Source: Azospirillum thiophilum (lineage in GTDB: Bacteria; Pseudomonadota; Alphaproteobacteria; Azospirillales; Azospirillaceae). From it: a stretch of DNA of 64,000 nucleotides. The notes under the pieces were generated by a model, which saw only the letters and a program-made list of their open reading frames with translations, searched no databases and had not been told where the DNA came from. A program made the position numbers and the translations under genes. Positions 1 to 64,000 of the stretch are shown here, one piece after another. The stretch is taken from assembly GCF_001305595.1 (NCBI RefSeq), contig NZ_CP012401.1, forward strand, positions 2,615,001 through 2,679,000. The letters run 5' to 3'. The stretch's first letter is position 1; every line of letters begins with the position of its first letter.

Positions 1-2531
1 TGCTGCGCCTGATCGTCGCGGCGCTGATCATCCTGGCGCTGGCCGGGCCGCTGCTGAACCCGCGCGCGGCGCTGCCGGGCGGCGGGCCGCTGCTGCTGGT
101 CGTGGACAATGGTTGGGCGGCCGGGCGCGACTGGCCGGCGCGCAAGCGCGTGATGGACGAATTGATCGCACAGGCAGACCGCCAGCAGCGCTCGGTGATC
201 CTGCTGCCGACCGCCCCGCCCGCGGACGGGCAGCCGATCCATGCCAGCGCCATCCTGCCGGCACCGGAAGCGCGCCGTCTGGCCCAGGCGCTCGTCCCCC
301 TGCCCTGGCCGACCGACCGCGCCGCCGCGCTGGACGCGCTGAAGACGGCGACGGCGCAGGCGAACGGCCGCGGCTCGATCCACGCGGTGTGGCTCAGCGA
401 CGGGGTGGGCGACCGCAGCGCTGCGGCACTCGCCGAGGGGCTGCAGCGGCTGGGCTCCGCTGACGTGCTGGACGATTCGTCCGAACGGCCGCCGCACCTG
501 CTGCTGCCGCCCTCCAGCGAGGGCACGGCGCTCACCGCCAGGATCGTCCGCGCCGACCCGTCGAAGCCGGAGCCGGTGACGGTGCGGCTTGCCGCCACCG
601 ACGGCCGTCTGCTGACCCGTCAGACCGTGGCGTTCGAGCCCGGCCAGAAGACGCGCGAGGTCCGCCTGGATATCCCGACCGAACTGCGCAACGACGCCGC
701 CAGCCTGCGGGTGGAGGGTGACACCACCGCCGGCGCCACCGTGCTGCTGGACGAGCGCTGGCGCCGCCGTCCCGTCGGCCTCGTGTCCGGCCGGTCGGAG
801 GGGGAAAGCCAGCCGCTGCTGTCCGACCTCTATTATCTCGAACGCGCGCTGTCGCCCTACAACGAGGTACGCCGGGGCGAGACGGAGGATCTGCTGAAAC
901 GCGATCTCGCCGTGCTGATCCTGTCCGACATCGGCGCCCTGACCGGCAGCGAGGTGCAGGACATCGAGGATTGGGTGAAGAAGGGCGGCGTCCTGCTGCG
1001 CTTCGCCGGGCCGCGGCTGGCCCAGAACGCCGATACGCTGGTGCCAGTACGGCTGCGCATCGGCGACCGTGCGCTGGGCGGGGCCTTGTCCTGGTCCGAG
1101 CCGGCACGGCTCCAGCCCTTTCCGGCCAAGTCGCCGTTCGAGGGGTTGGCGATCCCTGCCGACGTCCAGGTCAACCGGCAGGTCCTGGCCGAGCCGGCGC
1201 TCGATCTGGCCGAGCGCAGCTGGGCGCGGCTGGCCGACGGCACGCCGCTGGTGACCTCGCAGAAGCGCGGCGACGGCTGGATCGTGCTGGTCCACACCAC
1301 CGCCAGCCCCGACTGGTCGAACCTGCCGCTGTCCGGCCTGTTCGTCGACATGCTGCGCCGGCTGGTGGCGCTCAGCGGCGGCGTGACCGGCGCCGCCGGC
1401 ACCGCCTCGCTCGACCCGGTCGAACTGCTGGACGGCACCGGCCGGCTGGTGCCGCCGCCGCCGACCGCCTTCCCCATCCCCGGCAACGCCACCGCCGACG
1501 TCATCGGGCCGCGCCATCCGCCGGGCTTCTATGGAACCGATGATGCCCGCCGCGCCCTGAACCTGTCGGCCGCGGTGAGCCGCATCGACCCGCTGCCACC
1601 CCTGCCCGCCGGCATCGGCCGCGCCGGCTACGGCAGCCGGGGCGAGGTGCCGCTGAAGCCGTCGCTGCTGGCGGCTGCGCTCGCGCTGCTGTCCATCGAC
1701 CTGCTGATCGCGCTGGCGCTCCGCGGCCTGCTGCGCCCGCCCCGCCTGCGCCGGAGCGCCGGTGGCGCCACCGCCGGCCTGCTGTTCGCTGCGGCGCTCA
1801 TGTCCACGCCGCAGCCCGCCCGGGCGCTGGACCAGGATCGGGCGGTCAAGGTGACGGAGGAAACCTACCTCGCCTATGTCCAGACCGGTGACGGCACGAT
1901 CGACGACACCTCGCGCGCCGGGCTGGAGGGGCTGGTCAGCGTGCTCGGCCTGCGCACGGCGGTCGAGGCGGCAGGCGCCGTCGGCATCGATCCCGAACAG
2001 GACGAGCTCGCCTTCTATCCCCTGCTCTACTGGCCGGTGTCTGACCGGCAGAGGCCCTTGTCCGATCAGGCCCGCCAGCGGGTGAACGAGTACATGCGCA
2101 ACGGCGGCACCATCCTGTTCGACACCCGCGACCAGTCGCCGGGCGGCGGACCGGCCGTGCTGCAACGGCTGACGCAGGGGCTGGACATCCCGCCGCTGGC
2201 CCCGGTGCCGCAGGACCATGTGCTGCGCAAGTCCTTCTATCTGCTAACCGACTTTCCCGGCCGGCAGGCCGGCGGCCAGCTGTGGATCGAAGCGCGCGAA
2301 GGGGTGGCGAACGACGGCGTGTCCTCGGTGGTGATCGGCGGCAACGACTGGGCGGCGGCCTGGGCGGTCGGCCGCGGCGGCCAACCTCTCTTTGCGGTGA
2401 TCCCCGGCGGCGAGCGCCAGCGCGAGATGGCCTACCGTTTCGGCGTCAATCTCGTGATGTACGCGCTGACCGGCAACTACAAGGCCGATCAGGTCCATGT
2501 GCCCGCCATCCTGGAAAGGCTCGGCCAGTGA
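1..2531 (+). CDS. DUF4159 domain-containing membrane protein, 5' end outside window
   Basis: The reading frame is open from base 3 of the window, so the true start lies upstream and about 842 residues are visible. The first 20 visible residues are a hydrophobic segment like the end of a BatA-type N-terminal membrane domain. A vWA-like strand (LLLVVDN) follows, then a long periplasmic-type region. A transmembrane segment is near visible residues 555-580, and a second hydrophobic stretch ends in an Ala-rich, signal-like ARA motif. The last 230 residues (from about RAVKVTEETYLAY) match the DUF4159 family. Its stop overlaps the next start by one base (TGATG), so the two are translationally coupled. 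In many proteobacteria such genes follow moxR and a DUF58 gene in an envelope-stress or chaperone operon; that part is not visible here. The biochemical function is unknown. Confidence 0.85.
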   Translation, partial: LRLIVAALIILALAGPLLNPRAALPGGGPLLLVVDNGWAAGRDWPARKRVMDELIAQADRQQRSVILLPTAPPADGQPIHASAILPAPEARRLAQALVPLPWPTDRAAALDALKTATAQANGRGSIHAVWLSDGVGDRSAAALAEGLQRLGSADVLDDSSERPPHLLLPPSSEGTALTARIVRADPSKPEPVTVRLAATDGRLLTRQTVAFEPGQKTREVRLDIPTELRNDAASLRVEGDTTAGATVLLDERWRRRPVGLVSGRSEGESQPLLSDLYYLERALSPYNEVRRGETEDLLKRDLAVLILSDIGALTGSEVQDIEDWVKKGGVLLRFAGPRLAQNADTLVPVRLRIGDRALGGALSWSEPARLQPFPAKSPFEGLAIPADVQVNRQVLAEPALDLAERSWARLADGTPLVTSQKRGDGWIVLVHTTASPDWSNLPLSGLFVDMLRRLVALSGGVTGAAGTASLDPVELLDGTGRLVPPPPTAFPIPGNATADVIGPRHPPGFYGTDDARRALNLSAAVSRIDPLPPLPAGIGRAGYGSRGEVPLKPSLLAAALALLSIDLLIALALRGLLRPPRLRRSAGGATAGLLFAAALMSTPQPARALDQDRAVKVTEETYLAYVQTGDGTIDDTSRAGLEGLVSVLGLRTAVEAAGAVGIDPEQDELAFYPLLYWPVSDRQRPLSDQARQRVNEYMRNGGTILFDTRDQSPGGGPAVLQRLTQGLDIPPLAPVPQDHVLRKSFYLLTDFPGRQAGGQLWIEAREGVANDGVSSVVIGGNDWAAAWAVGRGGQPLFAVIPGGERQREMAYRFGVNLVMYALTGNYKADQVHVPAILERLGQ

Positions 2532-4636
2532 TGCCCGTCGATCTGCTCTCCGGAATTTCCGTGGCGCTGGCGCCGCTGCTGCCCTGGCCGGTGCTGGGCG
2601 TGCTGATCGGCTTCGCCCTGCTGGTGGTGCTGGTCGCGGCCCTGCGCCGGGCCCGCGGCACGCTGTTGCGCCTGCTGGCGGTGCTCGTGCTGGCGCTGGC
2701 GCTGATCAACCCGTCGCTGGTCCAGGAAAAACGCGACCCGATCAAGGACGTCGCCGTCGTGGTGGTCGACGAGTCGCCGAGCCAGGCCATCGGCGACCGG
2801 CGTGCCCGCACCGAACGGGCGGCGGAGCAGCTGATCCAGCGCATGAAGGGCTTCGACGACCTGGAGGTCCGCATCGCCCGCACCGGCGAGGGTGCGGAGG
2901 GCGGCGGCGCCATCAACGAGACCCACCTGTTCGACGCCCTGAACCGCGCCATGGCCGACGTGCCGCGCCGCCGCATGGCGGGCGCCGTCTTCATCACCGA
3001 CGGGCAGGTTCACGACGTGCCGCAGGTGCCGTCGAAGCTGGCCGACATCGGCCCGATCCACACCTTGCTGACCGGTGACCGCAACGAGGGCGACCGGCGG
3101 ATCGCAATCGTGCAGGCGCCGAACTACGGCATCGTCGGCAAGCCGGTCGAGCTGACCATCCGCATCGACGACATGCCCGGCCGCCAGTCTGCCGACGCCG
3201 CGGTGACGCTGCGCCAGGACGGCGGCCCGCCGGGAACCATCCGTGTCCCGGTGGGGCAGGATGTCCGGGTCGACCTGCCGATCGCCCATGGCGGCCAGAA
3301 TGTCCTGGAGTTGGAAGTGGAGCCGGCGAAGCAGGAACTGACGCTCGCCAACAACCGCGCCGCGGTGGTGGTGAACGGCGTGCGCGACCGGCTGCGCGTC
3401 CTGCTGGTGTCCGGCGAGCCCCATGCCGGCGAGCGCACCTGGCGCAACCTGCTGAAGGCCGACCCGGCGGTCGATCTGGTCCATTTCACCATCCTGCGCC
3501 CGCCAGAAAAACAGGACGGCACGCCGATCCGCGAGCTGTCGCTGATCGCCTTCCCGATCCGCGAGCTGTTCGAGGTGAAGCTGGATGAGTTCGACCTGAT
3601 CATCTTCGACCGCTACCGCCGCCGCGGCGTGCTGCCGCAGATGTATCTGGAGAACATCGCCGATTATGTCCGCAAGGGCGGTGCCCTGCTGGAGACCTCG
3701 GGCCAGGGCTATGCCTCGCCGCTGTCGCTCTACCGGACGCCGCTGGGCGCGATCCTGCCGGCGGCGCCCAGCGGACAGACGGTGGACCGCCCCTTCCTGC
3801 CGACGGTGACCGATGTCGGCCGCCGCCATCCGGTGACCGCCGGCCTGCCCGGCGATCGGCTGGATGCGCCGCCGACCTGGGGCCGCTGGTTCCATCAGGT
3901 GGACGTGACGCCCAACGGCGGCACGGTGGTGATGCAGGGCGCCGAGAACCGCCCGCTGCTGGTGCTGGACCGGGTCGGCAAGGGCCGGGTGGCGCAGCTC
4001 GCCTCCGACCAGATCTGGCTGTGGAGCCGCGGCTTCGAGGGTGGTGGCCCGCAGGCGGAGCTGCTGCGCCGCCTCGCCCACTGGCTGATGAAGGAGCCGG
4101 AGCTGGAGGAGAACGACCTTCGCGCCCATGTCGACGGAAACCGCATCACGGTCGAGCGCCGCTCCCTCACCCCCGACCCGCGCGCCGTCACCCTGACCGA
4201 CCCATCGGACCGCACCAGCACGCTGCAGCTGGCCGACGACCGGAGCGGACGCGCCGTCGCCACGGTGACCGCCGGGGCCCCCGGCATCTACCGGATCTCC
4301 GATGGGGAGCGGACGACCCTGGCGGTGGTTGGCGCGGTGAACACGCCCGAACTGGCCGACGTGCGTTCAACCGGCGACCGCATGCAGCCGGTGGCCGAGG
4401 CGACAGGCGGCGGCATCCAATGGGTGACCGACAGCGACACAGGTCCAAACCCGGGCGTGGAGGTGCGCCGCACCCAACCCGACCGCAGCCAGACCGGTTC
4501 CGGCTGGATCGGCCTGCGCGCGAACGGCGACTACACCGTGACCGGCGTGACCGACGTCCCGCTGCTTCCGGTCGGCGCGGTGCTGGCGCTGGTGTTCGGC
4601 GGCCTGCTGATGGCATGGCGGCGGGAGGGGCGATGA
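2531..4636 (+). CDS. vWA / glutamine-amidotransferase-like membrane protein
   Basis: This 701-residue protein starts at the ATG overlapping the upstream stop (TGATG). A longer upstream extension in the same frame lies inside the preceding gene and is rejected. Two transmembrane segments span residues 7-55. They are followed by a von Willebrand A-like domain with a DxSxS metal-binding motif (DESPS) and a TDG motif (FITDGQ). The region from about residue 285 to 520 resembles class I glutamine-amidotransferase-like folds seen in this family. A C-terminal transmembrane helix (VGAVLALVFGGLLMAW) precedes a short basic tail. It probably works at the inner membrane with the DUF4159 protein. The family is common in alphaproteobacteria but has no assigned reaction. 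Confidence 0.85.
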   Translation: MPVDLLSGISVALAPLLPWPVLGVLIGFALLVVLVAALRRARGTLLRLLAVLVLALALINPSLVQEKRDPIKDVAVVVVDESPSQAIGDRRARTERAAEQLIQRMKGFDDLEVRIARTGEGAEGGGAINETHLFDALNRAMADVPRRRMAGAVFITDGQVHDVPQVPSKLADIGPIHTLLTGDRNEGDRRIAIVQAPNYGIVGKPVELTIRIDDMPGRQSADAAVTLRQDGGPPGTIRVPVGQDVRVDLPIAHGGQNVLELEVEPAKQELTLANNRAAVVVNGVRDRLRVLLVSGEPHAGERTWRNLLKADPAVDLVHFTILRPPEKQDGTPIRELSLIAFPIRELFEVKLDEFDLIIFDRYRRRGVLPQMYLENIADYVRKGGALLETSGQGYASPLSLYRTPLGAILPAAPSGQTVDRPFLPTVTDVGRRHPVTAGLPGDRLDAPPTWGRWFHQVDVTPNGGTVVMQGAENRPLLVLDRVGKGRVAQLASDQIWLWSRGFEGGGPQAELLRRLAHWLMKEPELEENDLRAHVDGNRITVERRSLTPDPRAVTLTDPSDRTSTLQLADDRSGRAVATVTAGAPGIYRISDGERTTLAVVGAVNTPELADVRSTGDRMQPVAEATGGGIQWVTDSDTGPNPGVEVRRTQPDRSQTGSGWIGLRANGDYTVTGVTDVPLLPVGAVLALVFGGLLMAWRREGR

Positions 4637-4688
4637 GCCGCCGGCGGGAAGTCTGATTCCGCAGCAAAAATTTTCTGAAAACAGCCTG

Positions 4689-4717
4689 TTGCGTTCGGCC
4701 GGGCTTCCGATTAAGGT
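4689..4717 (+). promoter_or_regulatory. candidate sigma-70 promoter of tRNA-Gln
   Basis: TTGCGT at 4689-4694 and TAAGGT at 4712-4717 are separated by exactly 17 bases and lie 40 bases before the mature tRNA 5' end. Spacing and position suit a housekeeping promoter for a stable RNA. This was read by eye and is not backed by start-site data. Confidence 0.45.
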
Positions 4718-4756
4718 GCCGCTCCTTCCGGCGATACGAGAGTTCGCCGCGCCGGT

Positions 4757-4831
4757 TGGGGCGTCGCCAAGCGGTAAGGCAGCGGTTTTTGGTACCGCCA
4801 TCCGCAGGTTCGAATCCTGCCGCCCCAGCCA
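4757..4831 (+). tRNA. tRNA-Gln (anticodon TTG)
   Basis: The acceptor stem TGGGGCG (4757-4763) pairs with CGCCCCA (4821-4827), followed by the discriminator G and an encoded CCA (4829-4831). The anticodon arm GCGGT / ACCGC encloses the loop TTTTGGT, which places TTG at positions 34-36 (reads CAA). The T arm GCAGG-TTCGAAT-CCTGC is canonical. All parts of a 75-base cloverleaf are present. Confidence 0.96.
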
Positions 4832-4859
4832 ACTTTTCCCATTCTCTCCCTGCACGCAT

Positions 4860-6191
4860 TCATCGCGTCGCCATCGGGGCGAAATCAGCCATGGACCTGT
4901 CCAGGCGGATCATGAGTTGCCGCGCCTCCTGGCAGCTCTGCTGCAGCATCGCCCGGTCTCGATCCTGGGAAATGAACCGGTCTCCCGCCTCCTGAACGAG
5001 TGTGAGCTGCCTCAGCAGCGAGCGCCGTTGCTCGTCCAAACGAACATACGGCGCCAGCCGGGCCACCCCTTCCGCAAGCCGGATCAGGACCGCCGGCATC
5101 GCCTGCCCGGCCTGCCTGATCTGGTCGAATGCCGCACGGACAATTCCGTCGTAATCGGTCACGCTCCGGACCACCCGAAGTTTCCCGTCCTGATCGCCAT
5201 GAGCCGCAATTTCAAGTTGTCGATCGAAGATCAGCGAGAGACCTGACGACAAATTGTCGATCACGGCAAGCGCGGTGAAGACGTCATTGATGCCGGGCGA
5301 CAATGCACGAAGTGCGATCTCCACCATCTGGCGGATCCCATATTCGAGATCCTGGGTCGGCGTTCGCTCGGCGCCGATGATGAAGGCGTTGCGGATGGCC
5401 CGCACCAATTCTTCAGAACAGCAATTCGGCGGATGAACGCCGACATGGGCACCGCGGGCGAGGACGAAGTGCCCTGGACGCACCTTGATCCACAACACTG
5501 CACCCCTTTTCCGCGCCTCGCCGACCAGCATGTCGAAGTCGATGGCCTCGATATAGCCGTCATGCCCAAGCCCGATCCACACCGTGTTTTCCGGCGCCGG
5601 CTCCGCTGTCAATTGCGATGCCTCAGCCTCGGGCAGCAGATGGTCGATGGCGGTCCGCAATTCCCGCGTCACGTCGCGGACCACGTTGTCGTACATGATC
5701 GAGCGGGCGAGCTTGTGTACGAAGAACAGCAGCACGAACAGGCACAGCGCCGACATCGCCGTACCCACACTGACCGCCAGATGCGGGATACCACCGGAGG
5801 AAAGGCCGCCGATGCTGCGGAAGACGACCAGCAGATAGAGGATCGTCGCCACGAACAGGCCAAGCACCGCCTGCGTCTGCGGATCGCTGATGAAATTGCG
5901 GACCAGCCGCGGACCGAGTTGACCGGCGGCGAGCGTCAGCACCACGACCGTGATCGAAACGACCAACGAGGTCATGGTGATGATGCCCGACAGAAGCGCC
6001 CCCAGAAGTTGGCGTGCGCTTTCCGGGTCGCCGCTGTACACGAGCCACAGTTCCACCGCCCCATCTGGCAACAAATCACGATGCGTAAGCAGGAGAACCG
6101 CCAAAGCCACGGCGGCGATGCTCATCAGCATCGGCACGAACCAGAGGTTTCCGCGCAAAATCATCCAATAGTGACGCAAACGGTCTTGCAT
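4860..6191 (-). CDS. DUF2254 domain-containing membrane protein
   Basis: This 443-residue protein has about four transmembrane helices in its N-terminal third (residues 17-36, 62-90, 105-127 and 135-157). A soluble C-terminal region of about 280 residues follows. The membrane part contains the motif GALLSGIITMTSLVVSITVV typical of DUF2254, and the soluble part has the conserved block ALSPGINDVFTA. The family is widespread in alphaproteobacteria and its function is not established. It lies convergent to the upstream tRNA and divergent from the DUF421 gene, with about 160 bases between the two starts. Confidence 0.85.
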   Translation of the reverse strand: MQDRLRHYWMILRGNLWFVPMLMSIAAVALAVLLLTHRDLLPDGAVELWLVYSGDPESARQLLGALLSGIITMTSLVVSITVVVLTLAAGQLGPRLVRNFISDPQTQAVLGLFVATILYLLVVFRSIGGLSSGGIPHLAVSVGTAMSALCLFVLLFFVHKLARSIMYDNVVRDVTRELRTAIDHLLPEAEASQLTAEPAPENTVWIGLGHDGYIEAIDFDMLVGEARKRGAVLWIKVRPGHFVLARGAHVGVHPPNCCSEELVRAIRNAFIIGAERTPTQDLEYGIRQMVEIALRALSPGINDVFTALAVIDNLSSGLSLIFDRQLEIAAHGDQDGKLRVVRSVTDYDGIVRAAFDQIRQAGQAMPAVLIRLAEGVARLAPYVRLDEQRRSLLRQLTLVQEAGDRFISQDRDRAMLQQSCQEARQLMIRLDRSMADFAPMATR

Positions 6192-6353
6192 GGCTCAATC
6201 ATCCGATCGGTGACGGGACGAACAGTGCGTTCCTCGCCGTCTCGCAACGGATGCCCACCGGCTTTGTTCACCTTGCACGCTGCTTCCATGGTTGCGGCGA
6301 TGTCGCCGGTCCGTTCGACGCGGCAAATCGGCAAACCGTGCGGAGGAAATTCC

Positions 6354-6866
6354 ATGTTCTTCGACAGCTGGATCGGATTGGGACGCGTGCTGGTGGTTAG
6401 GTTTCTGGCCTATACGGCATTGGTGTTGCTGCTGCGGGTGTCCGGCAAACGCACCCTGACCAAGATGAACGCCTTCGATCTCGTGGTGACGGTGGCGCTG
6501 GGTTCGACGCTCGCCACTGTGCTGCTCAGCAAATCGGTGGCGCTGGCGGAAGGCGTTCTGGCGCTGACACTGCTCATCGTTTTGCAATATGCCATCACAT
6601 GGCTGTCGGTGCGCTCGCCGCGCTTTCAGGCACTGATCAAGGCGCAGCCGGCAATGCTCGTCTATCGAGGCGATTTTTTGCCGGCTGCATTGATGGATCA
6701 GCGCGTCACCCGCGAGGAGGTGATGGCGGTCCTGCGCGCCCAGGGGCGTACCGATCTCCGCGATGTGCTGGCCGTCGTGTTGGAGACCGACGGTTCTTTC
6801 AGCGTGCTCCCCGGAAATGCCGAGAGTGAAACGACGCCTGTGCTGGAAAACGTAAGCCGACCGTGA
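6354..6866 (+). CDS. DUF421 (YetF-like) membrane protein
   Basis: The ATG at 6354 is preceded by a GGAGG ribosome-binding site (6343-6347) and gives 170 residues. A longer in-frame extension runs antisense through the DUF2254 gene and is rejected. There are three N-terminal transmembrane segments, with the DUF421 signature RVSGKRTLTKMNAFD between helices 1 and 2. A small C-terminal alpha/beta domain follows, containing MLVYRGDFL and the block RVTREEVMAVLRAQG. YetF-type proteins are inner-membrane proteins of uncertain function. This copy is on the short side for the family but looks intact. Confidence 0.85.
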   Translation: MFFDSWIGLGRVLVVRFLAYTALVLLLRVSGKRTLTKMNAFDLVVTVALGSTLATVLLSKSVALAEGVLALTLLIVLQYAITWLSVRSPRFQALIKAQPAMLVYRGDFLPAALMDQRVTREEVMAVLRAQGRTDLRDVLAVVLETDGSFSVLPGNAESETTPVLENVSRP

Positions 6867-6926
6867 GGGTCATTCACAAAGACAACCTTGTCATGACGGT
6901 GATACCGCAACCTGATGTCACTGCTT

Positions 6927-8108
6927 CTACCCTTGCCAAGCCGCGGCAAGTGTCGCCGGGGACTCGTTCGAAACGAGCGGCGCCGCGGCAGAGGTGGACG
7001 TCAAGGGCGCGGCCGAACGGCCTTCGCGATAACCCGACGTCACGTAATGCGTCGCGGCAGCCAACTCGTTGCTGCCGAATGCGCGCTGGAGATCGGCGTA
7101 TCGGGCGAGATAAGCCGAAGCGTTGAAGGTCGTCGTCCGGCCTTCCAGCCGCCCGTTGACGGCGTAGTGGAGTGCCGCCGCGGTGGTGTTCGTTCCGAAC
7201 GCCTGGATGAGATCGGAGTTCGCAGCGATGTAACTCATCGCGTCGAACGTGGTGCTGCGTCCTTCCAGCCGTCCGAAGGTGATATAATGCTGGGTGGCGG
7301 CCACGGTGTCCGTACCGAAGGCGACGGCGAGATCGGCATTCGCCGCGATGTAGCTTGCGGCATCGAACGTCGTCGAGCGGCGTTCACGGATGCCGTTGCT
7401 CAGATAATGGCTTAGTGCCGCAGTCGTGTTGCTTCCGAACGCAGCGGCAAGATCCCTGTTGGCCGCCAGATAAGACATGGGATCGAACGCTCCCAGGCTG
7501 GTTGTGGCCACGGTCTGATCCGTGTAGCGAATATATTCGACGCCGGTCAACTGGTCGTAGCCGCTGGAATCGTACACATAAACGTTCCCGCCATGGCTGA
7601 AGGCCGTGCTGGCCGCCGCAGTCGAATAGCGTCTGACGGTGTCGGTCCCGGCACCGCCGTCGATATAATTGTTTCCCGTCCCGCCATCCAATTGATCGGA
7701 GCCGCCGCCACCGAAAATGGTGTCGTTCCCGGTGTAGCCACGAATCGTATCGTCGAACTCCGACCCGTACATCGTGTCCGAACCCGAAAGGATCGCCGAA
7801 ACAGCGGAGCTGCTTTGGCCGCTCGACAACCATCCAAGGAAAGTTGTCGCAGAGAGCGACATGCCATCGACGGTATAGGATACCGCACCATTCGATATCG
7901 AACGGATCGCACCGATCGTTCCTCCCACCACGGCGGAATTCGTCGCGTTGAATGAGAAACTTCCATAAAACTCGGTGGATGTACCACCGCCGTAATCCAC
8001 AGAAATGAAGCTGCTGTTTGCTTGGGTAATTCGCCCGAACAAGAGGTCTGATATCTGGATGTAATCTGTGTTGATCGCGGTCGATCCACCTGCAACGAAG
8101 CGAGCCAT
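6927..8108 (-). CDS. RTX-type calcium-binding protein with four 40-residue repeats
   Basis: This 393-residue protein starts at an ATG preceded by AGGGGAAGG. Residues 1-105 are a beta-rich region without a recognised domain. Residues 107-160 hold hemolysin-type glycine/aspartate nonapeptides (for example GYTGNDTIF, GGGGSDQLD, GGTGNNYID, GGAGTDTV), which in known proteins bind calcium as a beta-roll. Residues 208-367 consist of four tandem copies of exactly 40 residues. The unit is roughly FDAxSYIAANxDLxxAFGxN, then TTAAxxHYxxxGRxEGRxTT. There is no N-terminal signal peptide. RTX proteins of this layout are usually exported by a type I system through a C-terminal signal. No T1SS genes are adjacent, so export is inferred only. 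Its codon usage appears somewhat less GC-biased than the neighbours. Confidence 0.85.
   Translation of the reverse strand: MARFVAGGSTAINTDYIQISDLLFGRITQANSSFISVDYGGGTSTEFYGSFSFNATNSAVVGGTIGAIRSISNGAVSYTVDGMSLSATTFLGWLSSGQSSSAVSAILSGSDTMYGSEFDDTIRGYTGNDTIFGGGGSDQLDGGTGNNYIDGGAGTDTVRRYSTAAASTAFSHGGNVYVYDSSGYDQLTGVEYIRYTDQTVATTSLGAFDPMSYLAANRDLAAAFGSNTTAALSHYLSNGIRERRSTTFDAASYIAANADLAVAFGTDTVAATQHYITFGRLEGRSTTFDAMSYIAANSDLIQAFGTNTTAAALHYAVNGRLEGRTTTFNASAYLARYADLQRAFGSNELAAATHYVTSGYREGRSAAPLTSTSAAAPLVSNESPATLAAAWQG
7008..7487 (-). repeat. four tandem 120-bp repeat units (40 aa each)
   Basis: Residues 208-247, 248-287, 288-327 and 328-367 of the RTX protein align without gaps. The invariant core includes the Y at unit position 6, DL at 12-13, AFG at 16-18, HY near 28-29 and a G-x-x-E/R-x-R motif near the end. 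The DNA copies have diverged, so the array is old and under protein-level selection rather than a recent expansion. Confidence 0.85.
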
Positions 8109-8179
8109 AGGCCTTCCCCTAATTCTGCATTGCGTTCAGTTTCGCTCTTTACGAGCTATTCGTGCGCAGACCGTGAGCA

Positions 8180-8197
8180 TTCCTCAAGTCTGAGGAA
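8180..8197. promoter_or_regulatory. palindrome upstream of the RTX gene, candidate operator
   Basis: TTCCTCA-AGTC-TGAGGAA is a perfect inverted repeat with 7-base arms. It lies about 72 bases before the RTX start, in an AT-rich non-coding stretch. It has no T-tract and lies 5' of the gene, which favours a protein-binding site over a terminator. The bound regulator is unknown. Confidence 0.4.
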
Positions 8198-8383
8198 CTT
8201 GATTCAACGATAGCACAACCATAAGCTTTCGGAAACTGACAAGCGTATTTTTACGAAACGGATTGCATCATAATATTACAAATTGAACACACCAACTGTC
8301 GGACGCAGGTCAATTTTCTGCTCAAAATTTCTACTTTAGGTGGATAATTGGGTGAGGCTGCCAAACAGAAGAGGACTTGAGGG

Positions 8384-9235
8384 TCAATCGCCTGTTTCGC
8401 GGTGTTCCGCGGCCACACGATCGGACAATGCAACCAGCATGACCAGAGTATGGCCGGATCGTCCGCCGGGACGCAGGGTCAGCTGTTCCAGCATCAGCGT
8501 TCCGTCCAGCGGGTGGTTGAAGCGGCGCATCCCTCCTTCGCGCTCCAGCACGCCATGGTCCTCCCACAGCCGGGCAAACAGCGGGCTGGCCTGCCGCAAC
8601 CCATCGACCAGCGCACGCACCGCCGGATCGTCTGGGTGGCCGGCCGTGTCGGCCCGGAACTCCGCCAGCAGCCGGCGGGCCCGGTTCTCCCAATCCTGGA
8701 TGAAGCTGCGTGCGCTGTGATCGAGGAAGACATAGCGCAGCAGGTTCGGCTCTGCCCCGCCCAGCCAACCGCCGAACAGCCGCTCCGCCGCCGGGTTCCA
8801 GCCGACGGCGGTCCACAGCCGGTCGAGCAGATAGGCTGGCGCCGCCATGGCCGACAGTGCTGCCAGCAACACCGGCGGCGGGCTATCCGCCGCCCCGACC
8901 GCCGGAGCATCCGGATCGCGCTTGCGCGTCAGTTCGAACAGATAGGCACGCTCCGCCGTGGTCAGATGCAGGGCTTCCGCCACCCGGGCCAGCGCGCTGG
9001 GGGAGACCGAGACGTCGCGCCCCTGTTCCAGCCAGGTGTACCAGGTCGGGCTGATGCCGCAGAGCTGCGCCAGTTCCTCACGGCGCAGGCCTGGTGTGCG
9101 GCGGCGGGCGGACCCGCCTTTGGCGGCGAAGCCGGCCTCTGCGGGGGTCAGCCGCTCGCGGTGGCGGCGCAGGAAGGCGCCGAGCAGGCGGCGGCGGTCA
9201 GCGGCCGGATCGGAATCGGCTGGCGAGGTCGGCAT
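8384..9235 (-). CDS. XRE-family regulator with MmyB-like ligand-binding domain
   Basis: The chosen ATG at 9235 gives 283 residues (MPTSPADS). The upstream extension of 26 codons would run through the divergent promoter region and is not preferred. A helix-turn-helix of the XRE type lies at about residues 25-85 (LRREELAQLCGISPTWYTWLEQ). It is followed by a MmyB-like PAS-type domain with the typical block WNPAAERLFG and RYVFLDHSARSFIQDW. Regulators of this class usually control a neighbouring or divergent gene, here probably the methyltransferase starting about 100 bases away. The ligand is unknown. Confidence 0.88.
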   Translation of the reverse strand: MPTSPADSDPAADRRRLLGAFLRRHRERLTPAEAGFAAKGGSARRRTPGLRREELAQLCGISPTWYTWLEQGRDVSVSPSALARVAEALHLTTAERAYLFELTRKRDPDAPAVGAADSPPPVLLAALSAMAAPAYLLDRLWTAVGWNPAAERLFGGWLGGAEPNLLRYVFLDHSARSFIQDWENRARRLLAEFRADTAGHPDDPAVRALVDGLRQASPLFARLWEDHGVLEREGGMRRFNHPLDGTLMLEQLTLRPGGRSGHTLVMLVALSDRVAAEHRETGD

Positions 9236-9336
9236 AGTGGCACTCGTTATACCAGGATAAGTACCAGCCTTGTACCCGTTTGCAGAAGCGACGACCCTGC
9301 CCTCACCAGCCACACCGCCAGACGGGAAGCCACCCC

Positions 9337-10137
9337 ATGACCACCAGTCACCACAGCTTCGTCGCCGACAGCTACGGCCCGCGCGCCGATGCCTACGTCA
9401 CCAGCGCCGTCCATGCCGGCGGCGCCGACCTGGACCAGATCGAAACCGTCCTGGCCACCTGGGGGGCCAACCGGGAGGCCGACTGGAAGACCGGCCGGTC
9501 CGGCACCCGCGTGCTGGATCTGGGCTGCGGCGGCGGCCATGTCAGCTACCGCGCCGCGCCCCATGTGACGGAGGTCGTCGCCGTCGACGTCACACCGGAG
9601 ATGCTGGAAGCGGTGGCCCGCACCGCGGCGGAGCGCGGCCTGACCAACATCGTCACCCGTCAGGCCCCGGCCGAACGGCTGCCCTTCGAGGATGGCTGGT
9701 TCGACATGGTGCTCTGCCGCTTCACCGCCCACCATTGGCGGGATTTCGAGGCCGGACTGCGCGAGGCGCGGCGGGTGCTGGCGCCCGGCGGCACGGCGAT
9801 CTTCATCGATTGTGTCGCCCCCGCCCCCGCCGTGCTCGACACCTACCTCCAGGTGGTGGAGGTGCTGCGCGACACCTCCCATGTCCGCAACTACACCACG
9901 GCGGAATGGATGGCTGCATTGGCGCGGGCGGGATTCGCCGTCCGCTCGCTGACGCCCCGGCGCCTGCGGATGGAGTTCGCGGTCTGGACCGCCCGCACCT
10001 GCACGCCGGACCTCCACGCCCAGGCAATCCGCTCCATCCAGCGCAACGCCGCGGCAGAGGTGAAACAGTATTTCGACATCGCCGAGGATGGCAGCTTTCT
10101 GCTCGACACCCTGACGCTGGAGGTCGATCCGATCTAG
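9337..10137 (+). CDS. class I SAM-dependent methyltransferase
   Basis: The ATG at 9337 gives 266 residues. SAM-binding motif I is VLDLGCGGGHVSY (about residues 64-76), with an acidic residue at the end of beta-2 (VVAVDVTPEML). Later motifs include RLPFEDGWFDMVLCRF and the post-motif LAPGGTAIFID. This arrangement matches the UbiE/Methyltransf_11 group. The substrate cannot be read from sequence. Its TAG stop overlaps the convergent MFS stop in the tetranucleotide CTAG (10134-10137). It is divergent from the XRE regulator, which may control it. Confidence 0.88.
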   Translation: MTTSHHSFVADSYGPRADAYVTSAVHAGGADLDQIETVLATWGANREADWKTGRSGTRVLDLGCGGGHVSYRAAPHVTEVVAVDVTPEMLEAVARTAAERGLTNIVTRQAPAERLPFEDGWFDMVLCRFTAHHWRDFEAGLREARRVLAPGGTAIFIDCVAPAPAVLDTYLQVVEVLRDTSHVRNYTTAEWMAALARAGFAVRSLTPRRLRMEFAVWTARTCTPDLHAQAIRSIQRNAAAEVKQYFDIAEDGSFLLDTLTLEVDPI

Positions 10138-11315
10138 CCGGCTACCGCCGCGACCCGCTCGCGCCGGTCCAGCACACCGCTCGCCAGGGTCAGGGCAAGG
10201 CCGCCCAGCACGAACAGCCCGCCGACCCAGGGCGTGGCGCCGAGGCCGAGCGGGGAGGACACCACCTGCCCGCCGAAGAAGGCCCCCACCGCGATGCCCA
10301 GGTTGAAGGCGGCGATGTTGAGGGCGGAGGCGACGTCGACCGCCCCCGGCGCATGGCGCTCTGCCAGTTGGACGACGTAGAGCTGAAGACCGGGGACGTT
10401 GGCGAAGGCCAGCGCCCCCATGCCGGCCAGCGTGATCAAAGCCGGAATCTTGGCATCGGCGGTGAAGGTGAAGACAATCAGGACCACCGCCTGCAGGGCG
10501 AACAGCCAGGCCAGCGCCCGCACCGGCCGGCGGTTCGCCAACCTGCCGCCGACGACGTTGCCGACCGCGATCGCCGCGCCATACAGCACCAGCACAAGGC
10601 TGACGGTCGAATTCGAGAAGCCGGTGATCGTCTCCAGGATCGGCGCCAGGAAGGTGAAGGCGACGAAGGTGCCGCCATAGCCGAGCGCGGTGATGGCGAA
10701 GGCCAGGAGCAGCCGCGGATTGGCCAGGACGCCCAGCTGTGTGCCGAAACCGGCGGCCGGCGGCTGGCTCAGCCGCGCCGGCACCAGCGCCGCCACTCCC
10801 AATCCGCCGACTACGCCCAGTGCCGAAACCGCCAGGAAGGTGGCGCGCCAGCCATAGGTCTGGCCGATCCAGGTGCCCAGCGGTACGCCGGTTACGATGG
10901 CGATGGTCAGGCCGGAGAACATCATGGCGATGGCCGATGCCCGCTTGTCCTCCGGCACCAGATCGGCGGCGATGGTTGAGCCGACCGAGAAGAAGACGCC
11001 ATGGGCGAAGGCGCTCAGCACGCGGGCAACCAGCAGCGTCTCGTAATTAGGGCTGACGCCGGCCAGCAGGTTGCCGGCAACGAAGATACCCATCAGGCCC
11101 AGCAGCAGCGGCTTGCGCCGCAGCCGGCCGGTCAGCGCGGTCAGCACCGGGGCGCCAAAGGTGACGCCGAGGGCATAGACGCTGACCACCATCCCCGCCA
11201 GCGGCAGGCTGACATCCAGATCGCTCGCCACGGTGGGCAGAAGACCGACGACGACGAACTCCGTCGTCCCGATCGCATAGGCGCTGATCGCCAGCGCCAG
11301 CAGTGCGAGAGGCAT
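10134..11315 (-). CDS. MFS exporter, DHA1 (AraJ-like) family
   Basis: The start at 11315 (MPLALLALAISAYAIGTTEF) gives 393 residues with about 12 transmembrane helices. A 26-codon longer form is possible but would add a hydrophilic tail and occupy the shared promoter region. The motif GTTEFVVVGLLP in helix 1 and the loop 2-3 motif GRLRRKPLLLG are typical of DHA1 exporters such as AraJ/YdhP. Substrates of this group are usually sugars or drugs; none can be assigned. It is divergent from a LysR-type regulator, a common arrangement in which the regulator controls the exporter. Confidence 0.9.
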   Translation of the reverse strand: MPLALLALAISAYAIGTTEFVVVGLLPTVASDLDVSLPLAGMVVSVYALGVTFGAPVLTALTGRLRRKPLLLGLMGIFVAGNLLAGVSPNYETLLVARVLSAFAHGVFFSVGSTIAADLVPEDKRASAIAMMFSGLTIAIVTGVPLGTWIGQTYGWRATFLAVSALGVVGGLGVAALVPARLSQPPAAGFGTQLGVLANPRLLLAFAITALGYGGTFVAFTFLAPILETITGFSNSTVSLVLVLYGAAIAVGNVVGGRLANRRPVRALAWLFALQAVVLIVFTFTADAKIPALITLAGMGALAFANVPGLQLYVVQLAERHAPGAVDVASALNIAAFNLGIAVGAFFGGQVVSSPLGLGATPWVGGLFVLGGLALTLASGVLDRRERVAAVAG

Positions 11316-11442
11316 TTCATTGGCTCCATTGTCTGCGGACTGTGCAGGGGAGACCATGTGCGCCATAAGGTGGAGAACGGGAATGCCTGCCATATTCCCA
11401 TGATTTTGTCATTCAAGGACAAGGCAAGGACGAGGTGACGGC

Positions 11443-12384
11443 ATGAGCGATCCACGCGCCTGGGAAATGCGGGTGTTCCTGCGTGTCGCGAGCCACGGCA
11501 GCTTCAGCGCCGCCGGCCGCGACGTCGGGATGACCCCGTCCTCGACCGCCAAGCTGGTCGGCCGGCTGGAGGAGCGGCTGGGGGTGCGTCTGGTCGAACG
11601 TTCGACCCGCAGGCTGCGGCTGACCGCGGAGGGGGACCTGTACCGCGAACGGGCCGAAGCCCTGCTGGGGGACATGGATGCGCTGGATGCGGAGATCGCC
11701 GGCGGTGCCCGGACCCCGACCGGGCCGGTCCGCATCAACGCCTCGGTTCCCTTCGGCCATCACTGCCTGCTGCCGCTGCTGCCGGAATTCCTGCGCGACC
11801 ATCCCGGCATCACGCTGGACGTTACCATGACGGACGAGGTGGTGGATCTCTACGCCGCCCGCGTCGACATCGCGTTCCGCGCCGGCCCCTTGAGCGATTC
11901 GGCCCTGCTGGCGCAGCGGCTGGGCACGGTGCGCCGGCGGATCGTCGCATCGCCCGGCTATCTGGAGCGCAAGGGCGTGCCGTTGACCGCCGCCGACCTG
12001 GAGACGCACGACTGCCTGGGGTTCAATTTCCGCCGTGCCGCCGCGGTCTGGCCGCTGAAGTCCGGCGGCCGGCTGGTCGACCGCGAGGTGCCCACCCGCG
12101 TGCTCGCCAACAATGGCGAGACCGTGCGCCACATGGCCCTGCTGGGGCTCGGGCTGGGGCGGCTTGCCGAGTACCATGTCCGCGACGATCTGCGGGACGG
12201 GCGGCTGCGGACGGTGCTGGACGGGGTGCTGGTCGATACCGAGGAAATCCACGCGGTCTATACCGGCCGCGAGCGGGTGCCGCGTCGTGTACGCGCCTTC
12301 CTGGATTTCATGACCCCGCGCCTGCGCGCCCGGCTGGCGGGGCAAGGCTTTCCAGACCGACCCGTCCGGGAAAGCGCATCCTGA
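11443..12384 (+). CDS. LysR-family transcriptional regulator
   Basis: This 313-residue protein has an N-terminal winged helix-turn-helix (residues 5-64, VASHGSFSAAGRDVGMTPSS) and a type 2 periplasmic-binding-like effector domain (about 90-295). The start lies 127 bases from the divergent MFS exporter start, so the pair probably shares a regulated promoter. The stop is followed by a strong hairpin. The family assignment is secure; the effector is unknown. Confidence 0.93.
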   Translation: MSDPRAWEMRVFLRVASHGSFSAAGRDVGMTPSSTAKLVGRLEERLGVRLVERSTRRLRLTAEGDLYRERAEALLGDMDALDAEIAGGARTPTGPVRINASVPFGHHCLLPLLPEFLRDHPGITLDVTMTDEVVDLYAARVDIAFRAGPLSDSALLAQRLGTVRRRIVASPGYLERKGVPLTAADLETHDCLGFNFRRAAAVWPLKSGGRLVDREVPTRVLANNGETVRHMALLGLGLGRLAEYHVRDDLRDGRLRTVLDGVLVDTEEIHAVYTGRERVPRRVRAFLDFMTPRLRARLAGQGFPDRPVRESAS

Positions 12385-12390
12385 AACGAC

Positions 12391-12420
12391 ATCGGCCGGA
12401 TGACGAGGCATCCGGCCGAT
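12391..12420. terminator. bidirectional hairpin between lysR gene and ssb
   Basis: ATCGGCCGGATG and CATCCGGCCGAT form perfect 12-base arms around the loop ACGAGG. The hairpin sits between two convergent genes. No strong T-tract follows on either strand, so it may work with Rho or simply protect 3' ends. Confidence 0.6.
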
Positions 12421-12456
12421 CGATCGCAATTGACCCGCTCGTCGGTCAGAACGCGG

Positions 12457-12963
12457 TCAGAAGGGGATCTCGTCGTCGAGATCCTCGTGACGGGGCGGGG
12501 CGCCACCACCGCTGCGGCCGCCACCCGACTGGCCGCCACCGGACTGGCCACCGCCATAATTGCCGCCGCCGCCGTAGCCGCCGCCACTCCCACCGCCGCG
12601 CGACTCGTAGCCGCCGCTGCTGCTGCCGCCACCGAAGCTGCCGCCGCCCTCTTCGCGGGCACCGCCGGTGAAGTCGATCTCGGCCACGCGGACGGACAGG
12701 CCGGCGCCGCGGGTGCCGTCGCGCTTCTCATACTCGCGCAGGGTGACTTCGCCCGACACGACGACGCTCTTGCCCTTGGTCAGGTGCGGCGCGAGCGACT
12801 CGGCGCGCCGGCCCCAGATCGAGCAATCGACCCACTGGGTCGTCTTGCGTTCGCCGAAACCGACATCGTTGGCGACGCGGAAACCCAGCACCTTCTCGCC
12901 GCTCTGGGTCGTGCGCAATTCGCCGTCCGCGCCCAGGCGTCCCGTAAACGTCCAAACATTCAT
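12457..12963 (-). CDS. ssb: single-stranded DNA-binding protein
   Basis: This 168-residue protein has an OB-fold domain at residues 1-105 (MNVWTFTGRLGADGELR, then TQWVDCSIWG). A glycine/serine-rich linker of about 50 residues follows, ending in the acidic interaction tip DDEIPF that recruits DNA-repair and replication partners. The OB domain starts directly at MNVWTFTGRLG and is somewhat divergent from the longest ssb forms. A second chromosomal ssb is therefore possible elsewhere. The gene is monocistronic in appearance, with convergent or distant neighbours. Confidence 0.93.
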   Translation of the reverse strand: MNVWTFTGRLGADGELRTTQSGEKVLGFRVANDVGFGERKTTQWVDCSIWGRRAESLAPHLTKGKSVVVSGEVTLREYEKRDGTRGAGLSVRVAEIDFTGGAREEGGGSFGGGSSSGGYESRGGGSGGGYGGGGNYGGGQSGGGQSGGGRSGGGAPPRHEDLDDEIPF

Positions 12964-13279
12964 CGCTCGTTGCTCCTAAGCGCGAGTGTCCCAGCATCCA
13001 TGCCGACCCGTCAGGATGCCTGGCGGAGGCACCCAGATGCCGAGGGTTCCCATTCGCAGGGCCGGCTGTTCAAAATGGCGACCATCCCCCCGGTCCCGCG
13101 CAACGAAGCACGATGGACCGACGCCGGTCAACCGCCGTCGGACACGCCCTGGCGATACACGGACCGACGCACTCGCCCCGCCGTTCCGCACCAGAACACT
13201 CCATGAACAAATATAGCAGAGGAACGGTTGCGGGAAAACCGTTTCCTTCGAGCATGGAAGGGGGAGCGCGTGACTCCGC
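12964..13279. other. gene-free stretch upstream of ssb
   Basis: The 316 bases between the ssb start and the response regulator stop hold no credible gene. Open frames here lack codon bias and ribosome-binding sites. The region should contain the ssb promoter, but no clear -35/-10 pair or LexA-type box was recognised. Confidence 0.6.
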
Positions 13280-13708
13280 TCAGCGCAGGCGGCGTGCCGC
13301 CAAATCGAGCGCGACCTTCAGCTGGGCATGCGAAAAAGGCTTGTGCACCACGCCGAGCGGATAGGTCTCGGTGATGCGGGCCATGGTGCCGTGGTCGCTG
13401 TTGCCCGACAGGTAGATGGAGCGGACGCCATGGCCGAGGTTCAACCGCCGCGCCACGGCGATGCCGTCGCCACCGCCCAGCCGCACATCCATCAACGCAA
13501 GGTCGGGACGCTCCCGCGTGGCCAGTTCGACCGCTTCATCCTCGGTCCGCGCGACGCCGCACAGGGTATGGCCCAGATCCGTCACCACGACCGCCAGCAT
13601 GTCGGCGGCGGCACCGTCATCCTCCACCACGATCAGACGCAGGGGCTGTCCTGGCACACGGGTGCGCTGGGACGCATTCGGCTTGACGACGGCGTCGATC
13701 CTGAGCAT
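13280..13708 (-). CDS. receiver-domain-only response regulator
   Basis: This 142-residue protein is a single CheY-like receiver with a 20-residue N-terminal extension. The acidic pair is VEDDG, the phosphoacceptor aspartate sits in LALMDVRL, the conserved Ser is in IYLSGNS and the Lys in VHKPFS. There is no output domain. It resembles the receiver half of PhyR-like proteins. No histidine kinase is adjacent. It lies next to the uncharacterised cluster at 13.9-18.0 kb, but a functional tie is only inferred. Confidence 0.88.
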   Translation of the reverse strand: MLRIDAVVKPNASQRTRVPGQPLRLIVVEDDGAAADMLAVVVTDLGHTLCGVARTEDEAVELATRERPDLALMDVRLGGGDGIAVARRLNLGHGVRSIYLSGNSDHGTMARITETYPLGVVHKPFSHAQLKVALDLAARRLR

Positions 13709-13936
13709 GCGACCGACCTCGGGGCATCACGACGTTGAAGCGGCAGGCGGCGAATATTGGTAAAATTCCGTTTACCAATAGGCCGTTTGTACTAACACTC
13801 CCCCGAATTTGCAAGCTCAATCGTTCAGATCCTGACCTTTCGCTCGACTCGATGCAGAAAGAGCGCAGTTCAGGCAACCCGTCCCGGTTCGGGTCGGGAA
13901 ATATCCGTCGACAGCCGTCCTTGCGACCGCAAACCG

Positions 13937-14707
13937 TCAACGTCCGGCCGGACCCAGCCAGTCGATTCCACCAGCGGGGCGGGGGCCGCCGGTCCCGCCG
14001 TTGCGCACCGTCGCCGCGCGCGACGGCGGCGGGACCGGCGCCGGTTCGCTGGCGAGCCAAGAGGCTTGGCCGTCCGCCGGCCGCGCCGCCGACCGTGCCT
14101 CCGACAGGGGATCGGGAGCGGATCGCGCAGGTTCCGGCGCCGGGTCCGCAGACACGGCCGCGGGCTGAATCAAAGGCTTGATCGCCGCCGGCAGCGGCCG
14201 TTCGGTGATCGCAGCGGAGCGGAACGGGATGGCGGGCGGCTGCACCTGGGGCGCCGGCTCCGCCGCGAACGGCCGGGGCGGCTCCGATTGGCGCGGCGGC
14301 GGCTCGGCAAGCTCGTCCCAGGCTGCCGCCGGACGCAGGCGGGGGGCATCGGCGGCGCCCAGCCGGGACGGGCGTTCATCATCCGCGAGCGCGCCGGTCT
14401 GGGTGTCGAGCCGCCGCGCCTGTTCGCGAATCTCCAGAAGGGTGGTCACCGCGAGTTGCAGAAGCGGAGCCAGAGCCATGGGATCGGCCATCTGCTCCGC
14501 GCTCAGCGCGGCGAAGCGGTCGCGAACCTCCTCCACCGCCCGCTCGACGCCGTCGCGCAGCGCACCGGCCTCATGCGCGAGCCGTTCCAGATCCTCGCGC
14601 AGGGCCGATATCTCGCAAGCCTGCCGCAACTCGTGGAAGCCGACGATCCCAGCCCCCGGCGCGGATGCGGATCGCCGGTCCCGTGACGAACCAAAATCGT
14701 GAGGCAT
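13937..14707 (-). CDS. hypothetical protein, coiled-coil N-terminus and disordered Pro/Ala-rich C-terminus
   Basis: The ATG at 14707 (MPHDFGSS) gives 256 residues; a 25-codon longer form is possible. Residues 25-110 are predicted by eye to be helical or coiled coil (ALREDLERLAHEAGALRDGV, then LLQLAVTTLLEIREQARRLD). Residues 115-256 are rich in Pro, Ala, Glu and Arg and look disordered. No signal peptide or membrane segment is present and no family was recognised. It is divergent from the ParA-like fusion with about 240 bases between starts, which hints at shared regulation. Confidence 0.65.
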   Translation of the reverse strand: MPHDFGSSRDRRSASAPGAGIVGFHELRQACEISALREDLERLAHEAGALRDGVERAVEEVRDRFAALSAEQMADPMALAPLLQLAVTTLLEIREQARRLDTQTGALADDERPSRLGAADAPRLRPAAAWDELAEPPPRQSEPPRPFAAEPAPQVQPPAIPFRSAAITERPLPAAIKPLIQPAAVSADPAPEPARSAPDPLSEARSAARPADGQASWLASEPAPVPPPSRAATVRNGGTGGPRPAGGIDWLGPAGR

Positions 14708-14946
14708 CCTGCCCAACCCCGATTCCAAGCCCAGCCCGAAACGGATCGGGCAGTTGTGTTGCAAACCACGCAACCGGACCACGGTTCCAAAAGCGAACGT
14801 CGGGCGCCGGTGCTGGAACGTCGGCGAAGTCGCTGGGCGTCACGACCGACGCCCCCGGACCGGGACCGATGTTTAGCGCTGTTGAAGTCGTTTGGAAACC
14901 GTTTGCGCGTGATGGCCGCTTGTACTATTTTTTCGGCCCCGGGGGA

Positions 14947-16806
14947 ATGGATTCCTTGCGATCCAACATCCAGGCGTCTCCCCGCCGCCTTTTCATCTTG
15001 CCGGAATCCCATACGGTGTCGATCGACCGCTCGGAACTTGAACGGCTCCTTGCCGATCGCCCGGCTGGCAGCCGCAGCGCCATGCAGGCGGTTCGCGAAA
15101 GCTATGGCGACATCGGGCTGATGCGCGAACGCGGCCTGTCATGGGCGGAAATCTCCGACCTGCTGGCCACGCTGGGCGTAACCGCCCGCGACAACCAGCC
15201 GATCTCGCCGGTTACCCTGCGCTCCGCCTTCTTCCTGGTCGGCAACGAGGGGCGTGGCGAGCAGGCCGGCGACACTGCCCGCCCGACCGTCGCCACGCCT
15301 GCGGAAACCCTGGCCGCCGTCCATGAAGCGGCACTGTCCGCCGGCACGAAGGAGGAGATGGAGGGGGAGGATGCCGGCGCAGGGATGGCCGGAAGTCCCG
15401 ACACCCCAGACGTCAACCAAGACGCACCTCAGCTCGAAGCCCCCGCGGCCGAGCCCGCGACAGCAACCGCTTCCGCCGCCGAGCCGATTGCGACCGATCT
15501 CTCTGAGGCAATTCCCCCGGCGGACGATCCCCCGGCGGACGATGAAGCCCCTGCGGCGAACGATCCGGACGACATGGCGGAGGAGGCGTCCGCCACCGAA
15601 GCCCCGACCCCGGCCGAACAACCCGAAGTCCAACAGCCCGAAACGGCAGTCGACTCTCCTGTGCCGGAGGCACCTGACGGCACTCAGGTAGAAGCCGGTC
15701 AGGAACCACCCCATCATGAGGCGCCGAAACCCGCCTCCCCTGCCCCCAACCTGCTGGCACCCGCGCTCGACCCGGCCGCCGAGTCCGTTGCCATCCCCAT
15801 TGCAGACGAACCTGTGCTCGATCCCGTTACGGACGACTCGCCCTCCGCCGGGCCGCTGGCCGAAGCGCCGGCCGCCGACGATGCAGGGCCGTCATCCGAA
15901 TCGACACCCAAGCCGGAACCGGCATCCGCGGCGGTCGCACAAAGCACCCGCTCCTTGGCGTCTCCCGATAAAATGTCCCACGACAAACCAACAAACGTAC
16001 ACTGGAAAGGCGATCGCATGCTGGGCACGATCTTCGTCCTCAATGACCGCGGCGGCGTCGGCAAGACGCTGCTGTCCCATCACCTGATGGCGACCGCCAT
16101 GCTCGAAGGCCTGCAATTGAAGGTCGTCGAGTACGAGGTGAACGAGCGTCTCGCCCGACTGTTCGGCCCGGACGTGGTCGAACATCGCCGCATCACGCAG
16201 GACTTCATGAACATGATGGGGTCGGCCGACGGCTTCTACGAGTTCTGGGACCTGATCGGGCCGGAACTGCAGCGCGGCGGCCGCCTGTTCGATTTCGGCG
16301 GCAACATCTCGCAATGGTTCTTCAACTGGGCCGAGGTGTCGGGCTTCGACTATTACGTCGGCGACGGCGAGCGGCTGACCTTCATGGTGCCGGTGACCGT
16401 CGACCTCGCCTCGCTGTCCACCGGCATGACCACGCTGGAGCGGGTGGCGACCATCGCCCCGAAGGCCAAGCGCGTCCTGGTGGAAAACGGCTTCTCCGGC
16501 CCCTTCTCGCAGCTGGAGGACAGCCAGTATGCCCGCCGCAAGGCCGAGATGGTGGAACGCGAGGGGCTGCATGTCATCTCGATGCCGCCCTGCACCGCCC
16601 CGGCCTGGGCGCGCCTGACCGGCCACCGGCTGGATCAGGTTGCGACGATGACGCGTGAGGATCTGGTGAAGCTGGGCATGACCCCGCCGGTCGCCTCTCG
16701 TTCGCTGATCATCATCCACGAATGGCTGCGCAACATGCGCCAGGCGCTGTCACCCTATCTGCACGACGCCTTCCGCCAGACCGCGACCGCGACCAAGGGC
16801 CGCTGA
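14947..16806 (+). CDS. fusion of a DNA-binding-like domain, acidic linker and divergent ParA-like ATPase
   Basis: The ATG at 14947 (MDSLRSNIQ) has a GGGGGA upstream and gives 619 residues. Residues 1-105 contain a helical block (YGDIGLMRERGLSWAEISDL, then ISPVTLRSAFF) resembling the helix-turn-helix part of TraK-like conjugation proteins. Residues 115-345 form an acidic Ala/Pro/Glu/Asp linker. From residue 358 a ParA/MinD-type P-loop domain begins. Its Walker A is NDRGGVGKTLL, so the usual signature lysine of KGGxGKT is Arg368, while the P-loop Lys373 is kept. The Walker-B-like strand reads LFDFGGN (Asp449) instead of the usual D-x-x-P. An in-frame ATG at 16018 with GGAAAGG before it, or one at 15973, could start an ATPase-only product. 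The function is unknown. The cluster context suggests positioning of some cargo at the membrane. Confidence 0.75.
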   Translation: MDSLRSNIQASPRRLFILPESHTVSIDRSELERLLADRPAGSRSAMQAVRESYGDIGLMRERGLSWAEISDLLATLGVTARDNQPISPVTLRSAFFLVGNEGRGEQAGDTARPTVATPAETLAAVHEAALSAGTKEEMEGEDAGAGMAGSPDTPDVNQDAPQLEAPAAEPATATASAAEPIATDLSEAIPPADDPPADDEAPAANDPDDMAEEASATEAPTPAEQPEVQQPETAVDSPVPEAPDGTQVEAGQEPPHHEAPKPASPAPNLLAPALDPAAESVAIPIADEPVLDPVTDDSPSAGPLAEAPAADDAGPSSESTPKPEPASAAVAQSTRSLASPDKMSHDKPTNVHWKGDRMLGTIFVLNDRGGVGKTLLSHHLMATAMLEGLQLKVVEYEVNERLARLFGPDVVEHRRITQDFMNMMGSADGFYEFWDLIGPELQRGGRLFDFGGNISQWFFNWAEVSGFDYYVGDGERLTFMVPVTVDLASLSTGMTTLERVATIAPKAKRVLVENGFSGPFSQLEDSQYARRKAEMVEREGLHVISMPPCTAPAWARLTGHRLDQVATMTREDLVKLGMTPPVASRSLIIIHEWLRNMRQALSPYLHDAFRQTATATKGR

Positions 16807-16844
16807 CGGTTCCAGGCGCCAGCGTTCAGGCGTTACGAAACGAA

Positions 16845-16870
16845 CAGGGGCGTCCTGCGGGGCGCCCCTG
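16845..16870 (+). terminator. hairpin after the ParA-like gene
   Basis: CAGGGGCG (16845-16852) pairs perfectly with CGCCCCTG (16863-16870). It is followed by CCCTTTTCC and further T-rich CGTTT repeats on the plus strand. Its position between convergent genes and the T-rich trailer support a terminator for the plus-strand gene. Confidence 0.6.
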
Positions 16871-16902
16871 CCCTTTTCCGTTTCCGTTTGCGTTTCTGGA
16901 CC

Positions 16903-17457
16903 TCAAGCGGCGCTGCGGGCCGGGCTGGCGCTGTACAGGTTTTCCTTGACCGGTGTCACCGAGCGCACATGATAGCCCGGCCGGGCGCTGAAGCGTCGGT
17001 TGGCGCGCTCTGCGGCCTCGCGGTCCGACTCCGCCCACACCAGATAGGTGCGACCGCGCGCCCATTCGGTGGCCAGCGGATGGACGGCATCGATCTCGCC
17101 GATCTGCTGGTTCACCACGGTGACCAGCCATTCCTTGTCGCCCGGATTGCGGCGGTCGGTCAGGATCAGGATCTGCGGGCGGCGCTTGGACTGCGCCTCC
17201 GTCAGGCGCTGTTGCACTTCGGCCTGCTTGCCGCGCAATTCCACCATGCCACGCACCAACTCGCCGATCTCGGCATGGAGCGCCTCTTCCTCGCGGTGCA
17301 GGCGGTGGATGGTGGCATCCAGCTTGTCCAGGTTGGACCGCACGCCACGGACGCGCTGGCGGGACTGCGATACCCGCTGCTCCACCGCCAGCAGCACGTT
17401 GCCGAGCCACGCCCCGATGGCGACGATCGCCAGGACGATGATGAAGTTGATCATCAT
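16903..17457 (-). CDS. membrane-anchored coiled-coil protein (second of a coupled pair)
   Basis: This 184-residue protein has a single N-terminal transmembrane helix (residues 3-24, NFIIVLAIVAIGAWLGNVLL). A coiled coil covers about residues 27-95 (heptad-like LDKLDATIHRLHREEEALHA). A small alpha/beta C-terminal domain (about 98-175) contains LILTDRRNP and TYLVWAESDREAAERANRRF. Its start overlaps the upstream stop in ATGA, so translation is coupled. The architecture parallels its upstream partner, which suggests hetero-oligomerisation. No known family was recognised. It is convergent with the ParA-like fusion. Confidence 0.72.
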   Translation of the reverse strand: MMINFIIVLAIVAIGAWLGNVLLAVEQRVSQSRQRVRGVRSNLDKLDATIHRLHREEEALHAEIGELVRGMVELRGKQAEVQQRLTEAQSKRRPQILILTDRRNPGDKEWLVTVVNQQIGEIDAVHPLATEWARGRTYLVWAESDREAAERANRRFSARPGYHVRSVTPVKENLYSASPARSAA

Positions 17458-18047
17458 GTGTGGGCACCGGCCTTCGTCCGCACGGTCGCCGGGGCGGATG
17501 GCACCCCACCCTTGCGCGCGTCGCCGCGCATGAAGCTCTTCTGGAACCCCATCTTGAAGGGAAAGGCGACCTCGACCATCTGCCGGGCCTCGTCGAAGCT
17601 GGAGGCCCAGACCTCCGCCACATTGGCGCAGCGCCAGATCGGGTTGAGCGCCGCCCGTTCCCCGCCCGCTCCCGCCGCGGAGGAAGCCTTCTCCTGGGTG
17701 ACCGTTGCGGCGAACTTCATCAGTCCGGCCTGCGGGTCGCCGACCTCGTGCACGAACAGCGGCGGCTGTTCGGCCAGATCCTTGATCAGCTTCTCGGCCT
17801 TGCGGATGTCGGTTTCCAGCCGGTGGCGGTCCGACGACTGGCTGTTGCGGCGCTGGACCAGCTGGTTGACGCGGTTCTGCAACTCGTGCGCCTCGGCATG
17901 CAGCACATAGATGCGGTTCTCGATCTGCTCCAGGCCGCTGCTCTTTTCCAGGATGTTCGGCAGGAAATCCTTCAGCATCATGGCGACCGGGACGGCGGCC
18001 AGCATGATGACGACGATGGCGATCAGGAACAGCGTCGTGTTCGACAT
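17454..18047 (-). CDS. membrane-anchored coiled-coil protein (first of a coupled pair)
   Basis: The chosen ATG at 18047 (MSNTTLFLIAIVVIML) gives 197 residues. A longer form would put a Pro-rich stretch before the membrane helix. The transmembrane helix is residues 5-25. A coiled coil follows at about residues 33-100 (LEQIENRIYVLHAEAHELQN). The C-terminal domain includes FVHEVGDPQAGLMKFAATVT and WASSFDEARQMVEVAFPF, which resembles in layout the C-terminal domain of the downstream partner. Both would expose the coiled coil and C-terminal domain on the same side of the membrane. The function is unknown. Confidence 0.72.
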   Translation of the reverse strand: MSNTTLFLIAIVVIMLAAVPVAMMLKDFLPNILEKSSGLEQIENRIYVLHAEAHELQNRVNQLVQRRNSQSSDRHRLETDIRKAEKLIKDLAEQPPLFVHEVGDPQAGLMKFAATVTQEKASSAAGAGGERAALNPIWRCANVAEVWASSFDEARQMVEVAFPFKMGFQKSFMRGDARKGGVPSAPATVRTKAGAHT

Positions 18048-18226
18048 CCGCCCGCCCGTTCTCCTCCCTGAAACCGGTGCCGTTCCGTCCGCCGGACGCG
18101 GTGGAACAGGCATCGCCACAGGTGAACGAGAATCAACGAACAATCCGCGTTCGTCAACGAATCGTCACGGTTCGGTCCGGATTTCGTCCCACAAGACCCG
18201 GACGCGGCGCGGGCGTCCGCACAGGC

Positions 18227-19414
18227 TCAGGACAGCGCCATCTCCGCCACTCGCTTCACCGCGTCGCGCACCGGCCCCGGCCGCGGAACGTCGGCGATGG
18301 TGGTGAACCAATGGCCGGGCGGATTGCGGCCGGCGGCGCGGCTCCAGGTCAATGACCGCAGCACCGCCTCCGCCTCCGGCGTGGGCGGCTGCGCCGGGTC
18401 GATGCCGTTCATCACCGCCCAGATCCCGGCCCAGCAGCGCCCGACCGACCAGGGATTGTAGCCGCCGCCGCCGACCACCAGCACCCGCGGCGCCAGCGGC
18501 AGCAGCGCCGCCACCGCCTCCCACAGCGCGCGGTTGGACAGCTCCAGCCGGCTCAGCGGATCCTCGGCCAGAGCATCGGCCCCGGTCTGGATCACCATCG
18601 CCTGCGGGCGGAAGGCACGGGCCAGCGGCAGGACCGCCGCCTCCATCACATGCACCATCTCGCTGTCGTTGAAGCCGGGCGGCACCGGCAGGTTGCGGGC
18701 CAAGCCGCCGGCCCGGTCCTCCGCCTTGCCGGTGTAGGGCCAGCGCCCATCCTCGTGGACCGAGACGGTCAACACCCGGTCGTCGTCGGCGAACGCCTCC
18801 TCCACCCCGTCGCCGTGATGGGCGTCGAGATCGACATACAACACCCGCTCCAGCCCATGGTCGAGCAGTTCCAGGATTCCGAGAACCGGCGCGTTGAAGT
18901 AGCAGAAGCCGCTGGCCCGGTCGCGGCGCGCATGATGGGTGCCGGCGGCCGGGGCATAGACCAGACCGGCCGGCCGGTCCCCCAGCAGCCGCGCCGCCTG
19001 GAGCGCCGAGCCGCTGCTGTGGGCCGGCCGCCGGTACATCTCGGCGAAGACCGGGTTTTCCAGCTTGCCGAGATTGTGGCGGGCCGCCGTCGCCTCGTCC
19101 ACCCGCTGCTCGGCCTCGGCCCGCTTCAGCGCCGCGATGTAGTCGAGGGTATGGAAGCGCGCCAGTTCGCGTTCGCTGGCGACATGGGTTTCGAGATAGA
19201 CCTGATCCGGCAGCCATCCCATGGCGCGGCTGAGGTCGATGGCGGTCGAGACGCGCGGGATCGCCAGCGGGTGCTTCGGCCCATAGGTCGAGCCGCGATA
19301 GATCTCGCCGCCGATGAACAGCGGGGTGCGGAACGGCGTGGTCAGGGGAGGGACTCCGTCATGTCCGCCACAAACTAGGCGGCGCCGCGGCCCGGTCAAG
19401 CGCTGATGGCTCAA
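18227..19414 (-). CDS. histone-deacetylase-family protein (AcuC/class II HDAC-like)
   Basis: The domain matches arginase-fold deacetylases. It has THHARRDRASGFCYFN around the catalytic histidines, the metal-binding DLDAHHGDGVEEAF motif, a further metal ligand Asp in QTGADALAEDPL, and the GGGGYNPW loop that ends with a glycine-rich turn. Bacterial members act on acetylated small molecules, polyamines or proteins, and this substrate is unknown. The start is uncertain. The longest form begins at a TTG (19414), and no ATG precedes the domain. A CTG about 22 codons further in follows a GGAG and would give LTTPFRTPLF as the N-terminus. Members usually start close to that point. Confidence 0.87.
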   Translation of the reverse strand: MSHQRLTGPRRRLVCGGHDGVPPLTTPFRTPLFIGGEIYRGSTYGPKHPLAIPRVSTAIDLSRAMGWLPDQVYLETHVASERELARFHTLDYIAALKRAEAEQRVDEATAARHNLGKLENPVFAEMYRRPAHSSGSALQAARLLGDRPAGLVYAPAAGTHHARRDRASGFCYFNAPVLGILELLDHGLERVLYVDLDAHHGDGVEEAFADDDRVLTVSVHEDGRWPYTGKAEDRAGGLARNLPVPPGFNDSEMVHVMEAAVLPLARAFRPQAMVIQTGADALAEDPLSRLELSNRALWEAVAALLPLAPRVLVVGGGGYNPWSVGRCWAGIWAVMNGIDPAQPPTPEAEAVLRSLTWSRAAGRNPPGHWFTTIADVPRPGPVRDAVKRVAEMALS

Positions 19415-19496
19415 GCGCTGAAGGCGCTTCCGCAGGACGGGAGCCGGTGCCGGCGATGCTTGCGGTCACGGATCGTCCGCGCCTATAGTCGCCGCC

Positions 19497-19588
19497 TTCA
19501 CTGGGGGGAGCCGATGGGCGGCTGAGAGGTTCCGTTGCGGAACGACCCCTGGAACCTGATCCGGTTCATGCCGGCGTAGGGATCAGTG
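19497..19588 (+). promoter_or_regulatory. TPP riboswitch (THI element)
   Basis: The conserved sequence blocks are present in order: GGGGAGCC, GGCTGAGAGG, ACCCCTGGAACCTGATC, then GCCGGCGTAGGGA. The closing P1 helix can be formed by CACTG (19499-19503) and CAGTG (19584-19588). The AGGGA at 19578-19582 is a natural Shine-Dalgarno sequence, six bases before the ATG at 19589, so the element most likely controls translation initiation. It precedes a thiamine-precursor ABC transporter, a standard target. Confidence 0.95.
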
Positions 19589-19660
19589 ATGCCAGACAAG
19601 ACGCATCCCCGGACCTGCCCCACCTCCCCGCGCCCGTGTCCGCGCCCGTGTCCGCGATGA
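19589..19660 (+). CDS. candidate 23-residue leader peptide between riboswitch and transporter
   Basis: The ATG directly after the riboswitch P1 helix has the riboswitch AGGGA as its Shine-Dalgarno at six-base spacing. It opens a 23-codon frame (MPDKTHPRTCPTSPRPCPRP, then CPR) whose TGA overlaps the ATG of the ATPase gene (ATGA, 19657-19660). It is out of frame with the ATPase. The peptide is rich in Pro, Arg and Cys and contains a tandem 12-base repeat (CGCCCGTGTCCG twice). It may serve only to couple riboswitch-controlled initiation to the transporter. Expression is not proven. Confidence 0.45.
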   Translation: MPDKTHPRTCPTSPRPCPRPCPR

Positions 19661-20388
19661 CCCCGCTGTCGGTCACCATCGCCGGGGCACGGCTGACCTA
19701 TGGCGGCACGCTGCTGTTCTCCGACCTGACGCTGGAGTTGCCGGCGGGGAAGACCACCTGCCTGCTGGGGCCGAGCGGCGTCGGCAAGACCACGCTGCTG
19801 CGCATCCTCGCCGGGCTGGCCGAGCCGGAGCCGCCCACCGCCGTCGTCACCGGCGACCGCCGGCCGCTGGCCGGCCGCATCGCCTACATGGCGCAGCAGG
19901 ATCTGCTGCTGCCCTGGCTGACGGTCCTGGACAATGTGCTGCTGGGCGACCGGCTGCGCCACCGCCGACCCGATGCCGCGCGGGTGGAGCGCGCCCGCGC
20001 CCTGCTGGAGCGCGTCGGGCTGGCGGGCCGCGAGCGCGACCGGCCCGCCGCCCTGTCCGGTGGCCAGCGGCAGCGCGTGGCGCTCGCCCGCACGCTGATG
20101 GAGGACAAGCCGCTGGTCCTGATGGACGAGCCCTTCTCGGCGCTCGACGCCATCACCCGCCTGCGCCTCCAGGAGACGGCGGCGGAGACGCTGGCCGGCC
20201 GCACCGTGCTGATGGTCACCCACGACCCGCTGGAGGCGCTGCGGCTCGGCGACCGCCTGCATGTGATGACCGGCCGCCCCGCCACCATGGGGCCGGCGCT
20301 GGAGCCTGCCGGCGCGGTCCCGCGCCGCGTCGACGATCCCGCCCTGCTGGCGCTCCAGGCCGAGCTGTTGCGGAGGCTGGCCGAATGA
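19657..20388 (+). CDS. thiZ: ABC transporter ATPase, thiamine-precursor type
   Basis: The ATG at 19657 (MTPLSVTIAGARLTYGG) gives 243 residues; a GTG seven codons upstream is an alternative. The Walker A is GPSGVGKTT, the Q-loop lies in MAQQDLLLPW, the ABC signature is LSGGQRQRVALAR, the Walker B is PLVLMDEPF and the switch His is in VTHD. Followed by an overlapping permease and an NMT1-type binding protein, and preceded by a TPP riboswitch, it fits the ThiXYZ uptake system for pyrimidine precursors of thiamine. ThiQ of thiamine uptake is the alternative, but the binding-protein family favours ThiXYZ. Confidence 0.88.
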   Translation: MTPLSVTIAGARLTYGGTLLFSDLTLELPAGKTTCLLGPSGVGKTTLLRILAGLAEPEPPTAVVTGDRRPLAGRIAYMAQQDLLLPWLTVLDNVLLGDRLRHRRPDAARVERARALLERVGLAGRERDRPAALSGGQRQRVALARTLMEDKPLVLMDEPFSALDAITRLRLQETAAETLAGRTVLMVTHDPLEALRLGDRLHVMTGRPATMGPALEPAGAVPRRVDDPALLALQAELLRRLAE

Positions 20389-21152
20389 AGGCGCTGCTGC
20401 GCGCCGCGGTCACCCTCGCCGTGCTGGCCGCCGGCTGGCAGGCGCTGGTCTGGGCCACCGGCCTGCCGCGCTACCTGCTGCCCGGGCCGCTGGCGGTGGC
20501 CGACGCCATGCGACGGCAGGCGCCGCTGCTGCTGAACCACGGGCTGACCACGCTGGCCGAGATCCTGATCGGGCTGGTCGCCGGCGTGGCGTTGGGCACG
20601 GTCAGCGCGCTGTTGCTGGCGCGCTTCCGCACCGCCCGGCGCTGGCTGATGCCGCTGCTGCTGGTCAGCCAGGCGATCCCGGTCTTCGCGCTGGCGCCGC
20701 TGCTGGTGCTGTGGCTGGGCTACGGCATGGCGTCCAAAATCGCCATGGCGGTGCTGGTCATCTATTTCCCGGTGACGACGGCGCTGTTCGACGGGCTGCG
20801 CCGCACCGATCCGGGCTGGCTCGACCTTGCCCGCACCATGGGCGCCTCGCCCGCCGCCATCCTGTGGACCATCCGCCTGCCGGCCGCCCTGCCCGCCTTC
20901 TGGTCCGGCGTGCGGGTGGCCGCCGCCGTCGCCCCCATCGGGGCGGTGATCGGCGAATGGGTCGGCTCCTCCTCCGGCCTCGGTTACCTGATGCTGCATG
21001 CCAACGCCCGCATGCAGATCGACCTTCTGTTCGCCGCCGTGCTGGTGCTGGGGCTGTTCGCGGTGACGCTCTATGCCGCGGTCGACGCCCTCGCCCGGCG
21101 CGCGCTGCCCTGGCAATCCGACACCCAGCCGGCCGATGACGCCGAATCATGA
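20385..21152 (+). CDS. thiX: ABC transporter permease, thiamine-precursor type
   Basis: This 255-residue protein has about six transmembrane helices and belongs to the BPD_transp_1 (SsuC/TauC-like) group. The EAA-type cytoplasmic loop is seen around ARTMGASPAAILWTIRLPAA. Its ATG overlaps the ATPase stop (ATGA), so translation is coupled. It forms the membrane channel with the neighbouring ATPase and binding protein. Confidence 0.88.
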   Translation: MKALLRAAVTLAVLAAGWQALVWATGLPRYLLPGPLAVADAMRRQAPLLLNHGLTTLAEILIGLVAGVALGTVSALLLARFRTARRWLMPLLLVSQAIPVFALAPLLVLWLGYGMASKIAMAVLVIYFPVTTALFDGLRRTDPGWLDLARTMGASPAAILWTIRLPAALPAFWSGVRVAAAVAPIGAVIGEWVGSSSGLGYLMLHANARMQIDLLFAAVLVLGLFAVTLYAAVDALARRALPWQSDTQPADDAES

Positions 21153-21180
21153 TTCAACCCCCGAAGGGAAGAGACGCCCG

Positions 21181-22122
21181 ATGAAGCACCTGTTCGCCGC
21201 CGGCCTGATGGCCGCCAGCCTGATGACGTCGCTGCCGGCGCTGGCTCAGGACAAGCTGTCCGTGATGCTGGACTGGTTCGTCAACCCGGACCATGCGCCG
21301 CTGGTCGTCGCCCAGGAAAAGGGCTTCTTCAAGGATGCCGGGCTCGACGTGACGCTGACCGCGCCGGCCGATCCCAACGACCCGCCCAAGCTGGTCGCCG
21401 CCGGCAAGACCGACCTCGCCGTGTCCTACCAGCCGCAGCTGATCCTGCATGTGGCAGAGGGGCTGCCGCTGGTCCGCGTCGGCACGCTGGTCTCCACGCC
21501 GCTGAACTCGGTCGTCGTGCTGCGCGACGGGCCGGTGAAGACGCTGAAGGACCTGAAGGGCCGCAAGATCGGCTTCTCCATCGCCGGATTCGAGGACGCG
21601 CTGCTCGGCGCCATGCTGGAGAAGCACGGGCTGAGCCTGAAGGACGTCGAGCTGGTGAACGTCAACTTCTCGCTGTCGCCATCGCTGCTGTCGGGGCAGG
21701 TCGACGCGGTGGTCGGCGCCTTCCGGAACTTCGAGCTGAACCAGATGGAGATCGAGAAGCATCCCGGCCGCGCCTTCTATCCCGAGGAGGAGGGCGTCCC
21801 GCCCTATGACGAGCTGATCCTGGTCGCGCAGAAGGGCAAGACCGACGATCCGCGCTTCAAGCGCTTCCTGTCGGCGGTGGAGCGGGCGACGCTCTACATC
21901 CTCAACCATCCGGAGGAGGCGCAGGCCGCCTTCGTCAAGGACCGGCCGGAGCTGAACGACGAGCTGAACCGCCGCGCCTGGGCCGACACGCTGCCGCGCT
22001 TTGCCCATAGCCCGGCCGCCCTGGATGCCGAGCGCTATACCCGCTTCGCCGAGTTCCTCAAGGCACGCGGCCTGATCAAGACGGTGGCCCCGGTCGACCA
22101 ATATGCGGTCGTGGTGAAGTAA
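21181..22122 (+). CDS. thiY: ABC transporter substrate-binding protein, NMT1/THI5-like
   Basis: This 313-residue protein has a Sec signal peptide (residues 1-22, cleavage near LPALAQ-DKL). The mature part is of the NMT1/THI5-like family, which binds pyrimidine precursors of thiamine. It has the typical opening LDWFVNPDHAPLVVAQEKGF and the block GRKIGFSIAGFEDALLGAML. It is the last gene of the riboswitch-controlled operon. Ligand assignment (formylaminopyrimidine or HMP) is inferred from family and riboswitch. Confidence 0.9.
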   Translation: MKHLFAAGLMAASLMTSLPALAQDKLSVMLDWFVNPDHAPLVVAQEKGFFKDAGLDVTLTAPADPNDPPKLVAAGKTDLAVSYQPQLILHVAEGLPLVRVGTLVSTPLNSVVVLRDGPVKTLKDLKGRKIGFSIAGFEDALLGAMLEKHGLSLKDVELVNVNFSLSPSLLSGQVDAVVGAFRNFELNQMEIEKHPGRAFYPEEEGVPPYDELILVAQKGKTDDPRFKRFLSAVERATLYILNHPEEAQAAFVKDRPELNDELNRRAWADTLPRFAHSPAALDAERYTRFAEFLKARGLIKTVAPVDQYAVVVK

Positions 22123-22263
22123 GCCGCACCCTGCGGCGTTGCCAACCGGCCCGGCGGAGCGTTACCTAGAAGGCAACCGCTCCGCTGCCGCATGGCAGCC
22201 ATGGGGCAAAGGACGGCAGGCGGTCGGAAAAGACGGCCGGAAAAAGACGGGAGACGCCGGGAA

Positions 22264-23091
22264 ATGCAGATCAAGACCATCCTGCTGCACATGGCCAACG
22301 ACGACGCCCACGCCGGCCGCCTTGCCGTCGCCGTGGCGCTGGCCAAGCGCTTTTCCGCGCATATCCAGGCGCTCTACATCGCCACCCCGGTGTCGATGCC
22401 GGCGGGCGCCACCGGCCGCGCCGCCTCCTACGGCTTCATGGCGGAGGCCACCGCCATCGCCCATGAGAATGCCGAACGGATCGAGCGGGAAGTGCGCCAG
22501 GCGTTGGACGGCCTGTCCTATGATTGGTCGGTCGAGGAGGGCGACCATGTCGAGTTGCTGACGGAACGGGCCTCCTACGCCGATCTGGTCGTGGTGGCGC
22601 AATCGGCCGCCGTGCGCGCGGGGGAGCGGGTGTCGCTGCACCACATCCCCGACCGCCTGCCGCTGGAGACCGGCACCCCGGTGCTGGTCCTGCCGCCCGG
22701 CCTGCCGGCCACCGCCCCGATCGGCCGCAATGCCCTGATCGCCTGGAAGAACAGCCGCGAATCGGCCTGCGCCGTTCGCGCCGCCATGCCCTTCCTGGAG
22801 ACGGCCGAGTCCGTCATCGTCCTCTGCGTCGACCCGCCCGGCCAGCGCACCAGCGAAGCGGCGGCCCTCGTCGAGTGGCTGCACCGACACGGCATCACCG
22901 CCCGACCGCAATCGGTCATCGCGTCCGGCGGCGAGGTCGGCGACATGATCCTGTCCTGCTGCGCCGACCAGGGCGCCGACCTGCTGGTGATGGGCGCCTA
23001 CGGCCATTCCCGTCTGCGCGAACTGGTTCTGGGCGGCGCCACCCGCTCCGTGCTGGAAGGGCTGTCACTGCCGGCGCTGCTGTCTCACTGA
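22264..23091 (+). CDS. universal stress protein with two Usp domains
   Basis: The ATG at 22264 (MQIKTILLHMAND) follows GGGAA and gives 275 residues, about twice a single Usp domain. Domain 1 spans residues 1-145 and domain 2 about 150-275. The second domain keeps an ATP-binding-type motif GAYGHSRLRELVLGGATRS. Such tandem proteins act in stress survival; the ligand is unknown. It is convergent with the inositol-monophosphatase-family gene. Confidence 0.88.
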   Translation: MQIKTILLHMANDDAHAGRLAVAVALAKRFSAHIQALYIATPVSMPAGATGRAASYGFMAEATAIAHENAERIEREVRQALDGLSYDWSVEEGDHVELLTERASYADLVVVAQSAAVRAGERVSLHHIPDRLPLETGTPVLVLPPGLPATAPIGRNALIAWKNSRESACAVRAAMPFLETAESVIVLCVDPPGQRTSEAAALVEWLHRHGITARPQSVIASGGEVGDMILSCCADQGADLLVMGAYGHSRLRELVLGGATRSVLEGLSLPALLSH

Positions 23092-23156
23092 CGAACCGGG
23101 CGAGGGAGCAAGAGGGCAAGAGGGCCAGTGGGGCGACCGCCCCCTCCGGCCTTTGC

Positions 23157-23969
23157 TCAACCGAACAGCTGCCCGTGCAGTGCCTGCCAACTGTCCCGGT
23201 CGGGCGCCAGCAGGATGCTGCCCTTCAGCAGGCCGGGCCGGTAAGGCGTCCCGTCGATCAGTGCCGAATGGCCGCCGGCCTCGGCATGCATCAGCACGCC
23301 GGCCGCATGATCCCACGGCATCAGCCGGTGATAGAGCGAGTAGTGCGCCCGGCCGTCCAGCAGCCGCAGATACTCCTGCGCGGCGCTCGACAGGCAGACA
23401 CGCTCGCCCAGCCCGCTGCTGCGCTCCTCCAGCCGCCGCCCCATCTCCTCGCCGCAGAAGCGGGTGGACAGCGCGCCGGTCATCTGCGGCAGCGGCACCG
23501 CGGGCGCAACATGGACCCGGCGTCCGTCGAGCAAGGCGCCCTGCCCCTTCACCGCGGTCGCCATCCGCCCGTCGACCGGATCGTGAATCCAGCCGGCCAG
23601 CGTCTCGCCCTTGCAGGCGAGGGCGACGATCACCGCGAACATCGGCCGTCCCTGGGCGAAATTGATGGTGCCGTCCACCGGGTCGACGATCCAGACCGGG
23701 TCGTCGCCATGGATGCGGTCGAGCACGCGTTCGTCCTCCGATGCCGCCTCCTCGCCGATCACCCGGCTGCCGGGCAGCAGTGCCGACAGTGCCGGGGTCA
23801 GCGCCCGTTCCGCAGCCTCGTCCGCCAGGGTGACGAGATCGGTCGGCCCGGTCTTCTCCCGGATGCCGGACGCGTCGAGCCTCTGGAAATAGGGCATGAT
23901 TTCCGTTTGGGCGACGGATCGGATCAGGTCGGAAACCCGGTCGATGTCGGGAAGGGTGAAGCCCGTCAT
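23157..23969 (-). CDS. inositol-monophosphatase-family phosphatase
   Basis: This 270-residue protein carries the metal-binding signatures of the family: GEEAAS, DPVDGTINFAQG and, near the C-terminus, PWDHAAGVLMHAEAGG. The family covers inositol monophosphatase (SuhB), histidinol-phosphatase (HisN) and bisphosphate nucleotidases, and the substrate is not settled by sequence alone. Another family member, cysQ, is present at 58.5 kb and is clearly distinct. Confidence 0.88.
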   Translation of the reverse strand: MTGFTLPDIDRVSDLIRSVAQTEIMPYFQRLDASGIREKTGPTDLVTLADEAAERALTPALSALLPGSRVIGEEAASEDERVLDRIHGDDPVWIVDPVDGTINFAQGRPMFAVIVALACKGETLAGWIHDPVDGRMATAVKGQGALLDGRRVHVAPAVPLPQMTGALSTRFCGEEMGRRLEERSSGLGERVCLSSAAQEYLRLLDGRAHYSLYHRLMPWDHAAGVLMHAEAGGHSALIDGTPYRPGLLKGSILLAPDRDSWQALHGQLFG

Positions 23970-24060
23970 GGTATGCGCTCGCGAAGCTGGGGGGTCGTCG
24001 GCATTTTGCCCGCGGACCGGCCGGCGGGCTACCCCGGATTGACCGGAAGCCGGCCATCGA

Positions 24061-24081
24061 AGCCCGGTGTCGGGCCGGGCT
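24061..24081 (-). terminator. weak hairpin downstream of the proline-rich gene
   Basis: AGCCCGG and CCGGGCT form seven-base arms around a seven-base loop, just 3' of the minus-strand gene ending at 24087. No T-tract is present, so this is weak support for termination. Confidence 0.3.
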
Positions 24082-24086
24082 GACGC

Positions 24087-24692
24087 TCAGCGCTTGGTGG
24101 CGGTCGCCGGCTTGCCCGTCGTGCTGTCCAGCTTCAGCGTCGGATCACCGCCGCCGGGGTTGGTCAGCATCACCTTGCCGTCGAGGCCGCTGTCCTTCAG
24201 CGCCTTCGACAGCGCGTCGAAGGTGGCGCGGTCGGCGGCTGCCGCGGCGGCCTCCTTGGCCGGATCGGACGGCGGGGGCGGCACCGGACCGCCCTGCGCC
24301 GGCTCGCGCGGGGCCTTCGGGTCGAAAGGCGGCGGGGGCGGCGGGGCGGTGGCTGTGTCCTTTTCCGGCTCCGGCGGGGGAGGTGGCGGCGGGGGCGGCT
24401 GCCACAGCCGGAAGCAGTCGGTGAAGGCCTGCTGCTTGCACTCCTTCAGCAACTCGGCAGCGTCCGGCGCCACGACCACCGGCTCGTCGGGCGCCACCGG
24501 CAACGGTTCGGGCGGCGGCGGCAGGGGGTCTTCCGGCGGAACGTCGGGCTCCTCGACATAGCCGGGCGGAAGCGGCATTCCCGGATGCGGCGGTTCGGCC
24601 CCCGCCGGCAATGCAAATGCCAGCAACACCGGCAGCGCCGGCAACAGGCGGCCGGCACCGGTGAGGACGGAACGAAGGGGGAAACGGAGCAA
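24087..24692 (-). CDS. hypothetical exported proline-rich protein
   Basis: This 201-residue protein has a signal-peptide-like N-terminus (residues 1-32, ending FALPAGA-EPP). It then has long Pro/Glu-rich tracts, including a run of nine prolines, and a single pair of cysteines (LLKECKQQAFTDCFRLW) that could form a disulphide. The C-terminal 60 residues look folded (ATFDALSKALKDSGLDGKVM). The start is a TTG without an obvious Shine-Dalgarno, so the N-terminus is provisional. No known family was recognised; periplasmic location is inferred. Confidence 0.6.
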   Translation of the reverse strand: MLRFPLRSVLTGAGRLLPALPVLLAFALPAGAEPPHPGMPLPPGYVEEPDVPPEDPLPPPPEPLPVAPDEPVVVAPDAAELLKECKQQAFTDCFRLWQPPPPPPPPPEPEKDTATAPPPPPPFDPKAPREPAQGGPVPPPPSDPAKEAAAAAADRATFDALSKALKDSGLDGKVMLTNPGGGDPTLKLDSTTGKPATATKR

Positions 24693-24788
24693 GACGGAAC
24701 CGCGGCGATGACGAACGGCCCATTATGGCCGCCGACGCCTGTGCCGTCATCAATCAAGCATGTGTCAAATCACCATCCCGTCTGGCGG

Positions 24789-25097
24789 TCAGGCTGCGGC
24801 ACGGTGGGTATCGCCGCTGTAGGCACCGCAGCCGCGGCGGCCTTCGCCATAGCCCCAGGCGGCGAGCTCATGGCAGATCGCGCCGATCTTCGCCGCTTCG
24901 TCGGGATTGGCTTCCTGCTCCGCCGCGGCTTCGATCAGGTGCATCAGGGCCGCCCGTCCATCCGGCGTGCGCGAAAGCTCCTGCAACCTCAGCAGGGCGG
25001 CCCCCGGCGGCAACTTCTCCTGGCGGGCCACCAGGGTAACCTGATCGGCGAGGAAGGCCGTGATCGAAAAGCACGATGGGTCGGTTTGCAACCGCAT
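24789..25097 (-). CDS. small hypothetical protein
   Basis: The ATG at 25097 (MRLQTDPSCFSITAF) is preceded by CAGGAGG and gives 102 residues; longer upstream starts lack a ribosome-binding site. The protein looks soluble and helical (LADQVTLVARQEKLPPGAAL, then ALMHLIEAAAEQEANPDEAA) with no signal peptide or membrane helix. No family was recognised. Confidence 0.65.
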   Translation of the reverse strand: MRLQTDPSCFSITAFLADQVTLVARQEKLPPGAALLRLQELSRTPDGRAALMHLIEAAAEQEANPDEAAKIGAICHELAAWGYGEGRRGCGAYSGDTHRAAA

Positions 25098-25244
25098 TGG
25101 CAGTCCTCCTGACGGGAGCGCATCGCTCCGTTCCCATAATCGGGCGCCAAGAAGGAAATCACCACGCCGCATTCGTCGTAAGACGGGAGTGGGGTGCAAC
25201 AGGTCATAGCCTTGAGTTGCACCCCTTTCCGTTCGGCGGACCGT

Positions 25245-26603
25245 CTAATGCGCCGCCGAGGAGGGCGCCGCGGAGTCCGGGGGCGGCTGGAACCGCTTCT
25301 CGAACCGCGCAAGGTCGGCCGGGTCGAGGGAGACGTGCAGATGCGCCCGCTCCTCGTCGTCCCGGCGCTCCAGCACCTCGCCCTTGTCGTAGAGCCAGGC
25401 GAGCGCCGCACCGTCGCCAAGCTCGACCGACAGGTCGACCACCTGCCGGTTGACGTTCATCCGCTGGTCCAGCAGGCGGTCGAGGTCGTCGATCCCCTCG
25501 CCGGACAGGGCGGACACCGCGACCGCACGCGGATTGCGCCCGGTCTGGGCCATCACCGCCGCGCGGCTTTCGCCGTCCAGCGCGTCGATCTTGTTCAGCA
25601 CCTCGATCACCCGGTCGTCGGTTTCCGGGTCGATGCCCATGTCGGACAGCACCTCATGGACGTCGGCCTTCTGGGCCTCGCTGTCGATGTGGGCGATGTC
25701 GCGGACATGCAGGATGATGTCGGCGGCGTCCACCTCCTCCAGCGTGGCGCGGAAGGCGGCTACGAGGCCGTGCGGCAGATCGGAGATGAAGCCGACCGTG
25801 TCCGACAGGATCACCTTGCGCCCAGACGGCAGCGTCACCTGCCGCATGGTGGGGTCGAGCGTGGCGAACAGCAGGTTCTGGGCGAAGACGTCGGCGTTCG
25901 CCAACCGGTTGAACAGCGTCGATTTGCCGGCATTGGTATAGCCGACCAGCGCCACCACCGGGTAAGGCACCTTGGCCCGCGCCTTGCGGTGCAGGCCGCG
26001 GGTGCGCCGCACCTCTTCCAGTTCCTTCTTGATCTTGATGATGCGGTCGCCGATCAGGCGGCGGTCAAGCTCAAGCTGGGATTCGCCGGGGCCGCCGAGG
26101 AAGCCGAAGCCGCCACGCTGGCGTTCAAGGTGGGTCCAGGATCGCACGAGCCGCGATTTCTGGTAAGTCAGCGACGCCAGCTCGACCTGGAGCATGCCTT
26201 CCCGCGTGCGGGCGCGGGCGCCGAAGATCTCCAGGATCAGGCCGGTGCGGTCGATGACCTTCGCCTTCAGCGCCCGTTCCAGGTTGCGCTGCTGCACCGG
26301 CGACAGGGCGTGGTCGAGGACGACCAGCGTCGCCTCGGTCTCCTCCACCACTTGGGCCAGCTGCTCCACCGTGCCGGAACCGAGCAGGGTCGATGGCTGC
26401 GGCCGGTTCACCTTGGCGCATTCGGCATGGACGACGTCCAGCTCGATCGCCTGGGCAAGACCGACCGCTTCCTCGAGCCGGGATTCGGGAGGACGCATGT
26501 CCCCGTCCGCCTCGTTGCGGAGGACGGGGTGGACCACGATGGCCCGCGCGGCGCCTTCCGGGGCCGCGCCGTTGCCATTGGTCAAGGGATCAGACGCTTT
26601 CAC
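25245..26603 (-). CDS. hflX: GTPase HflX
   Basis: This 452-residue protein has the HflX N-terminal domain (residues 20-215; [20 protein letters not shown]). The GTPase domain follows, with G1 GYTNAGKS, G3 DTVGF and G4 NKID. HflX binds the 50S subunit and splits stalled ribosomes under stress. Its GTG start lies inside the end of hfq (14-base overlap), the conserved hfq-hflX arrangement, and SD-like AAGGAAG precedes it. Translation is probably coupled. Confidence 0.95.
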
Positions 26604-26838
26604 CTTCCTTGGGCGGCTCGAAAAGTTGAATGGGATGGGCTGGCATGACCGTCGAGATCGCGTGCTTGTAGACGAGCTGGGAATGCGCGTCGCGCCGCAG
26701 AAGTACCGAGAAGTTGTCGAACCAAGTGATGATGCCCTGGAGTTTCACGCCGTTCACGAGAAAGACGGTTACGGGAGTCTTGTTCTTACGGACGTGGTTC
26801 AGAAACACGTCCTGCACATTTTGGCTTTTTTCAGACAT
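26590..26838 (-). CDS. hfq: RNA chaperone Hfq
   Basis: This 82-residue protein has the Sm1 motif ([20 protein letters not shown]) and the Sm2 motif (YKHAIS). Gln8-type and Asp9-type positions are seen in NVQDVFL. The C-terminal tail is short, as in other alphaproteobacteria. It forms a hexamer that pairs small RNAs with mRNAs. It is directly upstream of and overlapping hflX. Confidence 0.97.
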
Positions 26839-26901
26839 TTTTCATGCCCCCTTCTTCAATGTTCTTGGGACCCCTTGTCTTCAGGCGGTCCGCTCCCCGT
26901 T

Positions 26902-27630
26902 TCACGGTGTAGGTTTGGTGCGCGCAGGTACCGTCTCGACAGCCGTTTGAAGGGATATGGTATCACCATTGCCGTCAACCAAGCCATACAGGACGCCGTG
27001 CAGCGCCGTACAGTCGGTGTGGCGATGGACGGGGGGAAACCGGTCGAAGCCGCTCCCCTCGCCAAGCCCTATTAGCACCGGAACGAGACCGGCGCCATGG
27101 GCGCATTCCATGTCGATGTCGGCGTCGCCGAGAAACCAGACATCCGGCCCGGGTTCGATCCCCCCCGGTGCCAGCGCCATCCGCACCGGGGCCGGGTGCG
27201 GCTTGTCGAACTCGGCGTCCTGCGCGCCGACCAGACGGGAGAAATAGCGGGTCCAGCCCAGCGCCTCGGCCTCGGTCCGCAGGAACTTGCCGTTCTTGTT
27301 GGAGACCACCGCCTGATAGACGCCGCGCTCGTGGAAATGGGCCAGCAGCGCCTCGGCGCCGGGCAGCGGCCGAAGCCCCTCCAGATGGTGTTCGGCGAAA
27401 TAGCCGTAGAAGAGATCACGTGCGTCGGTCCAGCGCTCGCCGAAGATGCGCGGGAAGCTGTCGCGCAACGACTGCTTGATCCGCTCCCTCGCCTCCTCGG
27501 CGGTCCAGGGATCCAGGCCGAACGACACCAGCGCATGGTTCAGCGCCGCGCGCACGGTGTCCCAGTTGCTGACCAGGGTGTTGTCCCAATCATAGAGGAC
27601 GGCGCGCGGCAGGGTGATGGGGACAGACAA
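26902..27630 (-). CDS. HAD-family phosphatase (phosphoglycolate-phosphatase-like)
   Basis: This 242-residue protein has motif I YDWDNTLV with both catalytic aspartates, motif II around VVSNKNGK, the Lys of motif III in DAEFDKPHPAP and the acidic motif IV in FLGDADIDMECA. The alpha-helical cap domain lies between motifs I and II. It most resembles the Gph group, but the substrate is not certain. It starts at TTG with GGAG eight bases upstream. It lies upstream of hfq on the same strand. Confidence 0.87.
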   Translation of the reverse strand: MSVPITLPRAVLYDWDNTLVSNWDTVRAALNHALVSFGLDPWTAEEARERIKQSLRDSFPRIFGERWTDARDLFYGYFAEHHLEGLRPLPGAEALLAHFHERGVYQAVVSNKNGKFLRTEAEALGWTRYFSRLVGAQDAEFDKPHPAPVRMALAPGGIEPGPDVWFLGDADIDMECAHGAGLVPVLIGLGEGSGFDRFPPVHRHTDCTALHGVLYGLVDGNGDTISLQTAVETVPARTKPTP

Positions 27631-27669
27631 GACGATACTCCGGCGATGTCGCGGATTGGAGGATGGGTG

Positions 27670-28077
27670 TCAGCAGGCGACCACCTGAACGGCATCCGTC
27701 GAGGCGGCGAAGTCATGGATCAGCCTGTCCCGGGTCATCAGCGGAATGGCGAGTTCCCGCGCGGTGGCGATCAGCATCCGGTCCGCCGGATCGCCATGCA
27801 GCGGTTCCGGCAAGCTCGATGCACCGAGCGCGGCGGCGACCGACAGCGGCACGCTGCGCAGCCCGGCGCCGGCGAGGAAGCGCTGCATCCAGGCGGACGG
27901 ATCGAGGTCCAGACGGATCCGGCCTTTGCGGACCAGCGTCCCGATCTCCCACGCCGAAATGGTGGAGACCAGAACTCCGCCCGCCATCCTCTCCTCCTCG
28001 ATCCGCTCGCGAGCCGCCGGAATGATCTCGATCCCGGCATCGAGCCAGAGGATTGCATGGGTGTCGAGCAGGATCAT
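27670..28077 (-). CDS. PIN-domain toxin of a type II toxin-antitoxin pair
   Basis: The ATG at 28077 (MILLDTHAILWL) gives 135 residues. The acidic residues expected for a PIN ribonuclease are at LLDTH, STISAWEIG and GDPADRMLIATA. It follows the Phd-like antitoxin by seven bases and is probably co-translated. PIN toxins of this group (VapC-like) cleave RNA; the target is unknown. Confidence 0.9.
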   Translation of the reverse strand: MILLDTHAILWLDAGIEIIPAARERIEEERMAGGVLVSTISAWEIGTLVRKGRIRLDLDPSAWMQRFLAGAGLRSVPLSVAAALGASSLPEPLHGDPADRMLIATARELAIPLMTRDRLIHDFAASTDAVQVVAC

Positions 28078-28084
28078 GTTGCGG

Positions 28085-28354
28085 TCACCGATGCAGGATC
28101 CCGCCTTCGGCATCGAAGATCTCGTCTTCGGATGTGGGGCGCGTCAGATCGTAATCTCCCACCACCGCGGCGGACCCCGGATGGGCACCGAACAGCGGCG
28201 GCAATGTCCGGTCGGGGGGATTCAATTCCGCAACCGGCCGCCCATGGCGGGTCACCACGATCTTGCCGACGCGGCGATCCTCAAGATCGTCGAACAGCGA
28301 CAGGCATTTCGCCTTGAACTCGGTCACGCTGACCGTAACCACGGGCAAGCTCAT
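28085..28354 (-). CDS. Phd/YefM-family antitoxin
   Basis: The ATG at 28354 (MSLPVVTVSVTEFKAKCLSL) gives 89 residues. The N-terminal half matches the Phd/YefM DNA-binding fold (VTEFKAKCLSLFDDLEDRRV, then IVVTRHGRPVAELNP). The C-terminal half is probably the toxin-binding tail. Two further in-frame ATGs (28387 and 28381) lie inside the upstream palindrome. Starting at 28354 keeps the palindrome as an untranslated operator. Confidence 0.88.
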   Translation of the reverse strand: MSLPVVTVSVTEFKAKCLSLFDDLEDRRVGKIVVTRHGRPVAELNPPDRTLPPLFGAHPGSAAVVGDYDLTRPTSEDEIFDAEGGILHR

Positions 28355-28361
28355 CCCAAGC

Positions 28362-28407
28362 CCCTCCGCAAAACTGGTCATTCTCATATGACCAGTTTTG
28401 CGGAGGG
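28362..28407. promoter_or_regulatory. perfect 20-bp-arm palindrome, candidate autoregulatory operator of the toxin-antitoxin pair
   Basis: CCCTCCGCAAAACTGGTCAT (28362-28381) and its exact reverse complement (28388-28407) flank the six bases TCTCAT. The site ends seven bases before the antitoxin ATG and starts the interval after ntrX. There is no T-tract on either side, and Phd-type antitoxins repress their own operons through palindromes. An operator is therefore the best reading. A hairpin ending the ntrX transcript is a possible second role. Confidence 0.7.
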
Positions 28408-28420
28408 ATTCAAGCCGTAC

Positions 28421-29821
28421 TCACTCGATGAACATCTTCCCCTTCTCGCTGCCATGCACGCCGAGCGACTTCAGCTTGCGGTGCAGGGCGGAGCGCTCCA
28501 TCCCGACGAAGGACGCGGTGCGCGAGATGTTGCCGCCGAAGCGGGTGACCTGGGCCAGCAGATATTCGCGCTCGAACACCTCGCGCGCCTCGCGCAGCGG
28601 CAGGCCCATGATCTCGCCGCCCTTGTCCCATTTCAGCACGGTCGGGGTGATGGCGCCGATTTCGGGCGGCAGGGTGTCGGCGCGGATCGGCTCCTTGGGG
28701 TCGCCATGGGCCATGATCAGCAGCCAGTCGACCACGTTGCGCAGCTGGCGCACATTGCCCGGCCAGTCATAGGCCTGGAGCGCCGCCATCGCATCCTCGC
28801 CGAACTCGCGGACCGGCAGGCCCGACGCCTCGGCGGACCGCTGCATGAAATGGCGGGCCAGGACGGGAATGTCCTCGCGCCGTTCGGCCAGCGACGGCAC
28901 GCGGATCGGCACCACCGACAGGCGGTAGAACAGATCCTGGCGGAAGCGTCCCTGCTCGATCTCGGCCTGGAGGTCGCGGTTGGAGGTCGCGATCACCCGG
29001 ACGTCGACCTCGACCCGCTGGCCGCCGCCGACCCGCTCGAACACCTGCTCCTGCAGGGCGCGCACGATCTTGCCCTGGGTTTCCAGCGGCATGTCGGCGA
29101 CCTCGTCCAGCAGCAACGTGCCGCCATGGGCCTGCTCGAAGGTGCCGATCTTGCGGCCGGGACCGTCGACACCGGCCTCGGTGCCGAACAGCTCCATCTC
29201 CAGCCGCTCCGGCCGCATGGTGGCGCAGTTCAGCCCGACGAAGGGACCGCCGGCCCGGCGCGAGCGGGCATGGATCAGGCGGGCGACCACCTCCTTGCCG
29301 GCGCCGGGAGGGCCGGAGATCAGCACCCGGCTGCCGGTGGGCGCCACCTTGTCGATCGACTGCTTGACCTGATTGACCGCCGAGGACCGGCCGATCAGTT
29401 CGGCGTCGCCACCGGCGCGCAGCTTCAGCTCCTGGTTCTCGCGCTTCAGCCGGGCCGACTCGATGGCGCGGTCGACCATCAGCAGCAGCCGGTCGGCCTT
29501 GAACGGCTTCTCGATGAAGTCGTAGGCGCCGACCTTGATCGCCTGGACCGCGGTCTCGATGTTGCCATGGCCCGAGATCATGATGACCGGCAGGTTGCCA
29601 TGGTCCCGCATCAGCTGTTCCAGGATCTGCAGGCCGTCCAGCCGGCTGCCCTGCAACCAGATGTCGAGCACGACGAGGCTCGGCCGGCGAGCCGCCACTT
29701 GGGCGAAGGCCTGATCGGCGTCGGCGGCCTCGCGGGTCTTGATGCCTTCGTCGTTCAGGATGCCGGCGATCAGCATCCGGATATCAGCTTCGTCGTCGAC
29801 GATCAGAATGTCATGCGCCAT
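28421..29821 (-). CDS. ntrX: nitrogen-regulation response regulator NtrX
   Basis: This 466-residue protein has a receiver domain (residues 1-120; acidic VDDEA, phosphoacceptor in VVLDIWLQ, Lys in IEKPF). A long linker is followed by an AAA+ domain (Walker A GPPGAGKE, Walker [11 protein letters not shown]) and a Fis-type helix-turn-helix ([20 protein letters not shown]). The GAFTGA loop that contacts sigma-54 is replaced by a [11 protein letters not shown] sequence, as is usual in alphaproteobacterial NtrX. Classic sigma-54 activation is therefore unlikely. The start overlaps the ntrY end by 11 bases. Confidence 0.96.
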
Positions 29822-32141
29822 GGGCTTCGTGCCTCATCTCTCCGCCGGTCTCCGCCGGCCTGTCATCGCGTCCGCCCGCGTCCGCCTTCACGTCCGCCAC
29901 GGCCGCAACCGGGTGTGGAACGACCAGCGTCACCCGCGCCCCGGTCCCGCCTTCGCGGTCCTCCAGGGTCAGCATGCCGCCATGGTCCTCCATGATCTTC
30001 TTGACGATGGCGAGCCCCAGGCCGGTGCCCTTGGCCCGCGTCGTCACATAGGGTTCGGTCAGCCGGTCGCGCTGCTCGCCGCCGGGCAGCCCCCTGCCAT
30101 TGTCCTCGACGGTGACGACGACCCTCTCGCCGTCATCCTCCACCGCGATCGACACCTCGCCGGGCGGCAGCTCGCCGCCCTCGGCGGGAGGCGTCCGGCC
30201 CTCGATGGCATCGGCGGCGTTCTGCAGCAGATTGGTCAGCGCCTGCGAGATCTGGCGGCTGTCGCAGGCCACCGTCAGCGGCCCCTGCGGCAATCGCGTC
30301 TCGAAGCGGATCTTCCCGCTGTGCGCGCTCGATTGCAGGAACACTGCCTGGCGGACCAGATCGTTGATGTTGACCGGCTTCATCACCGGTTGCGGCATCC
30401 GCGCGAAGGCGGAGAACTCGTCCACCATGCGGCGGATATCGTCGACCTGCCGCACGATGGTGTCGGTGCACATGGTGAAGACCTCCGTGTCGCTGGAGAT
30501 CTCCTTCAGGTACTTGCGGCGCAGCCGTTCGGCCGAGAGCTGGATCGGCGTCAGCGGATTCTTGATCTCGTGCGCGATGCGGCGGGCCACGTCGGCCCAG
30601 GCCGCCTTACGCTGCGCCGAGACCAGCTCGGTGATGTCGTCGAAGGTGACGACATAGCCGCGGACGTCGCCGCCGCGCACCTCCGCCGCGATGCGGACCA
30701 GCAGGGTCAGCGTCGGCTTGCCCGGCCGGCGGATCTGGATCTGGTCCTGCACGACCCGGCCCGGCCTCTTCGGCGCGTTCTCCAGCAGGTCGCCCATGTC
30801 GGGCAGCAGCTCGACCAGCGGCATCCCGACCATCCGGTCGGGATCCTCCTCGTCCAGCAGGCGGGCGGCGGACAGGTTGGGCAGGTTGATGACCCCGTCG
30901 GCGTCCAACCCGAGCACGCCGGCCGATACGCCGGACAGCACCGTCTCGGTGAAGCGGCGCCGCTCGTCGAGCAGACGGTTGGTCGACAGCAGCTCCCGGC
31001 GCTGGCCCTCGATCTCGGTGGTCATGCGGTTGAAGGCGCGCGACAGCAGGACGAACTCGTCCTCGCCCGGCGGCTCGGAGACACGGACGGTCAGGTCGCC
31101 GGCCCGCACCCGCTCCGCCGCGCCGATCAGCGCGCTGATCGGACGGACCAGCCGGGTGGCGAAGTTCAGTCCGGCCCACACCGCCGCCAGCAGCAGCAGC
31201 ATCGCCACCACCAGGAAGATCAGGGTGAAGGTGACCTGGAGGCTGCCGCGCTGGTTCTCCAGCGCCGTGTATTCCTTGACCGCCCCTTCCGCCGAGGCCA
31301 TGTGCTGCAGCACCCGCGGCTCGACCATGCGGCCGACATAGAGGAAGGTGTCGGAGACCCGGTCCAGGCTGACCAGCGCGCGGACACGGTCGTCGGTCTC
31401 CTTGACGATCAGCGCGACCTCGCCGTTGCGGGCCTGCTGGACCTTCTCCTCCGGGATCGGCTCGAACTCCAGGGTGAAGGTATAGCCGGCGCGGGCGACG
31501 ATTGCACCGGTGGTGCCGTTGAAGACGATGGCTTCCGACAGGGTGCGCAGCATCGCCTGGGTGGCGACGACCTGCTCGAACCGCTCGGGATCGCTGGAGA
31601 AACGCGCCTCCTGCGACAGGTCGTTGGCCATCGCCAGCGCGTCGGCCCGGATGTTCTGCTGATGCTCGTGCAGATAGGCGCTGGCGACCACCAGGGATTC
31701 GTTCACCGCGGTGCGCACGCGTTCGCTGAACCAGCTCTGCACGCCGACATAGAAGAACAGGGTGGAGAAGACCGTCATGATGATTGCCGGCGCCACCGCC
31801 AGCAGGCTGAACACCAGCACCAGCCGGGTGTGCAGCCGCGACCCCGCCAGCCCGCGGCGCCGCCCGATCAGGATCGCCACGATGCGCCGGGCGATCAGCA
31901 CGCCCAGCGTCAGCAGGATGGCGAGGTCGAGCGTCAGCAGCAGCGTGACGGTGCGCGGGTTTGCCTGTCCGAAGGGCGCGCTTTCGGTCATCGCCGCATA
32001 GGTGGCGAAGCCCGCGGCCAGTGCGGCCAGCGACAGGGCAAAGGCGAGCCGCTTGCCCAGGCCGACCCGCCGGGACCATAGGAAAATCTTCTGCCAAACC
32101 GGCACGAGGCCGGGCGGTGCGTTGTCGGAAATCGAGGGCAT
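29811..32141 (-). CDS. ntrY: nitrogen-regulation sensor histidine kinase NtrY
   Basis: The ATG at 32141 gives 776 residues. N-terminal transmembrane helices lie at about residues 28-50, 62-85 and 105-130, with another near 290-310 after a periplasmic sensor region. HAMP and PAS domains follow. The HisKA box is [17 protein letters not shown] with the phosphoaccepting His, and the ATPase part has N-box [19 protein letters not shown] and [12 protein letters not shown]. NtrY phosphorylates NtrX and in some species cross-talks with NtrC. It overlaps ntrX, and upstream is ntrC. Confidence 0.95.
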
Positions 32142-32346
32142 GGTCCGGCGCTGATCTGTTGCCGGAAAGATACACCTCTGTTGCGGCTCTGCCAAGCCGC
32201 AATGGCTCTGCCTTTCGGACAGGGACCGCTATGCCGGCCGTTGGACGCCGTGCACGCCGCCGCCCGCCCCGTCCGCGCCAGGGCTGTGTCACAATTTTGG
32301 CACGGACGGGTTGCAGCAGAACAGGCGGACGGGCGCGATGCCGCCG

Positions 32347-33792
32347 CTATTTGATCCCGCGCATCACCTGGATGTCGAGATCGCGGATCTTCTTGCGCAG
32401 GGTGTTGCGGTTCAGACCCAGCAGTTGCGCCGCCTTGATCTGGTTGCCGCGGGTCGCCGACAGGCTGAGCGAGATCAGCGGCCGCTCGATCTCGCGCAAC
32501 ACCCGGTCATAGAGGCCGTTGGACGGCATGCCGTCCTTGTGCGCGGCGAAATAGTCGCGCAGGTGCCGCTCGACGGCCGAGGACAGCCCCTCGCTCTGCG
32601 GTTCCTCCACCGGTTGGGCAGCGGGGGCGGCGTCGGCCAGCTCGGCCTCGATCACGTCCAGCCCGATGACCTCCTGCGAATAGAGCGCAGCCAGCCGGCG
32701 GACGAGGTTTTCCAGCTCGCGGACATTGCCTGGCCAGCGATAGCGCTTCAGCCGGTCCATCGCCGCCTGGTCGATGCTCTTGGCCGGAAGCCCCTGGTTG
32801 ATGCCGATGTTGAGGAAATGGCGGACCAGCAGCGGGATGTCCTCCGTCCGCTCGCGCAGCGGCGGCAGGCGGATCGGCACCACGCACAGCCGGTAGAACA
32901 GATCCTCGCGGAAAAGGCCCTGGCGGATCAGGGTGCGCAGGTCGCGGTGGGTGGCGGCGATGATGCGCACGTCGGTTTTGATCGCGGTGCGGCCGCCGAC
33001 CGTGGTGTATTCGCCCTCCTGCAGCACGCGCAACAGCCGGGTCTGGGCATCCAGCGGCATGTCGCCGATCTCGTCCAGGAACAGGGTGCCGCCCTGCGCC
33101 TGCTCGAACCGGCCGGTCGACCGGTTGGTGGCGCCGGTGAAGGCGCCCTTCTCATGGCCGAACAGTTCGGATTCGATCAGTTCGCGCGGGATGGCCGCCA
33201 TGTTGATGGCGACGAAGGCGCCGTTCCGCCGCTTGCCGTAATCGTGCAGCGCACGCGCCACCAGTTCCTTGCCGGTGCCGGACTCGCCGGTGATCATCAC
33301 CGTCAGGTCTGTCCCCATCAGGCGGGCGAGAACGCGGTAGATTTCCTGCATCGCCGGCGACCGGCCGATCAGGGGAAGCTGTTCCTCGCTCTCCTGATCG
33401 CCTCCGGGCATCGCCGCCGGCGGATTGTTGGCGTTCAGCGCCCGTTCGACGACCGACACCAGTTCCTTCAGGTCGAAGGGCTTGGGCAGGTACTCGAAGG
33501 CCCCGCGTTCCGCCGCCTTGACCGCGGTGATCAGCGTGTTCTGCGCGCTCATCACGATGACGCGCAGTTCGGGCCGCAGCTTCTTGATGCGCGGGATCAG
33601 GTCCAGGCCGTTTTCGTCGGGCATCACCACGTCGGTGATGACCAGATCCCCCTGCCCGTCGGCCACCCAGCGCCACAGGGTCGAGGCGTTGCCGGTGGTG
33701 CGCACCTCGTGTCCGAGGCGGGCCAGCGCTTGCGTCAGGACGGTGCGGATGGCGCGATCGTCATCCGCGATGAGAATGGTCGCCGCGCTCAT
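32347..33792 (-). CDS. ntrC: nitrogen-regulation response regulator NtrC
   Basis: The ATG at 33792 overlaps the ntrB stop by one base (TGATG) and gives 481 residues. The phosphoacceptor is Asp54 ([10 protein letters not shown]). The AAA+ domain has Walker A GESGTGKE, the sigma-54-contact loop GAFTGA and Walker [11 protein letters not shown]. The C-terminal Fis helix-turn-helix is [20 protein letters not shown]. It activates sigma-54 genes for nitrogen assimilation, such as glnA, nifA and amtB, when phosphorylated by NtrB. Confidence 0.97.
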
Positions 33793-35024
33793 CAACGATT
33801 CCCCCGGCCGCCTCTGGTCTGCGGGCCAGCGTCGAAGATCGCCCGGTCCTCGGAGATCGTAGCGTCCTCGGAAATCTTCGGGTCGTCGAACTTGGAATCA
33901 TCATACATCGGCAGCGACACCTTGAAGACAGTCCGGCGAGGCTGGCTGTCGAACTCTATGGTTCCGCCATGGTCGCCTATGAGTTTCGCCACCAATGCAA
34001 GACCAAGGCCAGTCCCGTTCACCTTGCTGGTCACGAAGGGATCGAACAGGTTCGACTGCAGGTCTTCCGGAATCCCGTCGCCATTATCCTGCACCGTCAC
34101 CAGCAGCGGCAGGTGCCGGCGCACGTCGCCGCCCGGCAGCGCCATCCGCACCCCATGCTGATAGGAGGTGGTCAGCGTGATCTCGCCGCCCGATTCCGGT
34201 GCAGCCTCTGCCGCATTTTTAACCAGATTCAGGAAAACCTGCACAAGTTGGTCGCGATTGCCGTAAACAGGAGGCAACGACGGGTCGTAGCGCTCAACAA
34301 AGCGTATTTTTCGGGCAAAGCCGCTCTGGGCGACCTTGCGGACATGCTCGAGCACGGTGTGGATGTTCACCGCGGCGCGCTCCAGCGGCCGTTCGTCGGA
34401 GAACACCTCCATCCGGTTGACCAGCGCCACGATGCGGTCGGCCTCGTCGCAGATCAGGCGGGTCAGCATGCGGTCCTGGTCGCTGGCATTCTCCTCCAGC
34501 AACTGGGCAGCGCCGCGGATGCCCGACAGCGGGTTCTTCACCTCGTGCGCCAGCATCGCCGCCATGGCGGTGACCGAGCGCGCGGCGTGCCGGTGAGTCA
34601 GCGAATGGTCGATCTTGCGGGCCAGCGACCGCTCATGGATGGTCAGCACCACATGGTCGGCCGGGTCGCCCATGGTCGCCACCTGGACCGTCACATGGTG
34701 CGGGCCGATGCGCGGCGTGTCGATGATGACGGCGTCCTGCGACACGCGCCGGCTGCCGCGGCGCACCTGCTCGATCAGGCCCATCACCGGGCTGTCGGGC
34801 GGCAGCAGGTCGGGCAGCGGCATGCCCTCCATGGCGTTGGCGGACAGGTCGAAGAACTCCTGGCCCTCCAGGTTGACGAAACGGATTTCGCCGTTTCCAT
34901 CGACCACGAGAACCGGATCAGGCAGGCTGTTCAGCACCACCAGGGACTCCAGCCGGGGCGACCGCGCAGCGGCTGACCGGGTCCGGCCGCGCTGGGTCCG
35001 GGCGGTCATGGGAACTGGTTCCAT
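33792..35024 (-). CDS. ntrB: nitrogen-regulation sensor kinase/phosphatase NtrB
   Basis: The start ATG at 35024 overlaps the dusB stop by one base (TGATG) and gives 410 residues. A longer open frame running back over dusB is out of its reading frame and rejected. A PAS domain (residues 25-120), HisKA box [20 protein letters not shown] with the phosphoaccepting His, N-box [10 protein letters not shown] and G-box [12 protein letters not shown] are visible. There is no membrane segment, as expected for cytoplasmic NtrB. The C-terminus has an unusual 45-residue acidic/charged tail ([20 protein letters not shown]). PII proteins would regulate it. Confidence 0.96.
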
Positions 35025-36010
35025 CAGGCGGCCATCCTTTCGATTGCCGGTTCGTAGAAGGCACGGATGCACGCGCGCACCGCGTCGGGATCGCCCAGCC
35101 GGTTGACCTCCTGCCGGAACTCGTTGGAGCCGCGGAGGCCGGTCGAATACCAGGAGACATGCTTGCGGGCGACCTTGATGCCGCCGTCGCTGCCGTAATG
35201 GCTCAGCATGCCGTCGAAATGCTCCAGCAGGATGTCCATCCGCTCGTGCAGCGGCGGGTCGGGCAGCCTCTCCCCGGTGCGCAGGTAATGCATGACCTGC
35301 GACGGGAACCAGGGCCGGCCATAGCTGCCGCGGCCGATCATCACGCCGTCGGCGCCGGATTCGATGCGCGCGCGGTCCACCGCCTCGAAGCTGTCGATGT
35401 CGCCGTTCACCACCACGGGGATCGACACCGCCTCCTTCACAGGACGGACGGCGGTCCAGTCGGCGGTGCCGGTGTAGAACTGCATGCGGGTGCGGCCATG
35501 GACCGTCACCATCCTGATGCCGGCCTCCTCGGCGATCCGGGCGAGCCGCGGGGCGTTGAGGTTGGTCTCGTCCCAACCCAGGCGCATCTTCAGCGTCACC
35601 GGAATGCTGACGGCCTTCACCACCGCCTCCAGGATGCGGCCGGCCAGCGCCTCGTCCCGCATCAGCGACGAGCCGGCATGGCCGTTGACCACCTTCTTGA
35701 CCGGGCAGCCGAAATTGATGTCGACGATTGCGGCGCCGCGGTCCTCGTTCAGCTTCGCCGCCTCGGCCATCACCTCGGGCTCGCAGCCGGCGAGCTGGAC
35801 GGCCATCGGGAATTCTTCCGGTTCGGTCTCCACCATGCGCAGGGTCTGGCGGTTCTCGCGGATCATCGCCTGGCTGGCGATCATCTCCGACACCACGAGG
35901 CCGCAGCCGGCGCGCTTCACCAGACGGCGGAACGGCAGGTCGGACACGCCCGACATGGGCGCCAGGATCACCGGTCCGGCGAGCGTGATTGGGCCGATTT
36001 GTATGGTCAT
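35024..36010 (-). CDS. dusB: tRNA-dihydrouridine synthase DusB (NifR3)
   Basis: The ATG at 36010 ([20 protein letters not shown]) gives 328 residues. It is an FMN TIM barrel with the family block [19 protein letters not shown], where Cys is the catalytic acid, and [10 protein letters not shown] near the phosphate site. It reduces uridines in tRNA. As nifR3 it heads the ntrBC operon in many alphaproteobacteria; the one-base overlap with ntrB supports a single transcript here. Confidence 0.96.
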
Positions 36011-36235
36011 TCTCACCTGCCCGATTGATGGGCAAAACAACAAAGTGCCAACATTTTAAGCAAGTTATCACGCTGATGTGGCGGTGTGCAAGCGCGAAGC
36101 CCGGCGCGAGGCGCGCGGAAAGGCCAAATCCGGCGAAACCCCGATCCTCGCCGCCAATTCAAGCCGCAGCATGACCAATTCTTCGTCAACCGCGCCTTCG
36201 GTCCGTCCCAGTCCTCTTGCGCCTCCCCTCCCCTG

Positions 36236-37066
36236 TCACCCCCAGCTCCATTGCCCGATCAGCACGTTGGAGACGAATTTGACACCGGGATAGGCGAGCG
36301 TTGCCAGCAGATAGACGATCAGCATGGTCCGCGCCGCCGTCTTCCCCCGCACGCCGGTCCGGTATTCCGCCAGCAACAGGATGCCGATCACCACGAAGGT
36401 CGCGACCGACAGCAGGCTCTTGTGATCGGTGCGGAACAGCCGCCCCTGCTCGAAGAACAGCACCGCCATGCCGGTGGCGAGGCCGGCACCCAGCACCACC
36501 TCCGACGCGATCAGCAGCCGCAGCTGCAGCCGCTCGCTCTCCGCCACCGGCGGCAGGAAGCGGCTGAGCGGCGTCGGCCGCTTGGTCTTCAGCGCCCGCG
36601 TCTGCAGCACGGCGGCAAGCGAGGCGACCGCGCTCAACGTCAGCAGGGCATAGGTGAAGACCGACACCGCAATGTGCAGGTCGATCCATACGCCGGGCGC
36701 GTTGCCGCGCAGGACCGGGGCCGGCGCATCCTCCGTCAGGGTGGCGAACAGGCAGACCACCAGCAGATAGGGCAGCAGCAGCGGCGCCAGCCGCCACGCC
36801 GTGCGGTGGAACAGGCTGAGGCCGATGAACAGCATCATGCAGGCGGCGGTCGTCACCCACAGGGCGGTGGAGAAGCCGGTCTGCCACTGTCCGGCGACCT
36901 GGAGGATCGCCCACATGCCCGGCCCTGCAGCGGCGAGCAGCAGGGCGCCCCAGAAGGACCAGCCGCGCCCCTCCCCCCCCTGCCCGGCGATGCGGCGATA
37001 GGGATAGAAGGCCGCCGGCAACAGGGCCACCAGCGCCGTCAGGCTCAAAAGGATGTTCTGCGACAT
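36236..37066 (-). CDS. CcsA-like inner-membrane protein (YpjD group)
   Basis: The ATG at 37066 ([20 protein letters not shown]) gives 276 residues with about eight transmembrane helices. The block [20 protein letters not shown] contains the conserved His of the cytochrome-c-assembly (CcsA/CcmC) domain, and another His-containing segment is [11 protein letters not shown]. The family is linked to haem handling, but YpjD-type members have no proven role. It is divergent from ispDF with about 170 bases between starts. Confidence 0.85.
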
Positions 37067-37233
37067 GGACCCGAACGCGCTCCCGTCTTCCCGCCACGTC
37101 ATGCCGGCCGCAGCCTTTCGGGGGGCATCGTCCCCGGCAAAACGGCAAGGCTCGGCACTTGGCGGAACCACGGCGACAGGCTAGGCTCCGCGACGTTTCC
37201 GTCAAGTGGCTATCATATCTTACGGTTTGTCCC

Positions 37234-38406
37234 ATGCCCACCTGCATCGCGCCCACCTGCATCGCCCTGATCGTCGCCGGCGGCTCCGGCCAGCGGTTCG
37301 GAGCCGAACGGCCGAAGCAGTATCTCGACCTCGCCGGCAAGCCGGTGCTGCGCCGGACGGTGGAGGCCTTCCTGAACCATCCGCAGGTCGGCGGCGTGCG
37401 CGTGGTGATCGATCCGGCCTGGCGCAACGCCTATGACGCCGCCGTCGCCGGCCTCGGCCTGCCCGATCCGGTGGCCGGCGGTTCCTGTCGCCAGGACTCG
37501 GTGCGCAACGGGCTGGAGGCGCTGGCATCCGCAGGTGCTCCCGATCTCGTGCTGATCCACGACGCCGCCCGTCCGCTGATCGCCAATGCCACCATCGGCA
37601 CGGTGATCGCGGCGCTGGAGACGGCCCAGGGCGCCATCGCCGCGGTGCCGGTCGCCGACACCCTCAAGCGCGGGGCGGGGAGCACCATAACCGGCACGGT
37701 CGACCGCGACGGGCTGTGGCGGGCGCAGACTCCGCAGGGCTTCCGCTTCCCCGCCATTCTGGAGGCCCACCGTGCCGCCGCCGGCCTGTCGCTGACCGAC
37801 GATGCCGCGGTGGCCGAACGCGCCGGGCTGGCCGTCGCCCTGGTGCCGTCCAAGGAGGACAATTTCAAGGTGACAACCCCCGACGATCTGGCCCGCGCCA
37901 CCCGCAAGCTGATGAGCGACCTCTGGGACGTGCGGACCGGCAGCGGCTTCGACGTCCACCGTTTCACCGACGGCGATTTCGTGACGCTCTGCGGCCTGCG
38001 GGTGCCGCACAGCCATGGGCTGGAGGGGCATTCGGACGCCGATGTCGGGCTGCATGCGCTGACCGACGCCATCCTCGGCGCGCTGGCCGCCGGCGACATC
38101 GGCAGCCATTTCCCGCCGACCGATCCGCGCTGGCGCGGGGCTGACAGCGCCCGGTTCCTGCGCCACGCCGCCGATCTGGTGGCGGAGCGCGGCGGCGTCA
38201 TCGCCCATGCCGACGTCACCATCATCTGCGAGCGGCCCAAGGTCGGCCCGCACCGCGCCGCGATGGCCGAGCGCATCGCCCAAATATTGGGCATCGAGAC
38301 CGGGCGGGTCGGCGTGAAGGCCACCACCACCGAACAGCTCGGATTCACCGGCCGGCGCGAGGGCATCGCAGCGCAAGCCGTGGCGACCATCCGGCTTCCC
38401 GGCTAA
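37234..38406 (+). CDS. ispDF: bifunctional MEP-pathway enzyme IspD-IspF
   Basis: The ATG at 37234 gives 390 residues. The IspD half (residues 1-225) has [13 protein letters not shown] and the CTP-binding block HDAARPLI. The IspF half (about 233-390) has the metal-binding DVHRF and the [16 protein letters not shown] block. Together they make 4-diphosphocytidyl-2-C-methylerythritol and the cyclodiphosphate intermediate of isoprenoid synthesis. The fusion is typical of alphaproteobacteria. Confidence 0.97.
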
Positions 38407-38443
38407 GCTCCAACTCCACCTACGAAAACCGGGAGAGGCCGTC

Positions 38444-38947
38444 ATGTTTCCCGACACCATCCGCGAACTCGCCGCCCAGACGCTGGCTGAATACGGCCTT
38501 GCCGGCTACATGCTGGCGACCGCCGAATCCTGCACCGGCGGGCTGATCGCCGGGGCGCTGACCGACATCGCCGGTTCCTCCAAGGTGGTGGACCGCGGCT
38601 TCGTCACCTACACCAACATCGCCAAGACCGAATTGCTGGGCGTGCCGGCCAGCCTGCTGCATGCCCATGGCGCCGTCAGCCCGGAGGTCGCCGTCGCCAT
38701 GGCGGTGGGCGCGCTGTCGCGGTCGCGGGCCGACGTGACGGTTGCTGTGACCGGGATCGCCGGCCCCGGCGGGGCGACGGAAACCAAGCCGGTGGGCCGG
38801 GTCTATGTCGCCACCGCGGTGCGCGGCGGCTCGGCCAAGGCCAAGGAATACACCTTCCCCGGCGACCGCGACGCCGTGCGGATGGCGACCGTCCAGGCGG
38901 CGCTGGAGCGGCTGCGGCTGGCCCGGCCCGCGACGAGCCTGCGCTGA
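38444..38947 (+). CDS. CinA/PncC-family nicotinamide-nucleotide amidohydrolase
   Basis: This 167-residue protein is the stand-alone C-terminal CinA domain. It has the motifs ATAESCTGGLIAGALTDIAG and VTGIAGPGGATETKPVGRV. The family includes PncC, which deamidates nicotinamide mononucleotide. It starts after GGGAGAGG and sits 37 bases after ispDF, so co-transcription is likely. Confidence 0.92.
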   Translation: MFPDTIRELAAQTLAEYGLAGYMLATAESCTGGLIAGALTDIAGSSKVVDRGFVTYTNIAKTELLGVPASLLHAHGAVSPEVAVAMAVGALSRSRADVTVAVTGIAGPGGATETKPVGRVYVATAVRGGSAKAKEYTFPGDRDAVRMATVQAALERLRLARPATSLR

Positions 38948-38990
38948 AGACCTCCCGACAAGACCTTCACTGAAAACAGGAAGACCCGCG

Positions 38991-39179
38991 ATGCCGACCA
39001 TCAACATCCAGCTTTTCGAAGGCCGCACCGTCGAACAGAAGCGCGCCTACGCCAAGGCGCTGACCGAGACGACCGTGGCGGTGCTCGGCTGCTCGCCGTC
39101 GGCGGTGGAGATCATCTTCCAGGATGTGAAGAAGAGCGACTGGGCCAGCGGTGGCGAGCTGTGGTCCGACAAGACCTGA
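38991..39179 (+). CDS. 4-oxalocrotonate-tautomerase-family protein
   Basis: This 62-residue protein begins Met-Pro, so Pro1 would be the catalytic base after Met removal. The family pattern MPTINIQLFEGRTVEQKRAY and the conserved tail SAVEIIFQDV are clear. Usual oligomers are hexamers. The physiological substrate of this chromosomal copy is unknown. It lies 43 bases after the CinA-like gene on the same strand. Confidence 0.88.
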   Translation: MPTINIQLFEGRTVEQKRAYAKALTETTVAVLGCSPSAVEIIFQDVKKSDWASGGELWSDKT

Positions 39180-39200
39180 CCGGCCACCGCCACACCGGCA

Positions 39201-39239
39201 CCGGCCGGGGCGTCACGCCGATTGCGTCGCCCCGGCCGG
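39201..39239. terminator. convergent hairpin between tautomerase and RatA-like genes
   Basis: CCGGCCGGGGCG (39201-39212) and CGCCCCGGCCGG (39228-39239) are perfect 12-base arms around a 15-base loop. The right arm overlaps the end of the convergent gene. There is no T-tract. Confidence 0.5.
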
Positions 39240-39668
39240 CCCGTAGAGCTGCGCGGCGCGCGTTTCGAAGGCCTGCACCATCCGGCGCACCGCCTCGTTG
39301 AACAGCAGCCCCATGATCTTCTGCAGCATCTTCGAGCGGAACTCGAAATCGACGAAGAAGTCGACGCAGCAGCCGCCGGGATGGTCGTTGAAGATCCAGT
39401 GGTTGTTCAGGTACTGGAACGGCCCGTCGGTATACTGCACATTGATGCGGCTGCCGGGTTCGTCCAACTCCACCCTCGAGGTGAAGCGTTCGCGGACCAT
39501 CTTGAATCCGATGATCAGGTCCGCGAACATCACCTCGCCTTCGCGCTTGCGGATCCGGGCCGCCAGGCACCAGGGCAGAAACTCCGGATACTTCTCCACA
39601 TCGGCGACCAGGTCGTACATTTGCCGGGGCGTGTAGGGAAGAACCTTCTTTTCCGCGTGCGTCGGCAT
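39213..39668 (-). CDS. RatA/COQ10-like START-domain protein
   Basis: This 151-residue protein has the polyketide cyclase/START fold of the RatA-COQ10 family (TPRQMYDLVADVEKYPEFLP at the start, HPGGCCVDFFVDFEFRS in the middle). Bacterial members were annotated as RatA ribosome-association toxins. Yeast and Caulobacter COQ10 bind ubiquinone. Next to lipA in an alphaproteobacterium, a quinone-binding role is the more likely one. Confidence 0.88.
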   Translation of the reverse strand: MPTHAEKKVLPYTPRQMYDLVADVEKYPEFLPWCLAARIRKREGEVMFADLIIGFKMVRERFTSRVELDEPGSRINVQYTDGPFQYLNNHWIFNDHPGGCCVDFFVDFEFRSKMLQKIMGLLFNEAVRRMVQAFETRAAQLYGPAGATQSA

Positions 39669-39703
39669 GCCGTTACCACATCCTTGTCAGTGAACCGCCC
39701 GCA

Positions 39704-40660
39704 TCAGGCGGCCGCAACCCCCAGCTTGCGCAGCCGGGCCTCGCGCAGCTTCTCGAAATCCGCACCCGCATGGTAGGACGAGCGCGTCAGCGGCGACGAC
39801 GCCACCAGCAGGAAGCCCTTGCCGCGGCCGACGGTGGTATAACCGTCGAACTCCTCGGGAGTCACGAAGCGATCCACCGCCGCATGCTTGGGCGTCGGCT
39901 GGAGATACTGCCCGATCGTCAGAAAGTCCACATCGGCGGAGCGCAGATCGTCCATCACCTGCCCGATCTCCTCCTTCGTCTCGCCCAGACCGACCATCAG
40001 GCCGGACTTGGTGAAGATCGTCGGGTCCAGTTCCTTCACCCGCGCCAGCAGCTGCAGCGAGGCGAAGTAGCGCGCACCCGGCCGGATGGTCGGGTAGAGC
40101 CGCGGCGCCGTCTCGAGGTTGTGGTTGAACACGTCGGGCTTCGACTCGACCACGATCTCGACCGCGCCCTTCTTCTTCTGGAAGTCGGGGGTCAGGATCT
40201 CGATGGTGGTGGTGGGCGACGCGGCGCGCACGGCACGGATGGTGCGGGCGAAATGCTCCGCCCCGCCATCCTCCAGGTCGTCGCGGTCGACCGAGGTGAT
40301 GACGACGTGGGACAGCTTCAGCTTGCCGACCGCCTCGGCCACATTGTCCGGCTCATGCGGGTCGAGCCGGTCCGGGCGGCCGGTCTCGACGTTGCAGAAG
40401 GCGCAGCCGCGGGTGCAGATCGACCCCAGGATCATGAAGGTCGCGTGCTTGTGCTTCCAGCACTCCCCGATGTTGGGGCAGGCAGCCTCTTCGCAGACGG
40501 TGTTCAGCTTCAGCCCGCGCATCAGCTGGCGGGTTTCGTTGTATTCCTGGCTCATCGGCGCCTTGACCCGGATCCAGGCCGGTTTGCGCTGGATGGGGTT
40601 GTCGGGCTTGTGGGCCTTTTCGGGGTGGCGCAGCTTCTCGGTCTGGTCGACGAGGGTCAT
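39704..40660 (-). CDS. lipA: lipoyl synthase
   Basis: This 318-residue radical-SAM enzyme has both cysteine clusters. The auxiliary one is in [13 protein letters not shown] and the radical-SAM CxxxCxxC is in [10 protein letters not shown]. The C-terminal serine motif (RSSYHAG) that ligates the auxiliary cluster is present. It inserts sulphur into octanoyl groups on lipoyl domains, two of which are encoded by pdhB and pdhC upstream. Confidence 0.97.
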
Positions 40661-40724
40661 GGTCTAAAGCTCCCGACGGCCGACGCGATGCCCCGGCCCC
40701 GACTTGTAGATGCGATGAGGATGG

Positions 40725-41210
40725 TCAAACCCGCCATTCCGGCGGAAACAGCTCGGCCGGATAGGCCGGATCGAGCGCCTGGTCAAGCGTGAAAGCCGGC
40801 TCGGCCGGGAAATGGCCGTCCGGGGTATCCGCCTCGTCGGCGGCATCCAGCCGGGCCTTTCGGTAGGTCCTGTCGAACACTGCGGCGATGTAGGGCCGCA
40901 AGCTGGGACTGGCGGCGATCTCATCCACCAGCCGGTCACGCTGCTCGCGGATCGTTCGCTGCCAGCCGCGTTCGCACCGCTCACGCAGGTCCGGGCAGAA
41001 CAGCCACTTCAGCAGATGGGTCAGCAGAACCCGCAAGTGGCTGTCGATCTCGGATTTCTGGCTGCGGCCCATGCCTTCGATCTCCTCGGCGACATTCTCC
41101 CAGTCGACCGGGGCATTGTTCCGCTCGGCGCCGGCACGGCGAAGTTCCTGCGCCTGGGCTTGCGTCCAGGCGTAGAAATCCTCGTCATACGCGGCGCTGC
41201 TGCGGTCCAT
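40725..41210 (-). CDS. DUF29 domain-containing protein
   Basis: The ATG at 41210 (MDRSSAAYDEDFYAWTQAQA) gives 161 residues. The family pattern is clear: Y-x-x-D-F-Y-A-W near the start, then VDWENVAEEIEGMGRSQKSE and LLTHLLKWLFCP. DUF29 is abundant in cyanobacteria and alphaproteobacteria and has no known function. It lies between lpdA and lipA on the same strand. Confidence 0.9.
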   Translation of the reverse strand: MDRSSAAYDEDFYAWTQAQAQELRRAGAERNNAPVDWENVAEEIEGMGRSQKSEIDSHLRVLLTHLLKWLFCPDLRERCERGWQRTIREQRDRLVDEIAASPSLRPYIAAVFDRTYRKARLDAADEADTPDGHFPAEPAFTLDQALDPAYPAELFPPEWRV

Positions 41211-41253
41211 GGCTCCGTCCAAAGGGGAAAAACGTCACCTCGGAAAATCCTAG

Positions 41254-42642
41254 TTAAAAGTGGATCGCCCGGCCATAGGCATCAAGGACCGACTCATGCA
41301 TCATTTCCGACAGGGTGGGATGCGGGAACACCGTATGCATCAGTTCGGCCTCGGTCAGCTCCGACGTCTTGGCGATGCCGTAGCCCTGGATCAACTCGGT
41401 CACTTCCGCGCCGATCATGTGGGCGCCCAGCATCTCGCCGGTCTTGGCGTCGAAGATGGTCTTGATCAGGCCTTCCGGTTCGCCGAGCGCGATCGCCTTG
41501 CCGTTGCCGACGAAGGGGAAGCGGCCGACCTTGACCTCATAGCCGGCCTCCTTGGCCTTCTTCTCCGTCAGGCCGACCGAGGCCACCTGCGGGTGCGAAT
41601 AGGTGCAGCCCGGGATGTTGCGGACGTCCAGCGCATGCGGGTGCTTGCCGGCGATGTGCTCGGCGACGATCACGCCCTCGTGGCTGGCCTTGTGGGCGAG
41701 CCAGGGAGCGCCGGTCACGTCGCCGATGGCGTAGACGCCCGGCTCGTCGGTCTGGCACATGCCGTTGGTCTGGATGTGGCCGCGGTCCATCTTGACCTTG
41801 GTGTTCTCCAGCCCGAGATTCTCGGTGTTCGGGCTGATGCCGACGGCGACGATGACGCGGTCGACCGTGATGTCCTCGGTCTTGCCGCCGGCCTCGACGG
41901 CCACGGTGACGCTGTCGGCGGCCTTGCGCAGGTTGCCGGCCTTGCCGCCGGTGATGATGCGCATGCCCTGCTTCTCGAAGGCCTTGCGGGCCATGCCGGA
42001 GATCTCCTCATCCTCCACCGGGAGGATGCGGTCCATCACCTCGACCACGGTGACCTTGGCGCCGAGCGCGTTGTAGAAGCTGGCGAACTCGATGCCGATG
42101 GCGCCCGAGCCGATGACCAGCAGCGACTTCGGCATGCGGTCCGGCGTCATCGCCTTGCGGTAGGTCCAGACCAGCTTGCCGTCATCCTCCAGCCCCGGCA
42201 GCGTGCGGGCGCGGGCGCCGGTGGCGATGATGATGTGCTTGGCGCCGAAGGTGCCGACCGGGGCCTCGCCCTTGCTCACCGCCACCGTGCCCTTGCCGGC
42301 CAGCTTGGCCGAGCCCTCGATCACCGCGACCTTGTTCTTCTTCAGCAGGTGCTTGACGCCGCCGTTCAGCTGGCCGGCGACCTTGCGCGACCGGGCGACG
42401 ACCTTGTCGAGGTCGAAGGACGGGTTCTGGATGACGAGGCCGTAGTCGGCCGCGTGCTTGGCGAGATGCAGCACCTCGGCCGAGCGCAGCAGCGCCTTGG
42501 TCGGGATGCAGCCCCAGTTCAGGCAGATGCCGCCCAGGTTTTCACGCTCGATGACCGCGGTGTGCAGGCCGAGCTGGGCGGCGCGGATCGCCGCCACATA
42601 GCCGCCCGGCCCGCCGCCGATGACGATGACGTCGTAATTCAT
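41254..42642 (-). CDS. lpdA: dihydrolipoyl dehydrogenase (E3)
   Basis: The ATG at 42642 (MNYDVIVIGGGPGGYVAAIR) gives 462 residues. FAD- and NAD-binding Rossmann motifs are GGGPGGYVAAI and GSGAIGIEF. The redox disulphide is in GGICLNWGCIPTKA. The C-terminal interface motif carries the His of the His-Glu pair (HTVFPHPTLSE). It reoxidises lipoyl groups of the PDH complex encoded upstream. Confidence 0.97.
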   Translation of the reverse strand: MNYDVIVIGGGPGGYVAAIRAAQLGLHTAVIERENLGGICLNWGCIPTKALLRSAEVLHLAKHAADYGLVIQNPSFDLDKVVARSRKVAGQLNGGVKHLLKKNKVAVIEGSAKLAGKGTVAVSKGEAPVGTFGAKHIIIATGARARTLPGLEDDGKLVWTYRKAMTPDRMPKSLLVIGSGAIGIEFASFYNALGAKVTVVEVMDRILPVEDEEISGMARKAFEKQGMRIITGGKAGNLRKAADSVTVAVEAGGKTEDITVDRVIVAVGISPNTENLGLENTKVKMDRGHIQTNGMCQTDEPGVYAIGDVTGAPWLAHKASHEGVIVAEHIAGKHPHALDVRNIPGCTYSHPQVASVGLTEKKAKEAGYEVKVGRFPFVGNGKAIALGEPEGLIKTIFDAKTGEMLGAHMIGAEVTELIQGYGIAKTSELTEAELMHTVFPHPTLSEMMHESVLDAYGRAIHF

Positions 42643-42666
42643 GTCGGCCAAGGGTGTTCTCCCCAT

Positions 42667-42969
42667 TCAGGAGCGAGGCGTTTCCCCGCGGCCGGCGGCA
42701 AAGATGCCATCCTCGACCCGGCACGCCTCGTCGATGATCGTCTGGTACAGGGTGGCCATGAAGGCCGGATCGAGGCCATAAGCCAGGCCCGCTTCGGCCG
42801 CCCGCCGTTTCACCGCTTCGACGCGGTCGGGTAGGACGGCCGGCAGACCCTCCGCCATCTTCACCGCTGCGACGCGGTGGACGACGGACAGGCGCTTGCC
42901 CAGCAACGCGACGATCTCGTCGTCGATGGCGTCGATCTCGGCGCGGAGCGGGGCAAGGCTTTTGGACAA
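42667..42969 (-). CDS. chorismate-mutase-like (AroQ fold) protein
   Basis: This 100-residue all-helical protein matches the AroQ family: LRAEIDAIDDEIVALLGKRL, the Lys in HRVAAVK, the LPDRVEAVKRRAAEA helix and YQTIIDEACRVED at the end. These fit the active-site Arg/Lys/Gln positions of AroQ enzymes, although PchB-type isochorismate-pyruvate lyases share the fold. It starts at a TTG with AAGGA eight bases upstream; no in-frame ATG precedes the domain. It sits inside the PDH gene cluster between pdhC and lpdA. Confidence 0.85.
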   Translation of the reverse strand: MSKSLAPLRAEIDAIDDEIVALLGKRLSVVHRVAAVKMAEGLPAVLPDRVEAVKRRAAEAGLAYGLDPAFMATLYQTIIDEACRVEDGIFAAGRGETPRS

Positions 42970-42988
42970 GATCCGGTTCCTTCGGTCG

Positions 42989-44317
42989 TCAGAGCAGCAT
43001 CGAGAGCGGATCCTCGAGCAGCTTCTTCACCGCCGCAAGGAATTCCGCACCGACCGCGCCGTCGGCGACGCGATGGTCGAAGGTGCCGGTCAGGCTCATC
43101 ACCGTGGCGATGGCCAGCGCGCCGTCCTTGACCACCGGGCGCTGCTCGCTGGCGCCGACCGCCAGGATGCAGGCCTGCGGGGGATTGATGATCGCCGCGA
43201 ACTGCTTCACCCCCATCATGCCCAGGTTGGAGATGGAGATGGTGCCGCCCTGATACTCTTCCGGCTTCAGCGCGTTGTCGCGCGCCTTCTTGGCCAGCGC
43301 CTTCATCTCGTTGGAGATGTCGGCCAGCCCCTTGGTCTCCGCCTTCTTGACGATCGGCGTGATCAGGCCGGTCGGGGTCGCCACCGCGACCGACACGTCG
43401 GCATGCTTGAACTGCAGCATCGCCTCGTCGGTCCAGGCGGCGTTCAGCGCCGGCACCTTCTTCAGCGCCAGGGCGACCGCCCGGATGATGAAGTCGTTGA
43501 CCGACAGCTTGTAGGCGTCGGACCGGCCATTCAGATCGGCGCGGATCTTCATCAGCGCGTCGATCTCGACATCCACCGTCAGGTAATAGTCGGGAACGGT
43601 GCGCTTCACCTCGCCCAGGCGCTTGGCGATGGTCTTGCGCATGCCGCTGTTGGGTAGGGCGGTGTAGGCCATGCCCAGCTTGTCGGCCAGCGCCTTGGCG
43701 TCGATACCCTCCGGCTTGGCGGCCGGAGCTGGCGCCGCGGCGGGAGCGGCCGGGGCGGCGGCCGGAGCCGGAGCGGCGGCGGGTGCAGCCTTGGCCGGGC
43801 CGGCGGCCTTGGCGGCCTCGACGTCGGCCTTGACGATGCGGCCGTGCGGGCCGCTGCCCTTGACCGACTTCAGGTCGACGCCGGCCTGTTCGGCGATGCG
43901 GCGCGCCAGCGGGCTGGCGAACACGCGTGCGCCGCCGGCAGCCGCCGGAGCCGGAGCTGCGGCGGCCGGAGCGGCTGCAGGCGCCGGGGCGGCGGCCGGA
44001 GCCGCAGCAGCCGGAGCCGCCACGGGGGCCGGGGGGGGAGCGGAACCGGCCGAAGCCAGCGCGCTCTCGTCCTCGCCCTCTTCAAGCAGGATGGCGATCG
44101 GGGTGTTCACCGCGACGCCCTGGCTGCCGGCCGGGATCAGGATCTTGCCGATGCGGCCTTCATCGACCGCTTCGACTTCCATGGTGGCCTTGTCGGTCTC
44201 GATCTCGGCGAGCACGTCGCCGGACTTCACCGTGTCGCCTTCCTTCTTCAGCCACTTGGCGAGGTTGCCCTCGGTCATCGTGGGCGAGAGGGCGGGCATC
44301 AGAATCTGAACGGTCAT
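42989..44317 (-). CDS. pdhC: pyruvate dehydrogenase E2, dihydrolipoyllysine acetyltransferase
   Basis: The ATG at 44317 ([20 protein letters not shown]) gives 442 residues. The N-terminal lipoyl domain has its lysine in ETDKATME. A long Ala/Pro/Gly linker follows, then the E3-binding domain ([20 protein letters not shown]) and the catalytic domain with the active-site motif near the end (FDHRVADGA). It carries acetyl groups from E1 to CoA. It lies 16 bases downstream of pdhB. Confidence 0.96.
44153..44232 (-). repeat. lipoyl-domain segment identical to part of pdhB
   Basis: These 80 bases in pdhC, which cover the lipoylated lysine region, are identical base for base to 45564-45643 in pdhB, including third codon positions. 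The two genes are otherwise unrelated outside the lipoyl domain. This indicates recent duplication or gene conversion. Confidence 0.8.
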
Positions 44318-44333
44318 CCTATCAGCCCTCCTC

Positions 44334-45728
<1,395 letters not shown>

Positions 45729-45863
45729 TCCTCAACCTCCGGCGGCGCGGGGGATAACCGGTTGCCGCTCCCCTCTCGGGGGGAGCTGTTCGGGGGCAAC
45801 ACGTTCCGGCCGGCGCCGCTCCTGCTTATCGTTGACGTCAGGACCAGACGGTGGATTCGACGA

Positions 45864-46883
45864 TCAGGTCTCGACCAGGATGTCGGTCCACAGCTCCGAC
45901 GGATCGGGCTCGGGGCTCTGCTGCGCGAACTCGGCCGATTCGGTGACGATCGCCTTCACCGCGCGATCGATCTCCTTCAGCTTGTCCTCGTCGGCGTGGC
46001 CGCCGGCCAGCAGCTTCGACTTCAGCTGGTCGATGGGATCGGACTCCGACCGCATCTTCTCGACCTCCTCCTTCGTCCGGTACTTGGCCGGATCGGACAT
46101 GGAGTGGCCGCGGTAGCGGTAGGTCTTCATCTCCAGGATGACCGGGCCGTTGCCGTCGCGGATGTGCTTCACCCACTGGTCGGCGGCGGCCTTCACCTCG
46201 AGCACGTCCATCCCGTTGACCTGATAGCCGGGGATGCCGTAGGCGGCGCCGCGCTGGTGCAGCTCGCCGGCCGAGGCGCGCTCCTGCGAGGTGCCCATGG
46301 CGTACTTGTTGTTCTCGATGACGAACAGCACCGGCAGCTTCCACAGCGCCGCCATGTTGAAGCTCTCGTACACCTGGCCCTGGTTGATGGCGCCGTCGCC
46401 GCAATAGACCGCGGACACGCCGCCGTCGTTGAGGTACTTGTGCGCGAAGGCCAGGCCGGTGCCCAGCGGAACCTGGCCGCCGACGATGCCATGGCCGCCG
46501 TAGAAGTTCTTCTCGCGGCTGAACATGTGCATCGAGCCGCCCTTGCCCTTGGAGTAGCCTCCGCGGCGCCCGGTCAGTTCGGCCATCACGCCCTTGGCGT
46601 CCATGCCGCAGGCCAGCATGTGGCCATGGTCACGGTAGCTGGTGATGACGGTGTCGCCCTCGTTCAGCGCGGCCTGCACGCCGACCACGACGGCCTCCTG
46701 GCCGATGTAGAGATGGCAGAAGCCGCCGATCAGGCCCATGCCGTAGAGCTGGCCCGCCTTCTCCTCGAAGCGGCGGATCAGCAGCATCTCGCGGTAGTAA
46801 TGAAGAAGCTCTTCGGATGAGACGGCTTGAGCGGGCGCGGTGTCGGTCAGCGCCTTGGTCGGACGGCGTCGGGACGCGGCCAT
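45864..46883 (-). CDS. pdhA: pyruvate dehydrogenase E1 alpha subunit
   Basis: The ATG at 46883 (MAASRRRPTKAL) follows GGGGAGGAATC and gives 339 residues. The thiamine-diphosphate motif GDGAINQGQVYESFNMAALW is present, as are HGHMLACGMD and the phosphorylation-loop-like segment YRYRGHSMSDPAKYR. It decarboxylates pyruvate with pdhB. The minus-strand order pdhA-pdhB-pdhC-(AroQ)-lpdA-lipA suggests one metabolic unit. Confidence 0.97.
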   Translation of the reverse strand: MAASRRRPTKALTDTAPAQAVSSEELLHYYREMLLIRRFEEKAGQLYGMGLIGGFCHLYIGQEAVVVGVQAALNEGDTVITSYRDHGHMLACGMDAKGVMAELTGRRGGYSKGKGGSMHMFSREKNFYGGHGIVGGQVPLGTGLAFAHKYLNDGGVSAVYCGDGAINQGQVYESFNMAALWKLPVLFVIENNKYAMGTSQERASAGELHQRGAAYGIPGYQVNGMDVLEVKAAADQWVKHIRDGNGPVILEMKTYRYRGHSMSDPAKYRTKEEVEKMRSESDPIDQLKSKLLAGGHADEDKLKEIDRAVKAIVTESAEFAQQSPEPDPSELWTDILVET

Positions 46884-47039
46884 GATTCCTCCCCAGGGTT
46901 CATGCGGCAACGGCCTTGAAGCAGCCGGTGCCGCCACGCGTTGCGGGCATGCGAAAGCCCGCACCGGAAGCGAATATGGCGCGCACAGTACACGAGCTTG
47001 AATGCTCGCGCAAATATCTGTTTTTGCAGCGCTATTTTC

Positions 47040-47062
47040 GATTAACCGGTTTTCGGTTAATC
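47040..47062. terminator. hairpin between ftsB-like gene and pdhA
   Basis: GATTAACCG and CGGTTAATC form perfect nine-base arms around GTTTT. It lies 14 bases after the ftsB-like stop on the minus strand and about 160 bases before the pdhA start. It could terminate ftsB transcription or act as a regulatory site for the pdh operon; the sequence does not decide between them. Confidence 0.5.
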
Positions 47063-47076
47063 GGCTGATTCAACCC

Positions 47077-47448
47077 TTACTTCTGCATGGCCGCCCCTTC
47101 CGGCTCGGCCAGTTTGGGAAGTTTGACGATGACGTCGCGCGGGTTGGAGAAGTTCAGCATCAGCCGCGCCCGCTCCTCCAGCATGTCGCGGTCCAGCCCG
47201 TCGCCGCGCAGCAGCTGGGCGCGGCGCTCCATCTCCTCCCGTTCGGTGCGGAGCTGGTTGAGGACCACTTCGGCCTGGGCGATCTCCCCCTGGATCTGCT
47301 TCATCGCCACCAGCCCGCGGTCGCCATGGATCGCGTAGTAGGCGAAATAGGCGACCACGCAGGCGCACAGCGCCGGCATGATGGCCTGGCGGATCGCGCT
47401 CTTGGCGGCGCGGGCGAGAATATCGGTGAAGTCTGCGATCATCGTCAT
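47077..47448 (-). CDS. FtsB/DivIC-like septum formation protein
   Basis: This 123-residue protein has one transmembrane helix (residues 22-42, AIMPALCACVVAYFAYYAIH). A coiled coil (GLVAMKQIQGEIAQAEVVLN) and a short C-terminal region with ARLMLNFSNPRDVIVKLP follow. This matches the septum-formation-initiator family. It is the usual upstream neighbour of pdhA in alphaproteobacteria. Confidence 0.85.
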   Translation of the reverse strand: MTMIADFTDILARAAKSAIRQAIMPALCACVVAYFAYYAIHGDRGLVAMKQIQGEIAQAEVVLNQLRTEREEMERRAQLLRGDGLDRDMLEERARLMLNFSNPRDVIVKLPKLAEPEGAAMQK

Positions 47449-47819
47449 GGTCCGCCGATGGAATCACAGCGGCTTTCCATGGGTCAAACGAAAAAGATGG
47501 AACAGGCAAGTCGCAAAAGTATCGTGATCTTTGCGCAACCCAGTAATGGGCATCGATCACGCAGGCGCCACATGTTTTTGGAACGTTTCGTGAAAGTCCA
47601 TTCCGCCGTCAATCCGGCCTCACCCCGGCCGGCCCCCGCCGAAATCCGGACATCCACCCGGTATAGTGCCGATGGCGGATGGAATGAAACCCGCGGCAGC
47701 GTGTTCTGACCCTCACGGCGTTACCGGAACCTCGACGGGTTCGCACAGCGTCCTCCGGGGGCAGTTCACCGCTGCGTTCCACGGGTGACGCCGCCCAATG
47801 GCTGAGGAGACACAACGCC
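47449..47819. other. gene-free interval between ftsB-like gene and a lipoprotein gene
   Basis: These 371 bases separate divergent genes and hold no credible coding region. It should contain promoters for both. A GAGGAG ribosome-binding site is seen just before the lipoprotein ATG; no clear promoter, terminator or RNA gene was recognised. Confidence 0.6.
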
Positions 47820-48131
47820 ATGCGCAGCAAATTTCTGATCGCGGCCCTGCCCGCCCTACTCCTGGGTCTGGCAGCCTGCGACGACCAGAACGCCCAGAAC
47901 TCCAACGCGGCGAACCAGACGAGCCCGACCACCAGCAGTGGGTCCAGCACCGAATCGACCACGGTCCCGCCGCCCTCCACCGGTGTTCCGATGAATGGCG
48001 GCACCTCGGGCAACTCGATGAACGAGACCACCGGCTCCACCACCACGGTGCCGGGCGGCTCGACCGCCGGCGGTTCGGCCGGCGGCGGCGCCAACAGCGG
48101 AGCGGCCCCAACGCCGTCGGGCGGCCAGTAA
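47820..48131 (+). CDS. small Ser/Thr/Gly-rich lipoprotein
   Basis: This 103-residue protein has a lipoprotein signal peptide with the lipobox LGLAAC, where Cys20 would be lipidated. The mature part is low-complexity (Ser, Thr, Gly, Asn, Pro) and probably disordered. GAGGAG lies seven bases before the start. No family was recognised; outer-membrane or periplasmic location is inferred. Confidence 0.75.
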   Translation: MRSKFLIAALPALLLGLAACDDQNAQNSNAANQTSPTTSSGSSTESTTVPPPSTGVPMNGGTSGNSMNETTGSTTTVPGGSTAGGSAGGGANSGAAPTPSGGQ

Positions 48132-48156
48132 CCGCCCTGTTGCAGCCGGGGCCGCG

Positions 48157-49278
48157 TCAGACGTCGACGACGCGGCCCCGGCCGCCATTCGCCGCCCCGC
48201 CGGTCTCCGGTTCGAAGGCGATGCCCTTGACCAGCGCCACCACCTTGCGGCCGGGCGCCAGTTCGAGTTCGCGCACCGCCGCCCGGGTGATGCGCGCGAT
48301 CAGGAAGGAACCGCCCACCGCAAGCCGCAGGTCGGCCGACGACGGCCCGGCCTCCGCCACCTCGACCACCTCGGCGGCGAGCGCGTTGCGCACGCTGACT
48401 CCGGCCGGCGGCTGCAGCGCGACGATGACGTCGCGCGCGTGGATGTGCAGGCGCACCGCCGCTCCTGGCGGCCGGTCGATCCGCGGCACGGTCAGATGCC
48501 CGCCGTCGAAGGCCAGCACGGTCAGCCCGTCCCCCTCGACATGACGCTCGACGGTCAGGTCCAGCACGGCGCCGGCATCCTGCGCGCCCGTGACCGCGGA
48601 CAGGTCGAGCCTGCCCATCACCGTGCCGACCGGACCGACGGCCCGCACCCTGCCCTCGCCGATCAGCACCATCGTCGTGGCGAGCCGCACCACCTCGTCC
48701 AGCGCGTGGCTGACCATGACGATGGGGATGTTCATCTCGTCGCGCAGCCGCTCGATGTAGGGCATGATCTCGGCCTTGCGGGCGGCGTCGAGCGAGGCCA
48801 TCGGCTCGTCCATCAGCAGCAGGCGCGGCTGCGCCAGCAGGGCGCGGCCAAAGGCGACGCGCTGCTTCTCGCCGCCGGACAGGCCGCGCGGCCGGCGGTC
48901 CAGCAGATGCCCCAGCCCCAGCAGCTCGACCACCGGGGCGAAGGCAATGCGCCGCTCGGCGGCAGGCACCCGGCGCAAACCGTATTCCAGGTTGCTGCGC
49001 ACGGTCATGTGCGGGAACAGCCGCGCGTCCTGGAAGACGTAGCCGATGCGCCGCTTCTCCACCGGGACGTCGATGCGCCGGGCGCTGTCGAAGAACACCG
49101 TATCGCCGATGCGGATATGCCCCGCATCCGGCCGGGTCAGCCCGGCGATGGCGTTGATGACCGTGGTCTTGCCCGAGCCGGAGCGGCCGAACAGCGCGGT
49201 GACCCCGCTTCCCTCGGCGGTGAAGGCGACGTCGAGCGTGAAGGCGCCCAGCGTCTGGCGGATCGACAGGTCAAGCAT
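48157..49278 (-). CDS. modC: molybdate ABC transporter ATPase
   Basis: This 373-residue protein has Walker A GRSGSGKT, signature LSGGEKQRVAFGRALL, Walker B LLLMDEPMASLD and a switch His in VSHALDEV. The C-terminal region (about residues 290-365) is a molybdate-binding TOBE/MOP domain, typical of ModC. It is the last gene of the modABC cluster on the minus strand. Confidence 0.96.
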   Translation of the reverse strand: MLDLSIRQTLGAFTLDVAFTAEGSGVTALFGRSGSGKTTVINAIAGLTRPDAGHIRIGDTVFFDSARRIDVPVEKRRIGYVFQDARLFPHMTVRSNLEYGLRRVPAAERRIAFAPVVELLGLGHLLDRRPRGLSGGEKQRVAFGRALLAQPRLLLMDEPMASLDAARKAEIMPYIERLRDEMNIPIVMVSHALDEVVRLATTMVLIGEGRVRAVGPVGTVMGRLDLSAVTGAQDAGAVLDLTVERHVEGDGLTVLAFDGGHLTVPRIDRPPGAAVRLHIHARDVIVALQPPAGVSVRNALAAEVVEVAEAGPSSADLRLAVGGSFLIARITRAAVRELELAPGRKVVALVKGIAFEPETGGAANGGRGRVVDV

Positions 49279-49296
49279 GGTCGGGCTGCCATTCCA

Positions 49297-49992
49297 TCAG
49301 GTTTGCCCGATCAGGCGGCGCAGCCGGCCCGCCAGGACTTCCGACAGCATCAGCGCCACCAGGGCAACCGAGAAGGAGATCGCCGCCAGCCGCGCCGCCA
49401 CCGCGTCGCCGCCGGGTTCCTGCGTCGCGGCATAGATCGCCAGCGGCAGAGTCTGGGTCTGTCCGGGAATGTTGGAAACGAAGGTGATGACCGCGCCGAA
49501 CTCGCCCATCGCCGCGGCGAAGGCGACGATGGCGCCGGACAGCAGCCCGGGCGCCATCAGCGGCAACAGGATGCTGAAGAAGCGGTCGACCGGGCCGGCG
49601 CCCAGCGTGCGCGCCGCCGCCTCCAGCCCGCCATCGATCGCCTCCACCGACAGCCGGATCGCCCGCACCATCAGCGGGAAGGAGGTCACGGCCACCGCCA
49701 GCGACGCCCCTTCCGCGGTGAAGATCAGCTTGATGCCGAAGCTCTGGTACAGCCAGCCGCCGACCACGCCCTTGGTGCCCATGGTCACCAGCAGGATGTA
49801 GCCGGTGACCACCGGCGGCAGGACCAGCGGCAGATGGACCAGCCCGTCGAACAGGGTCTTGCCGGGGAAGGAATAGCGCCCCAGCACCCAGGCGGCGAGC
49901 ACGGCGACCGGCAACCCGAACGCGATGGCGACGCCCGCGACACGCAGGCTCAGCAGCAACGCGGTGGTCTCCATCGGCGTCAGGATATCCAT
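49297..49992 (-). CDS. modB: molybdate ABC transporter permease
   Basis: This 231-residue protein has about five to six transmembrane helices. The cytoplasmic EAA loop is EAAARTLGAGPVDRFFSILLPL. It starts ten bases after the modA stop and ends 18 bases before modC. Confidence 0.95.
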   Translation of the reverse strand: MDILTPMETTALLLSLRVAGVAIAFGLPVAVLAAWVLGRYSFPGKTLFDGLVHLPLVLPPVVTGYILLVTMGTKGVVGGWLYQSFGIKLIFTAEGASLAVAVTSFPLMVRAIRLSVEAIDGGLEAAARTLGAGPVDRFFSILLPLMAPGLLSGAIVAFAAAMGEFGAVITFVSNIPGQTQTLPLAIYAATQEPGGDAVAARLAAISFSVALVALMLSEVLAGRLRRLIGQT

Positions 49993-50002
49993 GCCGCCGA
50001 GC

Positions 50003-50824
50003 TTACGGTGCCTTGGGCGCCGGAACGAAGCCGAATTCCTTCCAAACCGCCATGCCGTCCGGCGATTTGATGTAGTCCAGGAAGGCGGCGGCGTGGCTGC
50101 TCTTCGAGATGGCGGTCAGCGCCGCCGGATAGACGATGGCCGGATAGCTGTCCGGCGGGAAGACCGCGGCAACCTCGACACCCGGATCGATGGCGGCGTC
50201 GGTGCGATAGACGATGCCCAGCGGCACCTCGCCGCGGCTGACCAGCACCAGCGCCGCGCGTACGCTGTCCGCCCGCGCCAGCTTCGGCTCGACGGCCGTC
50301 CACTGCCCCAACTTCTCCAGCGCCGCCTTGGCGTACTTCCCGACCGGAACGTTCGACGGGTCGCCGGTGGCGAGCCGGCCGTCGCCCAGCTGGGCCGCCA
50401 GCGTGCCACCCTTGGACAGGTCGGGCTTGATCGGCGACCCCTTCGGCGCGACCACCACCAGCTCGTTGCCGAGCAGGTTGACGCGGCTGTCGGCCTTGAT
50501 CAGGTTGCGCTGCTGCAGGTAATCCATCCAGTCGAGATCGGCGGAAATGAAGATGTCGGCCGGCGCCCCATTCTCGATCTGCTTGGCCAAGGCCGACGAC
50601 GCGGCGAAGGACGAGGTCACTGACATGCCGGTCTTTGCCTTGAACTGGGAAGCCAGCTTCTCGACCGCGTTCTTGGTGGAGGCGGCGGCGAGCACCAGCA
50701 CATCCTGCGCCATCGCCGCCGGGGCGGCCAGCGTCAGTCCGAAGCCCAGGACGGCCACCGAAACCGCCCGCGCCACCGCGCGGCACCCATCCCGGCGACC
50801 CAAGGCCAAACGCAAACCGAACAT
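50003..50824 (-). CDS. modA: molybdate-binding periplasmic protein
   Basis: The ATG at 50824 gives 273 residues. A signal peptide (about residues 1-39) ends AAPAAMAQ-DVLV. The mature protein opens with VLVLAAASTKNAVEKLASQF and has FAASSALAKQIENGAPADIF and the conserved GEVPLGIVYRTDA, all typical of ModA. It is the first gene of modABC. Confidence 0.95.
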   Translation of the reverse strand: MFGLRLALGRRDGCRAVARAVSVAVLGFGLTLAAPAAMAQDVLVLAAASTKNAVEKLASQFKAKTGMSVTSSFAASSALAKQIENGAPADIFISADLDWMDYLQQRNLIKADSRVNLLGNELVVVAPKGSPIKPDLSKGGTLAAQLGDGRLATGDPSNVPVGKYAKAALEKLGQWTAVEPKLARADSVRAALVLVSRGEVPLGIVYRTDAAIDPGVEVAAVFPPDSYPAIVYPAALTAISKSSHAAAFLDYIKSPDGMAVWKEFGFVPAPKAP

Positions 50825-50855
50825 CGTCACCTCCAGCAAGTTCAACGCCCTGATC

Positions 50856-50873
50856 TATATCTCTACGGATACA
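50856..50873. promoter_or_regulatory. candidate ModE-like box upstream of modA
   Basis: TATATC-TCTACG-GATACA is an imperfect inverted repeat with six-base spacer, about 32 bases before the modA start. It resembles the spaced TATATA halves of known molybdate-responsive ModE sites. No modE gene lies in the window, so this is tentative. Confidence 0.35.
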
Positions 50874-51040
50874 GCGCTTCGCGATTGCGGTAAAGCGGAA
50901 ATGCCCTGGCTGCCGCTTTGGGGAGGATGGCGGTCCCGTCGGTACCGCACTTCATCCCATGACTTGCGCCGCCGCCCCATGGTAGGAATGGCGCGGAACC
51001 AGGCATCGCCGCCCGTCATCCTCTGCCCCAGGACATCCAC

Positions 51041-51694
51041 ATGCGCGCCGTCAAGATTTCCCCCTCGATTCTCTCCGCCGATTTCGCCCGGCTGGGCGAG
51101 GAGGTCCGCGCGGTCGACGCCGCCGGCGCCGACTACATCCACATCGACGTGATGGACGGCCATTTCGTGCCGAATCTCACCATCGGCCCCGGCGTGGTAA
51201 AGGCGTTGCGGCCGCACACGGCCAAGATCTTCGACGTCCATCTGATGATCTCGCCGGTGGACGCCTTCGTGCCGGAATTCGCCAAGGCGGGCGCCGACAT
51301 CATCACCGTCCATCCGGAAGCCGGGCCGCACCTGCACCGCACGATCCAGCTGATCAAGTCGCTGGGCAAGAAGGCCGGCGTCTCGCTCAACCCGGCCACG
51401 CCGGTCGACGCCATCCAGCATGTGCTGGAGGACATCGACCTCGTGCTGGTGATGACGGTCAACCCCGGCTTCGGCGGCCAGAGCTTCATCATGAGCCAGT
51501 TGCCGAAGATCCGCGACCTGCGCGCCCGCATCGACGCCATCGGCAAGCCGATCGACCTGGAGATCGACGGCGGCATCAACCCCGAGACCGCCAAGCTGGC
51601 GGTGGAGGCGGGCGCCGACGTGCTGGTCGCCGGCACCGCCACCTTCACCGGCGGGCCGGAGCGGTACGCCGCCAACATCCGCGCGCTGCGCTGA
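51041..51694 (+). CDS. rpe: ribulose-phosphate 3-epimerase
   Basis: This 217-residue TIM-barrel enzyme has [20 protein letters not shown], the metal-binding [17 protein letters not shown], the block [14 protein letters not shown] and the C-terminal [13 protein letters not shown]. It interconverts ribulose-5-phosphate and xylulose-5-phosphate. It is divergent from modA. Confidence 0.97.
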
Positions 51695-51831
51695 AACCGC
51701 TTCCGGGCCGATTTGTCCGGACGTTCGAAAGGAGCATCGTCCCAAAAGATCCGCCGTTGCGGAGAACCAAACGCCTCCTTGCCCGTTATTGGGCATGGGA
51801 AGACGGTCCCGCAACGGAAGGGAAGACAACC

Positions 51832-52089
51832 ATGGGCATTCTCTGGACGATCATCATCGGCTTTCTCGCCGGCATCGTCGCCAAGTTCCTGATGCCGGGT
51901 CGCGATCCGGGCGGCTTCATCATCACCACCCTGCTCGGCATCGCCGGTGCCTTCATCGCAACCTATCTGGGCGCCGCCGTCGGCTGGTATCGTCCGGGCG
52001 AGGGGGCGGGTTTCATCGGCGCGATCGTCGGTGCAATCATCATCCTGGCCATCTACCGCATGATCGTCGGCCGCCGCACCACTGTCTGA
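51832..52089 (+). CDS. GlsB/YeaQ/YmgE-type small membrane protein
   Basis: The ATG at 51832 (MGILWTIIIGFLAGIVAKFL) gives 85 residues with three transmembrane helices and the family pattern MPGRDPGGFIITTLLGIAGA. Members are stress-induced inner-membrane proteins of unclear function. GGAAGGGAAG lies upstream. A strong terminator follows. Confidence 0.88.
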   Translation: MGILWTIIIGFLAGIVAKFLMPGRDPGGFIITTLLGIAGAFIATYLGAAVGWYRPGEGAGFIGAIVGAIIILAIYRMIVGRRTTV

Positions 52090-52114
52090 CCGGCTGCATC
52101 GAGGCTGCGCATTG

Positions 52115-52150
52115 AAAAAGGGACCGCCGGACGCCGGCCGGTCCCTTTTT
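52115..52150. terminator. bidirectional Rho-independent terminator
   Basis: AAAAAGGGACCG pairs with CGGTCCCTTTTT around a GC-rich inner stem CCGG/CCGG. The arms carry an A-tract on one side and a T-tract on the other, so it works in both directions between the convergent GlsB-type gene and the PhyR-like regulator. Confidence 0.9.
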
Positions 52151-52182
52151 CATCGAACATGCCTGGGATCAGGCCGGGACTA

Positions 52183-52986
52183 TCAGCCCAGCGCCACCGG
52201 CTGCGGCATGAAGATGGCGCGAGAGATGGCGGCCTGGAGGCCGGCATTGGTGAAGGGCTTGCGGACGATCTGGCCGAGATGGCGGGCGTCGAGCGCAAGG
52301 ATGTCGTCGTCGAAGGCGGTGACGAAGATGGTGCGCAGGTCGCGGACGCGCTTCAGCCGGCGGGCGATCTCGATCCCGCTGCCGCCGTCGGCCAGCCGGA
52401 CGTCCAGCAGGGCCAGCGTCGGCTTCTGCGCCTTCAAGAGGGCCAGCGCCTCCGGCTCGTTGCCGGCGGTGCCGCAGACGACATGGCCCATGTCGGCCAC
52501 CAATTCGCCCAACTCCATCGCCAGCAGGGCGTTGTCCTCTACCACCATCACCCGCTGCACCATGGCGGCGCGCACACGGTCGCGGGCCGTCTTCAGCCGC
52601 GCCACCGCTTCGGCGCGCGGCAGTTGCAGCACCTTGGCCGCCTGCGGCGGGCTCAGCCCTTCCAGTGCCGTCAGCAGATAGAGGCGGCGGTCCGGCTCGG
52701 CCAGTTCCGCCAGCGCGCGTTCGATCGGGTGGGGGGACGGCAGTGGCCGGCCGGGCGGGCCGAACTCTTCCGGCGAGCGGTCGAACAGCAGGTTCAGCAG
52801 GGCATAAAGCGGCAGGCGCGCGTTGTCGCCGCCGCGGTCGAAGCCGAAATGGGACGGAGCCATCGTCGCCGCCTCGACGCACCGCGTCACCAGCGCGTCG
52901 CCGCGGTCGGTCGCGCCGGTCAACGCCCGCGCATAGCGGCGCAGGACCGGAACCAGCTCGAACAGTTCACATTCGTAAACCAGCAT
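52183..52986 (-). CDS. PhyR-like response regulator (sigma-like domain plus receiver)
   Basis: The ATG at 52986 (MLVYECELFELVPVLRRYAR) gives 267 residues. The N-terminal 140 residues have a degenerate ECF sigma-factor-like fold (RLYLLTALEGLSPPQAAKVL as the region-4-like part). The C-terminal receiver has VVEDNALLAMEL, phosphoacceptor in LALLDVRLAD, Thr in FVTAFDD and Lys in VRKPF. This is the PhyR layout of the alphaproteobacterial general stress response. No NepR or EcfG gene is adjacent, so it is probably a paralogue, and its anti-sigma partner is unknown. Confidence 0.85.
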   Translation of the reverse strand: MLVYECELFELVPVLRRYARALTGATDRGDALVTRCVEAATMAPSHFGFDRGGDNARLPLYALLNLLFDRSPEEFGPPGRPLPSPHPIERALAELAEPDRRLYLLTALEGLSPPQAAKVLQLPRAEAVARLKTARDRVRAAMVQRVMVVEDNALLAMELGELVADMGHVVCGTAGNEPEALALLKAQKPTLALLDVRLADGGSGIEIARRLKRVRDLRTIFVTAFDDDILALDARHLGQIVRKPFTNAGLQAAISRAIFMPQPVALG

Positions 52987-53140
52987 GCCCGTGACTCTGC
53001 TCCCCATGGGCTCCCCGGGGGGAGTTGCCGATTCGGATCGTTTTTCTTGATTCTTCCTCCTGTTCGGATCCTATCACGGCCGGCGGATCCGGCGAATGGG
53101 AAATGGGGGTGGCGGCCGGTCAGCTTGCGGTCTTTGGGCG

Positions 53141-53731
53141 TCAGCGCGCCGTCTCCCGGATTTGCCGCGACCGCCATTGCCAGGGCTTCTCCACCTGCCC
53201 GGCCCACAGCCCCATCCGCTTGCTCTGGGCGTAGGCCTCGCCTCTCTGATAGGCGGGCGACAAGCTGGCATATTGGAAGGCCCAGCCGCGCGCCACCATC
53301 GCCGCGCCCAGATCGACGCCGCGCACCCGGCATTCGCCCTTCAACTCACCGGTCCGGTCCTGCTCGGTGACGATGCAGGTCACCTCCTCGCCCTTCACCA
53401 TGTTGGCGAGCACCGCGGTGGCGACCTTGAAGCAATCCAGTTCGTGGCCGTAGCGGTTCTTGCATTTTTGCCCGGGATCGGGAGCGTCGATGCCCATCAG
53501 CCGCACGGGGGTGCCGTTGACGGTCAGCAGGTCGCCCTCCACCGCCATCGCCGCCCCCTTGATCGTCTGGTCCGGGGTGTTGGCGATCGGGCCGCGCCCT
53601 TTTGCAGCCTGATTGGTCGCCGCCTGATTGGTCGGCCGGTTTCCCTGGGCCGCCGCCGGTCCCGCCCAGGCGATACACAGCGCCAGCATCACGACCGGCG
53701 TCCACCCGTCAGAACAGGCTAGGCTGGTCAT
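53141..53731 (-). CDS. exported thermonuclease-family (SNase-like) protein
   Basis: This 196-residue protein has a signal peptide (residues 1-28, ending GPAAAQ). A staphylococcal-nuclease-like OB domain follows, with VNGTPVRLMGIDAPDPGQKC, the Arg/Glu-containing RTGELKGECRVRGVDLGAAM and a C-terminal GLWAGQVEKPW. Active-site residues seem partly altered relative to classical nuclease (the first catalytic Arg is in PVRLMGIDAP). The start overlaps the end of the upstream SRAP gene by 23 bases. Confidence 0.83.
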   Translation of the reverse strand: MTSLACSDGWTPVVMLALCIAWAGPAAAQGNRPTNQAATNQAAKGRGPIANTPDQTIKGAAMAVEGDLLTVNGTPVRLMGIDAPDPGQKCKNRYGHELDCFKVATAVLANMVKGEEVTCIVTEQDRTGELKGECRVRGVDLGAAMVARGWAFQYASLSPAYQRGEAYAQSKRMGLWAGQVEKPWQWRSRQIRETAR

Positions 53732-54467
53732 CGGCCTTTTTCCGCTTTGCCTCGGCCCGCTCCACCTCCTGGGGCGGGTCGAGGCAGGAGGCGTCGTCGT
53801 TGCGCACGCTGTTCACTTTCGGTCCCACCGGCACGACGTCGAGCCAATCCTCCGGAGCCGAGCGGATCAGCCCCTCCACCACCGGCAGCGGGGTGGCCGG
53901 ATCGAGCCAGGCGTCCCAGTCGGCGGGGTCGAGCACCACCGGCATGCGGTCGTGCAGGAAGGACAGGGTGGCATTGGTCGCCGTCGTCACCACCGTCACG
54001 CTTTCCAGCGGCGGCTCCAGGGGCGGCGCCCCCTTCGGACCGCGCCAGCACTCCCACAGTCCGGCCAGCGCGAACAGGCCACGGTCGCGGCGGCGGATGA
54101 TGTGGCCTTGCTTGCGCGGCTTCGCCCCCTCCCCCACACTGGTCCATTCATAGAATCCGTCGAGCGGCACCAGACAGCGACGCTTGCGGAAGGCGTCGCG
54201 GAAGGCCGGCTTGTCGGCGACCGATTCGCCGCGCGCATTGATCATCCGCGAGCCGATGGACGGGTCGTCGGCCCAGGGCGGCACCAGCCCCCAGCGCAGC
54301 AGCGCCAGATGGCGGCCGGGCAGGCCTTCCTCCTCCTCGCGGCGGATGACGGGGATGTCCTGGGTCGGGGCGACGTTCCAGCGCGGCATCAGGTTCGGCC
54401 GTTCCGGCACGCCGAACAGGCGCTGGATTTCGCTGACTGGGGTGGTTAGTAGCATGCGTCCACACAT
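53709..54467 (-). CDS. SRAP-domain protein (YedK/HMCES family)
   Basis: The ATG at 54467 (MCGRMLL) places the catalytic Cys at position 2, as required, and gives 252 residues. Conserved blocks are WNVAPTQDIPVI, RWGLVPPWA, MINARGES, RCLVPLDGFYEW and the His in SFLHDRMPVVL. The family forms a thiazolidine crosslink with abasic sites in single-stranded DNA and protects them. It is followed by an overlapping exported nuclease gene. Confidence 0.93.
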   Translation of the reverse strand: MCGRMLLTTPVSEIQRLFGVPERPNLMPRWNVAPTQDIPVIRREEEEGLPGRHLALLRWGLVPPWADDPSIGSRMINARGESVADKPAFRDAFRKRRCLVPLDGFYEWTSVGEGAKPRKQGHIIRRRDRGLFALAGLWECWRGPKGAPPLEPPLESVTVVTTATNATLSFLHDRMPVVLDPADWDAWLDPATPLPVVEGLIRSAPEDWLDVVPVGPKVNSVRNDDASCLDPPQEVERAEAKRKKADDQPSLF

Positions 54468-54678
54468 GCCCCCCAATATGGCCCCTGCATGCCGGCTGCG
54501 CCAGCCGCTTCGGCGAACCATCGACAGGCCCGACCATTCCGGTGGCCGGACCATCGTTGCGGCGGACAACCGTCACCCATGCTGCCCGTCGGGGTTTCCC
54601 TGGGGCACCGGCCAGCCTATCTTCGCAGGGCACCCACTCAATCGAGCACGCATCGAACCGGAAGGCGGGAGTTCACCC

Positions 54679-57012
54679 ATGAAGTTCGGCATCGGACAGG
54701 CGGTTCCGCGCACCGAAGACGCCCGGCTGCTGACCGGCGGCGGCCGTTATACCGACGACGTGTCGCTGCCCGGCCAGGCCTATGCGGCCTTCGTCCGTTC
54801 TCCGCACGCCTTCGCCGCCATCGGATCGGTCGATGCGTCGGATGCGCTCGCCCAGCCCGGCGTGCTGGCGATCTACACCGTCGCCGACCTCGATGCCGAG
54901 ACGATCGGCATGATCCCCTGCCAGGCGGCGCTGAAACAGCGCGACGGCTCGCGCTATGTCCGCACCCCGCGTCCGGTGCTGGCGCGCGGCTTCGTCCGCC
55001 ATGTCGGCGACCCGGTCGCCATGGTGGTGGCGGAAACGCTGGAAGCCGCGCGCGAGGCTGCCGAACTGGTGATGGTCGATTACCAGGACCGTGAGCCCGT
55101 CACCGGTACGCTCGCGGCGCTGGAGCCCGGCCGCCCGCTGGTGTGGGACGAGGCCCCGGACAACCTCTGCTTCGATTGGGACACCGGCGACGAGGCGGCA
55201 GTGGACGCAGCATTTGCCGCCGCCCACCGCGTGGTCGAGCTGGAGCTGGTCAACAACCGCGTCGTCGCCAACCCGATGGAGGGCCGCGCCTGCCTCGCCG
55301 GCGTCGAATCCGGTGCGGACGGCGCTCCCGGCCGCCTGCTGATCTATGTGACCAGCCAGGGCGTCCACGGCCTGCAGAAGCAGTTCGCCAAGATGCTCAA
55401 CGAGCCGGAGGAGCGCATCCGCGTACTGACCACCGACGTCGGCGGCGGCTTCGGCATGAAGCTGTTCAACTACCCGGAATATGTCGCCTGCCTGTTCGCC
55501 GCGCGCCGGCTGAACCGCGCCGTCAAATGGGCCGCCGACCGCATCGAGGGTTTCATCAGCGACGACCATGGCCGCGACCATGTCAGCAAGGCGCGTCTCG
55601 CGCTCGACGCCGACGGCCGTTTCCTCGGGCTGCGGGTCGATACCGTCGCCAACCTGGGCGCCTACCTGTCCAACTACGGCCCCTTCATCCCGACCGATGC
55701 CGGATCGGCGATGCTCGTGGGATCCTACCGGACCCCTGCGGTCTATGTGCGGGTGAAGGGTGTCTTCACCAATACCCAGCCGGTGGACGCCTATCGCGGC
55801 GCCGGCCGGCCGGAGGCGGCCTATCTGCTGGAACGGCTGATCGACCATGCCGGCCGCGTCACCGGGCTCGGCCCGGCGGAGATCCGGCGGCGCAACTTCA
55901 TCCCGCCGACCGCCATGCCCTACGCCACGCCGATGGGCCAGGTCTATGACACCGGCGAGTTCGCGCAGAATCTGGAGGACGGCCTGCTGCTGTCCGACAT
56001 GGCCGGACTGCCGGCCCGCAAGGAGGCGGCGAAGGCCCGCGGCAAGCTGCGCGGCGCCGGGCTCGCCACCTATATCGAGGCCTGTTCGGGCGGCGGGCCG
56101 GAGCAGGCGACCGTCCAGGTCAATGGCGACGGCAAGGTCGTGCTGATGATCGGCACCCAGACCAACGGCCAGGGCCACGAGACCGCCTACAAGCAGATCC
56201 TCGCCGACCGGCTGGGGGTGCCGCCGGAGGATGTCGAGGTGGTCCAGGGCGACACCGACCGCGTCAGCTGGGGCTCCGGCACCGGCGGTTCCCGCTCCGT
56301 CCCGGTCGGCGGCTCGGCGCTGGCGGAGGGAGCGGCCAAGGTGGTGAAGGCCGCGACGACCGTCGCCGCCGACCTGCTGGAAACCGCCGAAATCGACATC
56401 GAGTTCACCGACGGCCGCTTCGCCGTCGTCGGCACCGACCGCGCGGTGACGCTGAAGGAGGTCGCCGCCAAGGCCGCGGAAAGCGGGACCGGTGGCATCG
56501 CCTTCTCGGAAATGGCGCGCTGGACGCCGCCGGCCAGCACCTTCCCCAACGGCTGCCATGTCGCCGAGGTGGAGGTCGACCCCGCCACCGGCGTGATCGA
56601 GGTGCTGCGCTACAGCGTCGTCGACGATTTCGGCACCGTGATCAACCCGATGCTGGTGATCGGCCAGATCCATGGCGGTGTCGCCCAGGGGCTGGGTCAG
56701 GCGCTTCAGGAACGCGTGGTGTTCGATCCCGACAGCGGGCAGCTGCTGACGGCATCCTTCATGGACTACCAGATGCCGCGCGCGGTCGACATGCCGCCGA
56801 TCGAGGTGAAGCTGAACAGCGTGCCCAGCACCACCAACATGCTGGGCATGAAGGGCGCCGGCGAGGCCGGAGCCATCGGCGCGCCGCCAGCCATCATCAA
56901 CGCGGTGGTCGATGCGCTGTCGCATCTCGGCATCACCCACATCGACATGCCGGCGACGCCCGAGGCGGTGTGGACGGCGATCCGCGATGCCGAAAGCCGG
57001 CTGGTGGCATAG
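54679..57012 (+). CDS. molybdenum hydroxylase large subunit (CoxL-like)
   Basis: The ATG at 54679 ([20 protein letters not shown]) gives 777 residues. The xanthine-dehydrogenase-family blocks are present: [60 protein letters not shown] and, near the end, [20 protein letters not shown] with the catalytic Glu. The AYRGAGR active-site loop marks a form II enzyme rather than true CO dehydrogenase (AYXCSFR). No iron-sulphur or FAD subunit is adjacent, which is unusual. It needs molybdopterin. Confidence 0.9.
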
Positions 57013-57021
57013 AAAGAAGCC

Positions 57022-57064
57022 TTAACCCGACGGTGCGGCATTTGCCTCACCTCCGTCGGGTTAA
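57022..57064. terminator. hairpin after the CoxL-like gene
   Basis: TTAACCCGACGG and CCGTCGGGTTAA are perfect 12-base arms around a 19-base loop, starting ten bases after the stop. The next gene starts 58 bases further on the same strand. It could be a terminator or an attenuation-type site; no long T-tract follows. Confidence 0.55.
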
Positions 57065-57121
57065 ACCAGTGCATGTTATCATTATCTGAAGGCAGCGATC
57101 TTAGCGGACAGAGGCAAGGTG

Positions 57122-57883
57122 ATGGCGTTCGGTGACGGTGGGTGTGGCGGACAATGTGCAGAGCGGCTGGATATGGACTTCACGATGGCCTTCCAGCCCA
57201 TCGTCGACATCGCGGCCGGGCAGGTGTGGGCGCATGAGGCGCTGGTGCGCGGAACCGAAGGCCAGGGTGCCGGCTGGGTGCTGGGACAGGTGACCGACGC
57301 CAACCGCTATGCCTTCGACCAGTCCTGCCGGATCAAGGCCATCGAACTGGCATCGGAGCTGCCGATGGGCGGTGCCCGCCTGTCGATCAACTTCCTGCCC
57401 AACGCCGTCTACAAGGCGGAGGCCTGCATCCGGGCGACGCTCGCCGCCGCCCGCCGCACCGGTTTTCCCACCGATCGCATCATCTTCGAGGTGACGGAGA
57501 ACGAGCGGGTGGTCGACCATGACCATCTGAAAGGCATCTTCACCGAATACAGGCGCCAGGGCTTCCTGACCGCCATCGACGATTTCGGCTCCGGCTATTC
57601 CGGCCTCAACCTGCTCGCCGAATTCCAGCCCGACATCATCAAGCTGGACATGGAGCTGACCCGCGGAATCGACGCCAACCGTGCCCGGCGCAGCATCGTC
57701 AAGGCGATCCTCGCGGTGTGCGGCGACCTGGGCATCACGCCCATCGCCGAGGGCATCGAAACGGTGGACGAGGCGAAGACCCTGCGCGACCTCGGCGTCA
57801 CCCTGATGCAGGGCTACCTGTTCGCCAGACCGGCCTTCCGGGCGGTGGTGAGCGAGCCGGATTTCGCCGGGCTGGTGGCCTGA
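57122..57883 (+). CDS. EAL-domain cyclic-di-GMP phosphodiesterase
   Basis: The ATG at 57122 follows GAGGCAAGGTG and gives 253 residues. The catalytic set looks complete: EAL in HEALVRG, Asn in INFLPN, Glu in FEVTENE, the DDFGSGYSGL loop, Lys in IIKLDMEL, Glu in EGIET and Gln in MQGYLFARP. There is no GGDEF, membrane or receiver domain. It would hydrolyse cyclic-di-GMP in the cytoplasm. Confidence 0.92.
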   Translation: MAFGDGGCGGQCAERLDMDFTMAFQPIVDIAAGQVWAHEALVRGTEGQGAGWVLGQVTDANRYAFDQSCRIKAIELASELPMGGARLSINFLPNAVYKAEACIRATLAAARRTGFPTDRIIFEVTENERVVDHDHLKGIFTEYRRQGFLTAIDDFGSGYSGLNLLAEFQPDIIKLDMELTRGIDANRARRSIVKAILAVCGDLGITPIAEGIETVDEAKTLRDLGVTLMQGYLFARPAFRAVVSEPDFAGLVA

Positions 57884-57899
57884 AGCGTCTCCGCGGGCA

Positions 57900-58424
57900 T
57901 CATCCGGACGTCACCGCCGCCGTCATGTAGCTCATGCCGCCGCCATAGCTCGCCAGCTTGGCCGCCAGCGCCGCGCCGCCGTCACGGTAGGGCGTGAACC
58001 CCGCCCGGTCCCAATAGCTCCGTGCCGCCGGCGTCGAAGTCAGGGCCAGCCACCGCCAGCCCTCCCGTGCCGCCAGCCCGTGGGCGTAGGCCAGCACCGC
58101 CGCCCCCGCCCCGCTGCCGCGGGCCGCGGGGAGCAGCGCGATGTCGTGCAGATAGAGGCAGTCTGCATCCGCCGGCACATCCCCCAGCGGCGAGTCGAGC
58201 GGCGGCGGGACACCCAGCCGCCCCGGATGCATCACGCCGTAGCCGATCGCCTCCCCGCGGCATTCGGCCACACGGCAGCCGGCGGGATAGAGCGCCAGAC
58301 GCTCCTCGAAGACGGCACGGTCCTCCGGATAGTCCGGATGCACGATGTCCGCGATGGCGAGCACCCGGTCCAGATCGGCCGCGGTCATCGCACGCCATCG
58401 CGCATCACGAAGCTCACCCGTCAT
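57900..58424 (-). CDS. GNAT-family N-acetyltransferase
   Basis: The ATG at 58424 (MTGELRDARWRAM) gives 174 residues; GGAGAAGG precedes it. The acetyl-CoA motif A is LLPAARGSGAGAAVLAYAHG, with DIALLPA strand 4 before it and the late beta-bulge RSYWDRAGFTPY. The substrate is unknown. It is convergent with the EAL gene. Confidence 0.88.
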   Translation of the reverse strand: MTGELRDARWRAMTAADLDRVLAIADIVHPDYPEDRAVFEERLALYPAGCRVAECRGEAIGYGVMHPGRLGVPPPLDSPLGDVPADADCLYLHDIALLPAARGSGAGAAVLAYAHGLAAREGWRWLALTSTPAARSYWDRAGFTPYRDGGAALAAKLASYGGGMSYMTAAVTSG

Positions 58425-58513
58425 CCGCCTTCTCCCTTCCACACCCGTTCAAAAGCTTCCGGCCCGCCACCGGGCACGATATGCTGCCTCCTCATACCAT
58501 AGGAGACGACCCC

Positions 58514-59286
<773 letters not shown>

Positions 59287-59290
<4 letters not shown>

Positions 59291-60120
59291 CGCCTGCCGT
59301 TTCCTGCCTCGGCGATGCGGCGACCGTGGTCCTGGCCGCCGCGGCGCCGCTGGAGAAGGTGCGCCTGACCCATGGCTTCGCCGCCGCGTGGCGCGACGGC
59401 CTGCTGGCGCCCGACGTGCCCGCCCCGCCCCCCGACCGCCCGGCCCGGCCCGACCGGCCGGAGCTGAAGCTGCCGCGCGACATGCCCAAGCGCGGGCGCG
59501 GCGGCAGCGCGCAGAACCGCATCGCCCTGCTGCACGCGCTGGCCCATATCGAACTGAACGCCATCGACCTCGCCTGGGACATCGTCGCCCGCTTCGCCCC
59601 GCTCGGCCTGCCCAGGGGCTTCACCGACGATTGGGTCCAGGTCGCCGACGACGAGGCGCGGCATTTCCGCATGCTGGAGACGCGGCTGAACGCGCTGGGC
59701 TCCTCCTACGGCGAGCTGCCGGCCCATGACGGGCTGTGGCAGGCGGCGACGGAGACCGCGCACGACCTCGCCGCCCGGCTGGCGGTGGTGCCGATGGTGC
59801 TGGAGGCACGCGGGCTCGACGTCACCCCCGACACCGTGCGCCGCCTGCGCGACTTCGGCGACGGGGAGAGCGCCGACCTGCTCCAGACCATCCATGACGA
59901 GGAGATCGGCCATGTCGCCGCCGGCCGACGCTGGTTCGTCCATCTCTGCGCCGAACGCGGGGCGGAGCCGGTGGCGCTGTGGCAGGAGCTGGTCGGCCGC
60001 CATTTCCGCGGCGGGCTGAAGCGCCCCTTCAACGTCGCCAGCCGCCGGCTGGCCGGGTTCGGCCCGGAATATTACGAGCCGATCACCCCAGAAATTGACC
60101 GCCGGGCAGAATCCCGGTAA
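59287..60120 (+). CDS. DUF455 family (ferritin-like) protein
   Basis: The ATG at 59287 overlaps the cysQ stop and gives 277 residues. The ferritin-like iron-ligand pattern is [28 protein letters not shown] and [15 protein letters not shown]455 members are widespread; the function is unclear, with possible roles in diiron chemistry. It is followed 13 bases later by thrB. Confidence 0.88.
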
Positions 60121-60133
60121 GGCGCAGGACATC

Positions 60134-61117
60134 ATGGCCGTTTATACCGAAGTCACCGACGAGGATCTCAGCAGCTTCGCCGCCCAGTACGATCTGGGCG
60201 CCGTGCTGTCGTGCAAGGGCATCGCGGAGGGGGTGGAGAATTCCAACTTCCTGCTGGTGACCGAACGCGGCCCCTACATCCTGACCCTCTACGAGAAGCG
60301 CACGCGCAAGGAGGATCTGCCCTTCTTCCTCGGCCTGATGGAGCATCTGGCGGAGAAGGGCATCGCCTGTCCGCTGCCGGTGGCGGCGCGCGACGGCGTG
60401 GCCCTGCGCGAGCTGTGCGGTCGTCCGGCGGTGATCGTCACCTTCCTGGCCGGCATGTGGCCGCGCCGCATCACGCCGCAGCATTGCGCCCAGCTTGGCG
60501 AGGCGCTGGCCCGCCTGCATCTGGCGGTCGGCGATTTCCGCATGGAGCGGCCGAACGCGCTGGCCCTGCCCGGCTGGAAGGATCTCTTCGCCAGGTCGGC
60601 GCCCCGTGCCGACGAGGTGGCGCCGGGCCTGCGCGAGACGCTGGAAACCGAGCTGGCGGCACTGGAAGCCAACTGGCCGGCCGGCCTTCCGGCGGGCGTC
60701 ATCCATGCCGACCTGTTCCCGGACAATGTCTTCTTCCGCGGCGACAGCCTGTCCGGCCTGATCGATTTCTATTTCGCCTGCAACGACTTCCTGGCCTACG
60801 ACGTGGCGATCTGCATCAACGCCTGGTGCTTCGAGATCGACGGGTCGTTCAACGCCACCAAGGCGCGGCTGCTGCTGTCCAACTACCGCAAGGTCCGGCC
60901 GCTGTCGCGGGCCGAGCTGGACGCTTTGCCCTGGCTCTGCCGCGGCAGCGCGATGCGCTTCCTGCTGACCCGCCTCTACGACTGGCTGAACCATCCGCCG
61001 GGCGCCTTCGTCCGGCCGAAGGATCCGTTGGAATATCTGCGCAAGCTGCGTTTCCACCAGACGGTGCGCGGGCTCGGCGATTATTTCCTCGACGATTCAG
61101 ACGCGGCCGGAGCCTGA
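60134..61117 (+). CDS. thrB: homoserine kinase (APH-like type II ThrB)
   Basis: The ATG at 60134 ([20 protein letters not shown]) gives 327 residues. The N-terminal block [13 protein letters not shown] and the Brenner motif [14 protein letters not shown], with [10 protein letters not shown] after it, identify the choline-kinase-fold homoserine kinase of alphaproteobacteria. It phosphorylates homoserine for threonine synthesis. It is four bases upstream of rnhA. Confidence 0.95.
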
Positions 61118-61121
61118 CCCG

Positions 61122-61586
61122 ATGACGGACGACATGCCCGGCCGCCGGACAGTGGACATCTTCACCGACGGCGCCTGCAGCGGCAATCCCGGTCCCGGCG
61201 GTTGGGGCGCCATCCTGCGCTATGGCGAGGTCGAGAAGGAGCTGTATGGCGGGGAGCCGGCGACCACCAACAACCGCATGGAACTGATGGCCGCCATCAT
61301 GGCGCTGGAGGCGTTGAAGAAGCCGGTCGTGGTCCGGCTGTTCACCGATAGCGAATATGTGAAGAACGGCATCACCAAATGGATCCATGGCTGGAAGGCC
61401 AAGGGCTGGCTGACCGCCGACCGGAAACCGGTGAAGAACGTCGATCTGTGGCAGCGCCTGGAAGAGGCGAAGAGACAGCACGAGATCGAATTCCACTGGG
61501 TCCGGGGCCACGCCGGCCACCCCGAGAACGAACGCGCCGACGAGTTGGCGCGGCGCGGCGTGGCCGACGTGCGGGCGCGGACGTAA
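61122..61586 (+). CDS. rnhA: ribonuclease HI
   Basis: This 154-residue enzyme has all four catalytic acidic residues: Asp in [16 protein letters not shown], Glu in NNRMELMA, Asp in [10 protein letters not shown] and Asp in [12 protein letters not shown]. It cleaves the RNA of RNA-DNA hybrids. It directly follows thrB in an arrangement common in alphaproteobacteria. Confidence 0.97.
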
Positions 61587-61594
61587 TCTCCCTT

Positions 61595-61620
61595 CCCTCT
61601 CCAGCCGGAACGGGAGAGGG
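61595..61620. terminator. hairpin between rnhA and peroxiredoxin gene
   Basis: CCCTCTCC (61595-61602) pairs with GGAGAGGG (61613-61620) around a ten-base loop. It lies between convergent genes. There is only a weak T-tract. Confidence 0.5.
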
Positions 61621-61632
61621 AGAGATCTGACC

Positions 61633-62115
61633 TCAAACCTGCTCGAGCACCGCTTCGGCCGACGACACCTCGAACTTGCCCGGGGCCTCGACGGCGACAT
61701 GGGTGACCTTGCCGTCTTCCGCCACCAGGGCGAAGCGCTGGCCGCGGGTGCCCAGGCCGTGGGCGGAGCCGTCCATGGTCAGGCCGAGCGCCGCGGTGAA
61801 GGTGGCGTTGCCGTCCGGCAGCATGACGACCTTGTCGCCGACGCCGCCCTTCTCACCCCAGGCGCGCATCACGAACGGGTCGTTGACGGCGAGGCAGATG
61901 ATGCTGTCGACGCCCTTGGCCTTCAGCGCGTCGGCCTGCTGGACGAAGCCCGGCAGGTGCTTGGCCGAGCAGGTCGGGGTGAAGGCGCCGGGGACGGAGA
62001 ACAGGACGACCTTCTTGCCCTTGAACAGCTCGTCCGTGGTCACTTCCTGCATGCCGTTGTCGGTCAGCCGCTTCAGCGTGACGGACGGAATGGTATCGCC
62101 AACCTGGATGCTCAT
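61633..62115 (-). CDS. peroxiredoxin (Prx5/hybrid-Prx group)
   Basis: This 160-residue protein has the peroxidatic-Cys motif PGAFTPTCSAKHLPGF and the block CLAVNDPFVMRAWG, as in the Prx5 group. It reduces hydroperoxides using glutathione/glutaredoxin or thioredoxin. It stands alone between a terminator and the YjdM gene. Confidence 0.93.
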   Translation of the reverse strand: MSIQVGDTIPSVTLKRLTDNGMQEVTTDELFKGKKVVLFSVPGAFTPTCSAKHLPGFVQQADALKAKGVDSIICLAVNDPFVMRAWGEKGGVGDKVVMLPDGNATFTAALGLTMDGSAHGLGTRGQRFALVAEDGKVTHVAVEAPGKFEVSSAEAVLEQV

Positions 62116-62266
62116 CGTCTCTAAACCCTTCCCGTTTTTTTGGGGGCTGTCTTTTGGGTCGGGCCGGCCCCCGTCGCGGAGCCCGGCCCTGTCACCCTTC
62201 TATCCCCCGCGGCGGATGGCCGCAAGGCACGGTTGGTGCCCCATACGGTTGGCCCCGGCGAACGGG

Positions 62267-62626
62267 TCAGGCCTTCTTCACGAACTCCGACTTCAGGTTC
62301 ATGGCGCCGATGCCGTCGATCTTGCAGGCGATGTTGTGGCCGTCGGCCCCGTCCACCAGACGGATGTTCTTCACCTTGGTCCCGCCCTTGACCACCAGCG
62401 ACGACCCCTTGACCTTCAGATCCTTGATCACCGTCACGCTGTCGCCGTCGCTCAGCATGTTGCCGTTGGCATCGCGCACGCCCGGCTCGGCGGCGGCCTC
62501 CGTCCCGGCCGCACCGGCGGCTTCGGGATTCCACTCGTGGCCGCATTCCGGGCAGTTCCACAGGCTTCCGTCATTGTAGGCATGTTCGGAGTTGCACTGC
62601 GGGCAGTTCATCTGATCGTCCATCAT
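62267..62626 (-). CDS. zinc-ribbon protein YjdM (PhnA-like)
   Basis: This 119-residue protein has an N-terminal zinc ribbon with two CxxC pairs (CPQCN and CPECG) and a C-terminal domain ([20 protein letters not shown]). It matches YjdM, once called PhnA; the role is unknown. The usual Ala/Glu insert after the ribbon is longer here (residues 35-50). Confidence 0.92.
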
Positions 62627-62746
62627 CGTCCTCGTCGCGCGGGAGGGTCTCCCGGAGGCGCCCTGTTAGCGCAGAATAGCCGGAACGACCATAGGACTTT
62701 TCCCCGAAACCGCACCGGGCCGTGCCTGGCCGGGCCGGATCGCCGG

Positions 62747-64000
62747 TCAGGACGCCCCATTCGCTCCCTTGCCCGCCACCTTCCCCGCCGCCCTGTCCAG
62801 GGCCTCCAGCACCGCGCCGTCGCTCAGCAGTTCCGGCAGGGCGATGCCCTCCGGCGCACCGGGGCCGTAGACGATGTTGAAGGGGATGCCGTAGCGGCCA
62901 TGATCGGCCAGGAACTTGGCGATGGCAGCGTCCGGGCGGGTCCAGTCGGCACGCATCGGGACCACCGCCGCATCCTCCATCCGCGTCGCCACCGCGCCAC
63001 GGTTCAGCACCAGTTTCTTGTTCGCCTGACAGGTGATGCACCAGTCGGCGGTCACGTCGACGAAAACGGTGCGCCCGGCGGCGACATGCTCGCGGATGGT
63101 CGCCTCGACGAACGGCACCCAGCGCGCCTTGGACGCATCCGCCACCGGCGCCGCACCGGCGGGCGGGCCGACGACCGCCGGCATGGCGAAGGCCACGACG
63201 GCCAGCGCGCCGGCCAGGACCGGACCGGCCTTGCCCGCCGCGCCGCTGGCGCTCCGCCCGATCCACAGCGCCAGCACCAGCGCCGCCATCAGCAGCCCGA
63301 CCGTGGCGGCGGCCACCTCGCCGATCTGCACCGTCAGCACCGACAGCAGCCACAGCGCCGTCAGCATCAGCGCGACGCCCAGGACGGTCTTCAGCGTCGC
63401 CATCCAGCGTCCCGGCCGCGGCAGCCAGCCGGCGACCCGCGGCCACGCCGCCACCGCCAGATAGGGCAGAGCCAGCCCGACGCCCAGCGCCGCAAAGATC
63501 GCATAGACCTCGACCGGCCCCTTCGACAGCGCGAAGCCGACCGCGGTGCCGAGGAATGGCGCCGAACAGGGGGTCGCCAGCAGCGTGGCGAACATGCCGG
63601 TGGCGAACGGCCCGGCCAGCCCCTCGCCGCCCAGCCGGTCGGCCAGCGACCGCGGCAGCGGAACCTCGAACAGCCCCCACAGGTTGGCCGAGAACAGGGT
63701 GACCAGCACGACCATGAAGACCAGGAACAGCGGCTGCTGGAACTGGATGCCCCAGCCGACCGCCCCGCCGGCCGCCTTCACCCCGACCAGCACCGACGCC
63801 ATCAGCAGGAAGGAGGCGAGGATACCAGCGGCGCTTGCCAGGAAACCGGCCCTCACCGCGGCGGGAGCGCGGCCGCCCTGCTTGACCACCGACATCAGCT
63901 TCAGCGACAGCACCGGCAGCACGCAGGGCATCAGGTTCAGGATCAGCCCGCCCAGCAGCGCCACCCCCAGCATCGCCGCCAGCCCGGCACCGGCGGGAAC
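62747..64000 (-). CDS. DsbD/ScsB-like thiol-disulphide reductase, N-terminal part outside window
   Basis: The frame is open to the window edge, with 417 residues visible. Two cysteines lie in membrane helices (NLMPCVLPVLSL and LLATPCSAPFLG), as in the DsbD transmembrane domain. The C-terminal domain is thioredoxin-like with CITC (DWCITCQANK). It passes electrons from cytoplasmic thioredoxin to periplasmic partners. The N-terminal periplasmic domain lies beyond base 64000. Confidence 0.92.
   Translation of the reverse strand, partial: VPAGAGLAAMLGVALLGGLILNLMPCVLPVLSLKLMSVVKQGGRAPAAVRAGFLASAAGILASFLLMASVLVGVKAAGGAVGWGIQFQQPLFLVFMVVLVTLFSANLWGLFEVPLPRSLADRLGGEGLAGPFATGMFATLLATPCSAPFLGTAVGFALSKGPVEVYAIFAALGVGLALPYLAVAAWPRVAGWLPRPGRWMATLKTVLGVALMLTALWLLSVLTVQIGEVAAATVGLLMAALVLALWIGRSASGAAGKAGPVLAGALAVVAFAMPAVVGPPAGAAPVADASKARWVPFVEATIREHVAAGRTVFVDVTADWCITCQANKKLVLNRGAVATRMEDAAVVPMRADWTRPDAAIAKFLADHGRYGIPFNIVYGPGAPEGIALPELLSDGAVLEALDRAAGKVAGKGANGAS

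Follow-up and report, generated by a model that had tools for sequence, protein, structure and literature searches.

ATPases of the StbB/TraL type are common on conjugative plasmids, and how they work is poorly understood. The pairs StbA–StbB of plasmid R388 and TraK–TraL of RP4 each combine a helix-turn-helix (HTH) protein with an ATPase of the ParA superfamily. StbA and StbB of R388 determine where in the cell the plasmid is placed, StbB departs from the canonical signature lysine, and an intergenic region with a regulatory role separates the stbAB genes from a divergent partner; the same work gives the relationships of StbB to TraL and of StbA to TraK (PMC3098194). The long ParA proteins, such as P1 ParA and F SopA, carry an N-terminal HTH on a ParA-like ATPase and are known to autoregulate (PMC2666795). 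IncC of RK2 is made in a long and a short form, IncC1 and IncC2, the short ATPase coming from an internal start behind an N-terminal extension, and a description of 2009 calls it unique among ParA genes in having two starts (PMC2666795).

The locus compared with these systems here lies in a window of 64,000 nucleotides, by which we mean the whole stretch of DNA that was analysed, from Azospirillum thiophilum (contig NZ_CP012401.1, positions 2,615,001 to 2,679,000). Azospirillum is a genus used as a crop inoculant. A preliminary description, made from the sequence of the window, had picked out four genes, called A to D below, and grouped them as one system. The features of the region are as follows, with g3 and g8 denoting two other genera of the same family, the Azospirillaceae.

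13280–13708, minus strand: single-domain response regulator, 142 aa (Pfam Response_reg, 3.3e-14)
13937–14707, minus strand: gene A, 256 aa, found genus-wide alongside B, with further occurrences in g3 and g8
14894–14933, plus strand: near-invariant element, promoter- or operator-like, GGAAACCGTTTGCGC-N9-GCTTGTACTATTTTTT
14944–14955, no strand: inverted repeat GGAAT-GG-ATTCC, visible in the sequence, with variants in most relatives
15016–16806, plus strand: predicted long form of B, 596 aa, GTG start (HTH, linker, ATPase)
15016–15255, plus strand: HTH domain of B (AlphaFold core and StbA profile match)
16005–16011, plus strand: GAAAGGC, putative internal ribosome-binding site of B (nucleotide conservation and codon evidence)
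16018–16806, plus strand: predicted short form of B, the ATPase alone, 262 aa, internal ATG; a separate gene in g3 and g8 genomes
16903–17457, minus strand: gene C, transmembrane (TM)-coiled-coil protein, 184 aa; separate module
17454–18047, minus strand: gene D, TM-coiled-coil protein, 197 aa; separate module, overlapping C by 4 bases
18227–19414, minus strand: histone-deacetylase-fold hydrolase gene (Pfam Hist_deacetyl, 1.5e-72)

All four reading frames listed in the preliminary description are present, and they are real genes, with orthologues of each found across the genus. It had called their functions unrecognised, and none of the four reaches any cut-off in Pfam or NCBIfam; an Rfam search of the region found nothing. 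The architectures it gave also agree with ours. A, described as disordered, has a helical N-terminus followed by disordered PA-rich sequence; B, described as joining a DNA-binding-like domain to a ParA-like ATPase, has a predicted N-terminal HTH and a ParA-like ATPase; and C and D are TM-coiled-coil proteins as proposed. The start of A is the ATG at 14707, not 14782, the MPxDF start being the conserved one, and that of B is the conserved GTG at 15016. Residues 11–46 of B's frame as initially translated were rejected as protein, since relatives conserve the DNA there in other frames, which makes this stretch conserved DNA.

B consists of an N-terminal HTH (aa 1–80), a variable PEA-rich disordered linker and the ATPase, with a median dN/dS of about 0.09 in the HTH and ATPase domains. 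AlphaFold, run on B with 22 close sequences, reached a mean pLDDT of 45 overall and modelled only the HTH (about 71–89 over residues 21–80); the ATPase part was unusable, so the ATPase fold rests on sequence profiles. By hhalign, the ATPase matches a family of plasmid and chromosomal ATPases, among them one of A. lipoferum plasmid p1, at 99.7% probability over 241 columns and the StbB profile at 96.8%; a pair of ParA proteins reaches 49%, limited to 36 columns of the P-loop. StbB sequences taken singly do no better against it than ParA, and B itself falls below the NCBIfam StbB cut-off. TraL was compared with the family through the NCBIfam model only; two intermediates of the family match that model, the p1 homologue at 2.5e-5 and another at 5.6e-4. 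To judge by these profiles, the ATPase of B is a ParA-superfamily protein of the StbB/TraL type. The HTH encoded just before it appears StbA-like, the similarity being modest: it matches the N-terminal domain of StbA at 76% probability over 38 columns, with a profile score of 29.9 where 20 column shuffles gave at most 12.2. A fold comparison with residues 9–87 of B returned weak helix-turn-helix-like matches (Z at most 4.2; KorA 3.2–3.4), and the solved StbA domain (7pc1) was absent from this list.

Several further features invite comparison with the plasmid systems. Like R388 StbB, B departs from the canonical signature lysine; its Walker A is NDRGGVGKT rather than KGGxGK[ST], and the Arg at the signature position is invariant in 22 aligned B sequences. 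Like stbAB, B faces a divergent gene across an intergenic region with a conserved element. Unlike StbAB, it is fused in one frame, chromosomal and part of the genus core, it lacks the array of 9-bp direct repeats, its divergent gene is a different one (A), and no relaxase gene is seen nearby (none was recognised by eye among the ORFs at 11000–21500 of the window). The N-terminal HTH and an expected autoregulation are shared with P1 ParA and F SopA, from which B differs in matching ParA only over the P-loop and in its Arg at the signature-lysine position. No ParB or parS was identified for B; A is without a recognised family, and the conserved element is present in a single exact copy.

The plasmid homologues in A. 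lipoferum 4B have the same order, HTH then ATPase, and the p1 HTH gene ahead of the ATPase matches the HTH of B (88%). They differ from B in being separate genes, plasmid-borne and beside a TrwC-type relaxase gene, and their ATPase is about 28% identical to that of B. This p1 pair (L066:3229-8744), with an RGGVGKT ATPase, is an unannotated stbAB-like pair, divergent from a 110-aa gene and the TrwC-type relaxase gene. An HTH–ATPase pair divergent from a TrwC-type relaxase gene is also the stbAB/trwABC layout of R388.

Genera g3 and g8 encode the HTH and the ATPase in two neighbouring genes. All 43 Azospirillum genomes that carry B have the two in one frame, and the linker frame is open, without a stop, in each of these genomes despite 35 different linker lengths. 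Just before the ATPase, the sequence GAAAGGC-N6-ATG persists inside the fused frame (codons AAAGGCGAT). The second start of B is, on this comparison of genera, apparently inherited from the formerly separate gene, and from the sequence we infer that one frame yields two products of 596 and 262 aa. With its predicted second start, B would resemble IncC1/IncC2 of RK2, where a ParA-like frame is extended at the N-terminus and a short ATPase starts internally (PMC2666795). The difference is that IncC is a genuine ParA whose partner is KorB/ParB, and B is chromosomal and of the StbB/TraL type.

Between A and B lies the near-invariant element GGAAACCGTTTGCGC-N9-GCTTGTACTATTTTTT, followed by the inverted repeat. 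Its exact pattern is present in 26 genome records, one copy in each, 25 of Azospirillum and one of Roseomonas genomospecies 6, and the window's own genome has a single exact site. Related cores sit between A and the HTH gene in the g3 genomes. No array of short direct repeats of the stbDR type is present in 14700–15030, where there is a single composite element, and the element shows no match to a sigma-70 consensus promoter. A sigma-54 site was considered and rejected, the expected spacing being GG-N10-GC and that in the window GG-N9-GC. Separately, TTTGGAAACCGT occurs as two inverted near-copies, at 14781–14792 and 14891–14902, 98 bases apart; the second overlaps the conserved element, and the two are possibly paired operator sites. 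One site per genome, at the promoter of B, points to autoregulation or to a lone anchor point more than to a regulon.

The main rival to a positioning ATPase is a purely regulatory role, in which B would be an autoregulated transcription factor or nucleotide-sensing repressor whose ATPase gates DNA binding, with no cargo. We consider this unlikely, though it has real points in its favour: the HTH domain, the one near-invariant site at B's own promoter with no second exact site, and the precedent of autoregulation among long ParA proteins (PMC2666795). Against it, the predicted separate short product, already kept before the two genes fused, points to a task for the ATPase apart from the HTH, and the ATPase is 80–98% identical across the three genera.

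On the internal start, a quite improbable alternative is that GAAAGGC is kept for a linker peptide, KGD, or as a DNA site, with only the fused protein made. Lys-Gly-Asp is indeed invariant in 22 aligned fused-form proteins. The lysine codon, however, is AAA in 43 of 43 genomes, although the ATPase domain uses AAG at 254 of 256 lysines and AAA at only 2, and the unfused ATPase genes have the same seven bases ahead of their ATG, in most cases without encoding KGD. GAAAGGC is identical in 42–43 of the 43 fused and 5 of 5 unfused genes (AAAGGC in 43 of 43 fused), always 6–8 nt from the ATG. As a Shine-Dalgarno sequence it is a moderate match only. Given the AAA codon next to an AAG-dominated domain, its conservation is best explained by selection on the bases and not on the peptide.

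Each of the four proteins was searched in 81–82 genomes of Azospirillaceae to see which neighbours travel together. All 43 Azospirillum genomes carrying B have A next to it in divergent orientation, and across the genus D and C form a pair. The two pairs adjoin in 20 of the 43 and are apart in the other 23 and in all 5 outgroup genomes. On a tree of 48 ATPase-domain sequences, the 20 genomes with the adjacent arrangement form a single branch (support 99/96) nested among genomes and outgroups in which A-B and D-C are apart; on this tree, the four-gene row is the product of one later rearrangement, a derived adjacency of single origin. In the separate arrangement, a histone-deacetylase-fold gene is followed by D-C and then by a DUF192 gene (the deacetylase-D-C linkage is seen in G005, G018, G024 and G030), and in the window's own genome DUF192, the ancestral neighbour of C, lies 150 kb away. 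Judged by gene order, then, there are two independent modules, response regulator-A-B and deacetylase-D-C.

That the four genes are one membrane-linked positioning system, with the ATPase acting on C and D, is very unlikely. All four do lie side by side in the window, and likewise in each of the 20 genomes of one clade. That togetherness goes back to the single derived event, D-C is linked elsewhere to the deacetylase and DUF192 genes, and two members of the adjacency clade (G012 and G027) have a decayed D or an unrecognisable C beside an intact A-B. The preliminary description, which marked the grouping as inference, had proposed checking whether the four genes co-occur in fixed order and took independent occurrence in related genomes as grounds for giving the grouping up; the pairs hold together and the quartet does not. 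What survives of its reading is B as a fusion of DNA-binding domain and ParA-type ATPase, with A as the usual partner; the grouping with C and D does not.

A has a conserved helical N-terminus (GFHELRQACEIS), a PA-rich disordered linker and a conserved C-terminal [DN]WL tail, all kept even in the two other genera. It is present in the g8 genome and in 2 of the 4 g3 genomes having B. It was not found beside B in the other two (G046 and G049), and so A is not strictly required for B. The response regulator is near A in 18 of 26 named Azospirillum loci (tblastn, 60–82% identity), the remainder being mostly too short to show it; in most loci of sufficient length it stands roughly 1 kb past A, and a search of two g3 loci did not find it. 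In the other module, structure prediction of C modelled only the TM-coiled-coil helix, with residues 2–91 as one helix, and a search of a plasmid collection gave no D homologue. The D and C family also has several scattered distant paralogues per Azospirillaceae genome (L046, L047, L048 and L049, among others); they have unrelated surroundings, and some are adjacent pairs.

B is present in 43 of 45 genus members, and outside Azospirillum its orthologues are confined to genera g3 and g8. Among 385 genomes sampled across the class, close matches came only from the two Azospirillum genomes drawn. In A. thiophilum it is on a 3.0-Mb contig of a 7.6-Mb genome in 8 contigs. By this distribution, B is a chromosomal core gene of Azospirillum, in all likelihood vertically kept. 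It is scarcely credible that A-B is what is left of an integrated plasmid, decaying and without present function: some ATPase relatives are plasmid-borne, one of them beside a relaxase gene, but B is in nearly every genus member, its dN/dS is low, its ATPase is at least 89% identical within the genus, and the neighbours read show no conjugation gene. One assembly has a frameshift near the C-terminus of B (G009:C1:2620804-2621572), if it is right, and one genome assigned to the genus (G042) is without A, B or close D-C orthologues and may be misplaced or an early branch. Three Azospirillaceae genera without B (g10–g12) have a chromosomal KTGGQGKT relative immediately upstream of an FtsE-like ABC ATPase gene, in the same orientation (L061:5597-7494, L062:6934-8896 and L063:6480-8172). 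The KTGGQGKT type and B never occur together, and the former could be the counterpart of B.

Taken as a whole, the account that we think probable is one of two modules, in which B is a domesticated, self-regulated, dual-start positioning ATPase of the StbAB type. B is here a relative of the plasmid StbA–StbB (TraK–TraL) pair, with the DNA-binding protein fused to its ParA-like ATPase. The long form, HTH-linker-ATPase, would be made from the GTG and the short form, the ATPase alone, from the retained internal start. We propose that the long form binds the near-invariant element in the A–B intergenic region; such binding would control the two divergent genes and at the same time anchor the ATPase on DNA. 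Dimers that depend on ATP, either long/short or short/short, would then give a cargo its position, and A, an extended protein, would serve B as adaptor. The membrane-anchored coiled-coil pair of the deacetylase-D-C module came to lie beside B through the one rearrangement. More tentatively, at somewhat less than even confidence, we suggest a history in which an Azospirillum ancestor domesticated, on its chromosome, a plasmid stability or conjugation pair of the StbA–StbB type. The two genes would have fused with both starts kept, and the product would now be a genus-wide positioning machine with A as new partner, an input from the response regulator and an anchor at one dedicated DNA site.

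The finding corrects the idea that the neighbouring membrane genes C and D share a system with B. Nature offers here a clean example of two genes merged into a single frame that, by prediction, still gives two products through its retained internal start. A chromosomal, single-copy core ATPase of the StbB/TraL type, free of conjugation machinery, would allow the ATPase to be studied alone.
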